Below, piece by piece: positions 1 through 64,000 of a DNA stretch of 64,000 bases. The DNA lies in contig NZ_SEON01000003.1 in NCBI RefSeq assembly GCF_004152845.1, forward strand, positions 62,001 through 126,000, read 5' to 3'. The translations under genes were made by a program, and so were the position numbers. This DNA comes from Sphingobium fuliginis (lineage in GTDB: Bacteria > Pseudomonadota > Alphaproteobacteria > Sphingomonadales > Sphingomonadaceae). The notes under the pieces were generated by a model. The model was given only the letters and a program-made list of their open reading frames with translations, was not told where the DNA came from and did not search any database. Every line of letters begins with the position of its first letter. The first letter of the stretch is position 1.

Positions 1-2
1 CC

Positions 3-116
3 AAGGGCCTGATTGCAGATAGCGGCAAGCGCCGGATGAATCCCTCCAGCCGCAAGAGGGCGGTGGTCTGGGTGATCCGGGAACTGGCTCCGAAGATGGA
101 GGCGGACCATGGGTGA
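3..116 (+). CDS. C-terminal end of an unknown phage protein (partial)
   Basis: An open frame enters from the left edge and closes with TGA at 114-116, giving 37 residues rich in Lys/Arg and ending PKMEADHG. Its stop overlaps the ATG of the next gene at 109, the tight packing seen through this phage operon, which is why I accept it as coding. The visible part shows no recognisable domain; a small basic DNA-binding or regulatory protein is possible but unproven. Confidence 0.45.
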   Translation, partial: KGLIADSGKRRMNPSSRKRAVVWVIRELAPKMEADHG

Positions 117-381
117 TGTCGTCGCCTTCGTCCGTCCCGATGCAGCGCAAGAGCCTGCGGCGGGCGGAACCATTCATATCTGGATGGGGGACCCCCAGCA
201 TTTCGAGATCGGGCACGAAAGCCGCTCCGGGAATAGCTGGGGATTTTTCTCAACCTTCAACAGCGCGGAGGCGGCCATAGGTGCCGCCCACCGGCTGAAC
301 CGCGAGGAATTGGACGGGAAAGCAGAGGTTTATATCCCTGATGCTATCCTGGCCCATATGGCGGGAGGCGTCGGGCGATGA
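109..381 (+). CDS. Small hypothetical phage protein (90 aa)
   Basis: This 90-residue acidic-to-neutral protein has no transmembrane segment or familiar motif. Its ATG overlaps the end of the upstream frame, and its TGA overlaps the ATG of the primase gene at 378 (ATGA), so it is probably translationally coupled within the replication operon. The middle (WGFFSTFNSAEAAIGAAHRLNREEL) reads like a small alpha/beta fold, but that is only an impression. Function is unknown; its position suggests an accessory role in phage DNA replication. Confidence 0.6.
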   Translation: MGDVVAFVRPDAAQEPAAGGTIHIWMGDPQHFEIGHESRSGNSWGFFSTFNSAEAAIGAAHRLNREELDGKAEVYIPDAILAHMAGGVGR

Positions 382-1400
382 GGGAATTTTCCTACTCGGC
401 TACTCCTGCCTATCGTGCGGGGCCGATGAAACAACAAACGGTCGTGGCTGGTCACTATTCCAGATATGGCGCCAAGTGGGGACGCGCCGAACTGCCCCCG
501 ATAGACTTCGATCGGCTGCGCGGGGCCAATCCCTTGGCGGCCGTGGCCGGGGCAGCGGTTAAACTGGTGCGGGCGGGCAATCTGCTGAAAGGCGCGTGCC
601 CGTTTCATGAGGACAATTCGCCCTCGTTCACGGTCTATCCGGACCAGCGGTATCACTGCTTCGGCTGCGGCGCGCATGGCGATGTGGTGGATTTTGTCAT
701 GGCCCTGCATCGTGTCGGCTATGGCGAAGCGCTTTCCCTGCTCGATGGCGGTCAGCTTCCGAAAGTCCCGGTTCGCGAGCCTTCGGGCGATGATCGCGAG
801 AGGCAGCAGCGGATAGACGAGGCGGCCGCGATCTGGGCCAATTCCGGTCCTCTGTCGGGCACCCCTGCGGAGACCTATCTGCGCCGCCGTGCCATCACCA
901 TTCCGCTGCCCGACTGCCTCCGCTTTGCGCGGCTCCGGTTCAGGAATGCATGTCGCCCCTGCCTCGTGGCGCTGGTGCAGTCGCCTAACGGCGATCCTCA
1001 GGCCGTTCATCGTATCTTTCTCACCGAATCCGGGGGGAAGGCTGATCTGCCAGGCGGGAAGGTAAAATTCAGTCTGGGCGTGCTGGCCGGGGGCGCGATC
1101 CGCCTTAGCCCTGTCGCTCCGGAGATGGGGCTGTGCGCGAGCGTGGAGGATGGCTTGAGCCTGATCGAACTGACCGCGCTTCCTGTCTGGGCGGTGACGG
1201 GCGATCCATCCATGGACAAGCTGTTCTTGCCCGATGCGGTGCGTTCAGTCGTGATCGGGCACGATGCCGACCAATCCGGCCGGGACGCTGCCGAGAGGAC
1301 GGCGCAGCGCCATCTGGCTCGCGGACTGCGCGTCCGGACTCTGGCGCCGCTCGACGGCTTCAAGGATTTTAACGCGGAACTGATGGAGGCGCGAAAATGA
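378..1400 (+). CDS. Phage DNA primase, CHC2 zinc finger plus Toprim domain
   Basis: The 340-residue protein should synthesise RNA primers for phage DNA replication. A CHC2 zinc finger lies near residues 72-110, with metal ligands in CPFH (C74, H77) and CFGC (C94, C97). A Toprim-like domain occupies about residues 245-330, with the acidic residue in SVEDG and the metal-binding HDADQSG motif. It is shorter than cellular DnaG and lacks an obvious helicase-interaction domain, as usual for phage primases. It sits between two genes with ATGA overlaps, directly before the helicase, so the pair forms a replication module. A second in-frame ATG at 426 is possible, but the coupled ATG at 378 is preferred. 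Confidence 0.85.
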   Translation: MREFSYSATPAYRAGPMKQQTVVAGHYSRYGAKWGRAELPPIDFDRLRGANPLAAVAGAAVKLVRAGNLLKGACPFHEDNSPSFTVYPDQRYHCFGCGAHGDVVDFVMALHRVGYGEALSLLDGGQLPKVPVREPSGDDRERQQRIDEAAAIWANSGPLSGTPAETYLRRRAITIPLPDCLRFARLRFRNACRPCLVALVQSPNGDPQAVHRIFLTESGGKADLPGGKVKFSLGVLAGGAIRLSPVAPEMGLCASVEDGLSLIELTALPVWAVTGDPSMDKLFLPDAVRSVVIGHDADQSGRDAAERTAQRHLARGLRVRTLAPLDGFKDFNAELMEARK

Positions 1401-2740
1401 GCGCATCTCCTGCGGCGCGGCTCGATCGCGCAAACGAAGTCAGCCTGTCCCCGGCTCCTGTCGCTGAACTGCTGCCGCTTGCAGACCTGAACATCTGGGC
1501 GGTGACGCAGGCCACGCCAAAGCCGTTCATCATGCCGGGTTTCATCCCTTCTGGAGAATTGACCCTCCTGACCGGCGCGGGCGGCGCGAACAAATCCACC
1601 TTCGGCCACCAGCTTGCCACATGCTGCGCTGCTGGCGTTCCTATGCTGGGCCGGGAGGTTCAGCAATGCAGCGCGCTCTATATCACATGCGAAGATGATG
1701 AGGGGCGGCTCCATTGGGTGCAGGAGGGCATTTGCAGGGCGCTGGGGCTGCATCTGTCCGACCTGACGGGGAAACTGCACCTGTCGAGCCTCCGGGGCCG
1801 CCTAGGCAATGTTCTGGGCGCATTTGATGACCGGGGCGTCCTTCATCCGCTGGATACCTTCCTGTCGCTGAAAGCTACCCTGATGAAGACGGGGGCGCGG
1901 TTGCTGGTTCTCGACAATGCTGCCCACCTTTTCGGCGGGAACGAGAATGACCGACAACAGGTGACGCAGTTCGTCAATCTGCTCTATTCGCTGTGCCTTG
2001 ATCTGGGCGTCACGGTCATCCTTGTAGCGCACAGCAACAAGGCTGGGGACAGTTATTCCGGCTCCACGGCGTGGCTGAACGCGGTTCGCTCGCAAATCTT
2101 CATTGGCAGGTCGGAAGACAGCCACGATCCCGACGAGCGCGTGGCCACGCTCGGCAAGGCGAACTATGCGCGCCAGGGCGAGGAATTGCGGTTCCGCTGG
2201 CACGACTTCGCGCTGATCCGCGACGACGATCTGCCCGAAGACAAGCGCGCTGATCTCGCGTCCGCTGCGCAGGCGGCAGAGGAGAATGACCGCTTCATGA
2301 AGTGCCTTGAGAAATGCACGACGGATCGCCGCAATGTGTCCCACGTCAACGGCTCGAACTATGCGCCGTCCATTTTCGCGAAGATGATCGAAGGGCGCGG
2401 GCTGGGTCTTAAGGCGTTCGAAAGGGCGCTGGAACGGCTGCTGCATCTGGGCACGATCAAGCTCGATCAGCAGCTTTGGCAGGACGATCATCGCAAGTGG
2501 AAGAGGGGTATCGCGGCTGCGGCAACCCCTGCGGCGACCCCCCGCGCAACCCCCTGCGGCGACCTGCGGCAACCCCCCTCGCAAGTCATTGAAAATACTG
2601 CGGCGACCTACTGCGGCATCCCCCCCCCTATATATAATATATCGGGCGCGGCCTCTGAGGCCGCCGCGCCCACCGACATGAAGGAGGAATCGAGCATCCG
2701 GACAGTCGATTTTTCGAGTTGGGAAAGGCGGGGAGATTGA
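1397..2740 (+). CDS. RepA-like replicative helicase (RecA-fold, AAA_25 type)
   Basis: This 447-residue ATPase resembles the hexameric RepA-family helicases used by plasmids and phages and probably unwinds DNA at the phage origin with the adjacent primase. A P-loop reads GAGGANKS at residues 60-67, where the usual Gly before Lys is Asn. Walker B is the hydrophobic stretch ending LLVLDNAAHLF, and a VAHSNK sensor motif follows. The last 90 residues are low-complexity (Ala-Thr-Pro and Cys-Gly runs) because the DNA there is an array of 11-bp repeats. The ATG overlaps the primase stop. RadA/DnaB-like function is less likely given the AAA_25-like order of motifs. Confidence 0.8.
   Translation: MSASPAARLDRANEVSLSPAPVAELLPLADLNIWAVTQATPKPFIMPGFIPSGELTLLTGAGGANKSTFGHQLATCCAAGVPMLGREVQQCSALYITCEDDEGRLHWVQEGICRALGLHLSDLTGKLHLSSLRGRLGNVLGAFDDRGVLHPLDTFLSLKATLMKTGARLLVLDNAAHLFGGNENDRQQVTQFVNLLYSLCLDLGVTVILVAHSNKAGDSYSGSTAWLNAVRSQIFIGRSEDSHDPDERVATLGKANYARQGEELRFRWHDFALIRDDDLPEDKRADLASAAQAAEENDRFMKCLEKCTTDRRNVSHVNGSNYAPSIFAKMIEGRGLGLKAFERALERLLHLGTIKLDQQLWQDDHRKWKRGIAAAATPAATPRATPCGDLRQPPSQVIENTAATYCGIPPPIYNISGAASEAAAPTDMKEESSIRTVDFSSWERRGD
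2517..2644. repeat. Iteron-like array (CTGCGGCRACC) next to an AT-rich tract; candidate phage origin
   Basis: Near-identical 11-mers CTGCGGC(A/G)ACC begin at 2517, 2529, 2554, 2564, 2598 and 2611 (the last ends ATCC). They are followed by nine Cs and an alternating AT tract at about 2629-2643. The copies fall in all three reading frames of the helicase gene, so the DNA rather than the peptide is being conserved. Repeats plus an AT-rich segment inside a replication gene recall lambdoid origins. Function as an origin is inference. Confidence 0.5.
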
Positions 2741-2743
2741 TCC

Positions 2744-3121
2744 ATGGGCAGGACGTTTGCCGCGCTGGCGCATATCGAAACCGATCTGCGGGAATGGGCG
2801 GAACGCATGCGCGTGGCGGAGGAGGACGCGGCGAGGCTCCCGGACGATGAAAGGCGCAAGCTGTTCCGGGAACATCGCGAGCGGCAACAGGCCGCGGCGG
2901 ATGCGGGGCGCTATTATCGGGAGGGGCGTCCATCCTATCTCATCGGCCTGACTTGTGGCGCTCGGACGCGATCAGGAAAGCCCTGCGGCATGACGGCGCT
3001 GCATGCGAACGGGCGGTGCATCTGGCATGGCGGCATGTCCACCGGACCCCGCACCCCGGAAGGCCGCGCAAGGGCGCTCGAAAACCTCAAGCTGGGGCGT
3101 CTAAAGCGCGGGAAGTCATAG
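2744..3121 (+). CDS. HGGxSTG-motif protein (phage-associated, unknown function)
   Basis: The 125-residue protein starts with a charged, probably helical N-terminal half. It ends in a small Cys/His region: CGARTRSGKPC, then C-x-W-HGGMSTGP, then TPEG and a basic tail. The paired CxxxxxxxxC...C..H arrangement suggests metal binding. This motif defines a common phage/plasmid family (HGGxSTG domain) without an assigned activity; a DNA- or RNA-binding role is plausible. A GGGGAG Shine-Dalgarno lies just upstream, three bases after the helicase stop, so it ends the replication operon. Confidence 0.75.
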   Translation: MGRTFAALAHIETDLREWAERMRVAEEDAARLPDDERRKLFREHRERQQAAADAGRYYREGRPSYLIGLTCGARTRSGKPCGMTALHANGRCIWHGGMSTGPRTPEGRARALENLKLGRLKRGKS

Positions 3122-3147
3122 GGCGAATAAAGTAGGAATTTTTAGAG

Positions 3148-3236
3148 TCCATACGGGGGCCAATTTCCGGACGCCGAAAAGGAATTTCCGGACACCATAA
3201 AAGGCGGATCGGCGGGCGCTGATTTTGCGACACCAT
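3148..3236 (-). repeat. Four stepped copies of an IS21-end-like repeat
   Basis: Read on the minus strand from 3236, the segment contains ATGGTGTCGCAAAATC, ATGGTGTCCGGAAATTCC, CGGCGTCCGGAAATTGG and a weaker TATGGACTCTAAAAATTCC, spaced about 37, 24 and 22 bp apart. Several similar boxes inside a terminus beginning TG are typical of IS21-family ends. No istA/istB gene is present, so this may be a solo end or an unrelated operator array. Confidence 0.4.
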
Positions 3237-3320
3237 GGCGCAAATTCCTGCCGGTGATCCAACTCCCACCATTGGTGGTAAAGCCCGTCCCACGATGCGA
3301 CAGGCTTTCCGTATGGCCTT

Positions 3321-3440
3321 TTACTGCGGTAGCGTCACCGCGCTCTGCATGATGCTGGTGGCGGCGCTGAACATGGCGTCGACGGCGACGACGCCAAGGA
3401 TGCCCAGCGTAAGGGCGAAGATGATAAGGCTGTACCGCAT
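3321..3440 (-). CDS. Possible 39-residue single-span membrane protein
   Basis: A short frame on the minus strand runs from ATG at 3440 to TAA at 3321. It encodes MRYSLIIFALTLGILGVVAVDAM and a short polar tail ending TLPQ. The first 20 residues form one hydrophobic helix. An AGGA lies ten bases before the ATG, so translation is credible. It lies in an otherwise empty 447-base gap and points away from the leftward gene block. A longer plus-strand frame over the same DNA (3235-3480) looks less protein-like. Existence is tentative and function unknown. Confidence 0.35.
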   Translation of the reverse strand: MRYSLIIFALTLGILGVVAVDAMFSAATSIMQSAVTLPQ

Positions 3441-3532
3441 GGGGCGATTATCCTGTCGGCGTGACCTGAGCGGAAATTGACAATTCGAATCAGTGAGTTC
3501 GGATTGAATCGCTCAGTCGATGAACGGGAAAC

Positions 3533-3556
3533 GCCCCGATCCTTTCGAACCGGGGC
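3533..3556 (-). terminator. Terminator-like hairpin after the leftward gene block
   Basis: GCCCCG (3533-3538) pairs with CGGGGC (3551-3556) around a 12-base loop with TTCG in it. It lies directly downstream of the minus-strand stop at 3569. The following T-run is weak, so efficiency is uncertain. Confidence 0.4.
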
Positions 3557-3568
3557 ATTGGGTGGCGA

Positions 3569-3892
3569 CTAAAGGGCGTCTTCCAATTCGCGCCCGTCAT
3601 GTTCGCAGCCGCCCGGATCGCTTATGGGGCATCCGGGCCCATTGGCCTTGTGGCGGACCCAATCGTCTTCCATTCCTTCCTGCTCAAGATCGGGATCGCC
3701 ATCCATTTCGTCCATGCGATCGATCATCCGTTGAACCAGCCGCCCGAGCTCTGGACGGGATAGGCTCGGAATGACCGTCAGCAGGGCCGCCAGCGTCGGG
3801 ACGGGTTGGACGGCGCGCCGATCACGGCGGCGGCGCCATGTGCGATTCCGGCGCGGCTGGTAGGGTCTGGCGCGTGGTGCTTTGCTCGCCAT
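3569..3892 (-). CDS. Hypothetical protein with DPDLE / PGGC C-terminal motif (107 aa)
   Basis: The N-terminal 30 residues are extremely Arg-rich (RPYQPRRNRTWRRRRDRRAVQ). A helical middle is followed by an acidic tail containing DGDPDLE, NGPGCP and DPGGCEHDGRELED. The DPDLE...GC...DGRE pattern recurs in small alphaproteobacterial proteins of unknown function. It is the last gene of a four-gene leftward block, two bases after the neighbour ending at 3895. The basic N-terminus suggests nucleic-acid contact, but no fold is recognisable. Function unknown. Confidence 0.6.
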   Translation of the reverse strand: MASKAPRARPYQPRRNRTWRRRRDRRAVQPVPTLAALLTVIPSLSRPELGRLVQRMIDRMDEMDGDPDLEQEGMEDDWVRHKANGPGCPISDPGGCEHDGRELEDAL

Positions 3893-3894
3893 GG

Positions 3895-4323
3895 TCAGCC
3901 CTCCCTTTCCATGAAGGCCCGGATGCGGGCGACCGTGCGGGAGGATGGATCGCGGCCCCTGCGAAGATCGCTCACCAATCGCCTGTCACCTACAGCACCC
4001 TTGCCGAATGCCGTCGCTGACATGCCGGTGCGCTTCAAGACTCGCTCAATCTCCATCAGGATCGGGGGCGCATAATTGGATGACTCACGAACAGGCCGCG
4101 CCGCGGGAAGGCGACTTTTGGGAACCGTCACGCGGCGCGGTGTGGGTCCATCGGTTTGCTGAACCTCGGACTGAGGGGTTGCGACGGTTGCCAGCGTGGG
4201 CACGGACGAAATTCGTTCGCGCTTCTCCTGCAATCGGCTGTTGATCCATTCAATATCGGGATCGGGTTGGATGGCTGGCCGTGCATGCGCCAGGGCGGAA
4301 TAGTTCTGCCGGTAGATCAGCAT
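3895..4323 (-). CDS. Small phage protein with HTH-like C-terminal domain (142 aa)
   Basis: The start is set at ATG 4323, which overlaps the end of the upstream gene by seven bases; a longer frame exists but would run through that gene. Residues 1-80 are low-complexity and polar. The last 55 residues (EIERVLKRTGMSATAFGKGAVGD, RRLVSDLRRGRDPS, ARIRAFM) resemble a Cro/XRE-like helix-turn-helix found in many alphaproteobacterial prophages. It is probably a DNA-binding regulator in the block that faces the palindromic control region at 5121-5205. Assignment as repressor or antirepressor is inference. Confidence 0.6.
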   Translation of the reverse strand: MLIYRQNYSALAHARPAIQPDPDIEWINSRLQEKRERISSVPTLATVATPQSEVQQTDGPTPRRVTVPKSRLPAARPVRESSNYAPPILMEIERVLKRTGMSATAFGKGAVGDRRLVSDLRRGRDPSSRTVARIRAFMEREG

Positions 4324-4532
4324 GGCGCACCTCCAGTAGCCTTCGCGATAGCGGCGCGAGCATTCTCCATGGCCTCGCGTTGGCACTTCGCGCCGTGATC
4401 GGTGCGAGGCTGGCACATGGCGAGCGCTTCCTGCGCGTCCTTGAGTGCCTTCAGCAGTTCGGGAGCGGCGTCGCTCAGGCGCGCTTCGTTGGAGGAGGCC
4501 GCAGCCCCCTGATTGTTGTTCGCGATGTGCAT
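4317..4532 (-). CDS. Small hypothetical phage protein (71 aa)
   Basis: A 71-residue helical protein has an Asn/Ser-rich N-terminus and the phrase APELLKALKDAQEAL, then two Cys (MCQPRT, KCQREAME) and an Ala-rich helix. The 'APELL.AL..A...L' phrase is common in short phage proteins that accompany replication or lysogeny genes. It lies between genes with overlaps or a three-base gap, so it is part of the same leftward transcript. No catalytic motif is visible and its function is unknown. Confidence 0.6.
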   Translation of the reverse strand: MHIANNNQGAAASSNEARLSDAAPELLKALKDAQEALAMCQPRTDHGAKCQREAMENARAAIAKATGGAPC

Positions 4533-4535
4533 GGC

Positions 4536-5048
4536 TCAAGCCCCCTTTGGCATGAGGCGGAGGATGTCCTCCCGGATTGCGTCTGCGATGTCGTCGCACC
4601 AAAGGGCGATCTCGTCATCAGCGAACGTCTCATCCAGCTTCCAGCGCAGCGCTGCCAGATCGGGCGCTGGCATCCGCAACAGTTCGACGCGAGCGTCGTA
4701 TTCCGCATCCGCATATGCTTCGGCCTGATCGGTGATGGCGCCAAAGTTATGCGCGCTGCGCCACGCCAAGCAGCGCTCCCGCATCGGCCCCTCGCCTGAC
4801 AAAGCAAAGCTTCCAAACTCTGCTTTCATGGCCTCATAGAGGGGAAAAACATGGGAGCGGTCATATTCCGCCCCCGCTATCTTCGCGGCGGTGAATTGCT
4901 GCATCACGGCATCCCATGTGCCCCGGTTAGCAGTCGGAATGCAGACCAGCCCGGTAGCGGCGCTGGCGGCAACAGGTGTCGCAATTATGGACGGTGCGAT
5001 AATCAGAGCGCGCATGACTTCGCGCCGCGAAGTTGATACTTCGTGCAT
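4536..5048 (-). CDS. Exported phage-encoded protein with Tat-like leader (170 aa)
   Basis: The N-terminus carries a twin-arginine-like motif (TSRREVMRA) followed by a hydrophobic stretch (LIIAPSIIATPVAASAA) with an Ala-x-Ala-type end, so export or membrane attachment is likely. The rest is soluble and acidic, ending in a Trp- and Asp-rich helical region (PAPDLAALRWKLDETFADDEIALWCDD). It is the first gene of the leftward block, about 70 bases from the palindrome array, and so probably the first under control of that region. A Tat-type leader is unusual for a lysogeny-region gene. Function unknown. Confidence 0.6.
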   Translation of the reverse strand: MHEVSTSRREVMRALIIAPSIIATPVAASAATGLVCIPTANRGTWDAVMQQFTAAKIAGAEYDRSHVFPLYEAMKAEFGSFALSGEGPMRERCLAWRSAHNFGAITDQAEAYADAEYDARVELLRMPAPDLAALRWKLDETFADDEIALWCDDIADAIREDILRLMPKGA

Positions 5049-5120
5049 AGCTTCAATCCCTCTTCGTCAGGGGTTGGGGTCAGGCCGGGGCGGTTGTTGG
5101 TAGCTTCCGTCTCGGCTGCT

Positions 5121-5205
5121 TCGTTACGTAACGAGGTTAACGCAGGCGGTCAAGAGTTGTTACGTAACGAATTGTGTGTTAGCGCCTCTCCGTTACGTGA
5201 CGGAG
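5121..5205. promoter_or_regulatory. Three GTTACGTAAC palindromes in a divergent promoter region
   Basis: Sites are TCGTTACGTAACGA (5121-5134), TTGTTACGTAACGA (5157-5170) and the imperfect CTCCGTTACGTGACGGAG (5188-5205). Centre spacings are about 36 and 33 bp. They lie between the leftward block and the rightward gene at 5211, and the third overlaps the GGAGG Shine-Dalgarno of that gene. This layout fits an operator for a dimeric repressor that controls both directions and can also block translation initiation. The binding protein is not proven; the products at 5211 and 3895 are candidates. Confidence 0.65.
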
Positions 5206-5210
5206 GTTTT

Positions 5211-5408
5211 ATGGTTCTGAGCAATGCCGAGCGCCAAGCGGCTTATCGCAAACGGCTGAAAGAGGCCGCATCCAGCACATATGAATTTGAGCTAATGCAA
5301 AAGCAGATCGAACAGCTTACCAAGGCGGTAAACGAGGTCCGCGCCCATGTGGGACTGAGCGAAATTCAGCTGCCCAAGTCAGCTTACAAACCAAAGGCTG
5401 GCGTGTAG
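5211..5408 (+). CDS. Small basic coiled-coil protein, probable DNA-binding regulator (65 aa)
   Basis: The start is ATG 5211, placed 4-5 bases after GGAGG; a longer in-frame extension to 5043 would cover the operator array and is rejected. The N-terminus SNAERQAAYRKRLKEA is a common opening of small phage proteins with a basic helix. A leucine-spaced helix (ELMQKQIEQLTKAVNEVRAHV) could form a coiled coil. A short basic region followed by a coiled coil suits dimeric binding to palindromes such as those immediately upstream, so autoregulation is likely but not shown. Confidence 0.65.
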   Translation: MVLSNAERQAAYRKRLKEAASSTYEFELMQKQIEQLTKAVNEVRAHVGLSEIQLPKSAYKPKAGV

Positions 5409-5440
5409 TTGGAAAGCGCGTTGCTCTCACGGGTAGCTTT

Positions 5441-6265
5441 TTGAGTATCCGAACACCAGATATTGACGAACAAGAGTCAAAGCCGCAGGTGCATTCGCAC
5501 TGTCCATCGGAGTTTCGGATTGTGAATGAGAGAGCCAGCGATCCCCAGTACACTGCTCCTCCGATAATCGAAGCGGTCATCGAATTTCGGTTCGCAAACG
5601 GATTGCCCGATGCTGATCTTTCGAAGATCGGAAAGCGCCTGAAACGATCCTACGCCAATCAATTGGACGGCCAGAATGTGGAGTTTCAGTTCAACATTGA
5701 AGCCCAGCACGCGGATTTTTCAACTAAGCCAACCATCCGGCTATCGTCCGAAGATCAAGCAGACATAGCTGTTATTCAACAGCAAACGCTTACCTGGTCT
5801 CGCCTGGCTCCTTACCTTGGATGGGATAGTTTTATTGAGCGAGTTCGATCCGATGCTGAAGAGGTGCACAAGATCGTTGGGCCGTTTAGGTTAGATCGGA
5901 TTGGTGTCCGTTATATAAACCGCATCGATGTTCCGTTGAACAAAGATGGCGGCGCTCCCTACGGAGAGTATTTGGCAATTAACATCGATATTCCCGAAAG
6001 CATCCAATCTGTCAAAAATTATGCTTGGCGATTTGAGTATCAGGTACCTGACAGTGATCTTCTTGCAATCTTACAGTCCGCTATTGTTTCTCCTGAGGTT
6101 CCGAACACGGGGGCATTTATCTTGGATGTTGACGTTGTCGCATCCCAAAACATTCCCTTGCGCATTGATGAGATTTTCATCAAATTAGAGGAAATGAGAC
6201 GCGCGAAGAACAGATTTTTTGAGATGTCCATTCGCGATGAAGCTCGAAGGATGTTCGACAAGTGA
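5441..6265 (+). CDS. TIGR04255 family protein (accessory cassette gene 1)
   Basis: The hallmark of the family is present near residue 40: APPIIEAVIEFRF. The protein continues with a beta-rich region, GVRYINRIDVP, and a C-terminal FILDVDVVASQNIP segment, matching the sporadically distributed TIGR04255 family. The drawn start is TTG 5441; GTG 5522, with GGAG upstream, is an alternative that would remove 27 residues. Codon use is visibly AT-richer than in neighbouring genes, indicating a separate origin from the phage backbone. It overlaps the next gene by four bases (GTGA). No biochemical function is established for this family to my knowledge. Confidence 0.75.
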   Translation: MSIRTPDIDEQESKPQVHSHCPSEFRIVNERASDPQYTAPPIIEAVIEFRFANGLPDADLSKIGKRLKRSYANQLDGQNVEFQFNIEAQHADFSTKPTIRLSSEDQADIAVIQQQTLTWSRLAPYLGWDSFIERVRSDAEEVHKIVGPFRLDRIGVRYINRIDVPLNKDGGAPYGEYLAINIDIPESIQSVKNYAWRFEYQVPDSDLLAILQSAIVSPEVPNTGAFILDVDVVASQNIPLRIDEIFIKLEEMRRAKNRFFEMSIRDEARRMFDK

Positions 6266-6858
6266 ATATGGAACAAAGCTTGTTCAGCGACTTTCGGCAG
6301 CGAGAAGTTCTGGTTTCCTCTTCCAGTATGGCGCAATCGGGCCTGACGCTTGACAACATTTTGTCTGGCCATCGAGGAACGCTTAAAACGGCAGCGACTC
6401 ATGCCCAGAACAAGGAGTTATCGCTGGAGGCCCGCGTTTTTGAGGCGCTGGCGGCAGCCAAGATATGGACGTCGCGAGTGGCGATGCATCTGAATGACGA
6501 TGCGCGCCGCCGCTATTTCAAGCAACTGGATCGGCTCCACGACACTGACGAGTGGGCCGGTGAAGAATTTCCTGTGGCCCTGGATTCCTACAAGGGCTTT
6601 ATCCGGTTCATGCTTCTGACGAAAAGCGATTCGAAGCCGGGACTAGCTCTTTCTGCCAAAGGCAACCTTGTAGCTGTTTGGCAGAGCGGGGAGGATCGGC
6701 TGACGATTGAGTTTCATCCGGAGGGCAGCGCCGATTGGCTTGTTAGCCGAAAGTTGGAGGGCTTGTGGGAGCGAGCTGCCGGAAATTCGACCATTGCTCG
6801 TATTCCCGAGGTTATAGCTCCATACAATCCGAAGGTATGGCTTGAGCAAAAACTATAG
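6262..6858 (+). CDS. Unknown protein, accessory cassette gene 2 (198 aa)
   Basis: The start is GTG 6262, overlapping the TIGR04255 stop; ATG 6268 is also possible. Two parts can be seen: a helical N-terminal half (EARVFEALAAAKIWTSRVAMHL, then RRRYFKQLDRLHDTDEW) and a compact C-terminal half (YKGFIRFMLL, PGLALSAKGNLVAVWQ, RLTIEFHPEG). The second half looks like a small beta-sheet domain. From memory, proteins with this YKGF...GL.LS..GNL.A.W signature often follow TIGR04255 genes, which would make them partners. No catalytic motif is identifiable. Confidence 0.65.
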   Translation: MNMEQSLFSDFRQREVLVSSSSMAQSGLTLDNILSGHRGTLKTAATHAQNKELSLEARVFEALAAAKIWTSRVAMHLNDDARRRYFKQLDRLHDTDEWAGEEFPVALDSYKGFIRFMLLTKSDSKPGLALSAKGNLVAVWQSGEDRLTIEFHPEGSADWLVSRKLEGLWERAAGNSTIARIPEVIAPYNPKVWLEQKL

Positions 6859-7315
6859 TCCGGATGCCGTTTCAGATGATGACCATCTGATGCGGCTGGC
6901 CCCCTATTCCAAACAGCTCCGCGATGCCGAGACCAACGAATTTCTCGGTATTCTTGATATCGCGTTCCAAATCCGACCCGAAGACAAGGGCGGTCTATCG
7001 TGCACTTGGGTCGAGCACTACGGTGAAAAATCTCATGCGACATTATCCGTCGCTGCTCGCGCCTATCGAGATTCCCTCCCATCCAAGAAGATTGGTAATA
7101 CTGCGTATTTCGCTATGGGGACTGCTGGGCAGGTTCGGTCCAAATCTGCGGAGTATGGGAAACAGATTCGGATAGTCCATGCGCCAGACGGCCCCAACAC
7201 CGGACACGTAGAACTGCACCAGTTCAGCGATGAGGATCGACGCCTGCTCGACGCACTGGCGAGAGAGGTTTTTACTGAACACATCGCCGTCACAGAACTG
7301 GATATGCGGCCCTGA
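6842..7315 (+). CDS. Unknown protein, accessory cassette gene 3 (157 aa)
   Basis: The start is TTG 6842, six bases after GAAGG, inside the end of gene 2. The protein has a central SCTWVEHYG segment, AYFAMGTAGQVRS, then a conserved-looking IRIVHAPDGPNTGHVELHQFS and a final helix (EDRRLLDALAREVF). The IRIVHAP...H.E pattern resembles short unknown proteins that accompany gene-2-like partners in accessory regions. With overlapping starts and stops across 5441-7315, the three genes behave as one unit. Function unknown; a mobile-element-borne defence or toxin role is only a hypothesis. Confidence 0.65.
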   Translation: MSKNYSPDAVSDDDHLMRLAPYSKQLRDAETNEFLGILDIAFQIRPEDKGGLSCTWVEHYGEKSHATLSVAARAYRDSLPSKKIGNTAYFAMGTAGQVRSKSAEYGKQIRIVHAPDGPNTGHVELHQFSDEDRRLLDALAREVFTEHIAVTELDMRP

Positions 7316-7440
7316 GGATTATTGCCCTTATAAGGACTTCAACGGCAATCCCTCACCCGGTAGCTGATCGTTGCCCCGGCGTTCAACATAAACCGCGAAG
7401 CAAGTAGCAAGAAAGCGATCAGCGCGATTCCCGGGCGGCG

Positions 7441-7734
7441 TCACTGGCGCGAGTCTAGCCCTAAGATCAATCGGAGTGCCCGCGAAACGTTCTTATTGGT
7501 GATTAGCCAAGGGAAGACGGCCACCGCTGCCACGCCTGCGATATTGGCGGTCGAGGCTAGATAAGCAGCATCGAACAGGGCCGCCGCGCCCGTCATCGGT
7601 ATAGCGGCGACAAGGAAAGCAGCGCCGCCCAGCGCCACCAGCAGTGCGAGGGAAGCAATGCCTGCCTTCCACCTTTCAACCGCCTCTGCAACCTTTCCCG
7701 CATTCGCCTCGATGCCGCCTGAAAATTTGCCCAT
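7441..7734 (-). CDS. Small membrane protein (97 aa)
   Basis: The N-terminus is soluble (GGIEANAGKVAEAVERWKAG). Two hydrophobic spans follow: about residues 27-45 (SLALLVALGGAAFLVAAIP) and about 50-77 (AAALFDAAYLASTANIAGVAAVAVFPWLI), with a basic end. It is convergent with the accessory cassette and transcribed alone. In size and topology it could be a holin-like or superinfection-type protein, but no family is recognised and no endolysin is adjacent. Function unknown. Confidence 0.5.
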   Translation of the reverse strand: MGKFSGGIEANAGKVAEAVERWKAGIASLALLVALGGAAFLVAAIPMTGAAALFDAAYLASTANIAGVAAVAVFPWLITNKNVSRALRLILGLDSRQ

Positions 7735-7894
7735 GGTTCATTCCTCCCGGCCGAATTTCCCATGACTGCCGCAAGCTGACAAGCCCGGCAGCGGCGCTGT
7801 CCCGATCTGGCGCATGGGCGACATTTGGGCCTGCATGGCTACCGCCACGACTCGGCAGAAACCCCGATTTTCTTTGCTCCTGTATAACATGAGT

Positions 7895-7908
7895 GGTATT
7901 ATAATACC
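7895..7908. promoter_or_regulatory. Perfect palindrome overlapping a TATAAT box
   Basis: GGTATTATAATACC is a perfect 14-bp dyad that contains a consensus TATAAT (7900-7905). It lies about 20 bases before the ATG of a ribbon-helix-helix protein. This is the arrangement of an autoregulatory operator in which repressor and RNA polymerase compete. A TTGCTC sequence at 7874-7879 could be the -35 region, but the spacer is long (20 bp). Confidence 0.6.
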
Positions 7909-7926
7909 CGTAAAGGAGCATGCTCT

Positions 7927-8076
7927 ATGCGGGATCAGGTCCACACATCGCTTACCGCCTTCCGGATCAATCCGGCCTTGCTTGCCGCCGCCTCTGCAAA
8001 GGCGAAGCGGCAGGGGGTCAGCCTGTCCGAACTGCTGCGCCATGCTGTGCGCAAGGAAGTGAGGGACGCGGCATGA
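7927..8076 (+). CDS. Ribbon-helix-helix (CopG-like) regulator, 49 aa
   Basis: The frame runs from ATG 7927, after GGAG at about eight bases, to TGA 8074-8076. The product has a short beta-strand-like start (QVHTSLTAFRI) and two helices (PALLAAASAKAKRQG, VSLSELLRHAVRKEV), which is the RHH pattern with the turn GVSLSE. Such proteins bind palindromic operators as dimers and often repress themselves; a palindrome sits over its own promoter. It overlaps the next gene (ATGA). A solitary antitoxin is an alternative, but no toxin-like partner is evident. Confidence 0.7.
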   Translation: MRDQVHTSLTAFRINPALLAAASAKAKRQGVSLSELLRHAVRKEVRDAA

Positions 8077-8531
8077 TGGAACACTTCGAAGCCAATGCCG
8101 CCCTGGGCATGGAGGCGGTCCAACTGACGGCGGCGGCGGCGCGTGGAGACATCGATGCGCAGCGGAAACTTCGCGATTATGCGCTGGAAAGCATGGCCGA
8201 GAAGGTGGCGGCAAATGCCTTAGCCTATGCGCATGGTCATGCCGTGGAGGCGATGATCTGGGCGCGTCTTGCCGCTAGCCATGGAGAGGAAGAGGACGCG
8301 ATCCAGCTAACCGCCGCGCTGGCCTATCTGTCCGAATTTTGGGGGATGGACGGCGAAGGACAGGAATATGGCAATTTCCTGCTGGGGGAGGTCGTCACAA
8401 TTCTGGACGGCCTAGCGTCTCGCGGCAATGAAGATGCTGCGATCAGCCTCAATGCAGTTTCCGAGATGCTGAACCCTCGCATTTCCAACATGGCGAAGAA
8501 GATCAAGGAGACTGTTGATGCTGGGTTCTAA
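8073..8531 (+). CDS. Hypothetical protein, Sel1-like helical repeats possible (152 aa)
   Basis: The start is ATG 8073, coupled to the RHH gene. The protein is almost wholly helical, with repeated phrases such as AAARGDIDAQRKLRDYALE, AVEAMIWARLAASHGEEEDAIQLTAALAYL and LASRGNEDAAISLNAVSEML. 'A..G...A...L' periodicity recalls TPR/Sel1-type helical hairpins, so it may be a scaffold or interaction protein. It lies directly upstream of the virion-like genes with a 14-base overlap. No family assignment is made with confidence. Confidence 0.6.
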   Translation: MMEHFEANAALGMEAVQLTAAAARGDIDAQRKLRDYALESMAEKVAANALAYAHGHAVEAMIWARLAASHGEEEDAIQLTAALAYLSEFWGMDGEGQEYGNFLLGEVVTILDGLASRGNEDAAISLNAVSEMLNPRISNMAKKIKETVDAGF

Positions 8532-9642
8532 CGGCATTCCCATGGGCATTTTTGGCGCGCCGCAGATGAGGCAGCGTGTCAGTGGGGGTTATGGGATCGG
8601 CGCAGAGGAGCCGGGGCCGAAGGTTCCTTATGGCCTGCTCGCCAATCCCGCTTACTGGACTCCCGGAATCGGTGACGGCCAGCCCGGCGCAATGTCCGCC
8701 CCTTCGCCTGCTGATGGTCAGCGGGGGCCTGTATCGCTGATGCCGCTCGACATGCCGCTGCAAAAGCCCGTCCTTCCAGAAAACCGACCGAGACCGGAAT
8801 TTGTGCCCATGACGCCGCTGCCTGGCGTTAAGCCCAAGCAGCCTGCTTTCTTTGGCGAGGGTGGTACGGGCCGGAATATCATTGGCGCAATCGCTGATGC
8901 GATGCTCCAGATGAACGGAGCGCGCCCGATCTTCGCCCCAGCCATGGAGCGGAAGCAACAGATGGCCTATCAGCAGAGGCAGCAGCAGGCGGAATGGAAC
9001 CGGCAGGACGCGCAGCGGCAGCAGGATCACCAGTGGGCGGTTGAGGACAGGGACTGGAAGGCGAAGCAGCCTCGCTATTTCGCATCGGGCCGGGATCAGG
9101 TGGAATATGATCCTGCCACCGATGTTGCGAGGGTCATCTATGACGGCCCTGCCGACTTTGAGGAATATGCCGCCACGCTGGGACTCGAACCGGGAACCGA
9201 CGAATACAACGAGGCTGTGCAGGATTATCAATTGCGGGGTAATGGCCCGACCGCTCTTGCCGGTCGTAGGGAAATGGAAAATCTCCGCCAGGGCAACCGC
9301 GTCTCCATGGAGGGGATCAGGCAGACCAACCGCGCCGCGCTGCGGGGCATGCCGACCTATTCCAATCTCCATCCTCGGCCCGCTGGCGGTTCGGGTGGAG
9401 GGAACCGTGGTGGGCCGCCGCGTTCGACCGGGCAAGTCTATGCGCCGATCTTCGCGAAGGTGGCGCGTGGTGAACCCCTGACAGCGGGCGAGCAGCAAAT
9501 TTTCAACCTCTATGGCCGTGGCGGTCGTGGAACTGGCGGCAAGTCCGCAGGATCCTCGTCCGGTGGCGGCAATCCTGTTGCGACCGACGCCAAGGGCAAT
9601 AAGGTCCAGTGGGACGGCAAAGCGTGGAGGCCGGTAGGCTGA
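8518..9642 (+). CDS. Virion-associated hypothetical protein (374 aa)
   Basis: The start is ATG 8518; a TTG lies one codon earlier. The N-terminal third is Pro- and Gly-rich and disordered. The middle has a highly charged Gln-rich helix (KQQMAYQQRQQQAEWNRQDAQRQQDHQW), and the C-terminus is Gly/Ser-rich. The arrangement (disordered start, long Gln-rich coil, glycine tail) resembles internal or ejected proteins of podovirus-like particles. Its stop overlaps the ATG of the giant protein (TGATG), so the two are co-translated and probably assembled together. Function is inferred only from context. Confidence 0.6.
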   Translation: MLGSNGIPMGIFGAPQMRQRVSGGYGIGAEEPGPKVPYGLLANPAYWTPGIGDGQPGAMSAPSPADGQRGPVSLMPLDMPLQKPVLPENRPRPEFVPMTPLPGVKPKQPAFFGEGGTGRNIIGAIADAMLQMNGARPIFAPAMERKQQMAYQQRQQQAEWNRQDAQRQQDHQWAVEDRDWKAKQPRYFASGRDQVEYDPATDVARVIYDGPADFEEYAATLGLEPGTDEYNEAVQDYQLRGNGPTALAGRREMENLRQGNRVSMEGIRQTNRAALRGMPTYSNLHPRPAGGSGGGNRGGPPRSTGQVYAPIFAKVARGEPLTAGEQQIFNLYGRGGRGTGGKSAGSSSGGGNPVATDAKGNKVQWDGKAWRPVG

Positions 9643-12600
9643 TGGCTGGCGCACCTCCGCCGCCTCCCGGCTTCCGGATCATCGACCAGCCAGAACCGGC
9701 TGCGCCCAGCTTTGGCGCTGGTGTGCCCCCTCCGCCTCCGGGGTTCAATCTGGTGCCCACAGGCGAAGCCCATGACGGCGACACGTTCCGGCTCAACAGT
9801 GGGCAGAATGGCCGGCTGTTCGGCGCGGATGCTTTTGAGCTGGATCAGCAGGGCATGCAGGGCGGACAGCTTGTCCCGCTCGGCCAGCAGTCCCGCGCTG
9901 CGCTGATCCCCTATCTTCGCCCTGATGCGACCGTGACGCCGACAGGCTCCAGCACCTATGGGCGCCCGGTGGTTTCGCTGTCTGCTGGTGGCGCTGATGC
10001 TGGGCGGGGATTGCTGGATCAAGGCTTGGCGCTCGCTACGCCGCAATATTTGAAGGGCAGTCCGCTCCTTACGGACTACATGGAGGCCGAGCGTGGCGCA
10101 CGCCTCAACCATCGCGGGGCCTTCGCTGGCCAGTTTCAGAATCCCGCCGATTATCGGAAGGGGAAACCTGATCCTTGGGCGCAGCCGGAATGGCAGGACG
10201 CGCCGACGCCCGGAAGCCGCGCCGTGTTCTTCGATGATCCCACGCCCTTTCAAGGCCTGCGCCCGGAGATCGCGGAGGGCTATCAGAAGATTTGGACGGA
10301 CCCCAAATCCACGCCTGATGATCTGCTTGCCTATGCCAAGGCGAACGGCTTCATCATCGACCCTGAGACGACGCGCAAATCCTATGCGGAGCGTGCGAAG
10401 CGCGGCGCCGATCCGACCATCCGCTATGCAGCGGAGCCTCCCCGCCTGCTGACCAATCAGGGCGATGGCGCGATAGGTGCTGGTGTCCGTGGCCTGTCGG
10501 ACCCCATCAACATGCTTGATGAGATGGGCGGCGTAGTGGACTCGCTCGGCCTGACGCCGGGGCGCGAAAATGTCTGGGACAGCGATCGACGCTTCGCGGA
10601 TATCCTGCACAACAACATTGACCAGAACCGCAGCATCCTTGCCTATGACGACGCGAACCATCCCTATGCGCGCTTCGGCGGCCAACTTGCGAGCGGCCTT
10701 GTGCTGCCGGGTGCATCGGTGGAAGGCGTCGGCCTTGCTGCTGCCCGGCAAGCTCTGAGGGCGGGCGGATCGCGGTTCGCGGCGAAGGAAGCTGCACAGG
10801 CGGCGGCTCGTTTGAGGCTGGCGCAGGCTGGGGCTATCGAAGGTGGATTCGCTGGGTTCGGCTCCGGCGAGGGCGGCGTGATCGACCGTCTGCCATCTGC
10901 TGGCGTCGGCGCTCTGACAGGTGGCGCCCTTGGCTATGGGACAGGGGCGCTTGCGCAAGAGGTTGGCCCTGTCGCGCAGCGCGTCATTGCCCAGCTTCGG
11001 GGACAGAGCGCGGCGGATGCAGCAGCAAGCCAGCGGCCTCGCATCAACGTGCCGGAGATGCCTCCGCTGTCGGCCCAACCGACAGTGGCGGGCATGACGG
11101 CGGAGGGTGTTCCGCCCATGCCTTCTATCACCTCGCCGCGCCTTGTCGACCGCATCGACGTGAACGCAGGGCCGCGTCCATTGCTTGATCCCGCAACCGA
11201 GATGCAGCGCCGCGCTATGGCGGAGCGGGTGAACCCTGCTGACCTTCTGCCGCTGCCCTCCAATGTCGTTGCCAGCCAGGAAGAGGCCGCATCGATCGGT
11301 GCCGGGCTATATCCCACCATCAAGGCGCCTAATGAAGCATCGGCGCTGGAAAGCCGCATGTTGCCGCGTGGCGACGATCCGGGGCGGATGTTGCCGAAGC
11401 GCGGCCCTGCCGATCTTGTCACCTTCCTGCGCAGCCAAGGCGGCGTGATCGATCAGGGCGGCGAACTGCGGGCCTTGGGGATCACGGACAACGCCGGGCG
11501 CGATCTGGACTTTTCACGCGGGGAACAGCGCTTCGGCAGGCTGGTGGACAATGAGAACGGCATGCCGCTCGATCAGGCGGCGGACCTTGCATGGCGTTCG
11601 GGCTATTTCCCCGACCATGCGGAGCGCCCAACCATCGGGGAATTTCTCGATGCGGTCGACAACACGAACCGGGGCGTCAATCGGTCTTTCCGTCCTGATG
11701 ATCTGGCGGAGGTCGACGCCTTCAACGCTGCCCGCGATCAGCGGTTTGCGGTCGAACGGGCGAGGGATCGGGGGACGCCCCTTGCGGAGGATCGCGGCCA
11801 GCCCGTCAGCATGGACGATCTGGAGGCGAACCAGCCGCCGCTGTCGGCCTATGAGGAATGGGGCGATCAGGCTCCGGACTTCGCGGGCAACATCCGCCTG
11901 TCGAAGCTGGACAGCCCACAATCCATCCAGCGGGCGTTGAGCCAGGTCGATCGCATGACGGGTGGATTCGACGCCGCCCGCCGCGGTCGCATCACTCAGG
12001 CTGAGACGCAGAGCCTTGCCGATGAATTGGGCATGACGCCCGACCAGTTGCTATCGCGGCGCAAGGGGCAGGCATTCAACGCGGAGGAGGCATTGGCCGC
12101 CCGTCAAATCCTCGCCAAGTCGGGCAACGAACTCGTGAACATGGCGCGGCGAATCCAGCGGATGGACGATCCCGGCGAAGAGGCGCTATCTGCCTTCCGG
12201 CAAGCGCTGGTCCGTCACGTTGCCATTCAGGAGCAGATTGCCGGGGCGACGGCGGAAGCGGGTCGCACGCTCGCGCAGTTCCGCATGGTGGCCGATGGCC
12301 GCAACGTGCGCGGCAATGTCCTCAACGCCCTGTCGGAAGGTGGCGGGGGCAAGGATCGTCTAAAGGATGCCGCCGACCTGATCCTTGAAGGCGACAAGAC
12401 CGATCCGGGTTCAGTGAACCGCGCCGCTCGCGATGCGCTCAAGCCGGGATGGGGCGACAAGTTCAAGGAACTGTGGATCAACTCGCTTCTGTCGGGGCCG
12501 CAAACGCATGTGGTCAATGCCGTGTCCAACACCATGACGGCGCTTGCGCAGATTCCGGAGCATGCCATTGCCGCGTCCTTCGGCGGCGTCCGCAATCTGG

Positions 12601-14120
12601 CGGCGCGGGGCAAGGTTGCTGACCGTGTGCTGTTCTCCGAATTGGGGGCGCGATCGGTCGGGCTGATCCAGGGCGTGAAGGATGGATTGCGACAGGCGGC
12701 GCGTACCCTGCGGACGGGCGAGGCGTCGGACTTCGCGGGGAAGGTCGATACCGTGCATCAGGACGCCATCAGCGGCGTGAAAGGCAAGATCATCCGCACG
12801 CCCACGCGGCTCCTGTCCTCGGCGGACGAGCTATATAAGGCGATGGCGCGGCGGATGGAATTGAACGGGCTTGCCGTCCGGAAGGCCGCGGCGGAAGGGT
12901 TGCGGGGTGACGCGGGCAAGCGCCGAGCTGCTGAACTGGTCGCGAATCCTACCGATGAAATGCTGGAGCAGGCATTCGATTATGGCCGCTATCTGACCTT
13001 CCAGCGCCCGCTGGGTAAGGTGGGCAGGGCCGCCACGATGTTGAGCAATTCCAGCCCGGTCATGAAGATGGTTCTGCCGTTCGTGCGGACGCCTACCAAT
13101 CTCCTGAAATTCTCGCTGGAGCGCTCACCCGCTGCGCCGCTGCTGTCGGAATGGCGGCGCGACTTCCGCGCAGGCGGGGCGAAGCGCGATCTTGCTGTTG
13201 CCCGCGCCATGGTAGGATCGGGTGTCGGCGCGCTGGTGATGGAACTGGCTTCGCAGGGGCTTGTGACCGGCAACGGCCCAGCCGACGAAAAGGCCCGCGC
13301 CCTGATGCTTGCAGATGGCTGGCAACCCTACTCCATCAAGATCGGGGACGAATATCTGAGCTATCAGCGCCTCGATCCCTTCGCCTCCACCCTCGGCGTG
13401 GCGGCGGGAATGGTCGAGCTGCAGGATCACATGACCGAGAAGCAGCGCGAGGACGTGGCCCTGCTGGTGACGGCCTCTGTCATGCAGAATCTTTCCAGCA
13501 AGACTTGGCTTTCCGGGCTGGGCGATCTGGTGGACGCGGTGAACGATCCGGGCCGCTATGCCAATAGCTGGATGAAGCGCACGGCGGGTTCGCTGGCCGT
13601 GCCAGCCGGCGTCGCACAGTTGGCGCGGACGGCTGATCCGACGCTCCGGGAGGCGGACACGATCCTTGATGCTGTGCGCCGCCGCGTGCCTGGCATGTCG
13701 CAGTCCCTGCCGGTGCAGCGGGACGTGTGGGGCCGTCCTGTCACCAGCGAAGGCGGGGTTGGTCCTGATATCGTGTCGCCCGTCTGGCTTTCGACGCGCC
13801 AAGGCGATCCGGTCAACAATGCCCTGCTGAATGCCGATGTCACTGTGCCGTCCTTCGTCCGCAAGGACATGACGCCAGAAGAATATGGGCGGTTCCGGGA
13901 GATGGCTGGCGCGACCAGCTACAATGACATTGCCGGGCTGATCGGTTCGCCGGATTGGACGGCGATGCCGGGTGACGATCAGCAGGAGGCTGTGAACAAG
14001 ATCGTCAAGGCGGCCCGGAAGCTGGCGAAGGAGAATATGGGCGTCGGTGCGGGATCTATTCCGCCACCCCCTCCGGGCTTCTCGATCCCTCCGCCGCCAC
14101 CTGGATTCACGATCCAATGA
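9642..14120 (+). CDS. Giant virion-like protein with N-terminal SNase-type nuclease domain (1492 aa)
   Basis: A staphylococcal-nuclease-like domain covers about residues 38-170. The expected catalytic residues are visible: DGDT (D47), R58 in RLFG, D63 and E66 in ADAFE, and R108 in YGRPV. PPPPPGF repeats flank the N-terminus (residues 5-11 and 29-35) and recur twice at the very C-terminus. The long middle is Ala/Gly-rich with hydrophobic patches (about residues 345-445), followed by helical regions, as in ejected internal virion proteins. It could travel with phage DNA into the host. SNase activity is predicted from the residues, whereas an ejection role is inferred from size and position. Confidence 0.65.
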   Translation: MAGAPPPPPGFRIIDQPEPAAPSFGAGVPPPPPGFNLVPTGEAHDGDTFRLNSGQNGRLFGADAFELDQQGMQGGQLVPLGQQSRAALIPYLRPDATVTPTGSSTYGRPVVSLSAGGADAGRGLLDQGLALATPQYLKGSPLLTDYMEAERGARLNHRGAFAGQFQNPADYRKGKPDPWAQPEWQDAPTPGSRAVFFDDPTPFQGLRPEIAEGYQKIWTDPKSTPDDLLAYAKANGFIIDPETTRKSYAERAKRGADPTIRYAAEPPRLLTNQGDGAIGAGVRGLSDPINMLDEMGGVVDSLGLTPGRENVWDSDRRFADILHNNIDQNRSILAYDDANHPYARFGGQLASGLVLPGASVEGVGLAAARQALRAGGSRFAAKEAAQAAARLRLAQAGAIEGGFAGFGSGEGGVIDRLPSAGVGALTGGALGYGTGALAQEVGPVAQRVIAQLRGQSAADAAASQRPRINVPEMPPLSAQPTVAGMTAEGVPPMPSITSPRLVDRIDVNAGPRPLLDPATEMQRRAMAERVNPADLLPLPSNVVASQEEAASIGAGLYPTIKAPNEASALESRMLPRGDDPGRMLPKRGPADLVTFLRSQGGVIDQGGELRALGITDNAGRDLDFSRGEQRFGRLVDNENGMPLDQAADLAWRSGYFPDHAERPTIGEFLDAVDNTNRGVNRSFRPDDLAEVDAFNAARDQRFAVERARDRGTPLAEDRGQPVSMDDLEANQPPLSAYEEWGDQAPDFAGNIRLSKLDSPQSIQRALSQVDRMTGGFDAARRGRITQAETQSLADELGMTPDQLLSRRKGQAFNAEEALAARQILAKSGNELVNMARRIQRMDDPGEEALSAFRQALVRHVAIQEQIAGATAEAGRTLAQFRMVADGRNVRGNVLNALSEGGGGKDRLKDAADLILEGDKTDPGSVNRAARDALKPGWGDKFKELWINSLLSGPQTHVVNAVSNTMTALAQIPEHAIAASFGGVRNLAARGKVADRVLFSELGARSVGLIQGVKDGLRQAARTLRTGEASDFAGKVDTVHQDAISGVKGKIIRTPTRLLSSADELYKAMARRMELNGLAVRKAAAEGLRGDAGKRRAAELVANPTDEMLEQAFDYGRYLTFQRPLGKVGRAATMLSNSSPVMKMVLPFVRTPTNLLKFSLERSPAAPLLSEWRRDFRAGGAKRDLAVARAMVGSGVGALVMELASQGLVTGNGPADEKARALMLADGWQPYSIKIGDEYLSYQRLDPFASTLGVAAGMVELQDHMTEKQREDVALLVTASVMQNLSSKTWLSGLGDLVDAVNDPGRYANSWMKRTAGSLAVPAGVAQLARTADPTLREADTILDAVRRRVPGMSQSLPVQRDVWGRPVTSEGGVGPDIVSPVWLSTRQGDPVNNALLNADVTVPSFVRKDMTPEEYGRFREMAGATSYNDIAGLIGSPDWTAMPGDDQQEAVNKIVKAARKLAKENMGVGAGSIPPPPPGFSIPPPPPGFTIQ

Positions 14121-14155
14121 GTCCAGTTCAATTGGACACCCAGAGGGCAAGGCAA

Positions 14156-14362
14156 ATGACAGGATTTGAAAAGACAGGGCACTGGTCGGACTGCGCAGTA
14201 AATAGCGGACCCGCGCTGCCGATTGGGGAATGCGACTGCGGCGGGTTAGACCTGACAGCGTATCAGCGCTATGTTGCTGTCACCTCGCTTGTACCCGATC
14301 CTCGGAGCCTCGCTGTGTTCATCAAGAATGGCGTACTGCCAAGTCCGATCGAGGCGGAATAG
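14156..14362 (+). CDS. Small phage protein with HWSDCAV...CDC motif (68 aa)
   Basis: The start is ATG 14156; an earlier ATG at 14117 would overlap the giant gene. The N-terminal half TGHWSDCAVNSGPAL, ECDCGG matches a motif common in short phage proteins and could bind a metal through Cys/His. The C-terminal half lies antisense to the minus-strand gene at 14246-14542, so one of the two tails may be spurious. Function unknown. Confidence 0.45.
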   Translation: MTGFEKTGHWSDCAVNSGPALPIGECDCGGLDLTAYQRYVAVTSLVPDPRSLAVFIKNGVLPSPIEAE

Positions 14363-14542
14363 CCGCCACGCGCTGGGATTGTTGCTGCGACTTCCTCCGC
14401 GAACTTGCCAAGCCCTCATGATCGGGTTGCCGTCTTCGCTTGTTCCAACGGTGTGAACCTCAACGACCCTTGTATACCCGCCATATGTAATAGCGAGCCG
14501 CTTGCCATTGTTCAGCGCCTCGCATGCTACATGCCACCACAT
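14246..14542 (-). CDS. WYL-like small protein (98 aa)
   Basis: The start is ATG 14542, preceded by GGGGGA at about six bases; a TTG further upstream is less likely. The sequence (ALNNGKRLAITYGGYTRVVEVHTVG, AWQVRGGS, WRLFRLDRTWQYAIL, GYKRGD) has the layout of a free-standing WYL-type domain, as in transcriptional regulators that sense ligands or nucleic acid. It faces the plus-strand neighbours and overlaps one convergently by 117 bases. It could regulate accessory genes at the prophage edge; no HTH is attached. Confidence 0.6.
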   Translation of the reverse strand: MWWHVACEALNNGKRLAITYGGYTRVVEVHTVGTSEDGNPIMRAWQVRGGSRSNNPSAWRLFRLDRTWQYAILDEHSEAPRIGYKRGDSNIALIRCQV

Positions 14543-14690
14543 ATCAGTCCCCCGAATCGCCCCGCCATTACGGCAGAGGAACAACCGGGAGTCGAGTCAG
14601 CCATGCGATGGGGCGCCCTGCGCTGCGTTCAAGCTAATTCCGCTAGCGAAAGGACTCCACAAACCAGGAGTGAACGGGCACGACCATTCG

Positions 14691-15539
14691 ATGACCCGAA
14701 TCGGAATTTGGCAAAATATTCTGGCCGAAAACTGGCACGCGACGAACGCAGCGCTAGGCCTCGCTAAGTTTAAGCAGGTGGTGCCAGCTATACTTCTTTT
14801 CCTCATATATGTTGTTCTGATTTGGACGCAGATCAGCCCGGAAGAGGCTGTGATGGAAATGAACCTACGGTCACTCGCTATCTGGGCCGTAATCGCCCTT
14901 TACCCACTATATTTCATGCTACGCCTCTTCATCACCCTGCCGGAGAGAGAGGTGAGGCTACAGACGCGCATCGCTCGCTTCAGGGAACGCCTTACGCCAA
15001 AGCTGCGCGTTGAGGCGGCACATGACGGCAAACCGTCGCGGTTTAATGTCGGCAACACAGTGATGATGGCGAGTGGCGATTTTCAGAGCAACGTGAGGGG
15101 CTACGACGATCTCATTTGCCTTAATGTATTCAATGATTCCGAACGCTCCACCGACATTTGTGATGCATATATCATTGAAATGCAGGGCGATAACGGAAAC
15201 TTTGTTACGGACCCTATTCGTCTTTGGTGGAGAGGAATTGGAGAAAAGGATGGAGACTGGGCGACAATTCCATCCCACACTGTGAGAACGCTTAAGATGT
15301 TCAAGAATACACAGCGTGATTTTTACTTCGCATCAGAGAATCTTCCGATTGAGTATGTGCACTTCTTCGCAAATGGAAAAATATTCACAGGAAGTATCGC
15401 GCTACAGGACCGATACTATTCTTCATTAATATTGCGATTTGAATTAGATTTATCGGCCGAACCCTATCTAAAAATCTTGGGAATTAAAGAAGCGATGCCA
15501 CTCTCACCTAAAGACATCGAGGCTGAAAAGCCGGACTAG
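14691..15539 (+). CDS. Two-span membrane protein with large soluble C-terminal domain (282 aa)
   Basis: The start is ATG 14691; the upstream extension lacks coding character. Two transmembrane helices lie near residues 29-47 (VVPAILLFLIYVVLIWTQI) and 59-80 (LAIWAVIALYPLYFMLRLFITL). A 200-residue, beta-rich soluble region follows (DLICLNVFNDSE, DPIRLWWRGIG, REDFY-like FYFASENLP, SLILRFELDL). The 3' half is notably AT-rich compared with the phage core, suggesting a recently acquired accessory gene near the attachment end. The 2TM-plus-beta shape is seen in some defence effectors, but I recognise no family here. Confidence 0.6.
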   Translation: MTRIGIWQNILAENWHATNAALGLAKFKQVVPAILLFLIYVVLIWTQISPEEAVMEMNLRSLAIWAVIALYPLYFMLRLFITLPEREVRLQTRIARFRERLTPKLRVEAAHDGKPSRFNVGNTVMMASGDFQSNVRGYDDLICLNVFNDSERSTDICDAYIIEMQGDNGNFVTDPIRLWWRGIGEKDGDWATIPSHTVRTLKMFKNTQRDFYFASENLPIEYVHFFANGKIFTGSIALQDRYYSSLILRFELDLSAEPYLKILGIKEAMPLSPKDIEAEKPD

Positions 15540-15702
15540 AAATTCTACGTCGAGATTATGCGGAGTGGGCTGCGCCTGTTTGAAGTCGGGTATAGAGATT
15601 GATGCGCCATCCTGCCGGGCCGAGCGCTACGTCAGGTAAACAGGGGCGCCACGAATGCGCGCAAACCTATCGCGCCTAGCGACCTTCCTTTATTCTACCC
15701 AG

Positions 15703-15897
15703 ATGATGACCCGCGATCAGGAGCTATGGGGCATGGCGTCGATGGTCCTGCGCCAGCATGGCGAGTGCGCGCCGGTCGTGGTGGCGGAGAGGATCGGTCA
15801 GCTTGCCAGCGAAGGGAAGGGCGAGGGGGTGGCGCTGTGGAAAGAGGTTGCGATTCGGCTGGATCGCCTCATGCGCTCGGAAGGCGCTTCACAATGA
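15703..15897 (+). CDS. DUF6961-like small protein
   Basis: A short protein has the core MTRDQELWGMASMVLRQHG, APVVVAERIGQLA, GVALWKEVAIRLDRLM, which matches the small alphaproteobacterial family I know as DUF6961. Such genes often sit close to integrases or tRNA ends. The start is taken at the double ATG (15703/15706); a longer start at 15655 is not conserved-looking. It is the last gene before the tRNA-Lys boundary. Function unknown. Confidence 0.6.
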   Translation: MMTRDQELWGMASMVLRQHGECAPVVVAERIGQLASEGKGEGVALWKEVAIRLDRLMRSEGASQ

Positions 15898-15976
15898 CCC
15901 GGAAAGATGGGGTCGTGATTACCGGGTGATTACTGGAGGCATTTTCAGGCTTAAATTTGACCGTCTGAAAAAGTGC

Positions 15977-16001
15977 CAAAAACCACGCAAAACTGCGGTG
16001 G
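15977..16001 (-). terminator. Intrinsic terminator of tRNA-Lys
   Basis: On the minus strand the encoded CCA end leads into CCACCGCA-GTTT-TGCGTGG followed by TTTTTGG, a short stem with a bulged base and a T-run. It would end the tRNA-Lys transcript immediately after the mature 3' end. Confidence 0.5.
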
Positions 16002-16074
16002 TGAGCCCTGCTGGATTCGAACCAGCGACCTACTGATTAAAAGTCAGTTGCTCTACCGACTGAGCTAAGGGCCC
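15999..16074 (-). tRNA. tRNA-Lys (anticodon TTT)
   Basis: The acceptor arms GGGCCCT and AGGGCTC pair (one G-U). The D-loop (AGCTCAGTCGGTAGAGCA), anticodon loop CTTTTAA and T-loop TTCGAATC are all present, and CCA is encoded (T15999-G16001 on the plus strand). The phage element lies on the 3' side of this gene, the usual position after tRNA-targeted integration, which leaves an intact tRNA. Confidence 0.97.
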
Positions 16075-16119
16075 TCATGTCCTGAGGTCCGCACGCACTA
16101 GAGGCGGCGATGCGGCTGG

Positions 16120-16620
16120 TCAACCTCCAGAAACCGCTTTTCGCAGGCGGAAACGCAAATGGCGGATCGAAAGTCGGGACACGGGGTCGCGCCAGCCCGG
16201 CGCAATGGCAAGCAGCGGCGTCAGTACGAAGTCCCGCTCGCGAAAAGCCGGGTGCGGAATGCGCAGCGAGCGGCTGTTCCAGCGACCCCCGGACCACAGG
16301 ATGATGTCGATGTCCAGCCGCCTCGGCCCCCAGCGCCTGAACCGCTGGCGGCCCAGAGCGCGCTCTATCGCCTGCAAGCCGGAAAGCATCTCTTCGGGCG
16401 GCAGGGAACTCTCCATCAGCACCGCGCTATTGACGAAGATGCGCCGCGACGGCCCGATAGGCCGGGTCTGCATGACGGGAGCGACGCTGAGAACCGGGCC
16501 CAGTTCCGCGATCATGCGAACCGCGCCGCTCAACAGGCATGCCGGGGTCATCCGCGCCGACAGCGGCCGGTTCGATCCCAGGGCAAGGGCGTAAACATGA
16601 CGGGTGCTTGTCTTGACCAT
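16120..16620 (-). CDS. folK: 2-amino-4-hydroxy-6-hydroxymethyldihydropteridine pyrophosphokinase
   Basis: HPPK transfers pyrophosphate from ATP to 6-hydroxymethyl-dihydropterin, a cytoplasmic step of folate synthesis. The 166-residue protein has ALGSN at the start, FVNSAVLMESS, then the signature RRWGPRRLDIDIIL with the two metal-binding Asp, and IPHPAFRERDFVL near the end, as expected for the family. It stands alone and is divergent from the uracil-DNA glycosylase gene, with only 23 bases between starts, so the two promoters must overlap each other's 5' ends. No folB or folP lies nearby. Confidence 0.93.
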   Translation of the reverse strand: MVKTSTRHVYALALGSNRPLSARMTPACLLSGAVRMIAELGPVLSVAPVMQTRPIGPSRRIFVNSAVLMESSLPPEEMLSGLQAIERALGRQRFRRWGPRRLDIDIILWSGGRWNSRSLRIPHPAFRERDFVLTPLLAIAPGWRDPVSRLSIRHLRFRLRKAVSGG

Positions 16621-16643
16621 CGGACAGCGCCTATCCCGTCGCC

Positions 16644-17300
16644 ATGACGCTGCAAAGTCCTATCCCGCACAGCGAAGCGCCGCATGATTGTCCGCTCTGC
16701 CCGCGTCTGGCCGCTTTTCGTAAGCAGAATCGCGCGGAACATCCCGGCTGGTGGAATGCGCCGGTTCCGGTTTTCGGTGATCAGCTGGGCCGAATCGCGA
16801 TCGTCGGCCTTGCGCCGGGCAAGACGGGCGCGAACCGCACGGGCCGGCCCTTCACCGGGGATTATGCGGGCGATCTGCTGTTCGCCACGCTCGCCAAATT
16901 CGGCCTGACCCAGGGCGTCTATGAGGCGCGGCCCGACGACGGGCTCATGCTGCGCAACGTCATCATCCTCAACGCGGTCAAATGCCTGCCGCCGCAGAAC
17001 AAGCCGCTGCCGGAGGAGATCCACAATTGCCGCGCCTTCCTGAAACCTGCAGTCGCAGCCTTGCCCCATGCGCAGGTCTTCGTCGCGCTGGGCCAGATCG
17101 CGCATCAGTCGGCGGTGAAGGTGCTGGGCGGCAAGCTTCCCAAGGCGCGCTTCGCCCATCTGGCGGAGCATCGCATGCCCAGCGGCCAGATGGTCATCGA
17201 TAGCTATCACTGCTCGCGCTACAATCAGAACACCGGCCGGCTCACCGCCGGGATGTTCGAAGCGGTGTTCGAGAGGGCGGTGGAACTGGCGACGCTTTAG
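16644..17300 (+). CDS. Type-5 uracil-DNA glycosylase (UdgB-like)
   Basis: The enzyme should remove uracil and related deaminated bases from DNA. Motifs of family 5 are clear: GLAPGKTGANRTGRPFTGD (motif 1), NAVKCLPPQNKP, and the late HCSRYNQNTGRLT. CPLC at residues 16-19 and further Cys residues suit the 4Fe-4S cluster typical of families 4 and 5. The length (218 aa) fits. Family 4 enzymes lack the GANRTGRPF phrase, so type 5 is preferred. It is monocistronic and divergent from folK. Confidence 0.9.
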   Translation: MTLQSPIPHSEAPHDCPLCPRLAAFRKQNRAEHPGWWNAPVPVFGDQLGRIAIVGLAPGKTGANRTGRPFTGDYAGDLLFATLAKFGLTQGVYEARPDDGLMLRNVIILNAVKCLPPQNKPLPEEIHNCRAFLKPAVAALPHAQVFVALGQIAHQSAVKVLGGKLPKARFAHLAEHRMPSGQMVIDSYHCSRYNQNTGRLTAGMFEAVFERAVELATL

Positions 17301-17384
17301 CCGGCTCACAGGCTGGTCGCGTCTGCAGCTTTCGGACTGAACACCAGCCTGAAGCGCGCTGCGCCAAATCGCAGGTCGCGCGCT

Positions 17385-18233
17385 CTAGATGTCCTGCGCG
17401 ATCCGTGCATAAAGCTCCGGCCGCCGGTCGCGGAAGAAGCCCATGCCCGCCCGGTGCATCCTCGCCTGATCCAAATCCAGCGTCGCCACCAGCGCGCCAT
17501 TGTCCTTGCCGTCGGCCTCCGCGGCGAAATCGCCCCACTCATCGGTGATGAAGCTGTGGCCGTAGAATTTCTGGCCGTCCTCCTCGCCGATGCGGTTGGC
17601 GGCGATCACGGGCATGCAGTTGCTGACGGCATGGCCGATCATCGCCCGGCGCCACATGCGGCTGGTGTCGAGGTCCGCGTCATAGGGCTCGGACCCGATG
17701 GCGGTCGGATAGAAGAGCATCTCCGCGCCCATCAGCGCCATCACCCGCGCCGTTTCCGGATACCATTGGTCCCAGCATATGCCGACGCCGATGGTGCCAT
17801 ATTTCGTCTTCCACACCTTGAACCCGCTATTGCCGGGGCGGAAATAATATTTCTCCTCATATCCCGGCCCATCGGGAATGTGGCTCTTGCGATAGACGCC
17901 CATGATCTCGCCCTCATCGTCGATCATGGCGAGCGAGTTGTAATGATGATGGCCGTCGCGCTCGAAGAAGCTGGTCGGGATATAGACGCCCTCGGCCTTC
18001 GCCACCTTGCGCATTTCCTGCACGGCGGGATGCTCGTCCAGGGGCAGGGCGTTGGCGAAGAGCTCCTCCTCCTCGACCTTGCAGAAATAGGGGCCCTCGA
18101 ACAGCTCGGGCGGCAGGACGATCTTCGCGCCGCGCGCCGCCGCCTTCACCACATGGCCGGCGACCATTTCGATATTGTCCGCCCGATCGTCGGAAAAGGC
18201 GAGCTGGAGCGCGGCGACGGTAACTTTGGTCAT
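17385..18233 (-). CDS. aguB: N-carbamoylputrescine amidase
   Basis: This nitrilase-fold enzyme hydrolyses N-carbamoylputrescine to putrescine, CO2 and ammonia, completing the agmatine route. The catalytic triad is visible: Glu in PPELFEGPYF, Lys in YRKSHIPDG and Cys in GICWDQWYPE. The start is placed at MTKVTVAAL (18233), giving 282 residues, the family length; a longer frame to 18272 has no support. Agmatine deiminase lies 0.4 kb upstream on the same strand, with a DUF3147 gene between, so they form a polyamine operon. Confidence 0.93.
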   Translation of the reverse strand: MTKVTVAALQLAFSDDRADNIEMVAGHVVKAAARGAKIVLPPELFEGPYFCKVEEEELFANALPLDEHPAVQEMRKVAKAEGVYIPTSFFERDGHHHYNSLAMIDDEGEIMGVYRKSHIPDGPGYEEKYYFRPGNSGFKVWKTKYGTIGVGICWDQWYPETARVMALMGAEMLFYPTAIGSEPYDADLDTSRMWRRAMIGHAVSNCMPVIAANRIGEEDGQKFYGHSFITDEWGDFAAEADGKDNGALVATLDLDQARMHRAGMGFFRDRRPELYARIAQDI

Positions 18234-18243
18234 CGATAACACC

Positions 18244-18597
18244 CTAAAGACGAATGCCCATGCGGGCGGCAATGGCGACGGTGAGGAGATAGAGCAGGAT
18301 CGTGACCGCGCAACCCGCGATCAGCGCCGGCGCGAAGGAAACCCCACGGCGCAACAATATGGGGATCAGCAGGAACATGGGCAGGGAGGGGATGACATAA
18401 TAGAATGTCGCCTCCGCGTGGCGCGCCATGTTCTCCGCATCCGGCCTGTCGTTCCACAGCCAGATCATTCCCAGCACCGAAATCAGCGGCAATGACGCGA
18501 TCAGCGCGCCCAGCCCCGGATACCGCCGCGACACCACCGACACGATGGCAATGATGATCCCGGAGATCAGCGCCCGGAACGCCAGCATCGCGCTCAT
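18244..18597 (-). CDS. DUF3147 family membrane protein
   Basis: A 117-residue protein has four predicted hydrophobic spans (LISGIIIAIVSVV, LGALIASLPLISVLGMIWLW, FYYVIPSLPMFLLIPILL, ALIAGCAVTILLYLLTVAIA), the size and pattern of DUF3147. Function is unknown for the family. It sits between aguA (its start abuts the aguA stop at 18598) and aguB (ten-base gap), so it is co-transcribed with polyamine genes, which might hint at a transport-related role. Confidence 0.8.
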   Translation of the reverse strand: MSAMLAFRALISGIIIAIVSVVSRRYPGLGALIASLPLISVLGMIWLWNDRPDAENMARHAEATFYYVIPSLPMFLLIPILLRRGVSFAPALIAGCAVTILLYLLTVAIAARMGIRL

Positions 18598-19581
18598 TCA
18601 GGCGGACGGCATCTGCTGGCTGCAACAATGGAAGCTGCCGCCGCCAGACAGGATCGCGTCGCTGCGCAGCCCGACGATCTCCCGGCCGGGGAAGAATGGC
18701 TTGAGCGCATCCAGAGCCGCCTGATCATTGGGCTGGCCATAGACGGGCACGATGACAGCGGCATTCCCGATGGCGAAATTCATGTAGCTCGCCGGAATGA
18801 CCTCTCCATCCACGACCACGTGGCCGGGGGAGGGGATGGACGCGACCTCGACCCCGAACGCCCTGGCCCGCTCCCGTGCGTCGGCATAGACGGCCGCATT
18901 GGGATCATCGTCCGTGCTCGCCTCCGGCAGCGCCAGAACGCCCGGCGCCACGAAGCGGGCCAGATTGTCGACATGCCCGTCCGTATGATCGTTGAGCAGG
19001 CCATCGCCCAGCCACAACATGTCGGAAAGCCCCAGCGATCCCGCCAGCAATGTTTCGATCTTCCCCCGGTCCAGTTCGGGGTTGCGATTGGGATTGAGCA
19101 GGCATTGCTCCGTCGTCACGAACAGGCCGGTGCCGTCGGTGTCGACCGCTCCCCCTTCGAACACCCAGTTCTGGGTCGATGTCGGCAGTCCCGTCGTCGC
19201 CGCCAGCCGCGCACCTATGTCCTCGTCGCCCGGCATCCGATATTTGCCGCCCCAGCCGTTGAAGCCGAAATCCACCAGCGCCCTTTCCCTGCCCCGCATC
19301 ACCGCGAGCGGCGCCGTATCGCGCAGCCAGACATCGCCCAGCTTCTGCACGAGGATGGTGACTCCCGGCGCAACCAGCGCCCGGGCGACGTCCGCATCGC
19401 CCTCGCTGGCGCAGACCAGCCGCACTTCCTCGCCCTTGCCGCCGGCATGCAGCGCGCTCGCGAACTGCGCGATCTGCCGCCGCGCATCTTCGAACGCGCC
19501 GGGCCACTCCTCGGCAGCGGTCGGAAAGCCGATCCATGTCCATTCGTGCGGCGCCCATTCGGCGGGCATACGGAAAGTCAT
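18598..19581 (-). CDS. aguA: Agmatine deiminase
   Basis: It converts agmatine to N-carbamoylputrescine and ammonia in the cytoplasm, feeding AguB. Guanidino-modifying enzyme motifs are present: GDVWLRDTAP, FGFNGWGGKY, the GDGLLNDHTDGHVDN segment with catalytic Asp/His, and the nucleophilic Cys in GGGSFHCCSQQMP at the C-terminus. The length of 327 is slightly short of some homologues but complete. It is the first gene of the three-gene minus-strand operon; no regulator gene is adjacent. Confidence 0.94.
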   Translation of the reverse strand: MTFRMPAEWAPHEWTWIGFPTAAEEWPGAFEDARRQIAQFASALHAGGKGEEVRLVCASEGDADVARALVAPGVTILVQKLGDVWLRDTAPLAVMRGRERALVDFGFNGWGGKYRMPGDEDIGARLAATTGLPTSTQNWVFEGGAVDTDGTGLFVTTEQCLLNPNRNPELDRGKIETLLAGSLGLSDMLWLGDGLLNDHTDGHVDNLARFVAPGVLALPEASTDDDPNAAVYADARERARAFGVEVASIPSPGHVVVDGEVIPASYMNFAIGNAAVIVPVYGQPNDQAALDALKPFFPGREIVGLRSDAILSGGGSFHCCSQQMPSA

Positions 19582-19688
19582 GGGCTTGGCTCCTGATCGA
19601 GTGGTGTCCTCAGCGCCCTCTACAGGATCGGGTTGCGCATTCCAGAGGCATTATGACGGTGGACCGATTTGGGTGGATTGTGGAGATT

Positions 19689-19815
19689 CCCCCTCCCGCA
19701 GGCGGGAGGGGGCTAGGGGGTGGGCTGGCGCGACATCTGCGCTGTTTTGCAACGGCTAAGCTGGAAGCTCGCTACGCTCGCGCCCACCCCTAACCCCTCC
19801 CGTTTACGGGAGGGG
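19689..19815. repeat. Composite REP/BIME-like inverted repeat
   Basis: Two small hairpins lie in inverted order: CCCCCTCCCG-CAGG-CGGGAGGGGG (19689-19712) and CCCCTCCCG-TTTA-CGGGAGGGG (19794-19815). They also pair with each other through GGGCTAGGGGGTGGGC and GCCCACCCCTAACCCC. The nested symmetry around a 60-base centre is typical of REP pairs dispersed by a REP-associated transposase. Confidence 0.75.
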
Positions 19816-19848
19816 AAGGTTCTGAATTGGCCAATTTCAACCGAAGCA

Positions 19849-20082
19849 CTATAGGCGGTGGATTAAAGTCAAAGTCGAGCGCCAAACTAGAAATAATACA
19901 CCGGCTAGAAAAATCATGCAGCCCGCGAGCATCAAGCGTGCAGTGATCAGGCCGGGACCATCGCTCACCCCTACTGCCAAGATGGAATAGTAAGCGGTGA
20001 CGCCGCCCCCCGCGAATAATAGAAGACCGCACATCAACGACACCGTTGGGAACCGGTCTATCAGGCTCGAAACTTTTATCAT
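19849..20082 (-). CDS. Possible small two-span membrane protein (77 aa)
   Basis: The frame begins ATG 20082 and encodes two hydrophobic helices (VSLMCGLLLFAGGGVTAYYSILAVGV and LITARLMLAGCMIFLAGVLFLVW) separated by a short polar loop. It stands alone between a repeat and a gene-poor segment. Composition is less GC-rich than its neighbours. No family is recognised; existence rests on the coherent membrane topology only. Confidence 0.45.
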   Translation of the reverse strand: MIKVSSLIDRFPTVSLMCGLLLFAGGGVTAYYSILAVGVSDGPGLITARLMLAGCMIFLAGVLFLVWRSTLTLIHRL

Positions 20083-20395
20083 CGGTAAACTGTGTTGGCT
20101 TTTGAGCTATAGGGCAAGCCGTTTGAGCGGCGAGTTTGGTCGCCTCCACCCCAAGACGATCGAACGGGACACCTCACGCGGTGCGTGTCCAATCGGCAAC
20201 AATTGATTCCAAAAGCATCCTATTTCTTGATGAAGGCAATTCGGGTCTGTCCTATTCCGCGCCGCCCGGCCTATCTCCGCACCGCTCTTTGAAACGTCCT
20301 GCCAATCGCTTCGCGACGCCTACGCGCGCGCAGGCACGCGCGCGCATATGGTGTGAACTTCGGCGCAGGATTTTGCCCGAAATGGCGGAAACCCG
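20083..20395. other. Gene-poor segment with an alternating CG repeat
   Basis: No convincing gene is seen. The segment contains an alternating purine-pyrimidine stretch (CGCGCGCG...CACGCGCGCGCATATG, about 20322-20349) beside GTGAACTTCGGCGCAGG. The same combination in opposite orientation occurs at about 55331-55384, so it is a dispersed repeat rather than unique sequence. Confidence 0.5.
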
Positions 20396-22042
20396 TCATT
20401 TCATCGCCCGGCTCCTGTCGCGGATCGCCCGGAACTCGTCGCCCGGCATCCAATTCGGCCAGTCGGTCGTGTTCGCCAGCGCCCGCCCCACATCATAATA
20501 GAGCTTCAGGTCCACCTTCACTCCACTCCAGTCCCATTTGGGATCATATTCATCCTTGGGGCCGTGATAGCGATGCTCTTCATAGTCCTTGGCCGCCTTT
20601 GCCCCCGCGGCGGGCCCGCCCTTCACCAGATTCTGCCCCCCTTCGAAATAGAGCATCGGCACGCCATGCTTGGCGAAGCTGAAATGGTCTGAGCGGTAGT
20701 AAAAGCCTTTCTCCGGCGTCGGCTCCAGGCTGGCGACCCGCTTCTGCGCCGCCAGCGCGCGGTCGAGATAGGCGTCAAGCTGCGACTTGCCCTTGCCGAT
20801 CACCACGACATTCTTCGCAGGGCCCGCCATGCTGAGTGCGTCCATGTTGACGCCGCCCACGGTCCGGCTGAGCGGAAAGACGGGATGGTTGCCATAATAG
20901 GCCGATCCCAGCAGGCCCGATTCCTCCGCCGTCACCGCGAGAAAGACCTGGCTGCGATCCGTCGCCCCAGCTTTCACATTCGCCTCCGCCAGCGCGACCA
21001 GCGCCGCCGTTCCCGTGGCATTGTCGATCGCGCCGTTGCAGATGTCGTCGCCGTCTGGGGCCGCCTCGCAATGGCCCAGATGGTCCCAATGCGCGGCATA
21101 GAGCACATATTCGTCAGGCCGCGTCCTGCCGGGAAGGAGGGCGACGACATTTTTCGAACTATGCTTGCGAATGGCGTTGTCGAAGGAGACGCTGGCCTTC
21201 ACGCCCTTCAGCGGGACCGCCTTGAACCCGCGCTTCTTCGCCGCCGCCGTCAGCGCGTCGAGATTGAGGCCCGCACTTGCCACCAGCGCCGCGGCCTTGT
21301 CCTTCTGCATCCAGCCGATGGCCGCCGACTGGTCCGCATTACCATTGGCGCTGTCCGCGACATGTTGCGCGCCGGTCCAGCTCGACTGCACGACGTTCCA
21401 GCCATAGGCGGCCGGCACCGTGTCGTGCACGATGATCGCCGCCGCCGCGCCCTGCCGCGCCGCTTCCTCGAACTTGTAGGTCCAGCGGCCATAATAGGTC
21501 ATTGCCCGCCCATTGAACGGGCCACGGAGCGTGGGCGTCTGGTAATCCGGATCGTTCACCAGGATGAGGACCGTCTTGCCCTTCACATCGACGCCGGCAT
21601 AGTCGTTCCACTTTTTCTCCGGCGCGTGGATGCCATAGCCGACAAAGACGACCGGACTGTCCTTCACCTCGATATGCGGCTGGCCGGTGCGGTAGGTGGC
21701 GATCACCATCTCAGGGCCGTAACTGGCCGAAACCGCCGTCTTGCCGCCGGTGAAGCGGAGCGGCGACACATTCTTCGCGTCGATCTCGACCAGTGGCACG
21801 TCCTGGAACCAGCTTCCCTTGTTGCCGGGCTTCAGCCCCAGCGCCTCGAAACGCTGCACCAGATAGGCAAGGGTCTTCTCCTCCCCCGCCGTCCCGGGCG
21901 CGCGTCCTTCATAGGCGTCCGAGGAAATCTCCTTCACGACCTCCTTCATCGTATCGATCGAAGGACCGCCGTCGGTCGAAGCGGCGATCGCCGCGCCGCC
22001 GCTGGCGAGGGCGATGAGAGAGGTCAGGAAAAGCACGCGCAT
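20396..22042 (-). CDS. Secreted M28 family metallopeptidase
   Basis: A signal peptide (MRVLFLTSLIALASGGAAIAAS) directs export. A protease-associated insert covers about residues 130-260. The M28 catalytic domain follows, with zinc ligands in AAHWDHLG, AIDNATGT, AEESGLLG, VNMDAL and a later His in RSDHFSF/YHGPKDE. The family includes aminopeptidases and carboxypeptidases that clip peptides outside the cytoplasm; the exact substrate cannot be read from sequence. At 548 residues it is full length. It is monocistronic. Confidence 0.88.
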   Translation of the reverse strand: MRVLFLTSLIALASGGAAIAASTDGGPSIDTMKEVVKEISSDAYEGRAPGTAGEEKTLAYLVQRFEALGLKPGNKGSWFQDVPLVEIDAKNVSPLRFTGGKTAVSASYGPEMVIATYRTGQPHIEVKDSPVVFVGYGIHAPEKKWNDYAGVDVKGKTVLILVNDPDYQTPTLRGPFNGRAMTYYGRWTYKFEEAARQGAAAAIIVHDTVPAAYGWNVVQSSWTGAQHVADSANGNADQSAAIGWMQKDKAAALVASAGLNLDALTAAAKKRGFKAVPLKGVKASVSFDNAIRKHSSKNVVALLPGRTRPDEYVLYAAHWDHLGHCEAAPDGDDICNGAIDNATGTAALVALAEANVKAGATDRSQVFLAVTAEESGLLGSAYYGNHPVFPLSRTVGGVNMDALSMAGPAKNVVVIGKGKSQLDAYLDRALAAQKRVASLEPTPEKGFYYRSDHFSFAKHGVPMLYFEGGQNLVKGGPAAGAKAAKDYEEHRYHGPKDEYDPKWDWSGVKVDLKLYYDVGRALANTTDWPNWMPGDEFRAIRDRSRAMK

Positions 22043-22118
22043 GGCAAGGCCTTTGAAAAGACTGCGAATGCTCCGTTGATGCCAGTTGGCCGGGCGTCAA
22101 ACAAGCCGAGCGGACAAA

Positions 22119-22148
22119 CAAAAAAGGCGGCCCCGAAGGACCGCCTTC
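22119..22148 (-). terminator. Intrinsic terminator of rpsD
   Basis: On the minus strand AAGGCGGTCC-TTCG-GGGCCGCCTT is followed by TTTTTTG. The UUCG tetraloop and strong T-run lie 30 bases after the rpsD stop, so this is a convincing rho-independent terminator. Confidence 0.85.
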
Positions 22149-22177
22149 CTGAATGTCTCGCCGGAAGCGAAACCGGA

Positions 22178-22792
22178 TCAGCGCGAATAGAATTCGACGA
22201 CCAGATTGGGTTCCATCTTCACCGGATAGGGCACTTCGTCCAGCGTCGGCACGCGGACATAGGTGACCTTGGCAGCGCCGTCCGCGACGACATAGTCGGG
22301 AATGTCGCGCTCGGGCAGGCCCTGAGCCTCCAGGACGAGCGCCATTTCCTGCGCCTTCTTGCCCAGCGTGATCTCATCGCCCGGCTTCACCAGACGCGAC
22401 GCGATGTTGCACTTCACGCCGTTCACATAGATGTGGCCATGCGACACGAGCTGACGGGCCGACCAGATGGTCGGAGCGAACTTGGCGCGATAGACGACGG
22501 CGTCAAGGCGGCGCTCCAGCAGGCCGATCAGGTTCTGGCCGGTGTCGCCCTTCAGACGGGCGGCTTCGATATAGGCCTTCTTGAACTGCTTTTCGGTGAC
22601 GTCGCCATAATAGCCCTTCAGCTTCTGCTTGGCGCGGAGCTGAATGCCATAGTCAGACATCTTGCCCTTGCGGCGCTGGCCATGCTGGCCGGGGCCATAT
22701 TCACGCTTGTTGACCGGGCTCTTCGGGCGGCCCCAGATGTTCTCGCCCATGCGGCGGTCGAGTTTGTACTTGGCGCTTGAACGCTTCGACAT
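22178..22792 (-). CDS. rpsD: 30S ribosomal protein S4
   Basis: A primary 16S rRNA-binding protein that nucleates assembly of the small subunit. The sequence is recognisable throughout: [14 protein letters not shown], the [36 protein letters not shown]4 RNA-binding domain, and the terminal [10 protein letters not shown]. The length of 204 matches alphaproteobacterial S4. It is a single gene with its own terminator, separate from the main ribosomal operons, as is usual in this class. Confidence 0.98.
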
Positions 22793-22974
22793 GATATATT
22801 CCTAAGACAATTGCTTATAACGTTGTCCCCGGTATCGCCTGCGATCCATATTTCAGGGGCAGGGCCACCGCTTCACCGGGATGCGGAGCCAATCGCGAAG
22901 CGGCGCCTATGACGAAGGGCGCGGGGCATGTCAACCCTCGACAGGCCGGTGTTCCCGGCTTAGGTGAGCGGGCC

Positions 22975-23271
22975 ATGAACCCCGAAAGCTACACGACCAT
23001 GGCCGAAGTCCGCGCAGGCGTGGACGAACTCGACCGCCAGCTTGTCGCCATCCTCGCCCAGCGTTTCGCCCATATGCGCGCCGCCGCCCGCATCAAGCCG
23101 GAGCGTGGCGCGGTCCGTGACGAAACGCGCAAGGCGGAAGTCATTGCAAATGCACGCGCCGAAGCGGAACGGCTGGGCCTGCCCGGGGAAGCGATCGCGA
23201 AGCTGTGGGATCAGTTGGTCGAAGCCTCGATCGCGTATGAGATGACTGAGTTCGATCGACGAAACGCTTGA
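22975..23271 (+). CDS. Chorismate mutase (AroQ type)
   Basis: It converts chorismate to prephenate on the way to Phe and Tyr. The 98-residue protein is an all-helical AroQ monomer: VRAGVDELDRQLVAILAQRF (conserved Asp-Arg), the basic R-A-A-x-x-K region (AAARIKPERGAVRDETRKAEVI) and the final QLVEASIAYE helix with a catalytic-type Glu/Gln. The start is set at ATG 22975; an earlier frame to 22909 lacks family residues. It is free-standing rather than fused to prephenate dehydratase. Confidence 0.85.
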   Translation: MNPESYTTMAEVRAGVDELDRQLVAILAQRFAHMRAAARIKPERGAVRDETRKAEVIANARAEAERLGLPGEAIAKLWDQLVEASIAYEMTEFDRRNA

Positions 23272-23315
23272 TGTGACCTGCGCCTGCCTTGGCAGGAACG
23301 GGCTGCGCCCAGCCT

Positions 23316-24371
23316 TCAGCGCGACCGTGGATTGCCCAATGCGGACAACACTCCGCGCAAAGTCCGCACCTCCAGATGGTTCCAGCCCGGCTTGGTCAGC
23401 AGGTTCCGCAAGGTCCGCTTGGTTGCGGGCGCTCGGTCCGGCGGGAAGAAATAGCCTGCGCCTTCCAGCAGATTCTCGAACTGCGCGATCATTCCTTCCA
23501 GTTCCGACTGCGGCGCCGGTTCGCCCAGATCGACCACCGTCGGCTGCTCCAGGGAGGCCTGCTTCGACCATTCATAGGCGCACAGGATCACCGCCTGCGC
23601 CAGATTGAGCGATCCGAATTCCGGATTGATCGGCACCGTCAGGATTTTCCGCGCCAGCGCCACATCCTCTGTCTCCAGTCCCGACCGCTCAGGCCCGAAC
23701 ACATAGGCGGAGCGCCCGGCAGCAGCGTGGACCTCCCGCGCCGCCTCTTCGGGCGTCACCACCGGCTTGGTCACGCCGCGCTTGCGCACGGTCGTCGCAT
23801 AGACATGCGCGCAATCGGCCACGGCGTCGGCCAGCGTCTCGAACACCTCCGCCTTGTCCAGCACCACATCGGCGCCGGCCGCTGACGGCCCCGCATCCGG
23901 ATTGGGCCAGCCGTCGCGCGGGCTGACAAGCCGCATCTCGACCAACCCGAAATTCAGCATCGCCCGCGCCGCCTTGCCGATATTCTCGCCCAATTGCGGG
24001 CGGACGAGGACGATAACGGGGGTGAGGGGCGTAATTTTTTCCATGTTACCGTTCGTCCTGGGTAGGGGCTGAGCTTGTCGAAGCCCCGTATCGAAGGACT
24101 TGCGCGCGAGCAGACTGATCATGTCCCAGTCGCCAGCGATCAGCGCTTCCTTTTTCTTCCGCGACCAGCCTTTGACCTGCTGCTCAGCGGACAGTGCTTC
24201 TTCGCGAGTTCCGAAATCCTGTTGCCAGACCAGAGACACTGGCCGTCGGTTTTGCGTATATCCTGCAATTTCGCCAGCTTGATGCTGAGCGATGCGGCTT
24301 TCCAGATTATCCGCGTGCCCCAGATAATAGCTGCCGTCCGAACAACGCAGCATATAGGCGTGGAATGTCAT
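23316..24371 (-). CDS. GIY-YIG domain read in frame into a TrmJ-like RNA methyltransferase
   Basis: One uninterrupted 351-codon frame holds two proteins that normally are separate. Residues 1-90 form a YhbQ-type GIY-YIG nuclease-like domain (AYMLRCSDGSYYLGHADNLESRIAQH). From Met110 (24044) runs a full SPOUT methyltransferase of the TrmJ type (VRPQLGENIGKAARAMLNFGL, YVFGPERSGL, SLNLAQAVILCAYEW), which would 2'-O-methylate tRNA. The joining 18 codons are a translated dispersed repeat (SFDTGLRQAQPLPRTNG). No good Shine-Dalgarno precedes Met110, so a true fusion is possible; loss of the first gene's stop through repeat insertion is the likely cause. Confidence 0.75.
   Translation of the reverse strand: MTFHAYMLRCSDGSYYLGHADNLESRIAQHQAGEIAGYTQNRRPVSLVWQQDFGTREEALSAEQQVKGWSRKKKEALIAGDWDMISLLARKSFDTGLRQAQPLPRTNGNMEKITPLTPVIVLVRPQLGENIGKAARAMLNFGLVEMRLVSPRDGWPNPDAGPSAAGADVVLDKAEVFETLADAVADCAHVYATTVRKRGVTKPVVTPEEAAREVHAAAGRSAYVFGPERSGLETEDVALARKILTVPINPEFGSLNLAQAVILCAYEWSKQASLEQPTVVDLGEPAPQSELEGMIAQFENLLEGAGYFFPPDRAPATKRTLRNLLTKPGWNHLEVRTLRGVLSALGNPRSR
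24049..24087. repeat. Dispersed sphingomonad repeat between GIY-YIG and TrmJ parts
   Basis: The sequence CCGTTCGTCCTG...GGGGCTGAGCTTGTCGAAGCCCC belongs to the short repeat family based on 'CTTCGACAAGCTCAG...GAACGG'. Related copies in this window are at 24380-24428 and 61231-61254. Here it is translated in frame as the linker of the fused reading frame. Confidence 0.65.
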
Positions 24372-24379
24372 GGCAAGGT

Positions 24380-24428
24380 CCTTCGATACGCCATTTCGAC
24401 AGGCTCAATGGCTACTCAGGACGAACGG
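24380..24428. repeat. Dispersed repeat upstream of the GIY-YIG gene
   Basis: CCTTCGATACGCCATTTCGACAGGCTCAATGG...CAGGACGAACGG is a variant of the same family as at 24049-24087. The two copies therefore flank the GIY-YIG module on both sides, which suggests that the module moved or was rearranged between repeats. Confidence 0.6.
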
Positions 24429-24452
24429 AGGTTGAGGGAGGCATGAGAGCCC

Positions 24453-24914
24453 TCAATCACTCCCGACCTCCTTCACCGTGGAGGCGAAATCCTCGAAATC
24501 CCGAGCATCGGTGAAGTCCTTGTACACGCTGGCGAAGCGGATATAGGCAACGCTGTCGAGGCGTTTCAGCCCTTCCATCACCATTTCCCCAATCGCCCGC
24601 GCTGGAACTTCGCCGTCGCCTGACGTCTCCAACTGCCGCTGGATGCCGGAGATCAGCTTCTCCAGCCGACTGGGATCGATCGGCCGCTTCCGGCAGGCGA
24701 TGCCGATGGAGCGCGCCAGCTTGTCCCGGTCGAAGGCTTCCTTGCGCCCCTCGCTCTTCACCACCCAGATGTCGCGGAGCTGTATCCGTTCGAAGGTGGT
24801 GAAGCGCGCGCCGCAGGCTTCGCACTGACGCCGGCGGCGGATGGCTGCGCCATCCTCCGTCGGGCGGCTGTCCTTCACCTGGCTGTCGTCATGGGCGCAG
24901 AAGGGGCAACGCAA
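24453..24914 (-). CDS. nrdR: Transcriptional repressor NrdR
   Basis: NrdR senses (d)ATP and represses ribonucleotide reductase genes. The N-terminal zinc ribbon ([17 protein letters not shown] and [13 protein letters not shown]) and the ATP-cone ([32 protein letters not shown]) are both intact in 153 residues, the standard length. It follows glyA by six bases on the same strand, so glyA-nrdR form an operon, as in many alphaproteobacteria. Confidence 0.96.
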
Positions 24915-24920
24915 GGGCGC

Positions 24921-26240
24921 TTACCCTTCGTAGATCGGGAAACGGGCGCAGAGGGCGGAGACGCGGTCGCGCACATTGGCTTCCACGGCTGCGTCGCCAT
25001 GCTCGCCATGATCGCGCAGCCCCTCCAGAACATCCGCGATCATGTCGCCAATGGCCTCGAACTCCGCAACGCCGAACCCGCGCGTCGTTCCCGCAGGGGA
25101 ACCAACCCGAATACCGCTGGTCTTGGTCGGCGGCAGCGGATCGCCCGGCACGCCATTCTTGTTGCAGGTGATGAAGCTGCGTTCCAGCGCCTCGTCCGCA
25201 TCCTTGCCCGAAATGCCGTAGGGGCGCAGGTCGATCAGGGCGAGATGCGTGTCGGTGCCGCCGGAAACCACCGCGAGGCCGCGCTGCTCCAGCTTCGAAG
25301 CCAGCGCCTTTGCATTGGTGACGATCGCCTGCGCATAAGTCCTGAATTCAGGACGCAGCGCCTCGCCGAAGGCAACCGCCTTCGCCGCGATCACATGCAT
25401 CAGCGGCCCGCCCTGAAGGCCGGGGAACACCGCCGAATTGATCTTCTTCGCAATGGCCTCGTCATCGGTCAGGATCATGCCGCCACGCGGACCGCGCAGG
25501 GTCTTGTGCGTGGTGGTGGTCACGACATGGGCATGGCCAAAGGGCGTCGGATGCGCCCCGCCAGCCACCAGCCCGGCAAAATGCGCCATGTCCACCATCA
25601 GCAGCGCGCCGACCTTGTCCGCGATCGCGCGGAAGCGGGCGAAGTCGAGGTGGCGGGGATAGGCCGAACCGCCCGCGATGATCAGCGTGGGCTTTGCTTC
25701 GATCGCCTGCGCCTCCAGCGCGTCATAATCGATGAGGTGCGTATCCTCGCGCACGCCATATTGCACGGCATTATACCATTTGCCCGACAGCGCGGGCTTC
25801 GCGCCATGGGTCAGGTGACCGCCGGCGTCGAGCGACAGGCCCATGATGGTGTCGCCCGGCTTGGTCAGCGCCAGCATCACCGCGCCGTTCGCCTGCGCGC
25901 CCGAATGGGGCTGCACATTGACGAAGCCGCAGTTGAAGATTTCCTTCGCGCGGTCGATGGCCAGCTGCTCGACCTCGTCCGACGGGGCGCAGCCCTGATA
26001 ATAGCGCTTGCCGGGATAGCCTTCGGCATATTTGTTGGTGAAGACCGAACCCTGCGCCTCCAGCACCGCCTTGGATACGATATTTTCCGAAGCGATCAGC
26101 TCGATCTGGTTCTGCTCGCGCTTCAATTCCCTGGTGACGCCCGCGAACACCGCCGGATCGGCATCGGCCAGGCTGCGCGTGAAATAGCCTTCGGAGCGGA
26201 TGTCCGACAGGTCGGGCTGGGTGAGGGTAGCGGTGCTCAT
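24921..26240 (-). CDS. glyA: Serine hydroxymethyltransferase
   Basis: A PLP enzyme that interconverts serine and glycine and charges tetrahydrofolate with one-carbon units. Full length at 439 residues. Key segments are [31 protein letters not shown], the PLP-lysine loop [16 protein letters not shown], and the C-terminal [16 protein letters not shown]. It is the second gene of rpiB-glyA-nrdR; the spacing to rpiB is 12 bases. No glycine riboswitch is visible upstream. Confidence 0.98.
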
Positions 26241-26252
26241 AGGGCAGGCTCC

Positions 26253-26705
26253 TTAAAGCGCGGGATGGGAGAGCTTTTCAACGCGGCCGGCATGGCGGCC
26301 ACCGCCGAAATCGGTGGAAAGGAAGGCGGAGACGCAGGCCTTGGCCATGTCGACGCCGGTCAGGCGCGCGCCCATGGCGAGGACATTGGTATCATTATGC
26401 TCGCGGCTGAGCGCGGCCGACAACGGCTCCGACACCAGAGCGCAGCGGCAGGCGGGGTTGCGGTTCACGGCGATGGAAATGCCGATGCCCGATCCGCAGA
26501 GCGCAATGCCGCGTTCGGCGGCGCCGGACGCCACCGCCTTCGCCAGCTTGTAACCGAAATCGGGATAATCCACGCGGTCGGCAGTCGCTGGACCCAGATC
26601 GTCGACCTCATGCCCTTCGCCGCGCAGCCAGTCGGCAAGTTCCGCCTTCAGATCGATGGCGGCATGGTCGGAAGCGATGGCGATTTTCACGATAAGGTTG
26701 TCCAC
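26253..26705 (-). CDS. rpiB: Ribose-5-phosphate isomerase B
   Basis: It interconverts ribose-5-phosphate and ribulose-5-phosphate in the pentose phosphate pathway. The family start KIAIASDHAA, the catalytic GSGIGISIAVNR (here CGSGIG, with Cys as the general base) and the EHNDTNVLAMGAR segment are present. GTG 26705 and GTG 26690 are both possible starts; the second gives the usual MKIAIASDHAA-type opening. It is the first gene of a minus-strand operon with glyA and nrdR. Confidence 0.94.
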   Translation of the reverse strand: MDNLIVKIAIASDHAAIDLKAELADWLRGEGHEVDDLGPATADRVDYPDFGYKLAKAVASGAAERGIALCGSGIGISIAVNRNPACRCALVSEPLSAALSREHNDTNVLAMGARLTGVDMAKACVSAFLSTDFGGGRHAGRVEKLSHPAL

Positions 26706-26780
26706 TCACGCAAAAGGTGATTCGTTCCCGCGCCTCATAGGGGCAGCGCCGCGATATTGCCACAGTCCACCGGCCGACCT

Positions 26781-26987
26781 ATGGCCTGCTTCATGGCTGG
26801 CACGATTTTATCCATATTGATGCTCGCAGGCATGGCGCTGACCGGCGGCGGCGCCTACGCCATCGTGAAGAAGGGCGACCGCAAACGGGGCATGCTGATG
26901 ATCCTCGCCGGACTGGTGATGTTCGGCAATGTCGCCATCTCCGCGATTCCCGGGCCGGACCTGCCGGTGCTGGAAAACGCCCGCTAG
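26781..26987 (+). CDS. Small membrane protein (68 aa)
   Basis: The start is set at ATG 26781 (ATG 26793 is an alternative). Two hydrophobic helices (AGTILSILMLAGMALTGGGAYAIV and GMLMILAGLVMFGNVAISAIPG) are joined by a basic loop KKGDRKRG, giving a clear two-span hairpin with both ends outside by the positive-inside rule. It is convergent with the HPP gene (four-base overlap) and close to rpiB, divergently. I believe similar short proteins occur in sphingomonads, but no function is known. Confidence 0.6.
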   Translation: MACFMAGTILSILMLAGMALTGGGAYAIVKKGDRKRGMLMILAGLVMFGNVAISAIPGPDLPVLENAR

Positions 26988-28069
26988 GCGCGAAAGGCCA
27001 TCGCCGTCAGCAGGTCGGTCTGTGTAACCAGTCCGCATAGCCGCCGATCGTCATCGACCACGATCGCCTCGCGTCGGGCACCGCTGGTCAATGGCCGCAG
27101 CAGAGCCGCCACCGGCGTGTCCGCATGCACGATATAGGGCTCGGATGCGATGTCCTGCACCCGCCCGCCCTCTCTCACCAGATCCAGCGGGCCCACCACG
27201 CCCTGAACCCGGCCGGCATCGTCCAGCACGGGAAGCGACAGCAGCCGCCGCTCGTGCAGCAATTGCCGCGCCGCGACCACCGGCTGGCCCGCCCGCACGG
27301 TGACGACATCGCGCGACATGATCTCGCCGCACGTCAGCCTGCCATGCGCCCGCTCGGCCGCCCGCATTTCCGCATCGTGCAGCACCGCCTGCAAGTCGGC
27401 CGCATTCACGTCCAGCCTGTCGCCATAGGCGTTCAGCGCTTCCTCCACGTCCTGTTCGGACGGCGTGCGCAGGATCGGCGCGGGGTCGCTGGTGCCATGG
27501 GTGGTCGCCGCCTTGGCTGCGACATGGGGATAGCTGTGCCCGGCCAGCCGGTGGAAGAGGATTGCGACGGTCACGAGCAGCGCCGTGTTCACGCCGACAG
27601 GCACGATCGCGAACATATAGCTCGGCGCGCCATGCGTCGCGCCCAATACGGCGGAGAGGGCGACGGCGCCTCCGGGCGGGTGGAGGCAGCGCAGCAGCGA
27701 CATGGCGCCGATCGCGCAGCCTACCGCCAGCGCGGCGGCGATGGTGGGATCGGGGATCAGCCGGACCACCATGACTCCGACCAGTGCCGATATGATATTG
27801 CCGCCCAATACCGGCCAGGGCTGGGCCAGTGGACTGGCGGGCACGGCAAAAAGCAACACCGCCGATGCGCCCATGGGTGCGACCAGCAGTGGATGGGCGA
27901 TCCCGTTTCCCAGCATCAGTCCGCAGAGCAGCCCGGTAACGGCGATGCCGCCAATGGCGCCGCTCGCCGCCTTCAGCCGGTCCAGGAAGCCGGGACCGGC
28001 GGGAGCGGGGACGAAGGCGCTGTAATAGCGGCTCCAGATCAGGCGGACGTCGTTCTTCGGATCGGTCAT
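26984..28069 (-). CDS. HPP family membrane protein with two CBS domains
   Basis: The N-terminal 190 residues form the HPP domain with about four transmembrane spans and the diagnostic LRCLHPPGGAVALSAV. A soluble C-terminal half holds a CBS pair (CGEIMSRDVVTVRAGQPVVAARQLL and PLTSGARREAIVVDDDRRLCGLVTQTDLL), suggesting control by adenine nucleotides. HPP proteins have been linked to nitrite transport in plastids and cyanobacteria; a bacterial substrate cannot be inferred here. It is monocistronic. Confidence 0.9.
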   Translation of the reverse strand: MTDPKNDVRLIWSRYYSAFVPAPAGPGFLDRLKAASGAIGGIAVTGLLCGLMLGNGIAHPLLVAPMGASAVLLFAVPASPLAQPWPVLGGNIISALVGVMVVRLIPDPTIAAALAVGCAIGAMSLLRCLHPPGGAVALSAVLGATHGAPSYMFAIVPVGVNTALLVTVAILFHRLAGHSYPHVAAKAATTHGTSDPAPILRTPSEQDVEEALNAYGDRLDVNAADLQAVLHDAEMRAAERAHGRLTCGEIMSRDVVTVRAGQPVVAARQLLHERRLLSLPVLDDAGRVQGVVGPLDLVREGGRVQDIASEPYIVHADTPVAALLRPLTSGARREAIVVDDDRRLCGLVTQTDLLTAMAFRA

Positions 28070-28179
28070 GGGGCGCTGCCGCTAAAGCCCGCATGTCGAC
28101 GGGCCAAGCGCAAAATTCCTCAGCCGCCTCAACCGCAGCTTCCATTCCCTTGCGGGAGACCATGTACGATGGGCCAAAA

Positions 28180-28206
28180 GAAAAGGGGCCGCCGCAGCAG
28201 CCCCTC
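28180..28206 (-). terminator. Intrinsic terminator after the alpha/beta hydrolase gene
   Basis: On the minus strand AGGGGCTGC-TGCG-GCGGCCCCT is followed by TTTCTTTT, just beyond the stop at 28230. Stem and T-run make a good rho-independent terminator. Confidence 0.75.
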
Positions 28207-28229
28207 CACCTCGAACAGCGGCAATCGCC

Positions 28230-28886
28230 TTATCGGATCGGAGAATCCGGCGACAGGCGCATGTCGAGATAATTGTCGACCGACTTCATGAGCTGGTCCA
28301 GTTCATGCTCGAAAAAATGGTTCGCGCCACGGATTTCGTCATGGTGGATGGTGATGCCCTTCTGCGTGCGCAGCTTGTCCACCAGCTTCTGCACGGCGCT
28401 TGCCGTCACGACCTCGTCCGCCGTCCCCTGCACGATGATGCCGGAGGAGGGGCAGGGCGCCAGGAAGGAGAAGTCATACATGTTAGCCGGCGGCGCTACC
28501 GAGATGAAGCCCCGGATTTCCGGACGGCGCATCAAAAGCTGCATGCCGATCCACGCACCGAAGGAGAAGCCGGCGATCCAGGTCGTCTGCGCCTCCGGAT
28601 GGAAGCTCTGCACCCAGTCGAGCGCGGCGGCGGCATCCGACAGTTCGCCAATGCCGTTGTCGAACGTGCCCTGGCTGCGCCCGACGCCCCGGAAGTTGAA
28701 GCGCAAGGTGGCGAAGCCGCGCCGCACGAAGGTCTTGTAGAGCGCCTGGGTGATGCGGTCGTTCATCGTGCCGCCGCCCTGCGGGTGCGGATGCAGGATC
28801 ATCGCGACGGGTGCGCGGGGGCGGGGCGGCGGGCTGAAGCGGCCTTCGAGGCGACCTTCGGGTCCGGGGAAAATAACGTCGGGCAT
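28230..28886 (-). CDS. Alpha/beta hydrolase (COG2945 type)
   Basis: A 218-residue serine hydrolase, with its start at MPDVIFPGPEG (28886); the longer frame would extend an Arg-rich nonhomologous N-terminus. The oxyanion-side HPHPQGGGTMND, nucleophile elbow GFSFGAWIGM, Asp in GTADEVV and His in GANHFFEH are all present, and the fold is minimal without a lid. It is divergent from the cysteine desulfurase pair. The physiological ester is unknown. Confidence 0.88.
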   Translation of the reverse strand: MPDVIFPGPEGRLEGRFSPPPRPRAPVAMILHPHPQGGGTMNDRITQALYKTFVRRGFATLRFNFRGVGRSQGTFDNGIGELSDAAAALDWVQSFHPEAQTTWIAGFSFGAWIGMQLLMRRPEIRGFISVAPPANMYDFSFLAPCPSSGIIVQGTADEVVTASAVQKLVDKLRTQKGITIHHDEIRGANHFFEHELDQLMKSVDNYLDMRLSPDSPIR

Positions 28887-29015
28887 GGCACCTGTTATGG
28901 TTCTGGGCGGCCCAACCCGAAACCGGGCGAGCCGCGAATGGAGAGGGCGCAGCAGCCAGTGCTGGCGCTGCGCGACAGACCGCCTATATAGAAGTCGCCA
29001 CCATTTCCGCAATCA

Positions 29016-30080
29016 ATGAGTCTTCCCAAATCCGTGGCTTCCGACCGTCTCTATCTGGATCACGCCGCCACCACGCCGATCCTGCCCCAGGCAAGGGCAG
29101 CGATGGTCGAGGCGATGGAGAACTGGTCCAACCCGTCCAGCCCCCATGGCGACGGCCGCGCCGCCCGCGCCCTGCTGGAGGATGCCCGGCGGCGCATCGG
29201 CGCGGCGCTGGGATGGGGCGGGCAGATCATCTTCACCTCCGGCGCGAGCGAAGCCATCGCCATCGCGCTGGGCCGCGCCAGCTTTGACCGCATCCTGACC
29301 TCTCCCGTCGAACATGATTCGGTCCTGCGCGTCACGCCCCAGGCCGAGCGGCTTCAGGTGGACGCAAATGGCCTTCTCCCTGGTCCTTCCCGCCGTTGCG
29401 AGGAGGAGGGGCATGAGACCATCCTTGCCATCCAGCATGTCAACAACGAAACCGGGGTCATCCAGCCTCTCGACGCGATAGACCGCAAGGGCGCCGTCCT
29501 TTTCGCGGACTGCGCCCAGAGTGCAGGCAAACTCCCCCTCCCGGATGCCGACATGATCGCGATCAGCGCGCATAAATTCGGCGGTCCTCCGGGCACGGGC
29601 GCGCTTCTGATCAAGGATCTTGCGCTGATCCGCCCGAGCGGCGGCCAGGAGCAGGGCTATCGCCCCGGCACCGAAAACCTGCCCGCCATCCTCGCCATGG
29701 CGGCGGCGCTCGACGCGCGCACGGACTGGCTTTCCAAAGCCGCGATCCTTCGCGCGCGGCTCGACGCCGCCATCGAAGCGGCCGGCGGAGAGATCGTCGC
29801 CCGCAATGCCCCGCGCATCCCGACCATCGCCAGCTATCGCATGCCCGGCCTTTCCGCCCGCGCCCAGCTTATCCAGTTCGACCTCGCCGGCATTTCCGTT
29901 TCGGCCGGCAGCGCCTGTTCTTCGGGTTCGCTCAAGACCAGCCATGTCCTCCATGCCATGGGCTGGGACGATGCGCGGGCGGGCGAAGTCGTCCGGGTCA
30001 GCTTCGGCCCGGATACGAGCGAGAAGGATCTGGATCGCTTCGCCGCAGCCTGGACCCGGATGGCGGGGCGGGCCCGGTGA
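29016..30080 (+). CDS. Cysteine desulfurase 1 (NifS/IscS-type)
   Basis: A class V aminotransferase fold protein of 354 residues that should deliver sulfur for Fe-S or thionucleoside synthesis. It has YLDHAATTPI, the HVNNETGVIQP region, the PLP-lysine SAHKFGG, and the active-site loop SAGSACSSGSLKTSHVL with catalytic Cys. It is shorter than E. coli IscS. The TGA overlaps a GTG start of a second desulfurase, an unusual tandem pair. One copy may be specialised, for example for tRNA thiolation. Confidence 0.92.
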   Translation: MSLPKSVASDRLYLDHAATTPILPQARAAMVEAMENWSNPSSPHGDGRAARALLEDARRRIGAALGWGGQIIFTSGASEAIAIALGRASFDRILTSPVEHDSVLRVTPQAERLQVDANGLLPGPSRRCEEEGHETILAIQHVNNETGVIQPLDAIDRKGAVLFADCAQSAGKLPLPDADMIAISAHKFGGPPGTGALLIKDLALIRPSGGQEQGYRPGTENLPAILAMAAALDARTDWLSKAAILRARLDAAIEAAGGEIVARNAPRIPTIASYRMPGLSARAQLIQFDLAGISVSAGSACSSGSLKTSHVLHAMGWDDARAGEVVRVSFGPDTSEKDLDRFAAAWTRMAGRAR

Positions 30081-31165
30081 CGATCTATCTCGATTATCAG
30101 GCGACGACGCCTCTTGCGCCCGAAGCCTTCGATGCGATGGTCTCCCTGCTCCGCGACCAGTTCGCCAATCCGCACAGCGCCCACAGGCTGGGCCGCGCCG
30201 CCACCGCGCAGGTCGATCTTGCCCGCGCGGAAATCCTGAAGCTGCTGCCCGATGGCGGCCGCCTGATCTTCACCTCCGGCGCGACCGAGGCGCTCAACAT
30301 GGCGATCCAGGGCGCTCCGCCGGGCGGCATCGTCACCATCGCCACCGAACATGCCGCCGTCCTCGACACGGTCGACGCACTGCGCCGGGCGGGCCGGGAC
30401 GTCACGATCCTGCCGGTCGGTCCCGACGGGATCGTCGACCTTGAGGAAGCCGCCAGGGCGATCCGTCCCGGCACGGCGCTCGTCGCGGCCATGCTGGTCA
30501 ATAACGAGATCGGCGTCATCCAGCCTGTTGCGGAGCTGGCCGATCTTGCGCACAGCGCAGGCGCGCTGTTCCTCTGCGACGCCGTGCAGGGCTATGGCCG
30601 CGTGCCCATCGCGCCCCGCTGCGACATGATCGCGATCAGCGCCCACAAGATCCATGGGCCGAAAGGCATCGGGGCGCTCTGGCTGCGCGAGGACGTGACT
30701 CTCACGCCGATAATCCACGGCGGCGGCCAGGAGGGCGGCCTGCGTTCGGGCACCCTTTCGCCGGCCCTGTGCGCGGGTTTCGGGGCCGCCGCCCGGCTGA
30801 TGCGCGAACGGGCGGAAAGCGACCGCCTGCATGTGGAAGCGCTCTGGAGCGCCGCCCATGGCCTCTTCTCCCAATGGACGGTCAACGGCAGCGAGGATTT
30901 GCGCTATCATGGCAATCTGAACCTCCGAAGGGCAGGAGTCGACGGCGCGCGGTTGTTGTCGGAATGCCGCGATGTCGCTTTTTCGCTCGGCAGCGCTTGC
31001 GCAAGTGGGTCCGGGCGGCCTAGCCATGTGCTGCGCGCACTCGGCCTTTCAGACGCGGACGCGCGCGGATCGGTGCGGATCGGCTTCGGCCGGTACACGA
31101 CACTGGCCGAATTGGGGGATGCGGCGGAGGCAATGAACAGGGCAGCCCAAATATGGGCGCCATGA
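30077..31165 (+). CDS. Cysteine desulfurase 2 (NifS/IscS-type)
   Basis: The start is GTG 30077, coupled to the first desulfurase. In 362 residues all landmarks recur: YLDYQATTPL, PHSAHRLG, the VNNEIGVIQP segment, PLP-lysine SAHKIHGPKG, GGQEGGLRSGT, and the catalytic loop LGSACASGSGRPSHVL. This copy matches the IscS/NifS consensus more closely than its upstream neighbour (Tyr-Gln-Ala-Thr-Thr). With the ferredoxin downstream the trio resembles an Fe-S assembly unit, although iscU or sufB genes are not in view. Confidence 0.93.
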   Translation: MTIYLDYQATTPLAPEAFDAMVSLLRDQFANPHSAHRLGRAATAQVDLARAEILKLLPDGGRLIFTSGATEALNMAIQGAPPGGIVTIATEHAAVLDTVDALRRAGRDVTILPVGPDGIVDLEEAARAIRPGTALVAAMLVNNEIGVIQPVAELADLAHSAGALFLCDAVQGYGRVPIAPRCDMIAISAHKIHGPKGIGALWLREDVTLTPIIHGGGQEGGLRSGTLSPALCAGFGAAARLMRERAESDRLHVEALWSAAHGLFSQWTVNGSEDLRYHGNLNLRRAGVDGARLLSECRDVAFSLGSACASGSGRPSHVLRALGLSDADARGSVRIGFGRYTTLAELGDAAEAMNRAAQIWAP

Positions 31166-31234
31166 AGCGTCGTGCGAAAGAGCGGAAAACCGTTTTTCGC
31201 ATCATGCGGCAACAGAGAGCGGGGAACGCATATC

Positions 31235-31570
31235 ATGACCAGGGTCGTCTTCATCAGCGCCGATGGAGAGCATAAGCAGGAGGTCGAAGCGCCGACGGGC
31301 GCCGTGTTGCTGGAGGTCGCGCAGGCAGCGGGCCAGCCGCTCGAGGGAACCTGCGAGGGGCAGATGGCCTGCTCCACCTGCCATGTCATCGTCGATGCCG
31401 CCGACTTCCCGAAGCTGAAGCGGGCGAGCGAGGATGAGGAGGACATGCTGGACCTTGCCGCCGCCGCGACCCGAACCAGCCGCCTGTCCTGCCAGATCGT
31501 GCTGGACGAAAAGCTGGACAGCCTGACGGTCCGCATTCCGGGCGAATCCTATAATATGCAGGGGATGTAG
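31235..31570 (+). CDS. Adrenodoxin-type [2Fe-2S] ferredoxin
   Basis: The start is ATG 31235; an upstream extension has no family match. The cluster ligands are in the pattern CEGQMACSTC with the fourth Cys in RLSCQIVL, and the C-terminal VRIPGE matches adrenodoxin/Fdx-type proteins that feed electrons to Fe-S assembly or P450s. It follows the two cysteine desulfurases, which favours the assembly role. The beta-lactamase start lies only two bases after its stop. Confidence 0.93.
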   Translation: MTRVVFISADGEHKQEVEAPTGAVLLEVAQAAGQPLEGTCEGQMACSTCHVIVDAADFPKLKRASEDEEDMLDLAAAATRTSRLSCQIVLDEKLDSLTVRIPGESYNMQGM

Positions 31571-31572
31571 GC

Positions 31573-32502
31573 TTGTCGAAGCGCCTGATCCTTGCGGCCC
31601 TGCTGCTCGCCGCGCCGGCTTTCGCGCAGCAGGAGGCGCCGCGACCTTCGCTCCTGCCGCCAGCGCCCCGCTACATGGTGAGCGAATCCGCTTTGGCATC
31701 CGTGCGCAATCCCAAGGAGATAGAGAGCGCGACCGGCGGCCGGCTGGGCGTCGCGCTGGTCGACAGCAAGGGCGCTTTAATGCTGGGCTTCAACCGGGAC
31801 GAGCGCTTCGCCATGTGTTCGACCTTCAAGGCCCCGCTCGCCGCCGCCGTGCTGACCGGCGCGGAAGGCGGCAAGTTCGGGTTGGAGGGGCAGATCAGCT
31901 TCACCAAGTCCGATCTCCTGGACTATGCCCCGGTCGTCAGGAAGAATGTGAAGCGCGGCCGCATGTCGATGGAGGAACTGGCGGCGGCAGCCGTGGAGGT
32001 CAGCGACAACAGCGCCGCCAACCTGCTGCTGCCGATGGTCGGCGGGCCGGAGGGCCTGACCCGCTTCATCCGCGCCCATGGCGACATGGTGACGCGGCTC
32101 GACCGCAATGAGCCCTCGCTCAACGAGAATGTCGAGGGCGACGAGCGCGACACCACCAGCCCCGCCGCCATGGCCGGACTGATGGGCCGCCTGATCTTCC
32201 GCGACCTCGCGCCGGAAAGCGCCGAAAAGCTGCGCGGCTGGCTCAATGCCAGCACAACCGGCGCCAACCGGATCAAGGCGGGCCTGCCCAAGGGCTGGAC
32301 ATCGGGCAGCAAGACCGGAAGCTGCGGCACCGCCTATAATGACGTGGCGCTTGTAAAGGCCCCGTCAGGCGAGGAATATATCCTCGCCATCTATCTCGAC
32401 CGCCCGACCATCGACGCCAGGGCCGCCGAAGCCGCCATAGCCGAAACCGCCCGCGCGGCGCTGGATTTCGTCGGGAAGGCGCAGAAGACGGGGCTGGAAT
32501 AA
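31573..32502 (+). CDS. Class A beta-lactamase with paired Cys69/Cys238-type residues
   Basis: A signal peptide (LILAALLLAAPAFAQQ) sends it to the periplasm, where it would open beta-lactam rings. Class A motifs are complete: S83-T-F-K86, S144-D-N146, E180-x-x-L-N184 and K247-T-G. Cys82 directly before the nucleophile and Cys251 just after KTGS correspond to the Ambler 69/238 disulfide seen in class A carbapenemases. Actual spectrum cannot be read from sequence. The start is TTG 31573, two bases after the ferredoxin stop, so expression may follow that operon. No ampR-type regulator is adjacent. Confidence 0.92.
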   Translation: MSKRLILAALLLAAPAFAQQEAPRPSLLPPAPRYMVSESALASVRNPKEIESATGGRLGVALVDSKGALMLGFNRDERFAMCSTFKAPLAAAVLTGAEGGKFGLEGQISFTKSDLLDYAPVVRKNVKRGRMSMEELAAAAVEVSDNSAANLLLPMVGGPEGLTRFIRAHGDMVTRLDRNEPSLNENVEGDERDTTSPAAMAGLMGRLIFRDLAPESAEKLRGWLNASTTGANRIKAGLPKGWTSGSKTGSCGTAYNDVALVKAPSGEEYILAIYLDRPTIDARAAEAAIAETARAALDFVGKAQKTGLE

Positions 32503-32592
32503 CGCCGCGACCTTGCAAGGAATACGGCGCTCTTCTGGCGATCCCTTTCCTTGGCCCCTTGCCATAACCGCCACCTTTCGCCATATGCCGCG

Positions 32593-32686
32593 CCGGGAGT
32601 CGGGCGGACGTAGTCGTCGCGAACCTGGTCAGGTCCTGACGGAAGCAGCCACAGTGATTTCGCTGCGGGTCGTTCCGGCTCCCACC
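32593..32686 (+). ncRNA. ffs: Signal recognition particle RNA (small bacterial type)
   Basis: The transcript folds into one long hairpin, starting GGGAGTCGGGC and ending GTTCCGGCTCCC. Its apical part holds the conserved GGTCAGGTCCTGACGGAAG and CAGCCACAG segments bound by Ffh. Location between genes just before dnaX is typical for alphaproteobacteria. Ends are approximate. Confidence 0.9.
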
Positions 32687-32803
32687 TCCAAACAGCATCC
32701 GTTCGGACCGGGCCTGACGGCGTCCACTTCTTCTTTCGATGTTGGAACGATGAAGGCTGCCCTTCGGGTCGCCAAGCCCCGTACGAACGGCTAGAAGATT
32801 CGC

Positions 32804-34414
32804 ATGTCCGATTCCCCCCAGCCCTATCGCGTGCTCGCGCGCAAATATCGCCCGCGCAATTTCCGGGAACTGATCGGGCAGGACGCGATGGTCCAGACGC
32901 TGGGCAATGCGATCCGCCGGGGACGCCTGGCCCATGCCTTCCTGATGACCGGCGTGCGCGGCGTGGGGAAAACCTCCACCGCGCGCCTCATCGCCAAGGC
33001 GCTGAACTGCATCGGCCCGGACGGGCAGGGCGGTCCCACCATCGATCCCTGCGGCGTCTGCGAACCCTGCATGGCCATTGCCGAGGGACGCCATATCGAC
33101 GTGGTCGAAATGGACGCCGCCAGCCATACCGGCGTCGACGATGTGCGGGAAATCATAGAGGCGGTGCGCTACGCCGCCGTTTCGGCCCGCTACAAGATCT
33201 ATATCATCGACGAAGTTCACATGCTGTCCAAGAACGCCTTCAACGCGCTTCTGAAGACGCTGGAGGAGCCGCCGGCGCATGTGAAATTCCTCTTCGCCAC
33301 GACGGAAGTGAACAAGGTGCCGGTGACGGTGCTGTCGCGCTGCCAGCGCTTCGACCTGCGCCGCATCCCCGCCGAACTGCTCGCCGCCCATTTCGCCCAT
33401 GTTGTGGAGGCGGAATCGGTCGCGGCCGAACCCGATGCGCTGGCGCTGATCGCCCAGGCGGCCGAGGGTTCGGCGCGCGACGGCCTGTCCATCTTGGACC
33501 AGGCCATAGCGCATGCGGAAATGGGCGAAGGCGCCCCGCTCGTCACCGCCATGCAGGTTCGCGACATGCTGGGCCTCTCCGACAGGGGCGCCACACGCCG
33601 CCTGCTGGGCCTGCTGCTCGAAGGCGACACCGGCGCGCTGCTTGGCGCGGTGCGCGATCAATATGCGCTTGGCGTGGAGCCGCTCTCGCTGATGCGTGGC
33701 CTGCTGGAACTGGTCCATGCGGTGACGCTAGTGAAGGCGGGCCGCGACATCGCCAATCCCGGCCAGTCGGCGGAGGAGCGCGAGGCTCTGGCGGATTGGG
33801 CCTTGCAACTCGGCTTCGCGCCGCTGCACCGGCTATGGCAATTGCTGCTGAAGGGCCATGAAGAGGTTGCCAGCGCGGCATTGCCGATCGAAAGCTGCGA
33901 AATGGCGCTGCTGCGCGTGATGCACGCCGCGACCATGCCCGACCCCGGCGAGATCGCCCGCCTGCTGCGCGAAGGCGCGCCTGCGGCCGCCGCTCCGGGG
34001 CAGGCGCCCGCCGCCATACCCTCCGGATCACCTGCCGCGAAACTTCCGGCCAGCTTCGAAGAGCTGATCGAAGCCTTCTGGCAGCGCGGGAAGGGGCAAC
34101 TTGCGCAGGAAATGCATGATTGCATCGGCCTTGTCCGCTATGCCGCGCCGGAGCTGGACTATGCCCCGACGTCTTCCCTGTCGTCCGATTTCCTTGCCCG
34201 CCTGAACCCGGCGCTGCGCGAGGTGACCGGCACGGCCTGGCGCGTCAGCGCCGTCGACGGTCCTGCCGCGCCGACCCTGCTGGAACAGGAAATGCGCAAG
34301 GCGGCGGATGCCCGTGCGGAAATCATGGAAACCCCGGTGGTCAAGGCGGCGTTGGCTGCTTTCCCCGATGCCGAGCTTGGCGACGAGCTCGAACAATGGA
34401 GTGCAGAGCGATGA
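32804..34414 (+). CDS. dnaX: DNA polymerase III subunits gamma/tau
   Basis: This clamp-loader ATPase also bridges polymerase and helicase. YRVLARKYRPRNFRELIGQD opens the AAA+ domain. Walker A is GVRGVGKTSTAR, the zinc-binding insert uses C-x8-9-PCGVCEPC, Walker B/DEVH reads YIIDEVHML, and the sensor-1 segment KFLFATTEVNKVPVTVLSRCQRFD follows. The C-terminal tau part (about residues 370-536) is short and Ala/Pro-rich. It overlaps ybaB by four bases (ATGA), the usual dnaX-ybaB pair. Confidence 0.97.
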   Translation: MSDSPQPYRVLARKYRPRNFRELIGQDAMVQTLGNAIRRGRLAHAFLMTGVRGVGKTSTARLIAKALNCIGPDGQGGPTIDPCGVCEPCMAIAEGRHIDVVEMDAASHTGVDDVREIIEAVRYAAVSARYKIYIIDEVHMLSKNAFNALLKTLEEPPAHVKFLFATTEVNKVPVTVLSRCQRFDLRRIPAELLAAHFAHVVEAESVAAEPDALALIAQAAEGSARDGLSILDQAIAHAEMGEGAPLVTAMQVRDMLGLSDRGATRRLLGLLLEGDTGALLGAVRDQYALGVEPLSLMRGLLELVHAVTLVKAGRDIANPGQSAEEREALADWALQLGFAPLHRLWQLLLKGHEEVASAALPIESCEMALLRVMHAATMPDPGEIARLLREGAPAAAAPGQAPAAIPSGSPAAKLPASFEELIEAFWQRGKGQLAQEMHDCIGLVRYAAPELDYAPTSSLSSDFLARLNPALREVTGTAWRVSAVDGPAAPTLLEQEMRKAADARAEIMETPVVKAALAAFPDAELGDELEQWSAER

Positions 34415-34734
34415 AGGATCTGAACGAAATATTGGGCATGGCGAGCCGCGTGCAGGAGGAACTGCAACGCGCCCAGGAAAATCTCGACAAGCTGGAGGTG
34501 GAGGGCAGCGCAGGCGGCGGACTGGTCAAGGTCCGCGCCTCGGCCAAGGGGCGCATATTGGGTGTCGCCATCGACGACAGCCTGCTCGCCGTGTCGGAAA
34601 AGCAGATGCTGGAGGACCTTATCACCGCCGCGTTCAACGATGCGCGCAAGAAGGCGGATGAAGTGTCCAGCGCCGAAATGGGCAAGATGACCGCCGGCCT
34701 GCCGCTGCCGCCCGGCTTCAAGCTGCCTTTCTGA
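34411..34734 (+). CDS. YbaB/EbfC family nucleoid-associated protein
   Basis: A 107-residue protein forms dimers that bind DNA without strong specificity. It shows the family pattern: MASRVQEELQRAQENLDKLEVEGSAGGGLVKV, then a beta region GRILGVAIDD and the DLITAAFNDARKKADE helix, ending LPLPPGFKLPF. The start overlaps the dnaX stop, so both are translated together. It belongs to the conserved dnaX-ybaB(-recR) arrangement; recR is not next here, as lon follows. Confidence 0.95.
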   Translation: MKDLNEILGMASRVQEELQRAQENLDKLEVEGSAGGGLVKVRASAKGRILGVAIDDSLLAVSEKQMLEDLITAAFNDARKKADEVSSAEMGKMTAGLPLPPGFKLPF

Positions 34735-34790
34735 TCGTGAGCGTGCCGGGGATCAGCCTTTATTCATCATTGCGATCCCATAACGCATGA

Positions 34791-34819
34791 TTGAACCATG
34801 CGGCGACCATCCCCATAAA
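34791..34819 (+). promoter_or_regulatory. Heat-shock (sigma-32)-like promoter of lon
   Basis: TTGAA (34791-34795) is followed after 15 bases by CCCCATAAA (34811-34819), close to the sigma-32 consensus (CTTGAA, 13-17 bases, CCCCAT-TA). It lies 45 bases before the lon ATG. Lon is a classical heat-shock gene, which supports the reading. Confidence 0.55.
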
Positions 34820-34864
34820 GGCGATGAACCGCATGACTGGGTGGAATGTCACCCCGGAGAGTGA

Positions 34865-37261
34865 ATGACTACGCAATATCCCCTGCTTCCTCTGCGCGAC
34901 ATCGTCGTCTTCCCGCAGATGATCGTGCCGCTGTTCGTGGGCCGCGACAAGAGCGTGGCCGCGCTCGAATCGGCGATGGAAGGCGACAAGGAAATCTTCC
35001 TCGTGTCGCAGCTCGACCCGGCGGAGGATGATCCGGGCCAGGATTCGCTCTACGACACCGGCGTCATCGCCGTGGTGCTGCAATTGCTGAAGCTGCCCGA
35101 CGGCACCGTTCGCGTGCTGGTGGAGGGCAAGCAGCGCGCCCGGCTGGACGGCATCGGACAGGCCGACGGCCATATGGTCGCGGATGTGACGGCGGTCGAG
35201 GAAATCGACGCCGAAGGGCCGGAGGCCGCCGCGCTGATGCGTTCGGTGGCGGAGCAGTTCGAAAATTACGCCAAGCTCAACAAGAAGCTGCCGGCGGAAA
35301 CCCCCGTGCAGTTGCGCGAGATCGAGGATGCGGGGCGTCTGGCCGATGCCGTCGCCGCCAACATCAACGTCAAGGTCGCCGACAAGCAGTCGCTGCTGGT
35401 CGAAGCCGACCCGGTCAAGCGCCTCGAAATGGTCTTCGCCTTCATGGAGGGCGAATTGGGCGTGCTCCAGGTGGAGAAGAAGATTCGCGGCCGCGTGAAG
35501 CGGCAGATGGAGAAGACCCAGCGCGAATATTATCTCAATGAGCAGTTGAAGGCGATCCAGCGCGAACTGGGCAATGGCGATGGCGAAGAAGGCGACGAAC
35601 TCGCTGAACTCACCGAGAAGATCGCGAAGGCCAAGCTGAGCAAGGAAGCCCGCGCCAAGGCGACGGCGGAGCTGAAGAAGCTCAAGGGCATGCAGCCCAT
35701 GTCCGCCGAAGCCACGGTGGTGCGCAACTATCTCGACGTGCTGCTGGGCCTGCCCTGGGGCAAGAAGGGCAAGGTCAAGACCGACCTCAAAAAGGCGCAG
35801 GCGATCCTCGATGAGGATCATTTCGCGCTGGAGAAGGTCAAGGACCGGATCATCGAATATCTCGCGGTGCAGGCGCGCACCAACAAGCTGAAGGGCCCCA
35901 TCCTGTGCCTCGTCGGCCCTCCGGGCGTCGGCAAGACCTCGCTCGGCCGTTCGATCGCCAAGGCGACCGGGCGGGAGTTCGTGCGCCAGTCGCTGGGCGG
36001 CGTGCGCGACGAAGCGGAAATCCGTGGGCACCGCCGCACCTATATCGGTTCGTTGCCGGGCAAGATCGTGACCAACCTCAAGAAGGCCGGGACGATGAAC
36101 CCGCTCTTCCTGCTGGACGAAATCGACAAGCTGGGACAGGATTTTCGCGGCGACCCAGCCTCCGCGCTGCTGGAGGTGCTGGACCCCGAACAGAACAGCA
36201 AGTTCCAGGATCATTATCTGGAGATCGACGTCGACCTTTCAGACGTCATGTTCGTGACCACCGCCAACTCCCTGAATCTGCCGCAACCTTTGCTCGACCG
36301 CATGGAGATCATCCGGCTCGAAGGCTATACGGAGGATGAAAAGGTCGAGATCGCCCAGCGGCATCTGCTGCCCAAGCAGATCGACGCCCACGGCCTCAAG
36401 GAAGGCGAACTCGACGTCACGGAGGAGGCGGTTCGCGATCTGATCCGCTACTACACCCGCGAAGCCGGCGTCCGCACGCTGGAGCGCGAAGTGGCGCGCC
36501 TCGCCCGCAAGGCGCTGCGCAAGATCCTCGAAGGCGCCTATGACAAGGTGACGATCACGCCGGACAATCTGGCCGACTATGCCGGCGTGCGTAAATTCCG
36601 CCACGGCGTGGGTGAGGAAGAGCATCAGATCGGCGCGGTGACGGGCTTGGCGTGGACCGAGGTGGGCGGCGAACTGCTGACCATCGAAGCGGTGACCGTG
36701 CCCGGCAAGGGCGCGATCAAGACCACCGGCAAGCTGGGCGAGGTCATGAACGAGTCGGTCCAGGCCGCCTTCTCCTATGTGAAGGCGCGCTCGCCCGGCT
36801 ATGGGATCAAGCCCAGCATTTTTACCCGCAAGGATATCCACATCCACCTTCCCGAAGGCGCGGTGCCCAAGGATGGCCCCTCGGCAGGCATAGGCATGGT
36901 GACGACCATCGTGTCGACCCTGACCGGCATTCCGGTGCACAAGGATGTGGCGATGACCGGTGAAGTCACGCTGCGGGGCCGCGTCCTTCCTATCGGCGGC
37001 CTCAAGGAAAAGCTGCTCGCAGCGTTGCGGGGCGGCATCAAGACGGTGTTGATCCCCGCGGAAAACGAGAAGGATCTGGCGGAGATTCCGGCCAATATCA
37101 AGGAAGGGCTGGAGATCGTTCCCGTGTCCCATGTCGATGAGGTGCTGGCCCGCGCACTGATGAGCAAGCCGGAAGCGATCGCGTGGACCGAGGAGGATGA
37201 CCTTGCCGCCCAGCCGAACCCGGCGCAGGGGCGGGACGGGGAAGCGTCCATTCGTCACTGA
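34865..37261 (+). CDS. lon: ATP-dependent protease Lon
   Basis: A 798-residue homohexameric protease that degrades damaged and short-lived regulatory proteins. The N-terminal LON domain ([23 protein letters not shown]) is followed by the AAA+ domain, with Walker [14 protein letters not shown] and the [19 protein letters not shown] loop. The protease domain carries the Ser-Lys dyad in [10 protein letters not shown] and [10 protein letters not shown]. All regions are intact and the length is normal. A heat-shock-like promoter precedes it and a large hairpin follows. HU is encoded next, a frequent neighbour. Confidence 0.98.
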
Positions 37262-37270
37262 GCTGACTAA

Positions 37271-37352
37271 GGAAAGCGGCGTCGCACGGCTATTCAGCAA
37301 GCTTTTACCATAAAATCTTGCTTGACCGGCCGCCGACGCCGCTTTCCCTTTG
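37271..37352 (+). terminator. Branched hairpin terminator between lon and hup
   Basis: Outer arms GGAAAGCGGCGTCG (37271-37284) and CGACGCCGCTTTCC (37334-37347) are perfectly complementary. An inner stem (AGCAAG.TTTTA / TAAAA.CTTGCT) sits inside. The T-run is short (CCCTTT) and merges with the hup -35 element. Confidence 0.6.
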
Positions 37353-37378
37353 ACAAGGCCCGAAAGCTGGGCCTTATT
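37350..37378 (+). promoter_or_regulatory. Sigma-70-type promoter of hup
   Basis: TTGACA (37350-37355), a 17-base spacer and CTTATT (37373-37378) lie 60 bases before the hup start. The -35 hexamer is perfect and the spacing optimal, so this is likely a strong constitutive promoter. Confidence 0.65.
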
Positions 37379-37437
37379 GCGCCGCCTACGCCGCGATTCC
37401 TAAACTATCCAAACAGCTAGAAGGGGGTTCCCAAGGC

Positions 37438-37710
37438 ATGAACAAGCAGGATCTTATCAGCGCAGTCGCTGAAAGCAGCGGCCTTTCCAAGAGCGACGCC
37501 AGCAAGGCCGTCGAGGGTGTTTTCGACGCCATCACCGGAGCCCTGAAGAAGGGGGATGAAGTTCGTCTGGTCGGTTTCGGCACTTTCTCCGTTTCGCAGC
37601 GCAAGGCCTCGACCGGCCGCAACCCGCGCACGGGCGAGACGATGACGATCAAGGCTTCGGCTCAGCCCAAGTTCAAGGCCGGCAAGGGCCTGAAGGACTC
37701 GGTCAACTAA
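37438..37710 (+). CDS. hup: DNA-binding protein HU
   Basis: A 90-residue nucleoid protein that bends and compacts DNA. It is a close match to HU: MNKQDLISAVAESSGLSKSDASKAVEGVF, GDEVRLVGFGTFSV, and the DNA-binding arm signature RNPRTGETMTIKAS with the intercalating Pro. GGGGG plus AAGG sequences upstream serve as ribosome-binding site. It is encoded after lon, as in many proteobacteria, but driven by its own promoter and closed by its own hairpin. Confidence 0.97.
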   Translation: MNKQDLISAVAESSGLSKSDASKAVEGVFDAITGALKKGDEVRLVGFGTFSVSQRKASTGRNPRTGETMTIKASAQPKFKAGKGLKDSVN

Positions 37711-37720
37711 GGATTTTCAA

Positions 37721-37755
37721 GGGGCGCTCCCCGGCGGAGCGCCTCGGTCCGTTTT
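37721..37755 (+). terminator. Terminator of hup
   Basis: GGCGCTCC (37723-37730) pairs with GGAGCGCC (37736-37743) around a CCGGC loop, followed by a short CCGTTTT. It lies 12 bases after the hup stop. Confidence 0.6.
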
Positions 37756-37861
37756 CGAGCCGGCATCGCGGTTGGCGGAATTTTTATCGGAGAGAGACTG
37801 CCGGATTTGAGCGCGGCAGCAGGGAGCGGGGCTCTCATGCGCGCTGATCTTCCCGGGCATG

Positions 37862-37905
37862 AAAAGGGGTGGGAGCATCACGCTTCTCACCCCTTTTCTT
37901 TTTAT
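37862..37905 (+). terminator. Strong orphan intrinsic terminator
   Basis: AAAAGGGGTG (37862-37871) pairs with CACCCCTTTT (37888-37897), with further inner pairing (GGAGC/GCTTC), and is followed by CTTTTTATTT. No protein gene ends here and hup already has a hairpin upstream, so it may close a short noncoding transcript. Confidence 0.7.
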
Positions 37906-37996
37906 TTCGGCATTGCGGCTTTTTCCGCATCAGGCCGCTTGACGGCGCGGGAAGGGCCGCATATGTGGCCCTTCTCTCAAGGGGCACAGCCCCTGT

Positions 37997-38074
37997 GGCG
38001 ATCGTAGCTCAGTTGGTTAGAGCGCCGGTTTGTGGTACCGGAGGTCGCGGGTTCGGATCCCGTCGATCGCCCCA
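37997..38074 (+). tRNA. tRNA-His (anticodon GTG)
   Basis: The acceptor arm GCGATCG/CGATCGC is preceded by an encoded G-1 opposite C73, the tRNA-His hallmark. The anticodon loop TTGTGGT, T-loop TTCGGATC and encoded CCA are present. It is followed at 160 bases by hisI, a histidine-biosynthesis gene. Confidence 0.97.
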
Positions 38075-38232
38075 TTTTCCTTCTTCGCTGGATGAATTTG
38101 CGTGAGGGGCGCCCGGTCGCCTTCGTCCCTGGTTCACGCTCAGCCAGTCGAAACTGCTCTCCTTCTTTCCCGCGACGGCTCTTCATCATTCAGGGCTTCG
38201 CACGAGGGCCACCGCCCTCTATAGCCGCCTTC

Positions 38233-38604
38233 ATGGACGAAGCACGTGACCGGGGACTGACCCTCAATCCCAAATATGACAAGGACGGCCTGATCACGGC
38301 CGTCGTGACCGATGTGGACAGCGGGGAACTGCTGATGGTCGCGCATATGAATGCGGAGGCGCTTCAGCTTACCCGCGATACCGGCCTTGCGCATTTCTGG
38401 TCGCGCAGCCGCCAGTCACTTTGGAAGAAGGGCGAGACGTCCGGCCATATGTTGCAGGTGCGCGATCTTCGCATCGATTGCGACCAGGACGCTGTCTGGG
38501 TGAAGGCCCTACCCGCAGGTCCCACCTGTCACACCGGCGCGCGCTCCTGCTTCTTCCGCCGCATCGGCCCGGAAGGCCTGACAGCTGTCGATGCGGCCGA
38601 CTAG
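38233..38604 (+). CDS. hisI: Phosphoribosyl-AMP cyclohydrolase
   Basis: It opens the purine ring of PR-AMP, the third step of histidine synthesis. The start is MDEARDRGL (38233), giving 123 residues; the longer frame passes through the tRNA. Metal-binding elements are intact: AFWSR-type [18 protein letters not shown], the [11 protein letters not shown] Asp cluster and CHTGARSCF. It is the single-domain HisI type without a HisE fusion, as usual in alphaproteobacteria. It overlaps the next lipoprotein gene by 14 bases. Confidence 0.95.
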
Positions 38605-39124
38605 CCTTGCCGCATTGCTGTTGCTCGCGGCGTGCCAGCGTGAGGCTGCGCCCGCACAGGGGCCGCGCGAAACCGGCATACAGACCAGTTCCGGCCTCGA
38701 ACGTGCAGCGATCGAAACCGGCGTGATCGCTGATGCGGCCAAGGTGCCTGCCATCGGCCTCTACCAGCGCAATCATGAAGCCGGTCGCGATGCGCTTTGC
38801 GTAGTCCCGGCCAAAAATGGCGACTATCGCTTCGGCCTGGAGGCGACCTTCGGGGAGGATCAGAGCTGTGCAGGCAGGGGCTCCGCGCGGCCAGCGGGCG
38901 ACAAGCTGATCCTCAGCTTCTCCCATAGCGATCATTGCATTGTGGTGGCCCAATATGACGGCGATCAACTATCGCTGCCGGGCGTTGTCGACATGAACTG
39001 CGCGAGTGTCTGCAAGGGAAGGGGCTCCCTCGAAGGCGTCAGCTTCCCCCGCGTGGCGAGCGACGCCGCATCGGCTTTCCAGGCCCGCGACAGTGGTGGC
39101 GGGCTGCTATGCGAGTCGGACTAG
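38591..39124 (+). CDS. Hypothetical lipoprotein (177 aa)
   Basis: The N-terminus [15 protein letters not shown] is a short signal with a lipobox (LLAAC), so Cys15 should be lipidated. The rest is a probable beta-rich periplasmic domain with six more Cys in loosely paired positions ([32 protein letters not shown]), suggesting disulfides. Translation probably begins within the hisI tail. I recognise no domain family; the Cys pattern may be sphingomonad-specific. Confidence 0.7.
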
Positions 39125-39180
39125 ACGCTTCGGACCCTGTCATGCTCCGGCGAACGGCGGAACGCGGGATGTTGAAGGAC

Positions 39181-40377
39181 TTACTCGCAGGCTACCGCCG
39201 CCAAGCGCAATGACCTTTGGCGCAGGTTCAAGGCCAGCAGGAAGACCGCCAAGCCCCCCAAGGCTAATCCCGCGCCGATCCACCCGGTCGATGTCAGGCC
39301 GTAGCCGGCCGAGATCGCGAGCCCGCCAAGCCATGGTCCCAGCGCATTGGCGACATTGAAGGCGCCGTTATGCGCCGCCGCCGCCAGCGTCTGCGCATCG
39401 CCCGCCACGTCCATCAGCCGGGTCTGCAACACGCTACCCAGGCCCCCGCCGCAGCCGATCAGGAAGATCACCAGCGACAGGCTCCAGATATTGCCAGCCA
39501 TCAGCGGGAACAACGCCAGCGACGCCGCGCTCCACAGCAGCACGCCGATAGCGGTCCGATTCGGCGCCCGATCCGCCGCCGATGCCGCAACCAGATTGCC
39601 GATCGTCAGGCCTATGCCGAAGATCGCCAGCACCACCGGCACCAACTCCTCGGACACATGGGTCACGGAAATCATCGTCGAGGCGACATAGGTGTAAACC
39701 GCGAACAGGCCGCCGAAGCCAATAGCGCCGGTCAGCAGCGTCAGCAGCACCTGCGGTTCGCGCAACGCGCCCAGTTCGCGCATCGGGCTGGCTTCCGGAT
39801 CGCCGGCGTCGCGCGGCGCATAGATCGCCACCAGCGTCACCGTGATCACCGCCAGCAACGCCACGATGCCAAAGCCCCAGCGCCACCCCAGCGCCTGCCC
39901 CGTCCAGTTCGCCACCGGCACGCCGACGACGGTGGCGACCGTCAGGCCCGTCATCACCTGCGCCACCGCCAGCGCGCGCCGGTCATTCGGCACCAGGGAC
40001 GCCGCCACCAGCGCCGCGACGCCGAAATAGGCGCCATGGGGCAGACCGCTCAGGAAGCGGAACAACAGCATGGTCGTATAGTCGGGCGACAGGGCGCTGA
40101 GCGCATTGCCTATCGCGAACCATGCCATCAGCCCGATCAGCAGCTTCCGCCGGGGCAGCCGCGCGCCCAGCACGGCGATCAGCGGTGCGCCCACCACCAC
40201 GCCCAACGCATAGGCGCTGATGGCATGGCCCGCCATGGGTTCGCTGATACGCAGATCGCCCGCGAAAAAGGGCAGCAGGCTCATCGCCGCGAATTCGGTC
40301 GTGCCGATGGCGAAGGCGCCCATGGAGAGCGCGAGAATGACGAGAGCGGGGTGAACCGCGCGGCTGGCCTGCGCCAT
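39181..40377 (-). CDS. MFS transporter, AraJ/arabinose-efflux-like drug:proton antiporter
   Basis: Twelve hydrophobic spans fill 398 residues. DHA1-type landmarks include GTTEFAAMSLLPFFAGDL after the first helix, the loop LGARLPRRKLLIG, and RFLSGLPHGAYFGVAAL in helix 5 (motif C-like). The start is chosen at ATG 40377 because GGAG lies six bases before it; ATG 40389 would be an alternative. Such pumps export drugs or sugars, but substrate is unknown. It is a single gene. Confidence 0.88.
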   Translation of the reverse strand: MAQASRAVHPALVILALSMGAFAIGTTEFAAMSLLPFFAGDLRISEPMAGHAISAYALGVVVGAPLIAVLGARLPRRKLLIGLMAWFAIGNALSALSPDYTTMLLFRFLSGLPHGAYFGVAALVAASLVPNDRRALAVAQVMTGLTVATVVGVPVANWTGQALGWRWGFGIVALLAVITVTLVAIYAPRDAGDPEASPMRELGALREPQVLLTLLTGAIGFGGLFAVYTYVASTMISVTHVSEELVPVVLAIFGIGLTIGNLVAASAADRAPNRTAIGVLLWSAASLALFPLMAGNIWSLSLVIFLIGCGGGLGSVLQTRLMDVAGDAQTLAAAAHNGAFNVANALGPWLGGLAISAGYGLTSTGWIGAGLALGGLAVFLLALNLRQRSLRLAAVACE

Positions 40378-40493
40378 CGGTTGCTCCATGTTGCGATGCG
40401 ATAGGAATGCCGTCCGCACATGATAGAGTTGCGGATTGAAATCAAGTTATGATCACATGACTTTATTGCAATTACGCCAATAAGTTGCGCAAC

Positions 40494-41171
40494 TCACATG
40501 GCCTGTCGGGCCTGGCTGGTGTCCAGCATCCTGCCATTGGTGATGACGACCAGGTCGCCCACCTTGGCCACGCCGAACAGCTTTCTCGCGAACGGCTTTG
40601 GCACGCCGATGCAGCCATGGGTGGCATTGCCCCACTGGACGTCGCTGCCGTGGATCGCCACGCCGTCGCTGGTCAGGCGCAGCGTGTAGGGCATGGGCGC
40701 GTTGTTGTAAGTCCGCGAATAATGATCGGCGTCCTTTTCCGTGATCGGGAACGCGCCAAGCGGACTGGGCTTGTCGTCCGCGCCATAGAGGATGACCGCC
40801 GATCCGATCTCATAACCGGCGCGGAATACCGACAATGTCTGCGCCTTGAGGTCAACGGTGATGATGACCCGTCCGGTCGCCGGCGCGCCGCTTTCGTCCC
40901 AGACATAATCGCCATGGCGGAAGGGGCCTTCGATGGGGAGCACCCGCCTGACCATCAGGGCGTGCGGATCGACCGCGAGGGGCTGGGCGCGGGTGCGCTC
41001 GACCGGTGGGGATGACCTGGCCGGCTCCGGCGCTTCACTCCTTTGAGCGCTTGTCCTGTCCTGCGGAGGGAGATCGCGCCCGCGGCCGAACGACAGGCCC
41101 AGCAACAGCATCACCGCCGCCGCACCGCCGCCGATCGCCAGCTTCACCCGCGTCGAAACCCGTCCCGCCAT
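40494..41171 (-). CDS. L,D-transpeptidase (YkuD domain)
   Basis: This envelope enzyme should make 3-3 peptidoglycan crosslinks or attach proteins. A single N-terminal membrane anchor (VKLAIGGGAAAVMLLLGLSF) precedes a low-complexity linker and the YkuD domain, with the catalytic signature HGSDVQWGNATHGCIGV (His and Cys). The start is ATG 41171 (MAGRVSTRVK). Linker length and single-span topology suit a periplasmic enzyme. It is not in an operon; malic enzyme follows on the same strand at 94 bases. Confidence 0.9.
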   Translation of the reverse strand: MAGRVSTRVKLAIGGGAAAVMLLLGLSFGRGRDLPPQDRTSAQRSEAPEPARSSPPVERTRAQPLAVDPHALMVRRVLPIEGPFRHGDYVWDESGAPATGRVIITVDLKAQTLSVFRAGYEIGSAVILYGADDKPSPLGAFPITEKDADHYSRTYNNAPMPYTLRLTSDGVAIHGSDVQWGNATHGCIGVPKPFARKLFGVAKVGDLVVITNGRMLDTSQARQAM

Positions 41172-41264
41172 GAACCGTCCGTTACCCCAGATCGTCGTCA
41201 TCCGCGCGGAGGCGGGGATGACGACCAGTAGCAGCCCAAGCCATTGCAGAAAAAGGTTAAGGCT

Positions 41265-43532
41265 TCAGCCTTCCCGTTCCACCTCCGCCGCGGCTATGGC
41301 GGTAAGGTTCAGGATGCCGCGCGCCGTCACGCCGGGCGTCAGCACATGGATCGGCTGCGCCAGACCGACCAGCATCGGCCCGACCGTGGGCGAACTGGAG
41401 GAAGCCGACAACGCCGTCAGCGTGATGTTCGCCGCGTCGAGATTGGGCATGACCAGCAGGTTGGCCGGCCCCTCGAACCGCGAATCCGGGATCAGCCGCT
41501 CGCGCAATCCCTGGCTGAGCGCTGCATCGGCATGCATCTCGCCATCGACCATCAGTTCCGGCGCGGCCTTCTTCACCAGCTTGAGCGCCTCCCGCATCTT
41601 GCGGGCGCTGGGGGAATGGGACGCGCCGAAATTGGAATGCGACAGCAGCGCCACGCGCGGCGTCAGCCCGAAATGCTTGAGTTCAGTCGCGCCGAGCAGC
41701 GCCATTTCCGCAATCTGGTCGGGCGTGGGATCGGGCACCATATGGGTGTCGGTGATGAACAGCGCGCCCGCGTCCAGGATAAGGCCGGAAAGCGCATAGA
41801 CCCGGCTGTTGCCCGGGGTGCGGTCGATGATGCGCAGCACATGCTCGACCTCGCCCCAATATTCGCTGTTGCCGCCCACCAGCGCCGCATCGACCCGTCC
41901 GGTGCGCAGCAGCATGGCCGCGGTGACGCTGGGCCGGCGGTAGACATGGCGCACGACCTCTGCCGAGGAAACGCCGCGCCGCGCGGCGACGGCGCGATAC
42001 GCCTCGACCAGTTCGCCCATCAGCAGATGGTCCGTTTCGGGATCGACCACCTCGACATCGCGATCCAGCGCGAAGCTGAGGCCGAGGTCGGGCAGTTTCT
42101 GGTTCAATATGCGCCGGCGCGCCACGATGATCGGGCGGACGATGCCTTCGTCCAGCGCATCCTGAATGGCGCGCAGCACGCGCTCATCCTCGCCCTCGCC
42201 ATAGGCGATGCGCCGCTGCGTTCCCCGCGCTGCCTCGAACACCGGCAGCATCAACTGGGCCGACCGCGTATTCTGCTGCGTGAGCTGTCGCTTATAGGCT
42301 TCCAGGTCGAGCTGCCGCTTGGCGACGCCGCTGTCCATGGCCGCCTTGGCCACGGCGCAGGCGATCTCCGCGATCAGGCGCGGGTCGAAGGGGGTGGGGA
42401 TGATATAGTCCGGCCCGAACACCAGCTTGCGCCCGCCATAGGCCTGGGCGACGCTGTCATGGGCCGGCATGCGGGCGAGATTGGCGATGGCGTCGGCGGC
42501 GGCGACCTTCATCGCCTCGTTGATCTCGGTCGCCCGCGCATCCAGCGCGCCCCGGAAGATATAGGGGAAGCACAGGACGTTGTTGACCTGATTGGGATAG
42601 TCCGACCGCCCAGTGGCGATGATCGCGTCGGGCCGCGCCTCCCGCGCCACTTCGGGGCGGATTTCCGGCTCCGGATTGGCGAGCGCGAAGATCAGCGGAT
42701 TGGGGGCCATCAGCGGCAGCCATTCGGGCTTCAGCACGCCGGGCGCGGAAAGGCCCAGGAACAGGTTCGCCCCCGGCAGCACGTCGGGCAGGGTCCGCGC
42801 ATTGGTGGTGCGGGCATAGCGGGCCATGTTCGGCAACATGCCCTCGCGCTCCGAATGGATGACGCCGTCCTTGTCGGTCAGCGTGACATTTTCTTGTCGG
42901 AGGCCCATCGACACCAGCAGGTCGACGCAGGCCAGCGCCGCCGCGCCCGCGCCGGAGGTGACGAGCTTGGCATCCGCCAGCGTCTTGCCCTGCAACACCA
43001 GTGCATTGCGCACCGCCGCCGCTACCACGATGGCGGTGCCATGCTGGTCGTCGTGGAAGACCGGAATGTTCATCCGCTTCTTCAACTCCGCCTCTATGGC
43101 GAAGCATTCCGGCGCCTTGATGTCCTCCAGATTGATGCCGCCGAAGGTCGGTTCCAGCAGGGCGACGGCGTCTACGAATTTCTCGGGATCGGTGGTGTCG
43201 ACTTCGATGTCGAATACGTCGATGTCTGCGAATTTCTTGAAGAGGACGGCCTTGCCCTCCATCACCGGCTTGGAGGCCAGCGCACCGATGGAGCCCAGGC
43301 CCAGCACTGCCGTTCCGTTGGAGATCACCGCGACCAGATTGCCCCGCGCGGTATAGTCCATCGCCTTTTCGGGATCTGCGGCAATGTCGACGCAGGGCGC
43401 GGCGACGCCGGGCGAATAGGCCAGCGCCAGGTCGCGCTGGTTGACCATGCGCTTGGTCGGTTCGATCCTCAGCTTTCCGGGTTGCGGATAGCGGTGATAG
43501 TCTAGGGCGGCGCGCCGGGTGTTTTCGTCCAT
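41265..43532 (-). CDS. maeB: NADP-dependent malic enzyme with phosphotransacetylase-like tail
   Basis: It oxidatively decarboxylates malate to pyruvate. The malic domain (residues 1-430) has [45 protein letters not shown] and the Rossmann segment. Residues 440-755 form a PTA-like domain ([25 protein letters not shown]) known as a regulatory part of large malic enzymes. The start is [10 protein letters not shown] (43532). A LysR gene and malate synthase G lie next to it, so malate/glyoxylate metabolism is clustered. Confidence 0.95.
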
Positions 43533-43542
43533 GAAATGGCCC

Positions 43543-44466
43543 TTAAAGCCGCTTTTCCGCGCGGGCAATGCCCGACCGCTCCCATGGCGGGCTGGGGGCA
43601 TATAGTCCGACAAGAAAATCAATGAAGGCGGTGATGGCGAGTGGCGGATTATTCTGTGGCAGATGAACGGCATAGAGGCCGACATCCGCCGATCCCTCAT
43701 GATCCGGCATGATCTGCCGAATATCGCCCCGCTCCAGGGCGTCGCTCACGTCCCAGAGCGAGCGCAGGGCGACGCCCACCCCGGAAAGCGCCAGTTCCCG
43801 GACCATTTCGCTGCTATTGGTGCGGACATGGCTGTCGCCCTCGATCAGGACCGGGCCCCTGGGTCCGAGCAGGCGCCAGGGCAATTGTCCCTCCGCCGCC
43901 AGCAGGCGGTGCTTGCGAAGATCGGCGGCGGTCTGCGGCATGCCGAAGCGCGTCAGATAATCGGGGGCAGCGCATAGCACGCGCCGGTTGGTCGCCAGCC
44001 GATGAGCGGCAAGGCCCTGGCCTGGATCGGCCGTGATGCGGATGGCCAGGTCCGCGCGGGTCGCCAGCAGGTCGGCATAGTCGTCCGACAAATCTATCTG
44101 CATCCGGACCTTGGGGTGCGCCTCCAGAAACCGGCCCAGATAGGGTGCGACGTGCATGCGCCCGAAGGATGTCGGCGCGGATACCCGTAGCGTCCCTGTC
44201 GCCTCCGCCGAAGCGCCGGAGACGCGCCGCTCCGCCGCGTCCAGCGCGGCCATGATCGCGCGCAGGTCTTCATGCAGCCGTTCGCCGGCCGGAGTCAGCG
44301 CCAGCCGCCGCGTCGTCCGGTGGATCAGCCGGGTGCCCAGCCGATCCTCCAGCCGGACCAGCCGCTTCGACACCATGGCGGGCGAGACATGCAATCTTCG
44401 TCCCGCCGCCGCCATGCCGCCTTCGTCGACGATCGTCGCGAAAAGATCATAATCCGGGTCCATCAT
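43543..44466 (-). CDS. LysR-family transcriptional regulator
   Basis: The N-terminal winged HTH is typical: DLFATIVDEGGMAAAGRRLHVSPAMVSKRLVRLEDRLGTRL and TPAGERL. The effector domain continues TLRVSAPTSFGRMHVAPYL and DLAIRI. The first codon could be GTG 44475 or ATG 44466/44463; ATG 44466 is used. It is divergent from glcB with about 90 bases between, and ten bases upstream of malic enzyme on the same strand, so it may control glyoxylate or malate use. The ligand is unknown. Confidence 0.9.
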   Translation of the reverse strand: MMDPDYDLFATIVDEGGMAAAGRRLHVSPAMVSKRLVRLEDRLGTRLIHRTTRRLALTPAGERLHEDLRAIMAALDAAERRVSGASAEATGTLRVSAPTSFGRMHVAPYLGRFLEAHPKVRMQIDLSDDYADLLATRADLAIRITADPGQGLAAHRLATNRRVLCAAPDYLTRFGMPQTAADLRKHRLLAAEGQLPWRLLGPRGPVLIEGDSHVRTNSSEMVRELALSGVGVALRSLWDVSDALERGDIRQIMPDHEGSADVGLYAVHLPQNNPPLAITAFIDFLVGLYAPSPPWERSGIARAEKRL

Positions 44467-44557
44467 TTGTTTCACCAGAGGAAAATCTGAATTCGAATAA
44501 TATCATCTACCGCGCATAATGCACCCCGTCTATGGTCCCGTTCAAAGGAGACCATCC

Positions 44558-46654
44558 ATGACCAGCATGACCGATCGCGCGGGCCTCAAGGTCGCGCAGC
44601 AACTCGCCACCTTCATCGAGGAGCGCGCGCTTCCCGGCACGGGCATCGATGCCGGTGCTTTCTGGCGTGGCGCCGCCGGGATCTTCGCGCAATTCGCGCC
44701 GGAAAATGCGGCGCTGCTGGCCAAGCGCGACGCGATTCAGGCGCAGATCGACGGCTGGCATCGGGAAAGGGCGGGCCAGCCTGTTGACGCTGCCGCCTAT
44801 CAGGCATTCCTGCGCGACATCGGCTATCTCGTCCCCGAACCTGCGCCGTTTCAGATCGGCAGCGAAAATGTCGATGAGGAAATAGGGCGCCTCGCCGGAC
44901 CGCAGCTGGTCGTTCCCATCCTCAACGCCCGTTTCCTGCTGAACGCCGCCAATGCGCGCTGGGGCAGCCTCTACGACGCGCTCTACGGCACCGACGCGAT
45001 TCCCGGCGCGGCGGCCGGCAAGGGCTATGACGCGCAGCGCGGCGCGCAGGTCATCGCCTGGGCGAAGGCCTTCCTGGACGAAGCGATACCGCTCGCCAAC
45101 GGCTCCTGGGCCAAGCTCGCCAGCGACGACATCCAGCTTGCCGATCACGGCCAATATCTCGGACGGAGCGAGAAGGGCCGACTCTTCCGCCATAATGGCC
45201 TGCACATCGAAGTCGTCTTCGATCGCGCGCACCCCATCGGCAAGGACGATCCGGCGGGCATAGCCGACGTCATCCTCGAATCCGCGCTCACCACCATCTG
45301 CGATCTCGAGGACTCCGTCGCCGCCGTCGACGCGGAGGACAAGGTCGCCGCCTATTCCAATTGGCTCGGCCTGATGCAGGGCGACCTCACCGACACGTTC
45401 GAGAAGAACGGCGCCATGATGACCCGCGCCCTCAACCCCGACCGCGGCTATACCGCGCCCGACGGCAGCACCTTCACCCTGCCGGGCCGCAGCCTGCTGT
45501 TCGTCCGCAATGTCGGCCATCTGATGACCACGCCCGCCGTCCTGCTCGCCAACGGGCAGGAAGCGCCCGAAGGCATTCTCGACGGCATCGTCACCACGCT
45601 GATCGCCCTGCATGATCTGAAGCGTGAAGGCGGCAACAGCCGCACCGGCAGCGTCTATATCGTCAAGCCGAAGATGCACGGCCCCGAAGAAGTCGGCTTC
45701 ACCAACCGCCTGTTCGACGCCATCGAAGACCTTCTGGGCCTCAACCGCCACACCCTGAAGGTCGGCGTCATGGATGAGGAGCGCCGCACCTCCGCCAATC
45801 TGGCCGCCTGCATCGAGGCGGTGAGGAACCGCATCGTCTTCATCAACACCGGCTTCCTGGACCGCACCGGGGACGAGATGCACACATCGATGCGCGCCGG
45901 CCCGATGATCCGCAAGGGCGAGATGAAGACCAGCGACTGGATCACGGCTTACGAGGACCGCAACGTCCAGATCGGCCTCGCCTGCGGCCTGTCGGGCCGC
46001 GCCCAGATCGGCAAGGGCATGTGGGCCGCGCCGGATCGCATGGCCGACATGCTGGACCAGAAGGTCGGCCATCCCAGGAGCGGCGCCAACACGGCCTGGG
46101 TTCCGTCCCCCACGGCGGCGACGCTGCACGCGACTCATTATCACCGCATCGACGTCTTCGCCCGCCAGGCGGAACGCAAGGCCGAAGCCATCGCACCCCT
46201 CGACAAGCTGCTGGCCATTCCGGTCGCGCAGCCGGGCCGCAACTGGTCGGAAGAGGAAATCGCCCAGGAACTGGACAATAACGCGCAAGGCATCCTTGGC
46301 TATGTCGTCCGCTGGATCGATCAGGGCGTCGGCTGCTCCAAGGTTCCCGACATTCATGACATCGGCCTGATGGAAGACCGCGCCACGCTGCGCATCTCCT
46401 CGCAGCATATGGCGAACTGGCTGCTTCACGGCGTCTGCACGAAGGAGCAGGTCGACGCCGCCTTCACCCGCATGGCCGCCAAGGTCGATGCCCAGAATGC
46501 GGGCGACCCGCTCTACCGGCCGATGAGCGGCAACCCGGACAGCCTTGCCTGGCAGGCGGCCCGCGCCCTGGTCTTCGAGGGCGTGGCGCAGCCCAACGGC
46601 TATACCGAACCGCTGCTCCACAAATATCGGGCACTGGCCAAGGCGACGGCTTGA
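44558..46654 (+). CDS. glcB: Malate synthase G
   Basis: It condenses glyoxylate with acetyl-CoA to malate. The start is ATG 44558 with AAAGGAG seven bases upstream, giving 698 residues, close to the usual 720. Family landmarks are clear: [36 protein letters not shown], the [12 protein letters not shown] region, [10 protein letters not shown] and [11 protein letters not shown]. Divergent LysR and nearby malic enzyme suggest a unit for growth on two-carbon compounds. Confidence 0.97.
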
Positions 46655-46726
46655 GGCTGTGGGATTGAGGCGGATGGCTCATCGTGCCGCCTGTCCTGCC
46701 AGCAGCACATAGCCCTTTTCAGAATT

Positions 46727-46751
46727 TCCTGCCCAGCTATGTTGGGCAGGA
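46727..46751. other. Isolated hairpin between glcB and glsA
   Basis: TCCTGCCCA (46727-46735) and TGGGCAGGA (46743-46751) form a perfect nine-base stem with a seven-base loop. There is no T-run, so it may be a weak glcB end or a structured leader of glsA. Confidence 0.4.
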
Positions 46752-46813
46752 GCCGGCGGCGTTCTATCAAGTCATTTTCATCCAACCCTGCCTGGTGGGA
46801 CGCCGATCTGCTC

Positions 46814-47752
46814 ATGGACTTGCCCGCGATCATTGCTGACATCGTCGCTCATGCTGCGAGCCGGGAAGATCGCGGCACGGTCGCCAGCTATATTCCGGAA
46901 CTGGCCAAGGTCGATCCCGGCCAGTTCGGCATCGCTGTCGCGACCGCCGATGGCCGGTTGATCGAGGGAGGGGACTGCGCCACCGGCTTTTCGATCCAGT
47001 CCATCTCCAAGGTGTTCGCCCTGACGCTCGCGCTCGGCAAGATAGGCGATCAGCTTTGGCAGCGGGTAGGGCGGGAACCGTCCGGCAACGCCTTCAATTC
47101 CATCGTTCAGCTGGAGCAGGAACAGGGCATACCGCGAAATCCCTTCATCAACGCGGGCGCCGTCGTCGTCGCGGACGTCAATCTGGGCGGTCATCAACCC
47201 CGCGTCGCGATTGGAGAAATGCTGCGCTTCGTCCGCTATCTGGCGGGCGACGACGGCATCGCCATCAATGAAACCGTCGCGGCGTCGGAAACGGCGACCG
47301 GCTTTCGCAATATGGCGCTGGCCAATTACATGCGCGCCTTCGGCAATATCCATCATCCGGTCGATCTGGTGCTTGGCACCTATTTTCACCAATGCGCGAT
47401 CGAGATGAGTTGCCGTCAACTCGCACTTGCGGGCCGCTATTTGATGCTCGATGGCCGGCATCCCGAGGGCGGACGGGTCGTCTCGTCCAGCCGGGCCAAG
47501 CGGATCAACGCCTTGATGTTGACCTGCGGCCATTATGACGCTTCGGGCGATTTCGCCTTCCGCGTCGGCATTCCGGGCAAGTCGGGGGTAGGCGGCGGCA
47601 TATTGGCGATCGTGCCGGGTCGCGCGTCCATTGCCGTCTGGTCGCCTGGCCTGAACGAAAATGGCAATAGCCAGCTTGGCACGCTGGCGCTTGAAGAACT
47701 GGCCCATCGCACCGGCTGGTCGGTTTTCAGCCCACCGCAAGGTCCGTCCTAA
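46814..47752 (+). CDS. glsA: Glutaminase
   Basis: A serine-dependent enzyme that hydrolyses glutamine to glutamate and ammonia. It has the beta-lactamase-like fold signature [11 protein letters not shown] (Ser-x-x-Lys), then [18 protein letters not shown], the [10 protein letters not shown] region and [11 protein letters not shown] near the end. The start is ATG 46814, giving 312 residues, the usual size (longer frame lacks homologous residues). It overlaps the antiporter gene convergently by four bases. Confidence 0.96.
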
Positions 47753-49533
47753 GGCACCTCATCGGCCCGCAGCCGCCGCAGCTTGGGCGCGGTTTCGAGC
47801 TGCGCGGCATCCTTGATGCCCATGCGCAAATCCTCCCGCGTCTGGTGGATGGAGGCGATCACCGGTCCCATCGCCACGCCCAGGTCGACCAGCGCGGTCT
47901 CCGCCAGTTGGAGCGAACTTTCGAGCGTCTCCGGAACCGCATCGCTGGCCCCGGCGCGATAGAGCTGGGCCGCATGATCGGTGTCCCGTGCGCGCGCGAT
48001 AATCGGCAGATCGGGCACCCATCCCCGCACACGCTTCGTCACCCGAACCGACAGGACAGGATCGTCCATCGTCAGGATCAGGGCCCGTGCATGGCCGAGA
48101 CGAAGCTTGTCGAGCATTTCGGTGCGGGACACGTCGCCGAACAATATGGGATACCCTCCGCGCCGAGCTTCCGCAACGACGTCCGGGTCGGATTCCACGA
48201 CGATGAAACGCTGCTTGTGCAGGTTGAGCAGGTCGCAGATCATGCGCCCCACGCGCCCGAAGCCGATTACGACGGCGGCCGCCTCGGCATGGTCTTCGTT
48301 GATTTCCGGCGCCTCTTCGCCCAGCGCCATTTCCAGCCGCCGCGCAATGTCATGTCCCAGCCGTGCGAGCAGCGGCGTGATGGTAAGGCCGATAGCGGTC
48401 ACGATCTGCCAGAAGGCTGCGGTGGAAGGAAGGATCAACTGGGCCGCAGCGGCAGCGGACAATACGATCAATGTGGTTTCCGAAGGGCTGGACATCAGCA
48501 CGCCGACTTCCAGCGCCACGCCCTTCCTCGCGCCCGACAGGTAGAGCAGGGCCGCGGTGACGATGGTCTTGGCAAGGACCACGCCCACCATCGCCAAAAT
48601 GAGCGTAGGCCAGTTAGCCAGGATGACGCGCACGTCAAGGCCCATGCCGACGGTGATGAGGAAGACCCCTAGCGCCAGTCCCTTGAACGGCGCGGTCATG
48701 ACCTCGACCTCGCCATGATAATCGGTTTCCGCGATCAGCAGCCCGGCAAGGAGCGCGCCGACGATCGGAGACAGGCCGGCGATCGAGGTCGCCATGCTGG
48801 ATATGATGACGACCAGCAGGCTGGCGGCCAGGAACACCTCCGGGCTCTTGGTGCGGGCGGCCTGGCTGAAGATATGCGGCAGGCAGAGGCGGCCAAGGAC
48901 CAGCATGATGGCGATGGTGATCCCGCTCTTGATCAGCGTGTCGGCCAGTTCGCCCCACGGGCCGTCCGGACTGGCAGCGACCGAGGGAGCAAGCGCGCCC
49001 AGCATGAAGATGATGGGGACGAGGGCCAGATCCTCGAAAAGCAGCATGGAAAAGGCCGCGCGGCCGACGGCGCTTTGCGTGCCCACCATCGGCAGCACCA
49101 CGGCCGTGGACGACAGCGCCAGCGCGAGGCCCAGGCCGAAAGCGCCTGCCGGTGGCTGGCCCAGCAAGTAAAGGCCAAGTGCAATCAGCGTACCGCCGCC
49201 GATCAATTCTGCCGCGCCGACGCCGAATACTTGTGTCCGCATGGTCCAGAGACGACGAAAACTGAGTTCGAGTCCGATGGAAAAAAGCAGCAGGATGACG
49301 CCCAGTTCGGCAAAAGGCTCTATCGCCGCCCTGTTGGAAATGGTGACATGATAGAGCCAGGGATATTGGCCCACCAAAGCGCCCAATCCCGACGGCCCCA
49401 CCGCCAGCCCGACGAGGATGAAGCCGATGACCGGGCTGATCCGCAGCCGCGCGAAGCCGGGGATGACGAGCCCCGCGGCCCCCAGGATGACGAGGGAATC
49501 GCTGAAGCTCTGTGGGTTGATCGCGCCGGCCAT
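47749..49533 (-). CDS. CPA2 cation:proton antiporter with TrkA-N domain (YbaL/KefB-like)
   Basis: The 594-residue protein has about twelve membrane spans in the first 400 residues (for example [27 protein letters not shown] and [19 protein letters not shown]). A cytoplasmic TrkA-N/RCK domain follows, with the nucleotide-binding [16 protein letters not shown] and VVESDPDVV. Such proteins exchange K+ or Na+ for protons and can be gated by NAD(H) or glutathione adducts. No KefF/KefG subunit is adjacent. Substrate ion unknown. Confidence 0.92.
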
Positions 49534-49609
49534 GACCGATCATCGCCACAAATGCAGCGGATATCCAGCGATAAGCACTGGAAACCGGAAAAGATGCCGT
49601 GAAAGGCTG

Positions 49610-49695
49610 TGGTGCGGACGGCGGGACTTGAACCCGCATTCCCAGGGGGAGGCGGATTTTAAGTCCGCTGCGTCTACCGATTTCGCCACGTCCGC
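49610..49695 (-). tRNA. tRNA-Leu (anticodon TAA)
   Basis: This class II tRNA has acceptor arms GCGGACG/CGTCCGC, anticodon loop CTTAAAA in the stem GCGGA/TCCGC, a long variable arm (CTCCCCCTGGGAAT) and encoded CCA. It is complete, at 86 nt. Confidence 0.96.
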
Positions 49696-49750
49696 TTGAG
49701 GCCGTTACCCCCTGAAGGCTAACGACGCACAGGTCAAGGATGTGGTTGGA

Positions 49751-50041
49751 TCAGTGGGCAGCTTTGCCATTCAGCCGTTCCCGCATTTCCTTTCCGGGTT
49801 TGAAATAGGGAACCCGCTTGGCGTCCACCGGCACCTGTTCACCGGTGCGCGGATTGCGGCCGGTACGCGCGTCGCGCGCCCGTGTCGTAAAGGCGCCGAA
49901 GCCCCGAAGTTCCACTCGCCCGCCGCTGGAGAGGCGGTCGACTATTTCCTTGAAGAAAAGATCGACGATCCTTTCCACTTCCTGGAGGTTGAGGTTTGGA
50001 TTTTCCTCAGCCAATTTCTGAATCAGTTCCGAGCGTATCAT
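49751..50041 (-). CDS. ihfB: Integration host factor subunit beta
   Basis: A 96-residue DNA-bending partner of IHF-alpha. It is a full match: [53 protein letters not shown] with the intercalating Pro, and [14 protein letters not shown]. It follows rpsA after a terminator and about 170 bases, the standard aroA-cmk-rpsA-ihfB order. The prophage in this window may also use it for integration. Confidence 0.97.
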
Positions 50042-50145
50042 TGGTCCTCCAGACTCCCCCTTCTGGTTCCCTGTTTATTTATAATGAATCCTCATGGCTG
50101 TGACAATCAGCCAATATCGGTATGTCATTCTCATTTTGGGAATAG

Positions 50146-50177
50146 AAAAAGCCCGCCGGAGTTAAGTTCCGGCGGGC
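50146..50177 (-). terminator. Intrinsic terminator of rpsA
   Basis: On the minus strand GCCCGCCGGA-ACTTAAC-TCCGGCGGGC is a perfect ten-base stem followed by TTTTT. It lies about 33 bases after the rpsA stop and separates rpsA from ihfB. Confidence 0.9.
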
Positions 50178-50209
50178 CATATTACTTAAGTTAGATACCG
50201 AAGGAGGGC

Positions 50210-51922
50210 TTAGCCCTCGCTCTTGGCCTTGAGTGCTTCGCCCAGGATGTCGCCCAGCGAGGCGCCGCTGTCGGACGAACCATATTGCGCCACAGCCTGC
50301 TTCTCTTCAGCGATCTGAAGGGCCTTGACAGAGAAGGTCGGCTTCTTGGCGCGGTCGAAACCGGTGACCATGGCGTCGAACTTCTGGCCGATCTGGAAGC
50401 GTTCCGGACGCTGTTCGTCGCGGTCGCGGCCAAGGTCGCTGCGCTTGATGAAGCCGGTGGCGCCATCTTCGCCGGCCTGGACTTCCAGGCCGCCGTCGCG
50501 GACTTCCAGAACCGTGACGGTGACCGTCTGGTTCTTGTTGAGGCCAGCGGCAGCGGCGGTGGTGCCGCCAGCGGCCGGGCCGCCACGCTCAAGCTGCTTC
50601 ATGCCAAGGCTGATGCGCTCCTTCTCGACGTCGATGTCGAGAACGACGGCCTGAACCGTCTCGCCCTTGCGGTGCAGGGCCAGCGCGTCCTCGCCCGAAA
50701 TGCCCCATGCGATGTCCGACATGTGGACCATGCCGTCCACGTCGCCGTCCAGGCCGATGAACAGGCCGAACTCGGTGGCATTCTTGACTTCGCCCTCGAC
50801 GGTCGAACCGATCGGGTGACGTTCGGCGAAGCTGTCCCAGGGGTTGTTCTGGGCCTGCTTGAGGCCGAGCGAGATGCGGCGCTTTTCCGGATCGACTTCC
50901 AGGACGATGACGTCGACTTCCTGGCTGGTCGAAACGATCTTGCCGGGGTGGACGTTCTTTTTCGTCCAGGACATTTCCGAAACGTGGACCAGACCTTCGA
51001 TGCCCGGCTCCAGCTCGACGAACGCACCATATTCGGTGATGTTCGTGACGCGGCCCGACAGCTTCGCACCGACCGGATATTTGGCGGCGGCGCCTTCCCA
51101 CGGATCGCTTTCCAGCTGCTTCATGCCAAGGCTGATGCGCTGGGTGTCGCGGTTGATGCGGATGATCTGGACGCGGACGGTGTCGCCGATGTTGATCATC
51201 TCGTTCGGGTGGTTGATGCGCTTGTAGCTGAGGTCGGTGACGTGCAGCAGGCCGTCGATGCCGCCCAGGTCAACGAACGCACCATAGTCGGTGATGTTCT
51301 TGACGACGCCCTCGATGATCTGGCCTTCGGCCAGCGTCTGGATGAGGCCCGAGCGCTGTTCGGCGCGGGTTTCTTCCAGGATGGCGCGGCGCGACACGAC
51401 GATGTTGCCGCGGCGGCGATCCATCTTCAGGATCTGGAAGGGCTGCGGGATGTCCATCAGCGGGGTGACGTCGCGAACCGGACGAATATCGACCTGGCTG
51501 CCGGGCAGGAACGCAACGGCGCCGTCCAGGTCGACGGTGAAGCCGCCCTTGACGCGGCCGAAGATGACGCCTTCGACGCGGGCGTTCTCGGTGAACTCGG
51601 CTTCCAGCTTGTCCCAGGCGGCTTCGCGGCGGGCGCGGTCGCGCGACAGCATGGCTTCGCCATGGGCGTTTTCGACGCGGTCGACATAGACTTCGACTTC
51701 GTCACCGACCTTCAGGTCGGCCTTCTGGCCCGGCGCGGCGAATTCGCGCAGCGGCACGCGGCCTTCCGACTTCAGGCCGACGTCGATCAGCGCCATGTCG
51801 TTTTCGATGCCGGTAACGGTGCCCTTGACGACGCGGCCTTCGAAGCCGCCATCCTCGCCACCGAGAGAATCATTGAGAAGCGCGGCGAAATCGTCGCGCG
51901 AGGGGAATGCCGTAGAGGCCAT
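50210..51922 (-). CDS. rpsA: 30S ribosomal protein S1
   Basis: It binds mRNA during initiation and unfolds leaders. The protein has 570 residues from MASTAFPSRDDF (51922), a normal length. Six S1/OB repeats are recognisable by phrases such as TDYGAFVDLGGIDGLLHVTDLSY, TEYGAFVELEPGIEGLVHVSEMSW and ATEFGLFIGLDGDVDGMVHMSDIAW. Codon use is highly biased, as expected for abundant ribosomal proteins. The gene follows cmk at about 170 bases, separated by a hairpin. Confidence 0.98.
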   Translation of the reverse strand: MASTAFPSRDDFAALLNDSLGGEDGGFEGRVVKGTVTGIENDMALIDVGLKSEGRVPLREFAAPGQKADLKVGDEVEVYVDRVENAHGEAMLSRDRARREAAWDKLEAEFTENARVEGVIFGRVKGGFTVDLDGAVAFLPGSQVDIRPVRDVTPLMDIPQPFQILKMDRRRGNIVVSRRAILEETRAEQRSGLIQTLAEGQIIEGVVKNITDYGAFVDLGGIDGLLHVTDLSYKRINHPNEMINIGDTVRVQIIRINRDTQRISLGMKQLESDPWEGAAAKYPVGAKLSGRVTNITEYGAFVELEPGIEGLVHVSEMSWTKKNVHPGKIVSTSQEVDVIVLEVDPEKRRISLGLKQAQNNPWDSFAERHPIGSTVEGEVKNATEFGLFIGLDGDVDGMVHMSDIAWGISGEDALALHRKGETVQAVVLDIDVEKERISLGMKQLERGGPAAGGTTAAAAGLNKNQTVTVTVLEVRDGGLEVQAGEDGATGFIKRSDLGRDRDEQRPERFQIGQKFDAMVTGFDRAKKPTFSVKALQIAEEKQAVAQYGSSDSGASLGDILGEALKAKSEG

Positions 51923-52056
51923 AGGTAAGTCCTTCACTCGTCATTGCTGGCCTACCGGTTGTGTCCGGTGGTCTTTCAGGCCAAAGCGCCCGCAGGGCCG
52001 GATACCCATGCGAACATCCGTTCGGCCATGTCGAGTCGACGCCCTGTGGACAAGCG

Positions 52057-52084
52057 AAAAGGGCGCCTGGGAATCCCCGGCACC
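52057..52084 (-). terminator. Terminator of the aroA-cmk operon
   Basis: On the minus strand GGTGCC-GGG...CCC-AGGCGCC forms a stem with one G-U pair and is followed by CTTTTCG. It lies 11 bases after the cmk stop. The short T-run suggests partial read-through into rpsA. Confidence 0.5.
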
Positions 52085-52094
52085 CGGCATCGCG

Positions 52095-52730
52095 TCAGGC
52101 CTGTTGCCGACGTTCCAACTGGGCGTCCACCAGTGCAATGGCCTGCTGGACGGCGGCGTCTATAGTCAAATTGCTGGTGTCGAGCAAGTCCGCTCCATCG
52201 GCCATGCGCAACGGCGCATGATCGCGGCTCATGTCGCGGGTGTCGCGGGCCTGGATGTCCGCGATCAGGCTGTCCATGTCGGGATGGCCGCCATGGTCGA
52301 GCGCGTCCTGATAGCGGCGCTGGGCGCGGACATGGACGCTGGCGGTGACGAAGATCTTGGCGTCGGCATCGGGGGCGATAACGGTGGCGATGTCGCGCCC
52401 GTCCAGGATCGCGCCGCCGGGTTGGGTGGCGAAGTCGCGCTGGCGCCTGACGAGGGCCTGCCGGACGCTTTGGTGGATCGATACGCGGGAGGCGAGCGAG
52501 CCGACGGCTTCGCTGCGCAGCGCGGGATCTTTCAGCATGGCGTCGTCGAAGTCGCAGGCGGCGAGCGCATCGGCTTCATGGTCCGGGTCGCCGCTGGCCT
52601 TGAGCACGGCAAGGCCCACGGCGCGATAGAGCAGGCCGGTATCGAGCACGGGCAGGCCGTAATGCCGGCCCAGCGCCCTGGCGATGGTGCCCTTGCCCGA
52701 TGCGGCGGGGCCGTCGACGGCGATGATCAT
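52095..52730 (-). CDS. cmk: Cytidylate kinase
   Basis: It phosphorylates CMP and dCMP. The start is GTG/ATG at MIIAVDGPAASGKGT (52730), where the P-loop AASGKGT begins, giving 211 residues. Further motifs are DTGLLYRAV, LDGRDIATVI and RYQDAL, all standard. It overlaps the small membrane gene upstream by four bases, so aroA, the 83-aa gene and cmk form one translationally coupled operon. Confidence 0.96.
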   Translation of the reverse strand: MIIAVDGPAASGKGTIARALGRHYGLPVLDTGLLYRAVGLAVLKASGDPDHEADALAACDFDDAMLKDPALRSEAVGSLASRVSIHQSVRQALVRRQRDFATQPGGAILDGRDIATVIAPDADAKIFVTASVHVRAQRRYQDALDHGGHPDMDSLIADIQARDTRDMSRDHAPLRMADGADLLDTSNLTIDAAVQQAIALVDAQLERRQQA

Positions 52731-52978
52731 GATGCTTTGCCTTTCCGCAGCGCCTTGGCGAGGCCGATCAGGGCGATGAAGGCCCATATGACTTCCAGCG
52801 CCATCGACGCGACGTTGAAATGAACCGTCAGCGAGTAGATCAGCAGCACCGCGCCGACCAGGTTAAGCAGGTTGAAGAGGGTGAAGCTCAGCACCTTCGC
52901 CATGTTGCTATAGGCATAGGCAATGACCATCAGGCCGCTGCCGATCAGTCCCAGGATATTGGCAAGGTCGAACGTCAT
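52727..52978 (-). CDS. CBU_0592-type small membrane protein
   Basis: An 83-residue protein with three hydrophobic helices (ILGLIGSGLMVIAYAYSN, FTLFNLLNLVGAVLLIYSL, MALEVIWAFIALIGLAKAL) matches the family annotated after Coxiella CBU_0592. The overlap with aroA (ATGA) and with cmk (ATGA) ties its expression to both. No function is known; its insertion between aroA and cmk is seen in some sphingomonads, as far as I recall. Confidence 0.8.
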   Translation of the reverse strand: MTFDLANILGLIGSGLMVIAYAYSNMAKVLSFTLFNLLNLVGAVLLIYSLTVHFNVASMALEVIWAFIALIGLAKALRKGKAS

Positions 52979-54315
52979 GCAAGTGCGCCGAGCGATTGCA
53001 GCAAAGCGGTGAAACCCGGGAAGCTGGTCGCGACGGGGCGCATGTCGTCGATGGTGACGCCATTGCTGGACACGAGGCCTGCGACCGCGAAGCTCATGGC
53101 GATGCGGTGGTCCAGCTTCGTCGCGACGGGGCCGCCGCCGGGGAGGGGCGCGCCACCGCTGCCCTCTATGACGATGCCGTCCTCCAGTTCCTCGACCTGC
53201 ACGCCGATGGCGCGCAAGCCTGCCGCCATGGTGGCGATGCGGTCCGATTCCTTGACGCGCAATTCTTCCAGGCCGCGGAAGATGCTGCGCCCTTGCGCCA
53301 AGGCGGCGGCGATGAAGGCGACGGGATATTCGTCGATCATCGACGGGGCGCGGGCCGGATCGGGCTCGACGCCCCTCAGCGTCGAGGCCGTGATGACGAG
53401 ATCGCCCACCGGCTCGCCGCCGACTTCGCGCGGGTTTTCGATGAGGATGTCGCCGCCCATCTCGCGCAGCAGATCGACCAGCCCGGCGCGCGTCGCGTTG
53501 AGGCCGACATTGGCGATGGTCACGTTCGATCCCGGAACCAGCAGGGCTGCAACCATCGGGAAAGCGGCGGAGGAGGGGTCGCCGGGAACGATGATCGATT
53601 GCGGGTGGAGTTCGGCTTCGCCCTTGAGCGTGATGATGCGGGTGCCGTCGGCTTCGACCTCCACGTTGAGGTCCGCGCCGAAGCCCTTGAGCATGCGTTC
53701 GCTGTGGTCGCGGGTGGGGATCGGTTCGACCACGCGGGTGATGCCGGGAGTGTTGAGGCCGGCGAGCAGGATGGCCGACTTGACCTGCGCCGATGCCACG
53801 GGAAGGCGATAGTCCAGCGGCACGGCCGGGCAGGCGCCGCGCATGGTAAGGGGCAGGCGGTCTCCGGGACTGGTGGTGAAGCTGGCGCCCATGCGCGACA
53901 GCGGATCGGTGACGCGGGCCATGGGGCGCTTGCTGAGGGAGGCGTCGCCCACGAAGGTGGCGGTGATGGCGTGGCTTGCGACCAGTCCCATCAGCAGGCG
54001 GGTGGAGGTGCCGCTATTGCCCATGTCGAGCGCGCTTTCCGGCTGGAGCAGGCCGCCGACGCCCACCCCATGGATGTGCCAGATGCCGTCCGCATCCCTG
54101 CGGATGTCCGCGCCCATCGCCCGCATGGCGGCGGCGGTGGCGAGGACGTCCTCACCCTCCAGCAGCCCTTCGACCCGACTCTCGCCCACGGCCAGCGCGG
54201 AGAGCATCAGCGAGCGGTGCGAAATGCTCTTGTCGCCCGGCACGGCGATCGAGCCGGAAAGGGCCGGGGCGGCGGTGAAGGTCATGGACATGGGCTGGTC
54301 GGAAGAAGCGGTCAC
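52975..54315 (-). CDS. aroA: 3-phosphoshikimate 1-carboxyvinyltransferase (EPSP synthase)
   Basis: It joins PEP and shikimate-3-phosphate in aromatic synthesis. The sequence resembles the class II enzymes: PGDKSISHRSLMLSALA, LDMGNSGTSTRLLMGL, GDASLSKRPMARV, ASAQVKSAILLAGL, RAPSMIDEYPVAF and GLEELRVKESDR. The Gly in GNSGT is retained; a Gly-to-Ala change there marks some glyphosate-tolerant forms and is absent. GTG 54315 is the drawn start, with ATG 54291 as alternative. First gene of aroA-cmk. Confidence 0.96.
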   Translation of the reverse strand: MTASSDQPMSMTFTAAPALSGSIAVPGDKSISHRSLMLSALAVGESRVEGLLEGEDVLATAAAMRAMGADIRRDADGIWHIHGVGVGGLLQPESALDMGNSGTSTRLLMGLVASHAITATFVGDASLSKRPMARVTDPLSRMGASFTTSPGDRLPLTMRGACPAVPLDYRLPVASAQVKSAILLAGLNTPGITRVVEPIPTRDHSERMLKGFGADLNVEVEADGTRIITLKGEAELHPQSIIVPGDPSSAAFPMVAALLVPGSNVTIANVGLNATRAGLVDLLREMGGDILIENPREVGGEPVGDLVITASTLRGVEPDPARAPSMIDEYPVAFIAAALAQGRSIFRGLEELRVKESDRIATMAAGLRAIGVQVEELEDGIVIEGSGGAPLPGGGPVATKLDHRIAMSFAVAGLVSSNGVTIDDMRPVATSFPGFTALLQSLGALA

Positions 54316-54464
54316 GGGTCAATCCGTCTGCAAAACTTGAAAAAATGCGCCCGGCTTTTGACAGCGCGGTTTCGCTATGGCAAGGCGCCGTCTCTTCGCG
54401 GGCGACCCTGTCGTGCCGCGTAATTTCTGTTTTGAGCACTCGCAAGAGAAGGACAAGGCCGGAC

Positions 54465-54800
54465 ATGGTCAAGGCTGAATGGGGCACGAAGCGTACCTGC
54501 CCGAAATGCGCCACGCGCTTCTACGACCTGGGCAAGGATGACCCGGTCACCTGCATCAACTGCGGCACGGCCTGGGAACCGGAACCGGTGCTGAAGTCGA
54601 AGCAGCCGCTGCCCTATGAGGAAGCGCCCAAGAAGGTCATCGAAACCGCCGATGGCGAGATCGAGACGGCGGACGACGATCTGGACCTGGATCTGGACGT
54701 GGATGATGACGGCGATTCGCCGGACAATGACGTCGATCTGGGCGGCGACGACGATCTGGGCGTCGACGCCGGCGGGGACGATGGCGACGACGACAATTAA
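54465..54800 (+). CDS. TIGR02300 family protein (zinc-ribbon, acidic tail)
   Basis: The 111-residue protein starts KAEWGTKRTCPKCATRFYDLGKDDPVTCINC, a four-Cys zinc ribbon with the family's FYDLG phrase, then turns into an almost purely acidic tail (many Asp with Gly). TIGR02300 proteins are confined to alphaproteobacteria and have no assigned function; a role in nucleic-acid or protein chaperoning is only suggested by the zinc ribbon and acidic tail. The start at ATG 54465 fits the family. It is divergent from aroA. Confidence 0.88.
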   Translation: MVKAEWGTKRTCPKCATRFYDLGKDDPVTCINCGTAWEPEPVLKSKQPLPYEEAPKKVIETADGEIETADDDLDLDLDVDDDGDSPDNDVDLGGDDDLGVDAGGDDGDDDN

Positions 54801-54888
54801 TTGAATTTTGTGCTTGCCAAGGAGTTCGCCGCCACCTAATGGCAGCGGCCTCCGAGGCGCCGCCCCAACGGCGCCGACACTGGAAAAC

Positions 54889-54964
54889 GGGGCCTTAGCT
54901 CAGCTGGGAGAGCGCCTGCATGGCATGCAGGAGGTCAGCGGTTCGATCCCGCTAGGCTCCACCA
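54889..54964 (+). tRNA. tRNA-Ala (anticodon GGC), copy 1
   Basis: Acceptor arms GGGGCCT/AGGCTCC, anticodon stem CCTGC/GCAGG with loop ATGGCAT, T-loop TTCGATC and encoded CCA form a complete 76-nt gene. It is identical to copy 2 at 55160, while the flanks differ. Confidence 0.97.
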
Positions 54965-55011
54965 GTTTTTCGGGAAAAGAAAATGTCCGGGGGACATTTT
55001 CCCGAAAAACT
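54964..55011 (+). terminator. Long nested hairpin after tRNA-Ala copy 1
   Basis: Outer arms AGTTTTTCGGGAAAA (54964-54978) and TTTTCCCGAAAAACT (54997-55011) enclose an inner stem AAATGTCC/GGACATTT. It starts on the last base of the tRNA. It could end the tRNA transcript, although no T-run follows. Confidence 0.45.
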
Positions 55012-55159
55012 CCCGAGCGCAAGCGAGGAGTGTGGCGAGGTTGCAAGTGACCTCGATTAACACTCCAAAGCCACGCAAGGAGTGTTCTATATTTGGCCGA
55101 CGGCTTTATGCCGGACATGGCCTGATCCATTGGGATGCGGTATGATGCCGCGCAACGAT

Positions 55160-55235
55160 GGGGCCTTAGCTCAGCTGGGAGAGCGCCTGCATGGCATGCA
55201 GGAGGTCAGCGGTTCGATCCCGCTAGGCTCCACCA
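55160..55235 (+). tRNA. tRNA-Ala (anticodon GGC), copy 2
   Basis: A base-for-base duplicate of the copy at 54889, with complete arms and encoded CCA. A TATGAT sequence lies about 15 bases before it, which could be its own -10 box. Confidence 0.97.
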
Positions 55236-55662
55236 ACTTTCCCCTATCATCTGAAGTAGCTCGCCATGGGCCAGCTTCTCGATCCGATCAGGATTGTAGG
55301 CTGATGTTTTGCGGCTGATTTCTGCCGCTTTCCGCCGAAGTTCATAGTGTATGCGCGCGTGCGCCCGCGCACGCATATGCGTAGGAACCCAATATATCAG
55401 ACGTTTCAAAGACGGAGCCTGGTAGGCTGGCCGGGGCGGGATAGGACAGGTGGAATGGCCGCCTGTGGGGAAAATAGGATGCTTTTTGCGTATGTTGTTG
55501 CCGTTGGGTTACTATGGCTGATCCTCAGTTGCTAGTTTAAGTGCAGAATCTGACCGGTGAAAGAAGCGTCTGGAATCGACCGTTTCTTGCTGCTCGCACC
55601 TCCGTGCAAGCGATCCGAAACCAGACATTGCTGCGGCGTAGGTCAGTGCTTTACATGGTGCG
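55236..55662. other. Gene-poor segment with dispersed CG-rich repeat
   Basis: No convincing gene is present in these 427 bases. At 55331-55384 a GCCGAAGTTCA box precedes an alternating purine-pyrimidine dyad (TATGCGCGCGTGCGC...GCGCACGCATATG). This is an inverted relative of the element at about 20321-20372. The rest has ordinary composition and no clear promoter. Confidence 0.5.
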
Positions 55663-56349
55663 ATGAAGCAAGCGGCGCACCTCGAGAACCTTACTCTCGC
55701 CAAAGACGGGGCACAGCACATTCCCGCTGCTGTATTGCCGCTGCTTCCAGACATATGTGCGGCGTTGCGTGAACTTCCTCATGAGCAGGCAGGCGTTCGT
55801 ATCCACGGCATCCAAGGCCTCCGGCCTTTTCTGGCTGCAAATGGCGCAATAGGCTCCGTTGCAGCAGAATTTCTTGGATCGCGATGCCGCCCCGTTCGTG
55901 CAATCCTGTTTGACAAAACCGCTGCAACGGACTGGTCGTTGGGATGGCATCAGGACCGCACAATCTGCGTGAAGCGGCGGATCGATGTCGAGGGTTATGG
56001 GCCATGGACGATCAAAGGCGGAATGCAGCATGTCGCGCCGCCGTTTGAACTGCTGGCCCGGATGTTGACCCTTCGGGTTCATCTGGACGACGTGCCCGCT
56101 CAAAATTCGCCGCTGTTGATTGCTCCAGGCTCTCATGTCGGTGGGCGCGTACCGGTCGAACAATATGATGATGTTGTTGCTCAATCCGGCATTTACACCT
56201 GCCTCGCCAAGACTGGCGACGTGTGGGTGTATTCAACTCCCATCCTACACGCCTCGGAGGCGGCGAGCGTCATGGGCCACCGTCGAGTCTTGCAGATCGA
56301 TTATTCGGCAGATGAGCTTGCGGGCGGGCTGGAGTGGCTGGGCGTGTAA
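55663..56349 (+). CDS. Phytanoyl-CoA dioxygenase (PhyH) family protein
   Basis: A 228-residue Fe(II)/2-oxoglutarate-type oxygenase. The iron-binding pattern is LGWHQDRTI (His-x-Asp) with distal His in PILHASEAAS, and an Arg in HRRVLQIDYS suited to 2-oxoglutarate. The core beta segments LTLRVHLDDVP and SPLLIAPGSH match the double-stranded beta-helix. The substrate is unknown; relatives act on small acids, amino acids or antibiotics. It lies alone in an atypical segment downstream of duplicated tRNA-Ala genes. Confidence 0.8.
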   Translation: MKQAAHLENLTLAKDGAQHIPAAVLPLLPDICAALRELPHEQAGVRIHGIQGLRPFLAANGAIGSVAAEFLGSRCRPVRAILFDKTAATDWSLGWHQDRTICVKRRIDVEGYGPWTIKGGMQHVAPPFELLARMLTLRVHLDDVPAQNSPLLIAPGSHVGGRVPVEQYDDVVAQSGIYTCLAKTGDVWVYSTPILHASEAASVMGHRRVLQIDYSADELAGGLEWLGV

Positions 56350-56418
56350 TAGCGGCAAGCGACCATTGCCGGTCGTTCGTATCGGATGAAACCGCGACCA
56401 AAACCTGCCCGACTTTGG

Positions 56419-56976
56419 CTACTCCCAAGAGAAGATGGTACGCAATTTGCAGTTGGATGGCGACTGACCTTCCTCAAATAGTTCTACCCGATCAATTGCA
56501 TCCAATTGAGGACGGGTGAACGATTTTGGCGATGTGAAATAGGCAGCGCCGTGTTCGCCATTCCAGATTGCTATTTGGTAAAGGCCTTCCGCTCGCTTTT
56601 GTGCAAATCGTGCAGGACTGTTGGAAGAGTGGGCCTTAACAATCCGACCCTTCGGACGACTGGCCCATCCTACTCCATGCACTTCGAGGGTCCCGAAAGC
56701 ACCTTCCCAGCGGAAGCTGCCTCCGTGTATCCCGCCTTCCAAAGTCGTGACCTTCTCACCATCTCGCAGGTCGATAATCGGTGAATAGCCGCAAAACCGT
56801 CCTGGCCCCACAATGCTGCTGGCGTTCGCTGAACCAGTGACTGATGCCAACAATCCCATCATTGCTGCGATTATTGTTCTCGCGCCGGCCTCTTTGGTAA
56901 ATCCGGATGTCCGGTATAACGCTTTACCATCCGATAGCGGAAGGTCCCTGAATCCACCCATCTTTATCATTCCCAT
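56419..56976 (-). CDS. Exported hypothetical protein (185 aa, start uncertain)
   Basis: A hydrophobic stretch (TIIAAMMGLLASVTGSANA) with an Ala-x-Ala-like end suggests a signal peptide. The frame opens at 56976, but ATG at about 56862-56859 would give a normal-length signal. The mature part has GRFCGYSPIIDL, an aromatic HGGSFRWEGAFG region and a CKLRTIFSWE end, with no recognised family. It is convergent with the PhyH gene, and base composition is lower in GC than in the core, so both may have arrived together. Confidence 0.5.
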   Translation of the reverse strand: MGMIKMGGFRDLPLSDGKALYRTSGFTKEAGARTIIAAMMGLLASVTGSANASSIVGPGRFCGYSPIIDLRDGEKVTTLEGGIHGGSFRWEGAFGTLEVHGVGWASRPKGRIVKAHSSNSPARFAQKRAEGLYQIAIWNGEHGAAYFTSPKSFTRPQLDAIDRVELFEEGQSPSNCKLRTIFSWE

Positions 56977-57056
56977 ACAAAACGGTACCTGCCACCGCTA
57001 TTTCATCCGGTATCTACGTATTGGACGGCGGTCTTGAGAAAAGGCTCGATTGACGG

Positions 57057-59333
57057 CTAGGCAGGCTGGACGAAGCTGTCCATCACCCGCTTCCGACCCG
57101 CCGTTTCGAAATCGATCTCCAGCTTGTTGCCTTCGATCTCCGCCACCGTGCCGTAGCCGAATTTCTGGTGGAAGACGCGCAGGCCGACGCTCATGTCATC
57201 CCGCCCCTTGTTGCCGAGCGAGACCGCTGATGCGCGCGCCTCCACGATCCTTGCGGGTTCGCGGGTGAACTGTCCGCTCTGTTGGGCGCGCTGCCACCCG
57301 GGGCCGCGACCGGTGCCGCGCTGGACATTGGCGAAGGGATCGGCCCGCTCCGACCAGTTGGCGCGCCAGAGCGAGGCGCCGCCGGACATGCTGCTTTCCT
57401 CCTCCACATGTTCGGGAGGCAATTCCCCGACGAAGCGCGAAGGGATGGAGCTGGTCCACTGGCCATAGATGCGGCGGTTGGCGGCGTGCAGGATGACGCA
57501 GGACTTCCTCGCCCGCGTGATCGCGACATAGGCGAGGCGGCGTTCCTCCTCCAGGCTGTTGAGGCCGCCTTCGTCGAGCGCGCGCTGGGAGGGGAAGATG
57601 CCTTCTTCCCACCCCGCGAGGAAGACCGTGTCGAACTCCAGCCCCTTGGCGGCGTGGATGGTCATGATCGTGACCTTGCGCTCGTCCTGTTGCGCCTCAT
57701 TGTCCATGACGAGGCTTACATGCTCCAGGAATGCGCCCAGCGTCTCATATTCCTCCATGGCGCGGGTCAGTTCGTTGAGGTTCTCCAGCCTTCCCGCGCT
57801 TTCGGCGGTGCGTTCGGCCTGGAGCATGGCGGTGTAGCCGCTTTCGTCCAATATCTGTCGGGCCAGTTCGGCATGGGGAAGTTGCACCGCGCGGTCCCGC
57901 CAGCGGGCGAGATCGCCGATGAAGGCGCCAAGGCTGCGGCGGGCCTGCGGCGTCATCTCGTCCGTGTCGAGGATTCGCGCGGCGGCGAGGGCAAGCGGAA
58001 CGCCCTCCGCCCGGGCAAGCCGATGCAGCTTTTCCACGGCCTTGTCGCCCAGGCCGCGCTTGGGGACGTTGACGATCCGTTCGAACGCCAGGTCATCGGC
58101 GGGCTGATTGACCAGGCGAAGATAGGCGAGCGCGTCCCGGATCTCGGCGCGTTCATAGAAGCGGAAGCCGCCCACGATGCGATAGGGCAGGCCGATCTGG
58201 ATGAAGCGGTCTTCGAACTCGCGCGTCTGGTGCTGGGCCCGGACGAGGATGGCGACCCCCTCCAGCGATTGGCCGCTGCGTTCGATCGATTCGATCTCGT
58301 CGCCCACGCGCCGCGCTTCCTCCGGCCCGTCCCAGACGCCGATGATGCGGACCTTCTCGCCCACGTCGATGTCGGTCCAGAGCGTCTTGCCCAGGCGATT
58401 GCCATTTTCCGCGATCACTCCTGACGCAGCGCCCAATATATGGGGTGTCGAGCGATAATTCTGTTCCAGCCGGACGATCTTCGCGCCGGGAAAATCCTTT
58501 TCGAACCGCAGGATATTGGCGACTTCCGCCCCCCGCCATGAATAGATAGACTGGTCGTCGTCTCCCACACAGCAGATGTTCTTGCGCTGCTGGGCGAGCA
58601 GGCGCAGCCACAGATACTGGCTGCTGTTGGTGTCCTGATATTCGTCCACCATGATATAGCGGAAGCGCTGCTGATAGCTTTCCAGCACGTCCCGATGGCG
58701 TTTCAGAATCGTCAGAACATGCAGCAGCAAGTCCCCGAAATCGCAGGCATTCACGTCCCGAAGACGCGCCTGATAGGCGGCGTAGAGCTTCTGCCCCTTT
58801 CCGTTGGCATAGCCCTCGCTCTCGCCGGCGCCGATTTCCTCCGGCGTCAGCCCCTTGTTCTTCCACTGGTCGATGAGGCCGGCGAGCTGGCGTGCGGGCC
58901 AGCGCTTCTCGTCGATTCCCTCCGCCTGGATGAGCTGCTTCATCAGGCGAAGCTGATCGTCCGTGTCGAGGATGGTGAAATTGGATTGCAGCCCCACCAG
59001 TTCGGCATGGCGGCGCAGCATCTTCGCGGCGATGGCGTGGAAGGTGCCCAGCCAGGGCATGCCTTCGACGGCGGGGCCGATCATCCGACCGACGCGTTCC
59101 CGCATTTCGCGCGCCGCCTTGTTGGTGAAGGTGACTGCGAGGATTTCCGAAGGATAGGCCCGACGGGTGGCGATCAGATGGGCGAGGCGAGCGGTGAGCG
59201 CTGCCGTCTTGCCCGTGCCGGCGCCTGCAAGCACCAGCACCGGCCCCTCGGTCGTGAGCACGGCCTCCCGCTGGGGTTCGTTCAGCCCCTGGAGATAGGG
59301 GGGATCGTCGGGGGAGGGAGCGGGCAGAGTCAT
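57057..59333 (-). CDS. uvrD: ATP-dependent DNA helicase UvrD/PcrA
   Basis: An SF1A helicase for nucleotide-excision and mismatch repair. The N-terminus has the Q-motif region LNEPQREAVLTTEGP and Walker A GAGTGKTAAL. Motif II is MVDEYQDTN, motif III GDDDQSIYSWRGA, motif IV region LEQNYRSTPHIL, motif V TIHAAKGLEFDTVFLAG and motif VI EERRLAYVAITRARK. The full 758-residue length and the C-terminal Tudor-like segment (VGLRVFHQKFGYGTVAEIEG) fit PcrA/UvrD II. It is monocistronic, with GFA gene divergent. Confidence 0.96.
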   Translation of the reverse strand: MTLPAPSPDDPPYLQGLNEPQREAVLTTEGPVLVLAGAGTGKTAALTARLAHLIATRRAYPSEILAVTFTNKAAREMRERVGRMIGPAVEGMPWLGTFHAIAAKMLRRHAELVGLQSNFTILDTDDQLRLMKQLIQAEGIDEKRWPARQLAGLIDQWKNKGLTPEEIGAGESEGYANGKGQKLYAAYQARLRDVNACDFGDLLLHVLTILKRHRDVLESYQQRFRYIMVDEYQDTNSSQYLWLRLLAQQRKNICCVGDDDQSIYSWRGAEVANILRFEKDFPGAKIVRLEQNYRSTPHILGAASGVIAENGNRLGKTLWTDIDVGEKVRIIGVWDGPEEARRVGDEIESIERSGQSLEGVAILVRAQHQTREFEDRFIQIGLPYRIVGGFRFYERAEIRDALAYLRLVNQPADDLAFERIVNVPKRGLGDKAVEKLHRLARAEGVPLALAAARILDTDEMTPQARRSLGAFIGDLARWRDRAVQLPHAELARQILDESGYTAMLQAERTAESAGRLENLNELTRAMEEYETLGAFLEHVSLVMDNEAQQDERKVTIMTIHAAKGLEFDTVFLAGWEEGIFPSQRALDEGGLNSLEEERRLAYVAITRARKSCVILHAANRRIYGQWTSSIPSRFVGELPPEHVEEESSMSGGASLWRANWSERADPFANVQRGTGRGPGWQRAQQSGQFTREPARIVEARASAVSLGNKGRDDMSVGLRVFHQKFGYGTVAEIEGNKLEIDFETAGRKRVMDSFVQPA

Positions 59334-59439
59334 GCGCTATCAACTAGGATGCCGGGCGGGAAGCGGCAAGGGCGGGCGGCCCTTGCACCGTTGCTCCTTC
59401 TATGAGAACAAAAGGCGAATCATGCAAGGAGTAAAGGCC

Positions 59440-59835
59440 ATGTTCTCGGGGCGGTGCCAATGCGGGGCGATCCATTACGAAGCGCAGGGCGAGCCGGCCT
59501 ATAGCGCGCTGTGCCATTGTTCGGATTGCCGGAAAAGCGCGGGCGCGCCGATGGTGGGCTGGGCCCTGTTCCCTGAAGAACAGGTGACGGTGACGGGTCG
59601 GCCGGTGGCATACCGGTCCTCCGACAATGTGACGCGGGAATTTTGCGGAACCTGCGGTACGGGCCTTTTCTACCGCAATGCCGCCGTTTTCCCCGGCATG
59701 ATCGACATCCAGACCGGAACGCTGGACGACCAGTCGAACCTGCCGCCAGCCATCCACGTCCAATTTGCCGAGGCTGCGCCATGGATGGAGGGCGCGCATC
59801 AACTGCCCAAGTTCCAGCGCTACCCCGAGGCCTGA
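59440..59835 (+). CDS. GFA family glutathione-dependent enzyme-like protein
   Basis: The family (named after glutathione-dependent formaldehyde-activating enzyme) binds two zinc ions through Cys. Here CQCG (C6, C8), CHCSDC (C25, C27, C30) and CGTCG supply the ligands. The 131-residue length is usual. The start is ATG 59440, with AAGGAG upstream at eight bases. Substrate is unknown, since few GFA proteins actually act on formaldehyde. It is divergent from uvrD. Confidence 0.9.
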   Translation: MFSGRCQCGAIHYEAQGEPAYSALCHCSDCRKSAGAPMVGWALFPEEQVTVTGRPVAYRSSDNVTREFCGTCGTGLFYRNAAVFPGMIDIQTGTLDDQSNLPPAIHVQFAEAAPWMEGAHQLPKFQRYPEA

Positions 59836-59971
59836 GGCCGACGGGCAGGATCGTCTGGCGGCGCATCCGCAACGGCTCGTCGCCCGGGCCGGAACGCAGG
59901 CATCGCGCATCCGGTTCTTTGTTCAGCCCAAACGGTAGAACGGGGCGAGAACAAAGGAAAGGATGATCCCG

Positions 59972-60445
59972 ATGAAATCGATCCTGTTGGCAGGTGCGGC
60001 CATATTGGCCTTCGGCACCGGCGTTACCGGCATTGCGATCGCGCAGGACATGCCGGCTTCGGCGCAGCCGCCCGCCGCCGATACGCCGCCTCCGCCCGAC
60101 CAGGGCGCGACGCCTGCGACGCCGGCGACCCCCGCCGAACCGGGAGCGACGCCAGCCAGCCCGGCCACTCCGGCGACGCCCGCGACACCGCCCCCAGCCG
60201 CCGATCCCAATGCGGGGCAGCCGACCGGAGCCGTGCCGCCGGACACGGGCATGCAACCGGCTCCTGCCGGCGTTCCGCGTGATCCCTCCGCTCCTGTCGG
60301 AACCTCAGCCAATCCCGCGACCGTGGGTGGCAATATGACGCCGCCGCCGACCGAGCAGAAGGATTATCCGCTGTGCAGCAGGACCGTGCAGGATAGCTGC
60401 ATCAACCGGAGCGAAGCGCCCAAGTCCATGCGCAAGCGGCGTTGA
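59972..60445 (+). CDS. Exported Pro/Ala/Thr-rich protein (157 aa)
   Basis: A signal peptide (MKSILLAGAAILAFGTGVTGIAIAQ) is followed by about 70 residues of imperfect PATPATP repeats and then a short conserved-looking end, DYPLCSRTVQDSCINRSEAPKS, with two Cys. The repeats form an extended, probably cell-wall-spanning linker. The tail motif is found in small sphingomonad exported proteins, from memory. An alternative start lies three codons earlier. Function unknown. Confidence 0.7.
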   Translation: MKSILLAGAAILAFGTGVTGIAIAQDMPASAQPPAADTPPPPDQGATPATPATPAEPGATPASPATPATPATPPPAADPNAGQPTGAVPPDTGMQPAPAGVPRDPSAPVGTSANPATVGGNMTPPPTEQKDYPLCSRTVQDSCINRSEAPKSMRKRR

Positions 60446-60652
60446 TGCTTGCCAGGCCGGGCATGGCGGCGATCATGGTCGCCATGCCCGGTCCGGTCGC
60501 GCCGCCGGTCAGGCTGTGCCGGTCGAGCACCGTCAGCAAGGTCGCCGGGGCTGGTCCCGATATTCCGGTCGCAGCCTGGGTGCAATGCGCAGCCGCGGAG
60601 ATGGCCCATGGTCATGTCCGTCGCGCCATCACTTTGCCCAATCCCCGCCGCA

Positions 60653-61201
60653 CTATTCGGCGCGCTCCGTTGCGCGCAGCAGCGTCAGTCGGGCCTTTCC
60701 AACGTCACGGGTCGTCTCCACGGTAAAGCCCTTTACGGCCACATCCTCGCGCCGGTCGGTTTCGATGCTGATCCAGCTTGCGGGGCCGGTCCAGCCCAGG
60801 CGGCTCAGCTTGTCCAGCGCCACCATGCCAGCGCCGCTCTGATAGGGCGGATCCATGAAGATGAGGTCGAGCGGCTCGCTTGCCGGACCCAGCGACAGGA
60901 CGCTGCTCTGGCGGATGTCGGGGCGGATGCCCAGCTTGTCGCCATTGGCCCGGATCGCGTCCAGCGCCGCGCGGTCCTGTTCCACGAAGATGCAGCTTGC
61001 CGCGCCGCGCGAGAGCGCTTCGAACCCCAGAGCGCCCGAGCCCGCGAAGAAATCGCCGACGCTCAGCCCCTCGAAGGAGCCGATCCGGCTCAGCAGCATG
61101 GAAAACAGGGTTTCCCGGGTGCGGTCCGCCGTAGGGCGTGTTGCGTCGCCCTTGGGGGCGGTAAGGGGGCGACCCCGCCATTGGCCTGCAATTATTCTCA
61201 T
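60653..61201 (-). CDS. rsmD: 16S rRNA (guanine-966-N2)-methyltransferase
   Basis: The start is MRIIAGQWRGR (61201), giving the usual 182 residues; the longer upstream frame runs through a dispersed repeat. SAM-binding motif I reads VGDFFAGSGALGFEAL, and the catalytic DPPY is in IFMDPPYQSG. RPTADRTRETLFSML is the typical N-terminal phrase. It modifies G966 of 16S rRNA. It is downstream of an RluB-like pseudouridine synthase on the same strand, so both rRNA-modifying enzymes may be co-transcribed. Confidence 0.95.
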   Translation of the reverse strand: MRIIAGQWRGRPLTAPKGDATRPTADRTRETLFSMLLSRIGSFEGLSVGDFFAGSGALGFEALSRGAASCIFVEQDRAALDAIRANGDKLGIRPDIRQSSVLSLGPASEPLDLIFMDPPYQSGAGMVALDKLSRLGWTGPASWISIETDRREDVAVKGFTVETTRDVGKARLTLLRATERAE

Positions 61202-61230
61202 GGGCTGGCTCGTTCCAGAAAAGAAGGGCC

Positions 61231-61254
61231 CCTCGACAGGCTCAGGGCGAACGG
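61231..61254. repeat. Dispersed sphingomonad repeat
   Basis: CCTCGACAGGCTCAGG and GCGAACGG match the family at 24049-24087 and 24380-24428. On the minus strand it translates as VRPEPVEG, a well-known artefact peptide in sphingomonad annotations. It sits in the short gap between rsmD and the pseudouridine synthase. Confidence 0.65.
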
Positions 61255-61260
61255 AGGGGG

Positions 61261-62172
61261 TCAGGGTTTCCCAAGGCTCTTGCGGAAGACGACCAGATCG
61301 TGCTGCCGCACTTCCTCGACCGCGCCGGATGCCAGCTCGCCCAGATGGAAGGGGCCGTAGCTGGTGCGGATCAACCGGTTCACCTGAAGCCCCAGATGTT
61401 CGAGCACGCGGCGGACTTCGCGGTTCTTGCCTTCGGTCAGCGTCATTTCGATCCACTGGTTGCGGCCGGTGCGGCGTTCCAGATTGGCCTCGATCCGGCC
61501 ATAGCGTATGCCGTCTATCTCCAGCCCGTCGAACAGGTCCTCCAGCTGGTTCTGACTGACTTCACCGAAGGCGCGGGCGCGGTAGGTGCGCGGGACGCCG
61601 GTGGAGGGCAGCTCCATCTGCCGCTTGAACTCCCCATCGGTGGTGAGCAGCAGCAGGCCTTCGGTCGTCATGTCGAGCCGGCCGATCGGCATGACGCGCG
61701 GCAGGTCGGCGGGCAGCTTGTCATAAATGGTCGGACGGCCGCGGGGGTCGCGTTCGGTCGTCAGGAAACCCGCCGGTTTGTGGAAGAGGAACAGGCGCGC
61801 AGGTGCCGGTGCGGCGACCGGATTCCCGTCGACCGCGACGCCGTGCAGCGAAGTGAGGAGGGTGGCGGGGGTCGAAACCGCTTCGCCGTCGAGCGTGATC
61901 CGTCCCTCCTCGATCATCCGCTCGATCTCCCGCCGGGAGGCGACGCCTGCGCGGGCGAGCAATTTGGCGATGCGTTGCGGTTCGTTCTTGCCGCTGGCGG
62001 CGGCGGCAGCGCGGGCAGGATGGGGATTGGCGGGCTTTGCGGGCGCCGTCCTAGCCTTCTTGACGGGCGGGCGGGCCGGGCGTGATGCCGGCGCCGGTTT
62101 GGCGCCCGTCGGACGCCTGGGACCACCGGAGCCCGGCCGACGGGGCGGCCCAGATTTTTTCGGCGGTTCCAC
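61261..62172 (-). CDS. RluB/RsuA-type pseudouridine synthase
   Basis: An S4 RNA-binding domain (QRIAKLLARAGVASRREIERMIEEGRITLDG) precedes the synthase domain, with the catalytic Asp in IGRLDMTTEGLLLLT and the family end GKNREVRRVLEHLGLQVNRLIRTSYGPF. A Pro/Lys/Ala-rich N-terminal tail (about 65 residues) is typical of alphaproteobacterial copies. The start is set at GTG 62172, where AGGA precedes by eight bases; TTG 62190 is an alternative. It isomerises a 23S rRNA uridine by analogy with RluB. Confidence 0.88.
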   Translation of the reverse strand: MEPPKKSGPPRRPGSGGPRRPTGAKPAPASRPARPPVKKARTAPAKPANPHPARAAAAASGKNEPQRIAKLLARAGVASRREIERMIEEGRITLDGEAVSTPATLLTSLHGVAVDGNPVAAPAPARLFLFHKPAGFLTTERDPRGRPTIYDKLPADLPRVMPIGRLDMTTEGLLLLTTDGEFKRQMELPSTGVPRTYRARAFGEVSQNQLEDLFDGLEIDGIRYGRIEANLERRTGRNQWIEMTLTEGKNREVRRVLEHLGLQVNRLIRTSYGPFHLGELASGAVEEVRQHDLVVFRKSLGKP

Positions 62173-62333
62173 GGAAGAGTTCCTTTTCAAAACAGGGTGG
62201 CCTTCCCATATCCGGAAGGCCGGGAAATTGACGAATGGTGCTGTCCTTGCGCCCATGCGCCGGGACGACGGGAAACCCCTTCGGGGCCTTGCACGTTGGT
62301 CGGGTGAATGGCGCAAATGGGGCGGATCGGCAA

Positions 62334-62792
62334 ATGTTTTTCGGGCTGGTAAAAGGGGAAGCCGAAGCGCGGGGGCGGCGCAAGGCCATACGCAGCGTGC
62401 TGGTGGTCGAGGATGAGCCGCTGGTCGCCTTCGACAATGAGCATGTGCTGGAAATGGCCGGCTATCGCGTGGCCGCTACCGTCGACGAATATGCCCATGC
62501 AGTCACCATCATGCAGGAGGAAAGCGTCGATCTGGTGATCGCGGACGTGACCCTGCATGGGGAGAAGACCGGCATCGATCTTGCGCGCTTTGCGGCGGGC
62601 AGAGGCGTGGCGGTATTGTTCGTGACGGGGGCCTGCCCTGTCGACGCGCGGGAAATGGCCCTGGGATGCCTGGCCAAGCCCTATGCGCCGCGCGATCTGC
62701 TGGCGGCGATCGATGTCGTGGATGCCCTGCTTCGGGGAAAGGCATTGCCCCGTTTTCCCGACGGTCTTCACCTGTTCGAGGACGCCGCCTGA
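62334..62792 (+). CDS. Single-domain response regulator
   Basis: A stand-alone receiver domain with VLVVEDEPLVAFDN (acidic pair), the phospho-acceptor Asp in LVIADVTLHG, VLFVTGA with the Thr switch residue, and Lys in CLAKPYAPRDLL. No output domain follows, as in CheY or alphaproteobacterial PhyR-pathway helper proteins. The start is taken at ATG 62334 for lack of homologous residues before it. No kinase gene is adjacent; its partner is unknown. Confidence 0.85.
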   Translation: MFFGLVKGEAEARGRRKAIRSVLVVEDEPLVAFDNEHVLEMAGYRVAATVDEYAHAVTIMQEESVDLVIADVTLHGEKTGIDLARFAAGRGVAVLFVTGACPVDAREMALGCLAKPYAPRDLLAAIDVVDALLRGKALPRFPDGLHLFEDAA

Positions 62793-62885
62793 TCCGGGCC
62801 CGATATAAGATTGCCGGACGGCTTGCCTCCACCGCATTTGCCCATATGGTGGCCGGATAATCATTCCCGGGGGGCGCACCAATTT

Positions 62886-64000
62886 ATGACCGACATCGCG
62901 AAGGGCTCGGCCAACTGGCTGGATGCGGTGAAGCCCTATGTGCAGAAGGCGCCTTTGGGGGCATTTTTTCTCGGCATATCGTCGGGCTTTCCCTATGCGA
63001 TGATCGGTGCCACGCTGACCACCCGGCTGGCGCAGGACGGCATCGACAAGAAGGCCGTGACGGCCTTCACCCTTGCCTTCCTGGTCTATAATCTCAAATG
63101 GCTGTGGGCCTGGGTCGTCGACGGCGTTCGGTTGCCGGTCATCGGCCGGCTGGGGCAGCGGGTGAGCTGGCTGCTGGTCGCGGGGGTGTTCGTGATGGCG
63201 GCGGTCGCCAATCTGGCGCTGGTCGATCCCACCACCGGCCTTTTGCAGACGGCCTATGCGGCGATCCTGGTCGGCGTCGCGGGCGCCACTTTCGACATCG
63301 TGATCGACGCCTACCGGATCGAGACATTGCGGCCGGAGCAATTGGGCGTCGGGTCGGGCATGTCGCAATATGGCTGGCGCATCGGATCGGTCGCGGCGGG
63401 TGCGCTGGCGCTGGTGCTGGCGGCCCGGATCGGCTGGCATGGCGCCTATCTGGCCTGCGCCATATTCGCGCTTCCCGCGATGCTGACCGGGCTGGTGCTG
63501 GGCGAGCCGGAGCGGCACCGCGAACCCACGGCGCGGCGGGGTCTGGGCGAAGTCTGGGACTCGATCGCGGGGCCGCTGGTGGAATTCTTCCGCCGGCGCG
63601 GCGCCTGGCTGGTGCTGCTGTTCATCCTGCTGCACAAGATCGGGGATACGCTGGCCAACCTCACCTTCCGCCTGCTGTTCGACGACATGGGCTACACCAA
63701 TGACGAAATCGCCATCTACGACGTCGGGATCGGCTTCTGGGCCTATCTGATCGGAATTTTCGTCGGCGGCGTGCTGTATGCGCGCATGGGAATGAAGCGG
63801 TCGGTGCTGGTCAGCCTGTTGCTGATGGGCGTCTCCAACTTCAGCTTCGCGCTGCTGGCGGCGCTGGGCAAGAGCAACTGGGGCATGGCCGGCGCGATCG
63901 GCTTCGAAAATTTCGCGAGCGGCATCGGCGGGGTGACGGTGGTCGCCTATTTCTCCGCGCTCTGCGACCTGCGCTTCACCGCCGCGCAATATGCGCTGAT
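62886..64000 (+). CDS. AmpG-like MFS transporter (partial, cut by window edge)
   Basis: 371 codons are visible, with about eleven membrane spans, starting with SANWLDAVKPYVQKAPLGAFFLGISSGFPYAMIG. The GISSGFP phrase after the first helix and the LAFLVYNLKWLWAWVVDGVRLP loop are typical of AmpG permeases for anhydromuropeptides and related MFS members. FDIVIDAYRIETL with helix 4-5 acidic residues also fits. It may take up cell-wall fragments and so bear indirectly on beta-lactamase induction, which remains inference. The 3' end is outside the window. Confidence 0.82.
   Translation, partial: MTDIAKGSANWLDAVKPYVQKAPLGAFFLGISSGFPYAMIGATLTTRLAQDGIDKKAVTAFTLAFLVYNLKWLWAWVVDGVRLPVIGRLGQRVSWLLVAGVFVMAAVANLALVDPTTGLLQTAYAAILVGVAGATFDIVIDAYRIETLRPEQLGVGSGMSQYGWRIGSVAAGALALVLAARIGWHGAYLACAIFALPAMLTGLVLGEPERHREPTARRGLGEVWDSIAGPLVEFFRRRGAWLVLLFILLHKIGDTLANLTFRLLFDDMGYTNDEIAIYDVGIGFWAYLIGIFVGGVLYARMGMKRSVLVSLLLMGVSNFSFALLAALGKSNWGMAGAIGFENFASGIGGVTVVAYFSALCDLRFTAAQYAL

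Follow-up and report, generated by a model that had tools for sequence, protein, structure and literature searches.

The IncQ plasmid RSF1010 replicates from an oriV that combines iterons with hairpin primer sites, and its replication proteins are a helicase, RepA, a separate iteron-binding protein, RepC, and a primase, RepB'. Neither lambda O, the initiator of phage lambda, nor the RepA protein of the PLE satellites of Vibrio cholerae, an initiator of the RepA_N type, is known to be a helicase. The lambda origin is described as four iterons (six in Stx phages) in the middle of a gene, together with an AT-rich region (PMC7466680), and the PLE origin as three semi-palindromic iterons of ~30 bp in an intergenic region (PMC8263062). 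For SaPI, the C-terminal domain of the Rep helicase is described as recognizing iterons that lie directly downstream of its own gene (PMC7581432, PMC6092414), and the origins of E. coli PICIs as an AT-rich region with iterons grouped in two sets around it (PMC6092414). The repeat array described here probably serves an integrated phage-like element as its origin of replication, with the helicase encoded at the same place acting as its own initiator.

The window, by which we mean the whole stretch of 64,000 nucleotides of Sphingobium fuliginis DNA that was analyzed, carries a primase gene directly upstream of a helicase gene, with a 4-bp overlap between them (Table 1). A preliminary description made from the bare sequence had proposed a RepA-like helicase and a neighboring primase, and both identifications are supported, the primase by Pfam and the helicase by Pfam, by a sequence match in the PDB, and by Foldseek. 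The closest solved relative of the helicase is RSF1010 RepA, both by sequence (PDB 1g8y, E 2.6e-20, profile positions 37-281) and by fold (1nlf in Foldseek, E 1.3e-13). The RSF1010 RepA chain (279 aa) aligns with the helicase core alone, and the helicase described here continues into a predicted C-terminal winged-helix domain. Winged-helix proteins top the VIA-align list for this domain (many at Z 6.6-8.5, best 8.5), and Foldseek gave no specific family match (best E 0.05); as there are many winged-helix matches and none of them is specific, no family was assigned.

Outside the window, 1-4 kb from its left end, are genes for an integrase (phrog_1) and an excisionase-like protein; inside it, an internal virion protein is encoded at 9609-14120, and housekeeping-type genes begin at ~16.1 kb. 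Among the proteins scanned from this element of ~20 kb there was no portal, capsid, or large terminase, and with its integrase and internal virion protein it may be what is left of a prophage or a prophage of an unusual kind. Directly 3' of the helicase gene is a small gene (2744-3121) for a 125-aa protein of phrog_6177 (unknown function) with Cys-containing stretches and an HGGMSTGPRTPEGR motif. Further along, three near-identical palindromes, CGTTACGTAACG, start at 5122, 5158, and 5191 (0, 1, and 1 mismatches; 4 matches in the window vs 0.56 expected). They occupy 5122-5202, adjoin two oppositely oriented genes (4536-5048 on the minus strand and 5211-5408 on the plus strand), and are likely operators of the element's switch.

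Table 1. Features of the locus in window coordinates, and repeat words in the window and in related loci (L numbers).
Feature	Position	Strand	Details
DnaG-type primase gene (CHC2 zinc finger, DUF7146, Toprim_3)	378..1400	+	Pfam PF01807 7.7e-22, PF23639 3.5e-23, PF13362 6.8e-11
RSF1010-RepA-type helicase gene (RecA-fold, AAA_25), C-terminal winged helix	1397..2740	+	447 aa; PF13481 2.1e-31
Winged-helix domain of the helicase, proposed to bind the repeats	2237..2518	+	residues ~281-374; AlphaFold models, block pLDDT mostly >90
Direct-repeat (iteron-like) array, word CTGCGGCRACC	2517..2621	+	copies at 2517, 2529, 2554, 2564, 2598, 2611
IHF-like site CAAGTCATTGAAA	2582..2594	+	one mismatch to the consensus YAANNNNYTGATW; within the 34-bp gap 2564/2598
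Nine-C run	2620..2628	+	separates the array from hairpin 1
Hairpin 1	2630..2642	+	stem ATATA/TATAT (5 bp), loop TAA; atypical, relatives mostly with TAC/TAAA/TAAC loops
Hairpin 2	2644..2671	+	GC-rich stem GGGCGCGGCC...GGCCGCCGCGCCC, bulge on 3' side; inverted repeat I15; equivalents in relatives
Repeat word TGCGGCRACC			window, L011 (L011 by eye)
Repeat word TGCGCYRACC			L009, L082, L085
Repeat word TGCACNRACC			L012, L014, L018, L045, L050, L078 (L012 by eye)
Repeat word TGCGGGNAAC			L019, L023, L028
Repeat word CCGGAAAC			L013, L016, L017, L025, L026, L066, L088, L093
Repeat word CGCACAAC			L022, L029, L072
Repeat word CCCGAAC			L015, L048, L073, L076
Repeat word GCGCTGAC			L005-L007, L047
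Repeat word CCGATGAC			L030, L075
Repeat word TGCGCTGAC			further type among the relatives

Within the helicase gene, the preliminary description had noted six copies of an 11-bp repeat in three codon frames, followed by a C run and an AT tract. All six copies are present, five of them exact and the one at 2611 with one mismatch, and a further degenerate copy can be recognized by eye at ~2541-2551. Offsets of the six copies from the gene start at 1397 are 1, 1, 2, 0, 1, and 2 modulo 3, confirming the use of three frames, and nine Cs and an AT tract (2629-2642) do follow the repeats. Counted with up to one mismatch, the word has 14 matches in the window against 7.4 expected, which by itself is weak evidence because 4 of 100 shuffles reach 14. 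Across the whole 4.6-Mb genome there are 13 exact CTGCGGCRACC words, 5 of which fall inside 92 bp of the array, and Tandem Repeats Finder scores 2517-2576 at 60; the clustering of the repeats is real and not a matter of chance. The copies are spaced 12-25-10-34-13, which differs from the 12-11-13-10 seen in some relatives; one slot is taken by the degenerate copy and the 34-bp gap by an IHF-like site. This off-pattern spacing, together with the TAA loop of hairpin 1 and the single mismatch in the IHF-like site, makes the window a poor example of its kind.

Within the family, taken as Sphingomonadaceae, 32 of 397 genomes encode proteins like the helicase, the genome of the window itself among them (E 1e-10); further ones were found in 19 of 296 genomes of the order sample and 9 of 385 of the class sample (both E 1e-25), and also in IMG/VR contigs. 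A profile of 27 helicases matched 92 loci, 65 of which met score and length limits, and removal of 12 exact duplicates left 53 distinct loci (the window and 52 relatives) in which the match spans to the end of the winged helix. When an array was defined as at least five copies of one 8-mer (up to one mismatch) in the 200 bp around and behind that end, 50 of the 53 loci had a dense array there, compared with 6 of 615 control windows. The loci below this threshold were L012, L027, and L053, the last of which has a divergent helicase tail and no array that we could see. The repeat words themselves vary by lineage, with about ten in all (Table 1). The window's own word has just two stray single matches in the first seven relatives; we rejected it as a measure of conservation, as it would have wrongly counted against the array. 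The preliminary description had similarly proposed to dismiss the repeats if relatives showed no conservation of sequence, and this too would have misled, as the word varies while the place, the spacing, the link to the winged helix, and the two hairpins recur.

Spacing is partly kept between lineages in which the word differs. Of 307 distances between adjacent copies, 231 are 9-14 bp, 32 more are 20-24 bp, and 15 are 33-36 bp (the site finder disallowed spacings below 9 bp, and L053 was excluded here and from the later sets), and the best period is 11.4 bp. The ordered spacing 12-11-13-10 occurs exactly in 12 of 53 loci, where 1000 order shuffles gave a mean of 0.3 and a maximum of 3, and within 1 bp in 27 of 53 (mean 7.8, maximum 15 in the same shuffles). 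Because this order is shared across several different words, it is clear that a scaffold recurs while the wording changes in all copies together.

The repeat word turns over with the winged-helix domain. Over 48 loci, from which L027 (three sites) and near-identical loci had been dropped, similarity of word correlated with similarity of the winged-helix domain (r 0.49; partial 0.48 given the core; 0 of 2000 permutations), whereas the partial correlation with the helicase core was 0.08, and in 15-residue windows along the protein the correlation with the word climbs where the winged-helix domain begins. The array and the winged helix are adjacent on the DNA, and linkage may contribute part of this correlation. 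Closeness is nevertheless insufficient to account for it, because the adjoining hairpins, compared in 44 of the 48 loci, do not track the word (partial 0.07) and follow the helicase core instead (r 0.38); for the further 100 bp the correlation with the word was r 0.13 in the same 44 loci. One relative, L025 (G306), has a core like those of L002 and L026 and a winged helix and array like those of L016 and L017, with the swap point near the start of the winged helix and the array carried along; judged from its sequence, it looks like a natural domain swap of winged helix plus array. At the level of single residues, the position before a conserved Tyr is Asn in 23 of 26 loci with A before the final AC of the word and Thr in 9 of 11 loci with G (37 loci; Fisher 8e-5, or 1e-4 over 25 clusters), nine loci without a clear AC end in the automatic word having been omitted along with L001 and L008. 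This association is only suggestive because several core columns rank as high in raw mutual information, and since it was found by looking we treat it as a lead. Taken together, the comparisons suggest indirectly that the repeats may be bound by the winged helix of the helicase.

Behind the array, a hairpin of at least 5 bp with a TAC, TAAA, or TAAC loop on the coding strand (hairpin 1) is present in 39 of 49 loci and in none of 125,365 nt of flanking sequence, a contrast that is somewhat inflated since the loop set was derived from the same data; the complementary loop is found at this spot in 0 of 49. The 43 loci with a typical loop and a stem of at least 4 bp have 39 distinct stems, which span 0 to 6 G/C of 6, and three or four pair types occur at each of the first five positions (recounted without six atypical picks). 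A comparison of stem pairing with that of shuffled arms (256 of 270 cells) is biased, as the stems were selected for pairing, and in L008, L023, and L076 it picked a hairpin other than hairpin 1; the case for hairpin 1 therefore rests on the identity of its loop and its absence from the flanks. The AT tract, which had been read as an unwinding element, is the window's version of this hairpin, and as the stem varies so widely in G/C content the tract is not simply an unwinding element; AT-richness is not conserved in relatives, and we rejected a conserved element of that kind. A second hairpin, GC-rich and often bulged, follows hairpin 1 in relatives, and its region folds better than shuffled sequence (median z -1.8, 21 of 45 loci below -2; controls, median z 0.05, 4.8% of 294 below -2). 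Exact matches to the IHF consensus number seven in 6,847 nt of array sequence, spread over 4 of 49 loci, and none in 111,405 nt of flank; with one mismatch allowed there are 13 in the array sequence (9 of 49 loci, including the window) vs 24 in the flank. In L032, L052, and L077, the exact site occurs twice per locus, 68-69 bp apart.

Several functions other than replication initiation could be imagined for such a region. The array may be an operator or a partition-like site to which the helicase tail binds in order to regulate its own expression, control copy number, or segregate the element; the covariation of word and winged helix would fit this equally well. The array lies, however, at the 3' end of the helicase gene and not upstream of the primase-helicase pair, and hairpins and IHF-like sites beside that pair suit an origin better; we consider an operator or partition role unlikely. 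That the repeats are the product of replication slippage, or of a functionless low-complexity protein tail, is very improbable: although in most loci translation of the array gives a protein tail of variable sequence, and copies inside one locus resemble one another, an ordered, unequal spacing is shared across different words, and the word tracks the winged-helix domain. In 13 of 52 loci most of the array lies past the stop codon, and in 40 of 52 it uses all three frames, which upholds the initial view that the repeat is kept at the level of DNA and likewise argues against a protein tail.

Transcripts offer another possible site of action for the hairpins, and perhaps for the array. The HK022 put element is a tandem stem-loop RNA antiterminator, and an antiterminator of this kind, or an mRNA 3' element, would be consistent with the strand specificity of the hairpin-1 loop (39 of 49 sense, 0 of 49 antisense) and with the folding of the hairpin-2 region. 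Yet hairpin 1 precedes the stop codon in 32 of the 43 typical-loop loci and lies past it in 11, so ribosomes would open it in most of them, and a role of this kind explains neither the repeats nor why they vary with the winged helix. An intrinsic terminator was rejected, as no T run follows hairpin 2 in the window, and Rfam returned nothing near a gathering score, the sole match being a microRNA family at 25.5 bits (gathering score 70), which we take as chance. A role in the transcript in place of one at an origin seems quite unlikely; the strand specificity of the hairpins would fit action in RNA equally well.

Arrays can also be found with much diverged helicases, for which each locus was scored by its highest 8-mer count among up to 12 windows. 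Five of 22 such loci (L059, L061, L062, L065, L094) have at least seven copies, and L059 alone has a typical hairpin. The other 17 gave no convincing array, at least three of them ending at contig ends, and loci with five copies (L003, L004, L035-L037, L056) were not counted because the figure is the best of up to 12 windows. Related helicases occur in 48 phage records, 43 of them Microbacterium phages, and in five plasmid records; of these, MT837765, the phage WO record KX522565, and two of the plasmids were inspected for arrays. The first of these, a human-faeces phage contig (L095, MT837765.1) whose helicase is 41% identical, ends inside an CCCCAAAC array (6215-6250), the word also found in L051. 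In Wolbachia phage WO (L098), seven repeat copies lie behind a RepA-like ATPase, where 200 mononucleotide shuffles reach five, along with an AT-only TAAA-loop hairpin, which in DNA of this composition may have arisen by chance. Words resembling AAGTTGGC occur on both strands at 3716-3940 of this locus, which is a candidate for the WO origin. An Azospirillum locus (L099) has six copies (shuffles reach five), a TAAC hairpin, and two exact copies of the IHF site, 59 bp apart. A relative on a Campylobacter plasmid (L100) showed no array beyond what shuffles gave.

The array shares with iteron-type origins several direct repeats at a regular, helically phased spacing, and of the resemblance to lambdoid or plasmid origins first proposed, this spacing and the lambda-like position inside a replication gene hold, while conserved repeat sequence and conserved AT-richness do not; initiation itself would follow by analogy. 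In RSF1010, RepB' is a primase of another type than the CHC2/Toprim primase found here, and the likeness to that plasmid lies in the RepA-type fold predicted for the helicase. As in SaPI and PICI, a primase and a putative initiator helicase stand in a row, with the primase alongside in the window, and repeats sit right at the 3' end of the helicase gene in the window and its relatives. Primase and initiator are sometimes fused in PICIs, and 24 of the 52 relatives have open frames of at least 600 aa, but Pfam detected no primase domain in the four long proteins scanned, which gives a fusion no support. The helicase itself, in which Pfam finds AAA_25 and a KaiC-type ATPase only, is of the RecA-fold RSF1010-RepA type, unlike the Rep proteins of SaPI and SCC, which are described as belonging to other helicase families (PMC7581432). 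Instead of two iteron sets flanking an AT-rich region, the window has one array and then hairpins. Lambda is similar in that repeats described as binding the initiator lie inside its own coding sequence and are followed by another element (PMC7466680), whereas here the gene encodes a helicase, not an O-type initiator that recruits that of the host, the array occupies or follows its 3' end, and hairpins replace the AT-rich region. Since the locus differs in these defining features (helicase family, origin layout), we do not file it with either group. A parallel to the turnover of the array is PLE, where the DNA-binding domain of the initiator is described as covarying with the origin and working as an exchangeable module, the remainder of the protein being conserved (PMC8263062). 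By analogy, the best reading is an origin that would work like those of SaPI/PICI and lambda with a different helicase family.

For initiation, we propose that a RecA-fold helicase, like the hexameric RSF1010 RepA, carries an added C-terminal winged helix that would bind the repeats ending its own gene. Several protomers could then sit side by side on the array, about one helical turn (11.4 bp) apart. Where repeat slots are replaced by an IHF site or by two, as in some members, these sites would bend the array. Binding of the tail to the array would deliver helicase rings to the side of the hairpins, at which point the primase could start synthesis. The hairpins would act on one strand only, either as a structured single strand on which the adjacent primase makes primers or as an aid to strand opening. 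GC skew showed no flip at the array and was uninformative across the element.

A literature search over titles and abstract openings, with few subscription journals covered, returned no report of such arrays with RepA-type helicases. Whether the loci make up a class of phage origin that is widespread and so far undescribed is in our judgment evenly balanced; in such a class, a RecA-fold helicase of the RSF1010-RepA type would self-initiate via a winged-helix tail that binds the array at the end of its own gene, the wording of the array would turn over with that tail on an 11.4-bp scaffold, and the strand-specific TAC/TAAA hairpin would be a dedicated priming site. The natural variants of such a class would give a readable code of protein-DNA specificity. 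If the proposed origin is right, a RepA/RecA-fold helicase loads itself at an origin, as has been described for SaPI Rep, SV40 T antigen, and papilloma E1 (PMC7581432). With dozens of natural initiator/origin pairs, about ten words, and a shared geometry, a residue-to-base rule then becomes testable. So do the reasons for which origins diversify, such as incompatibility, superinfection, or origin-targeting nucleases, of which Odn in the PLE system is a described example (PMC8263062). The array also suggests a route to locating the origins of alphaproteobacterial prophages.
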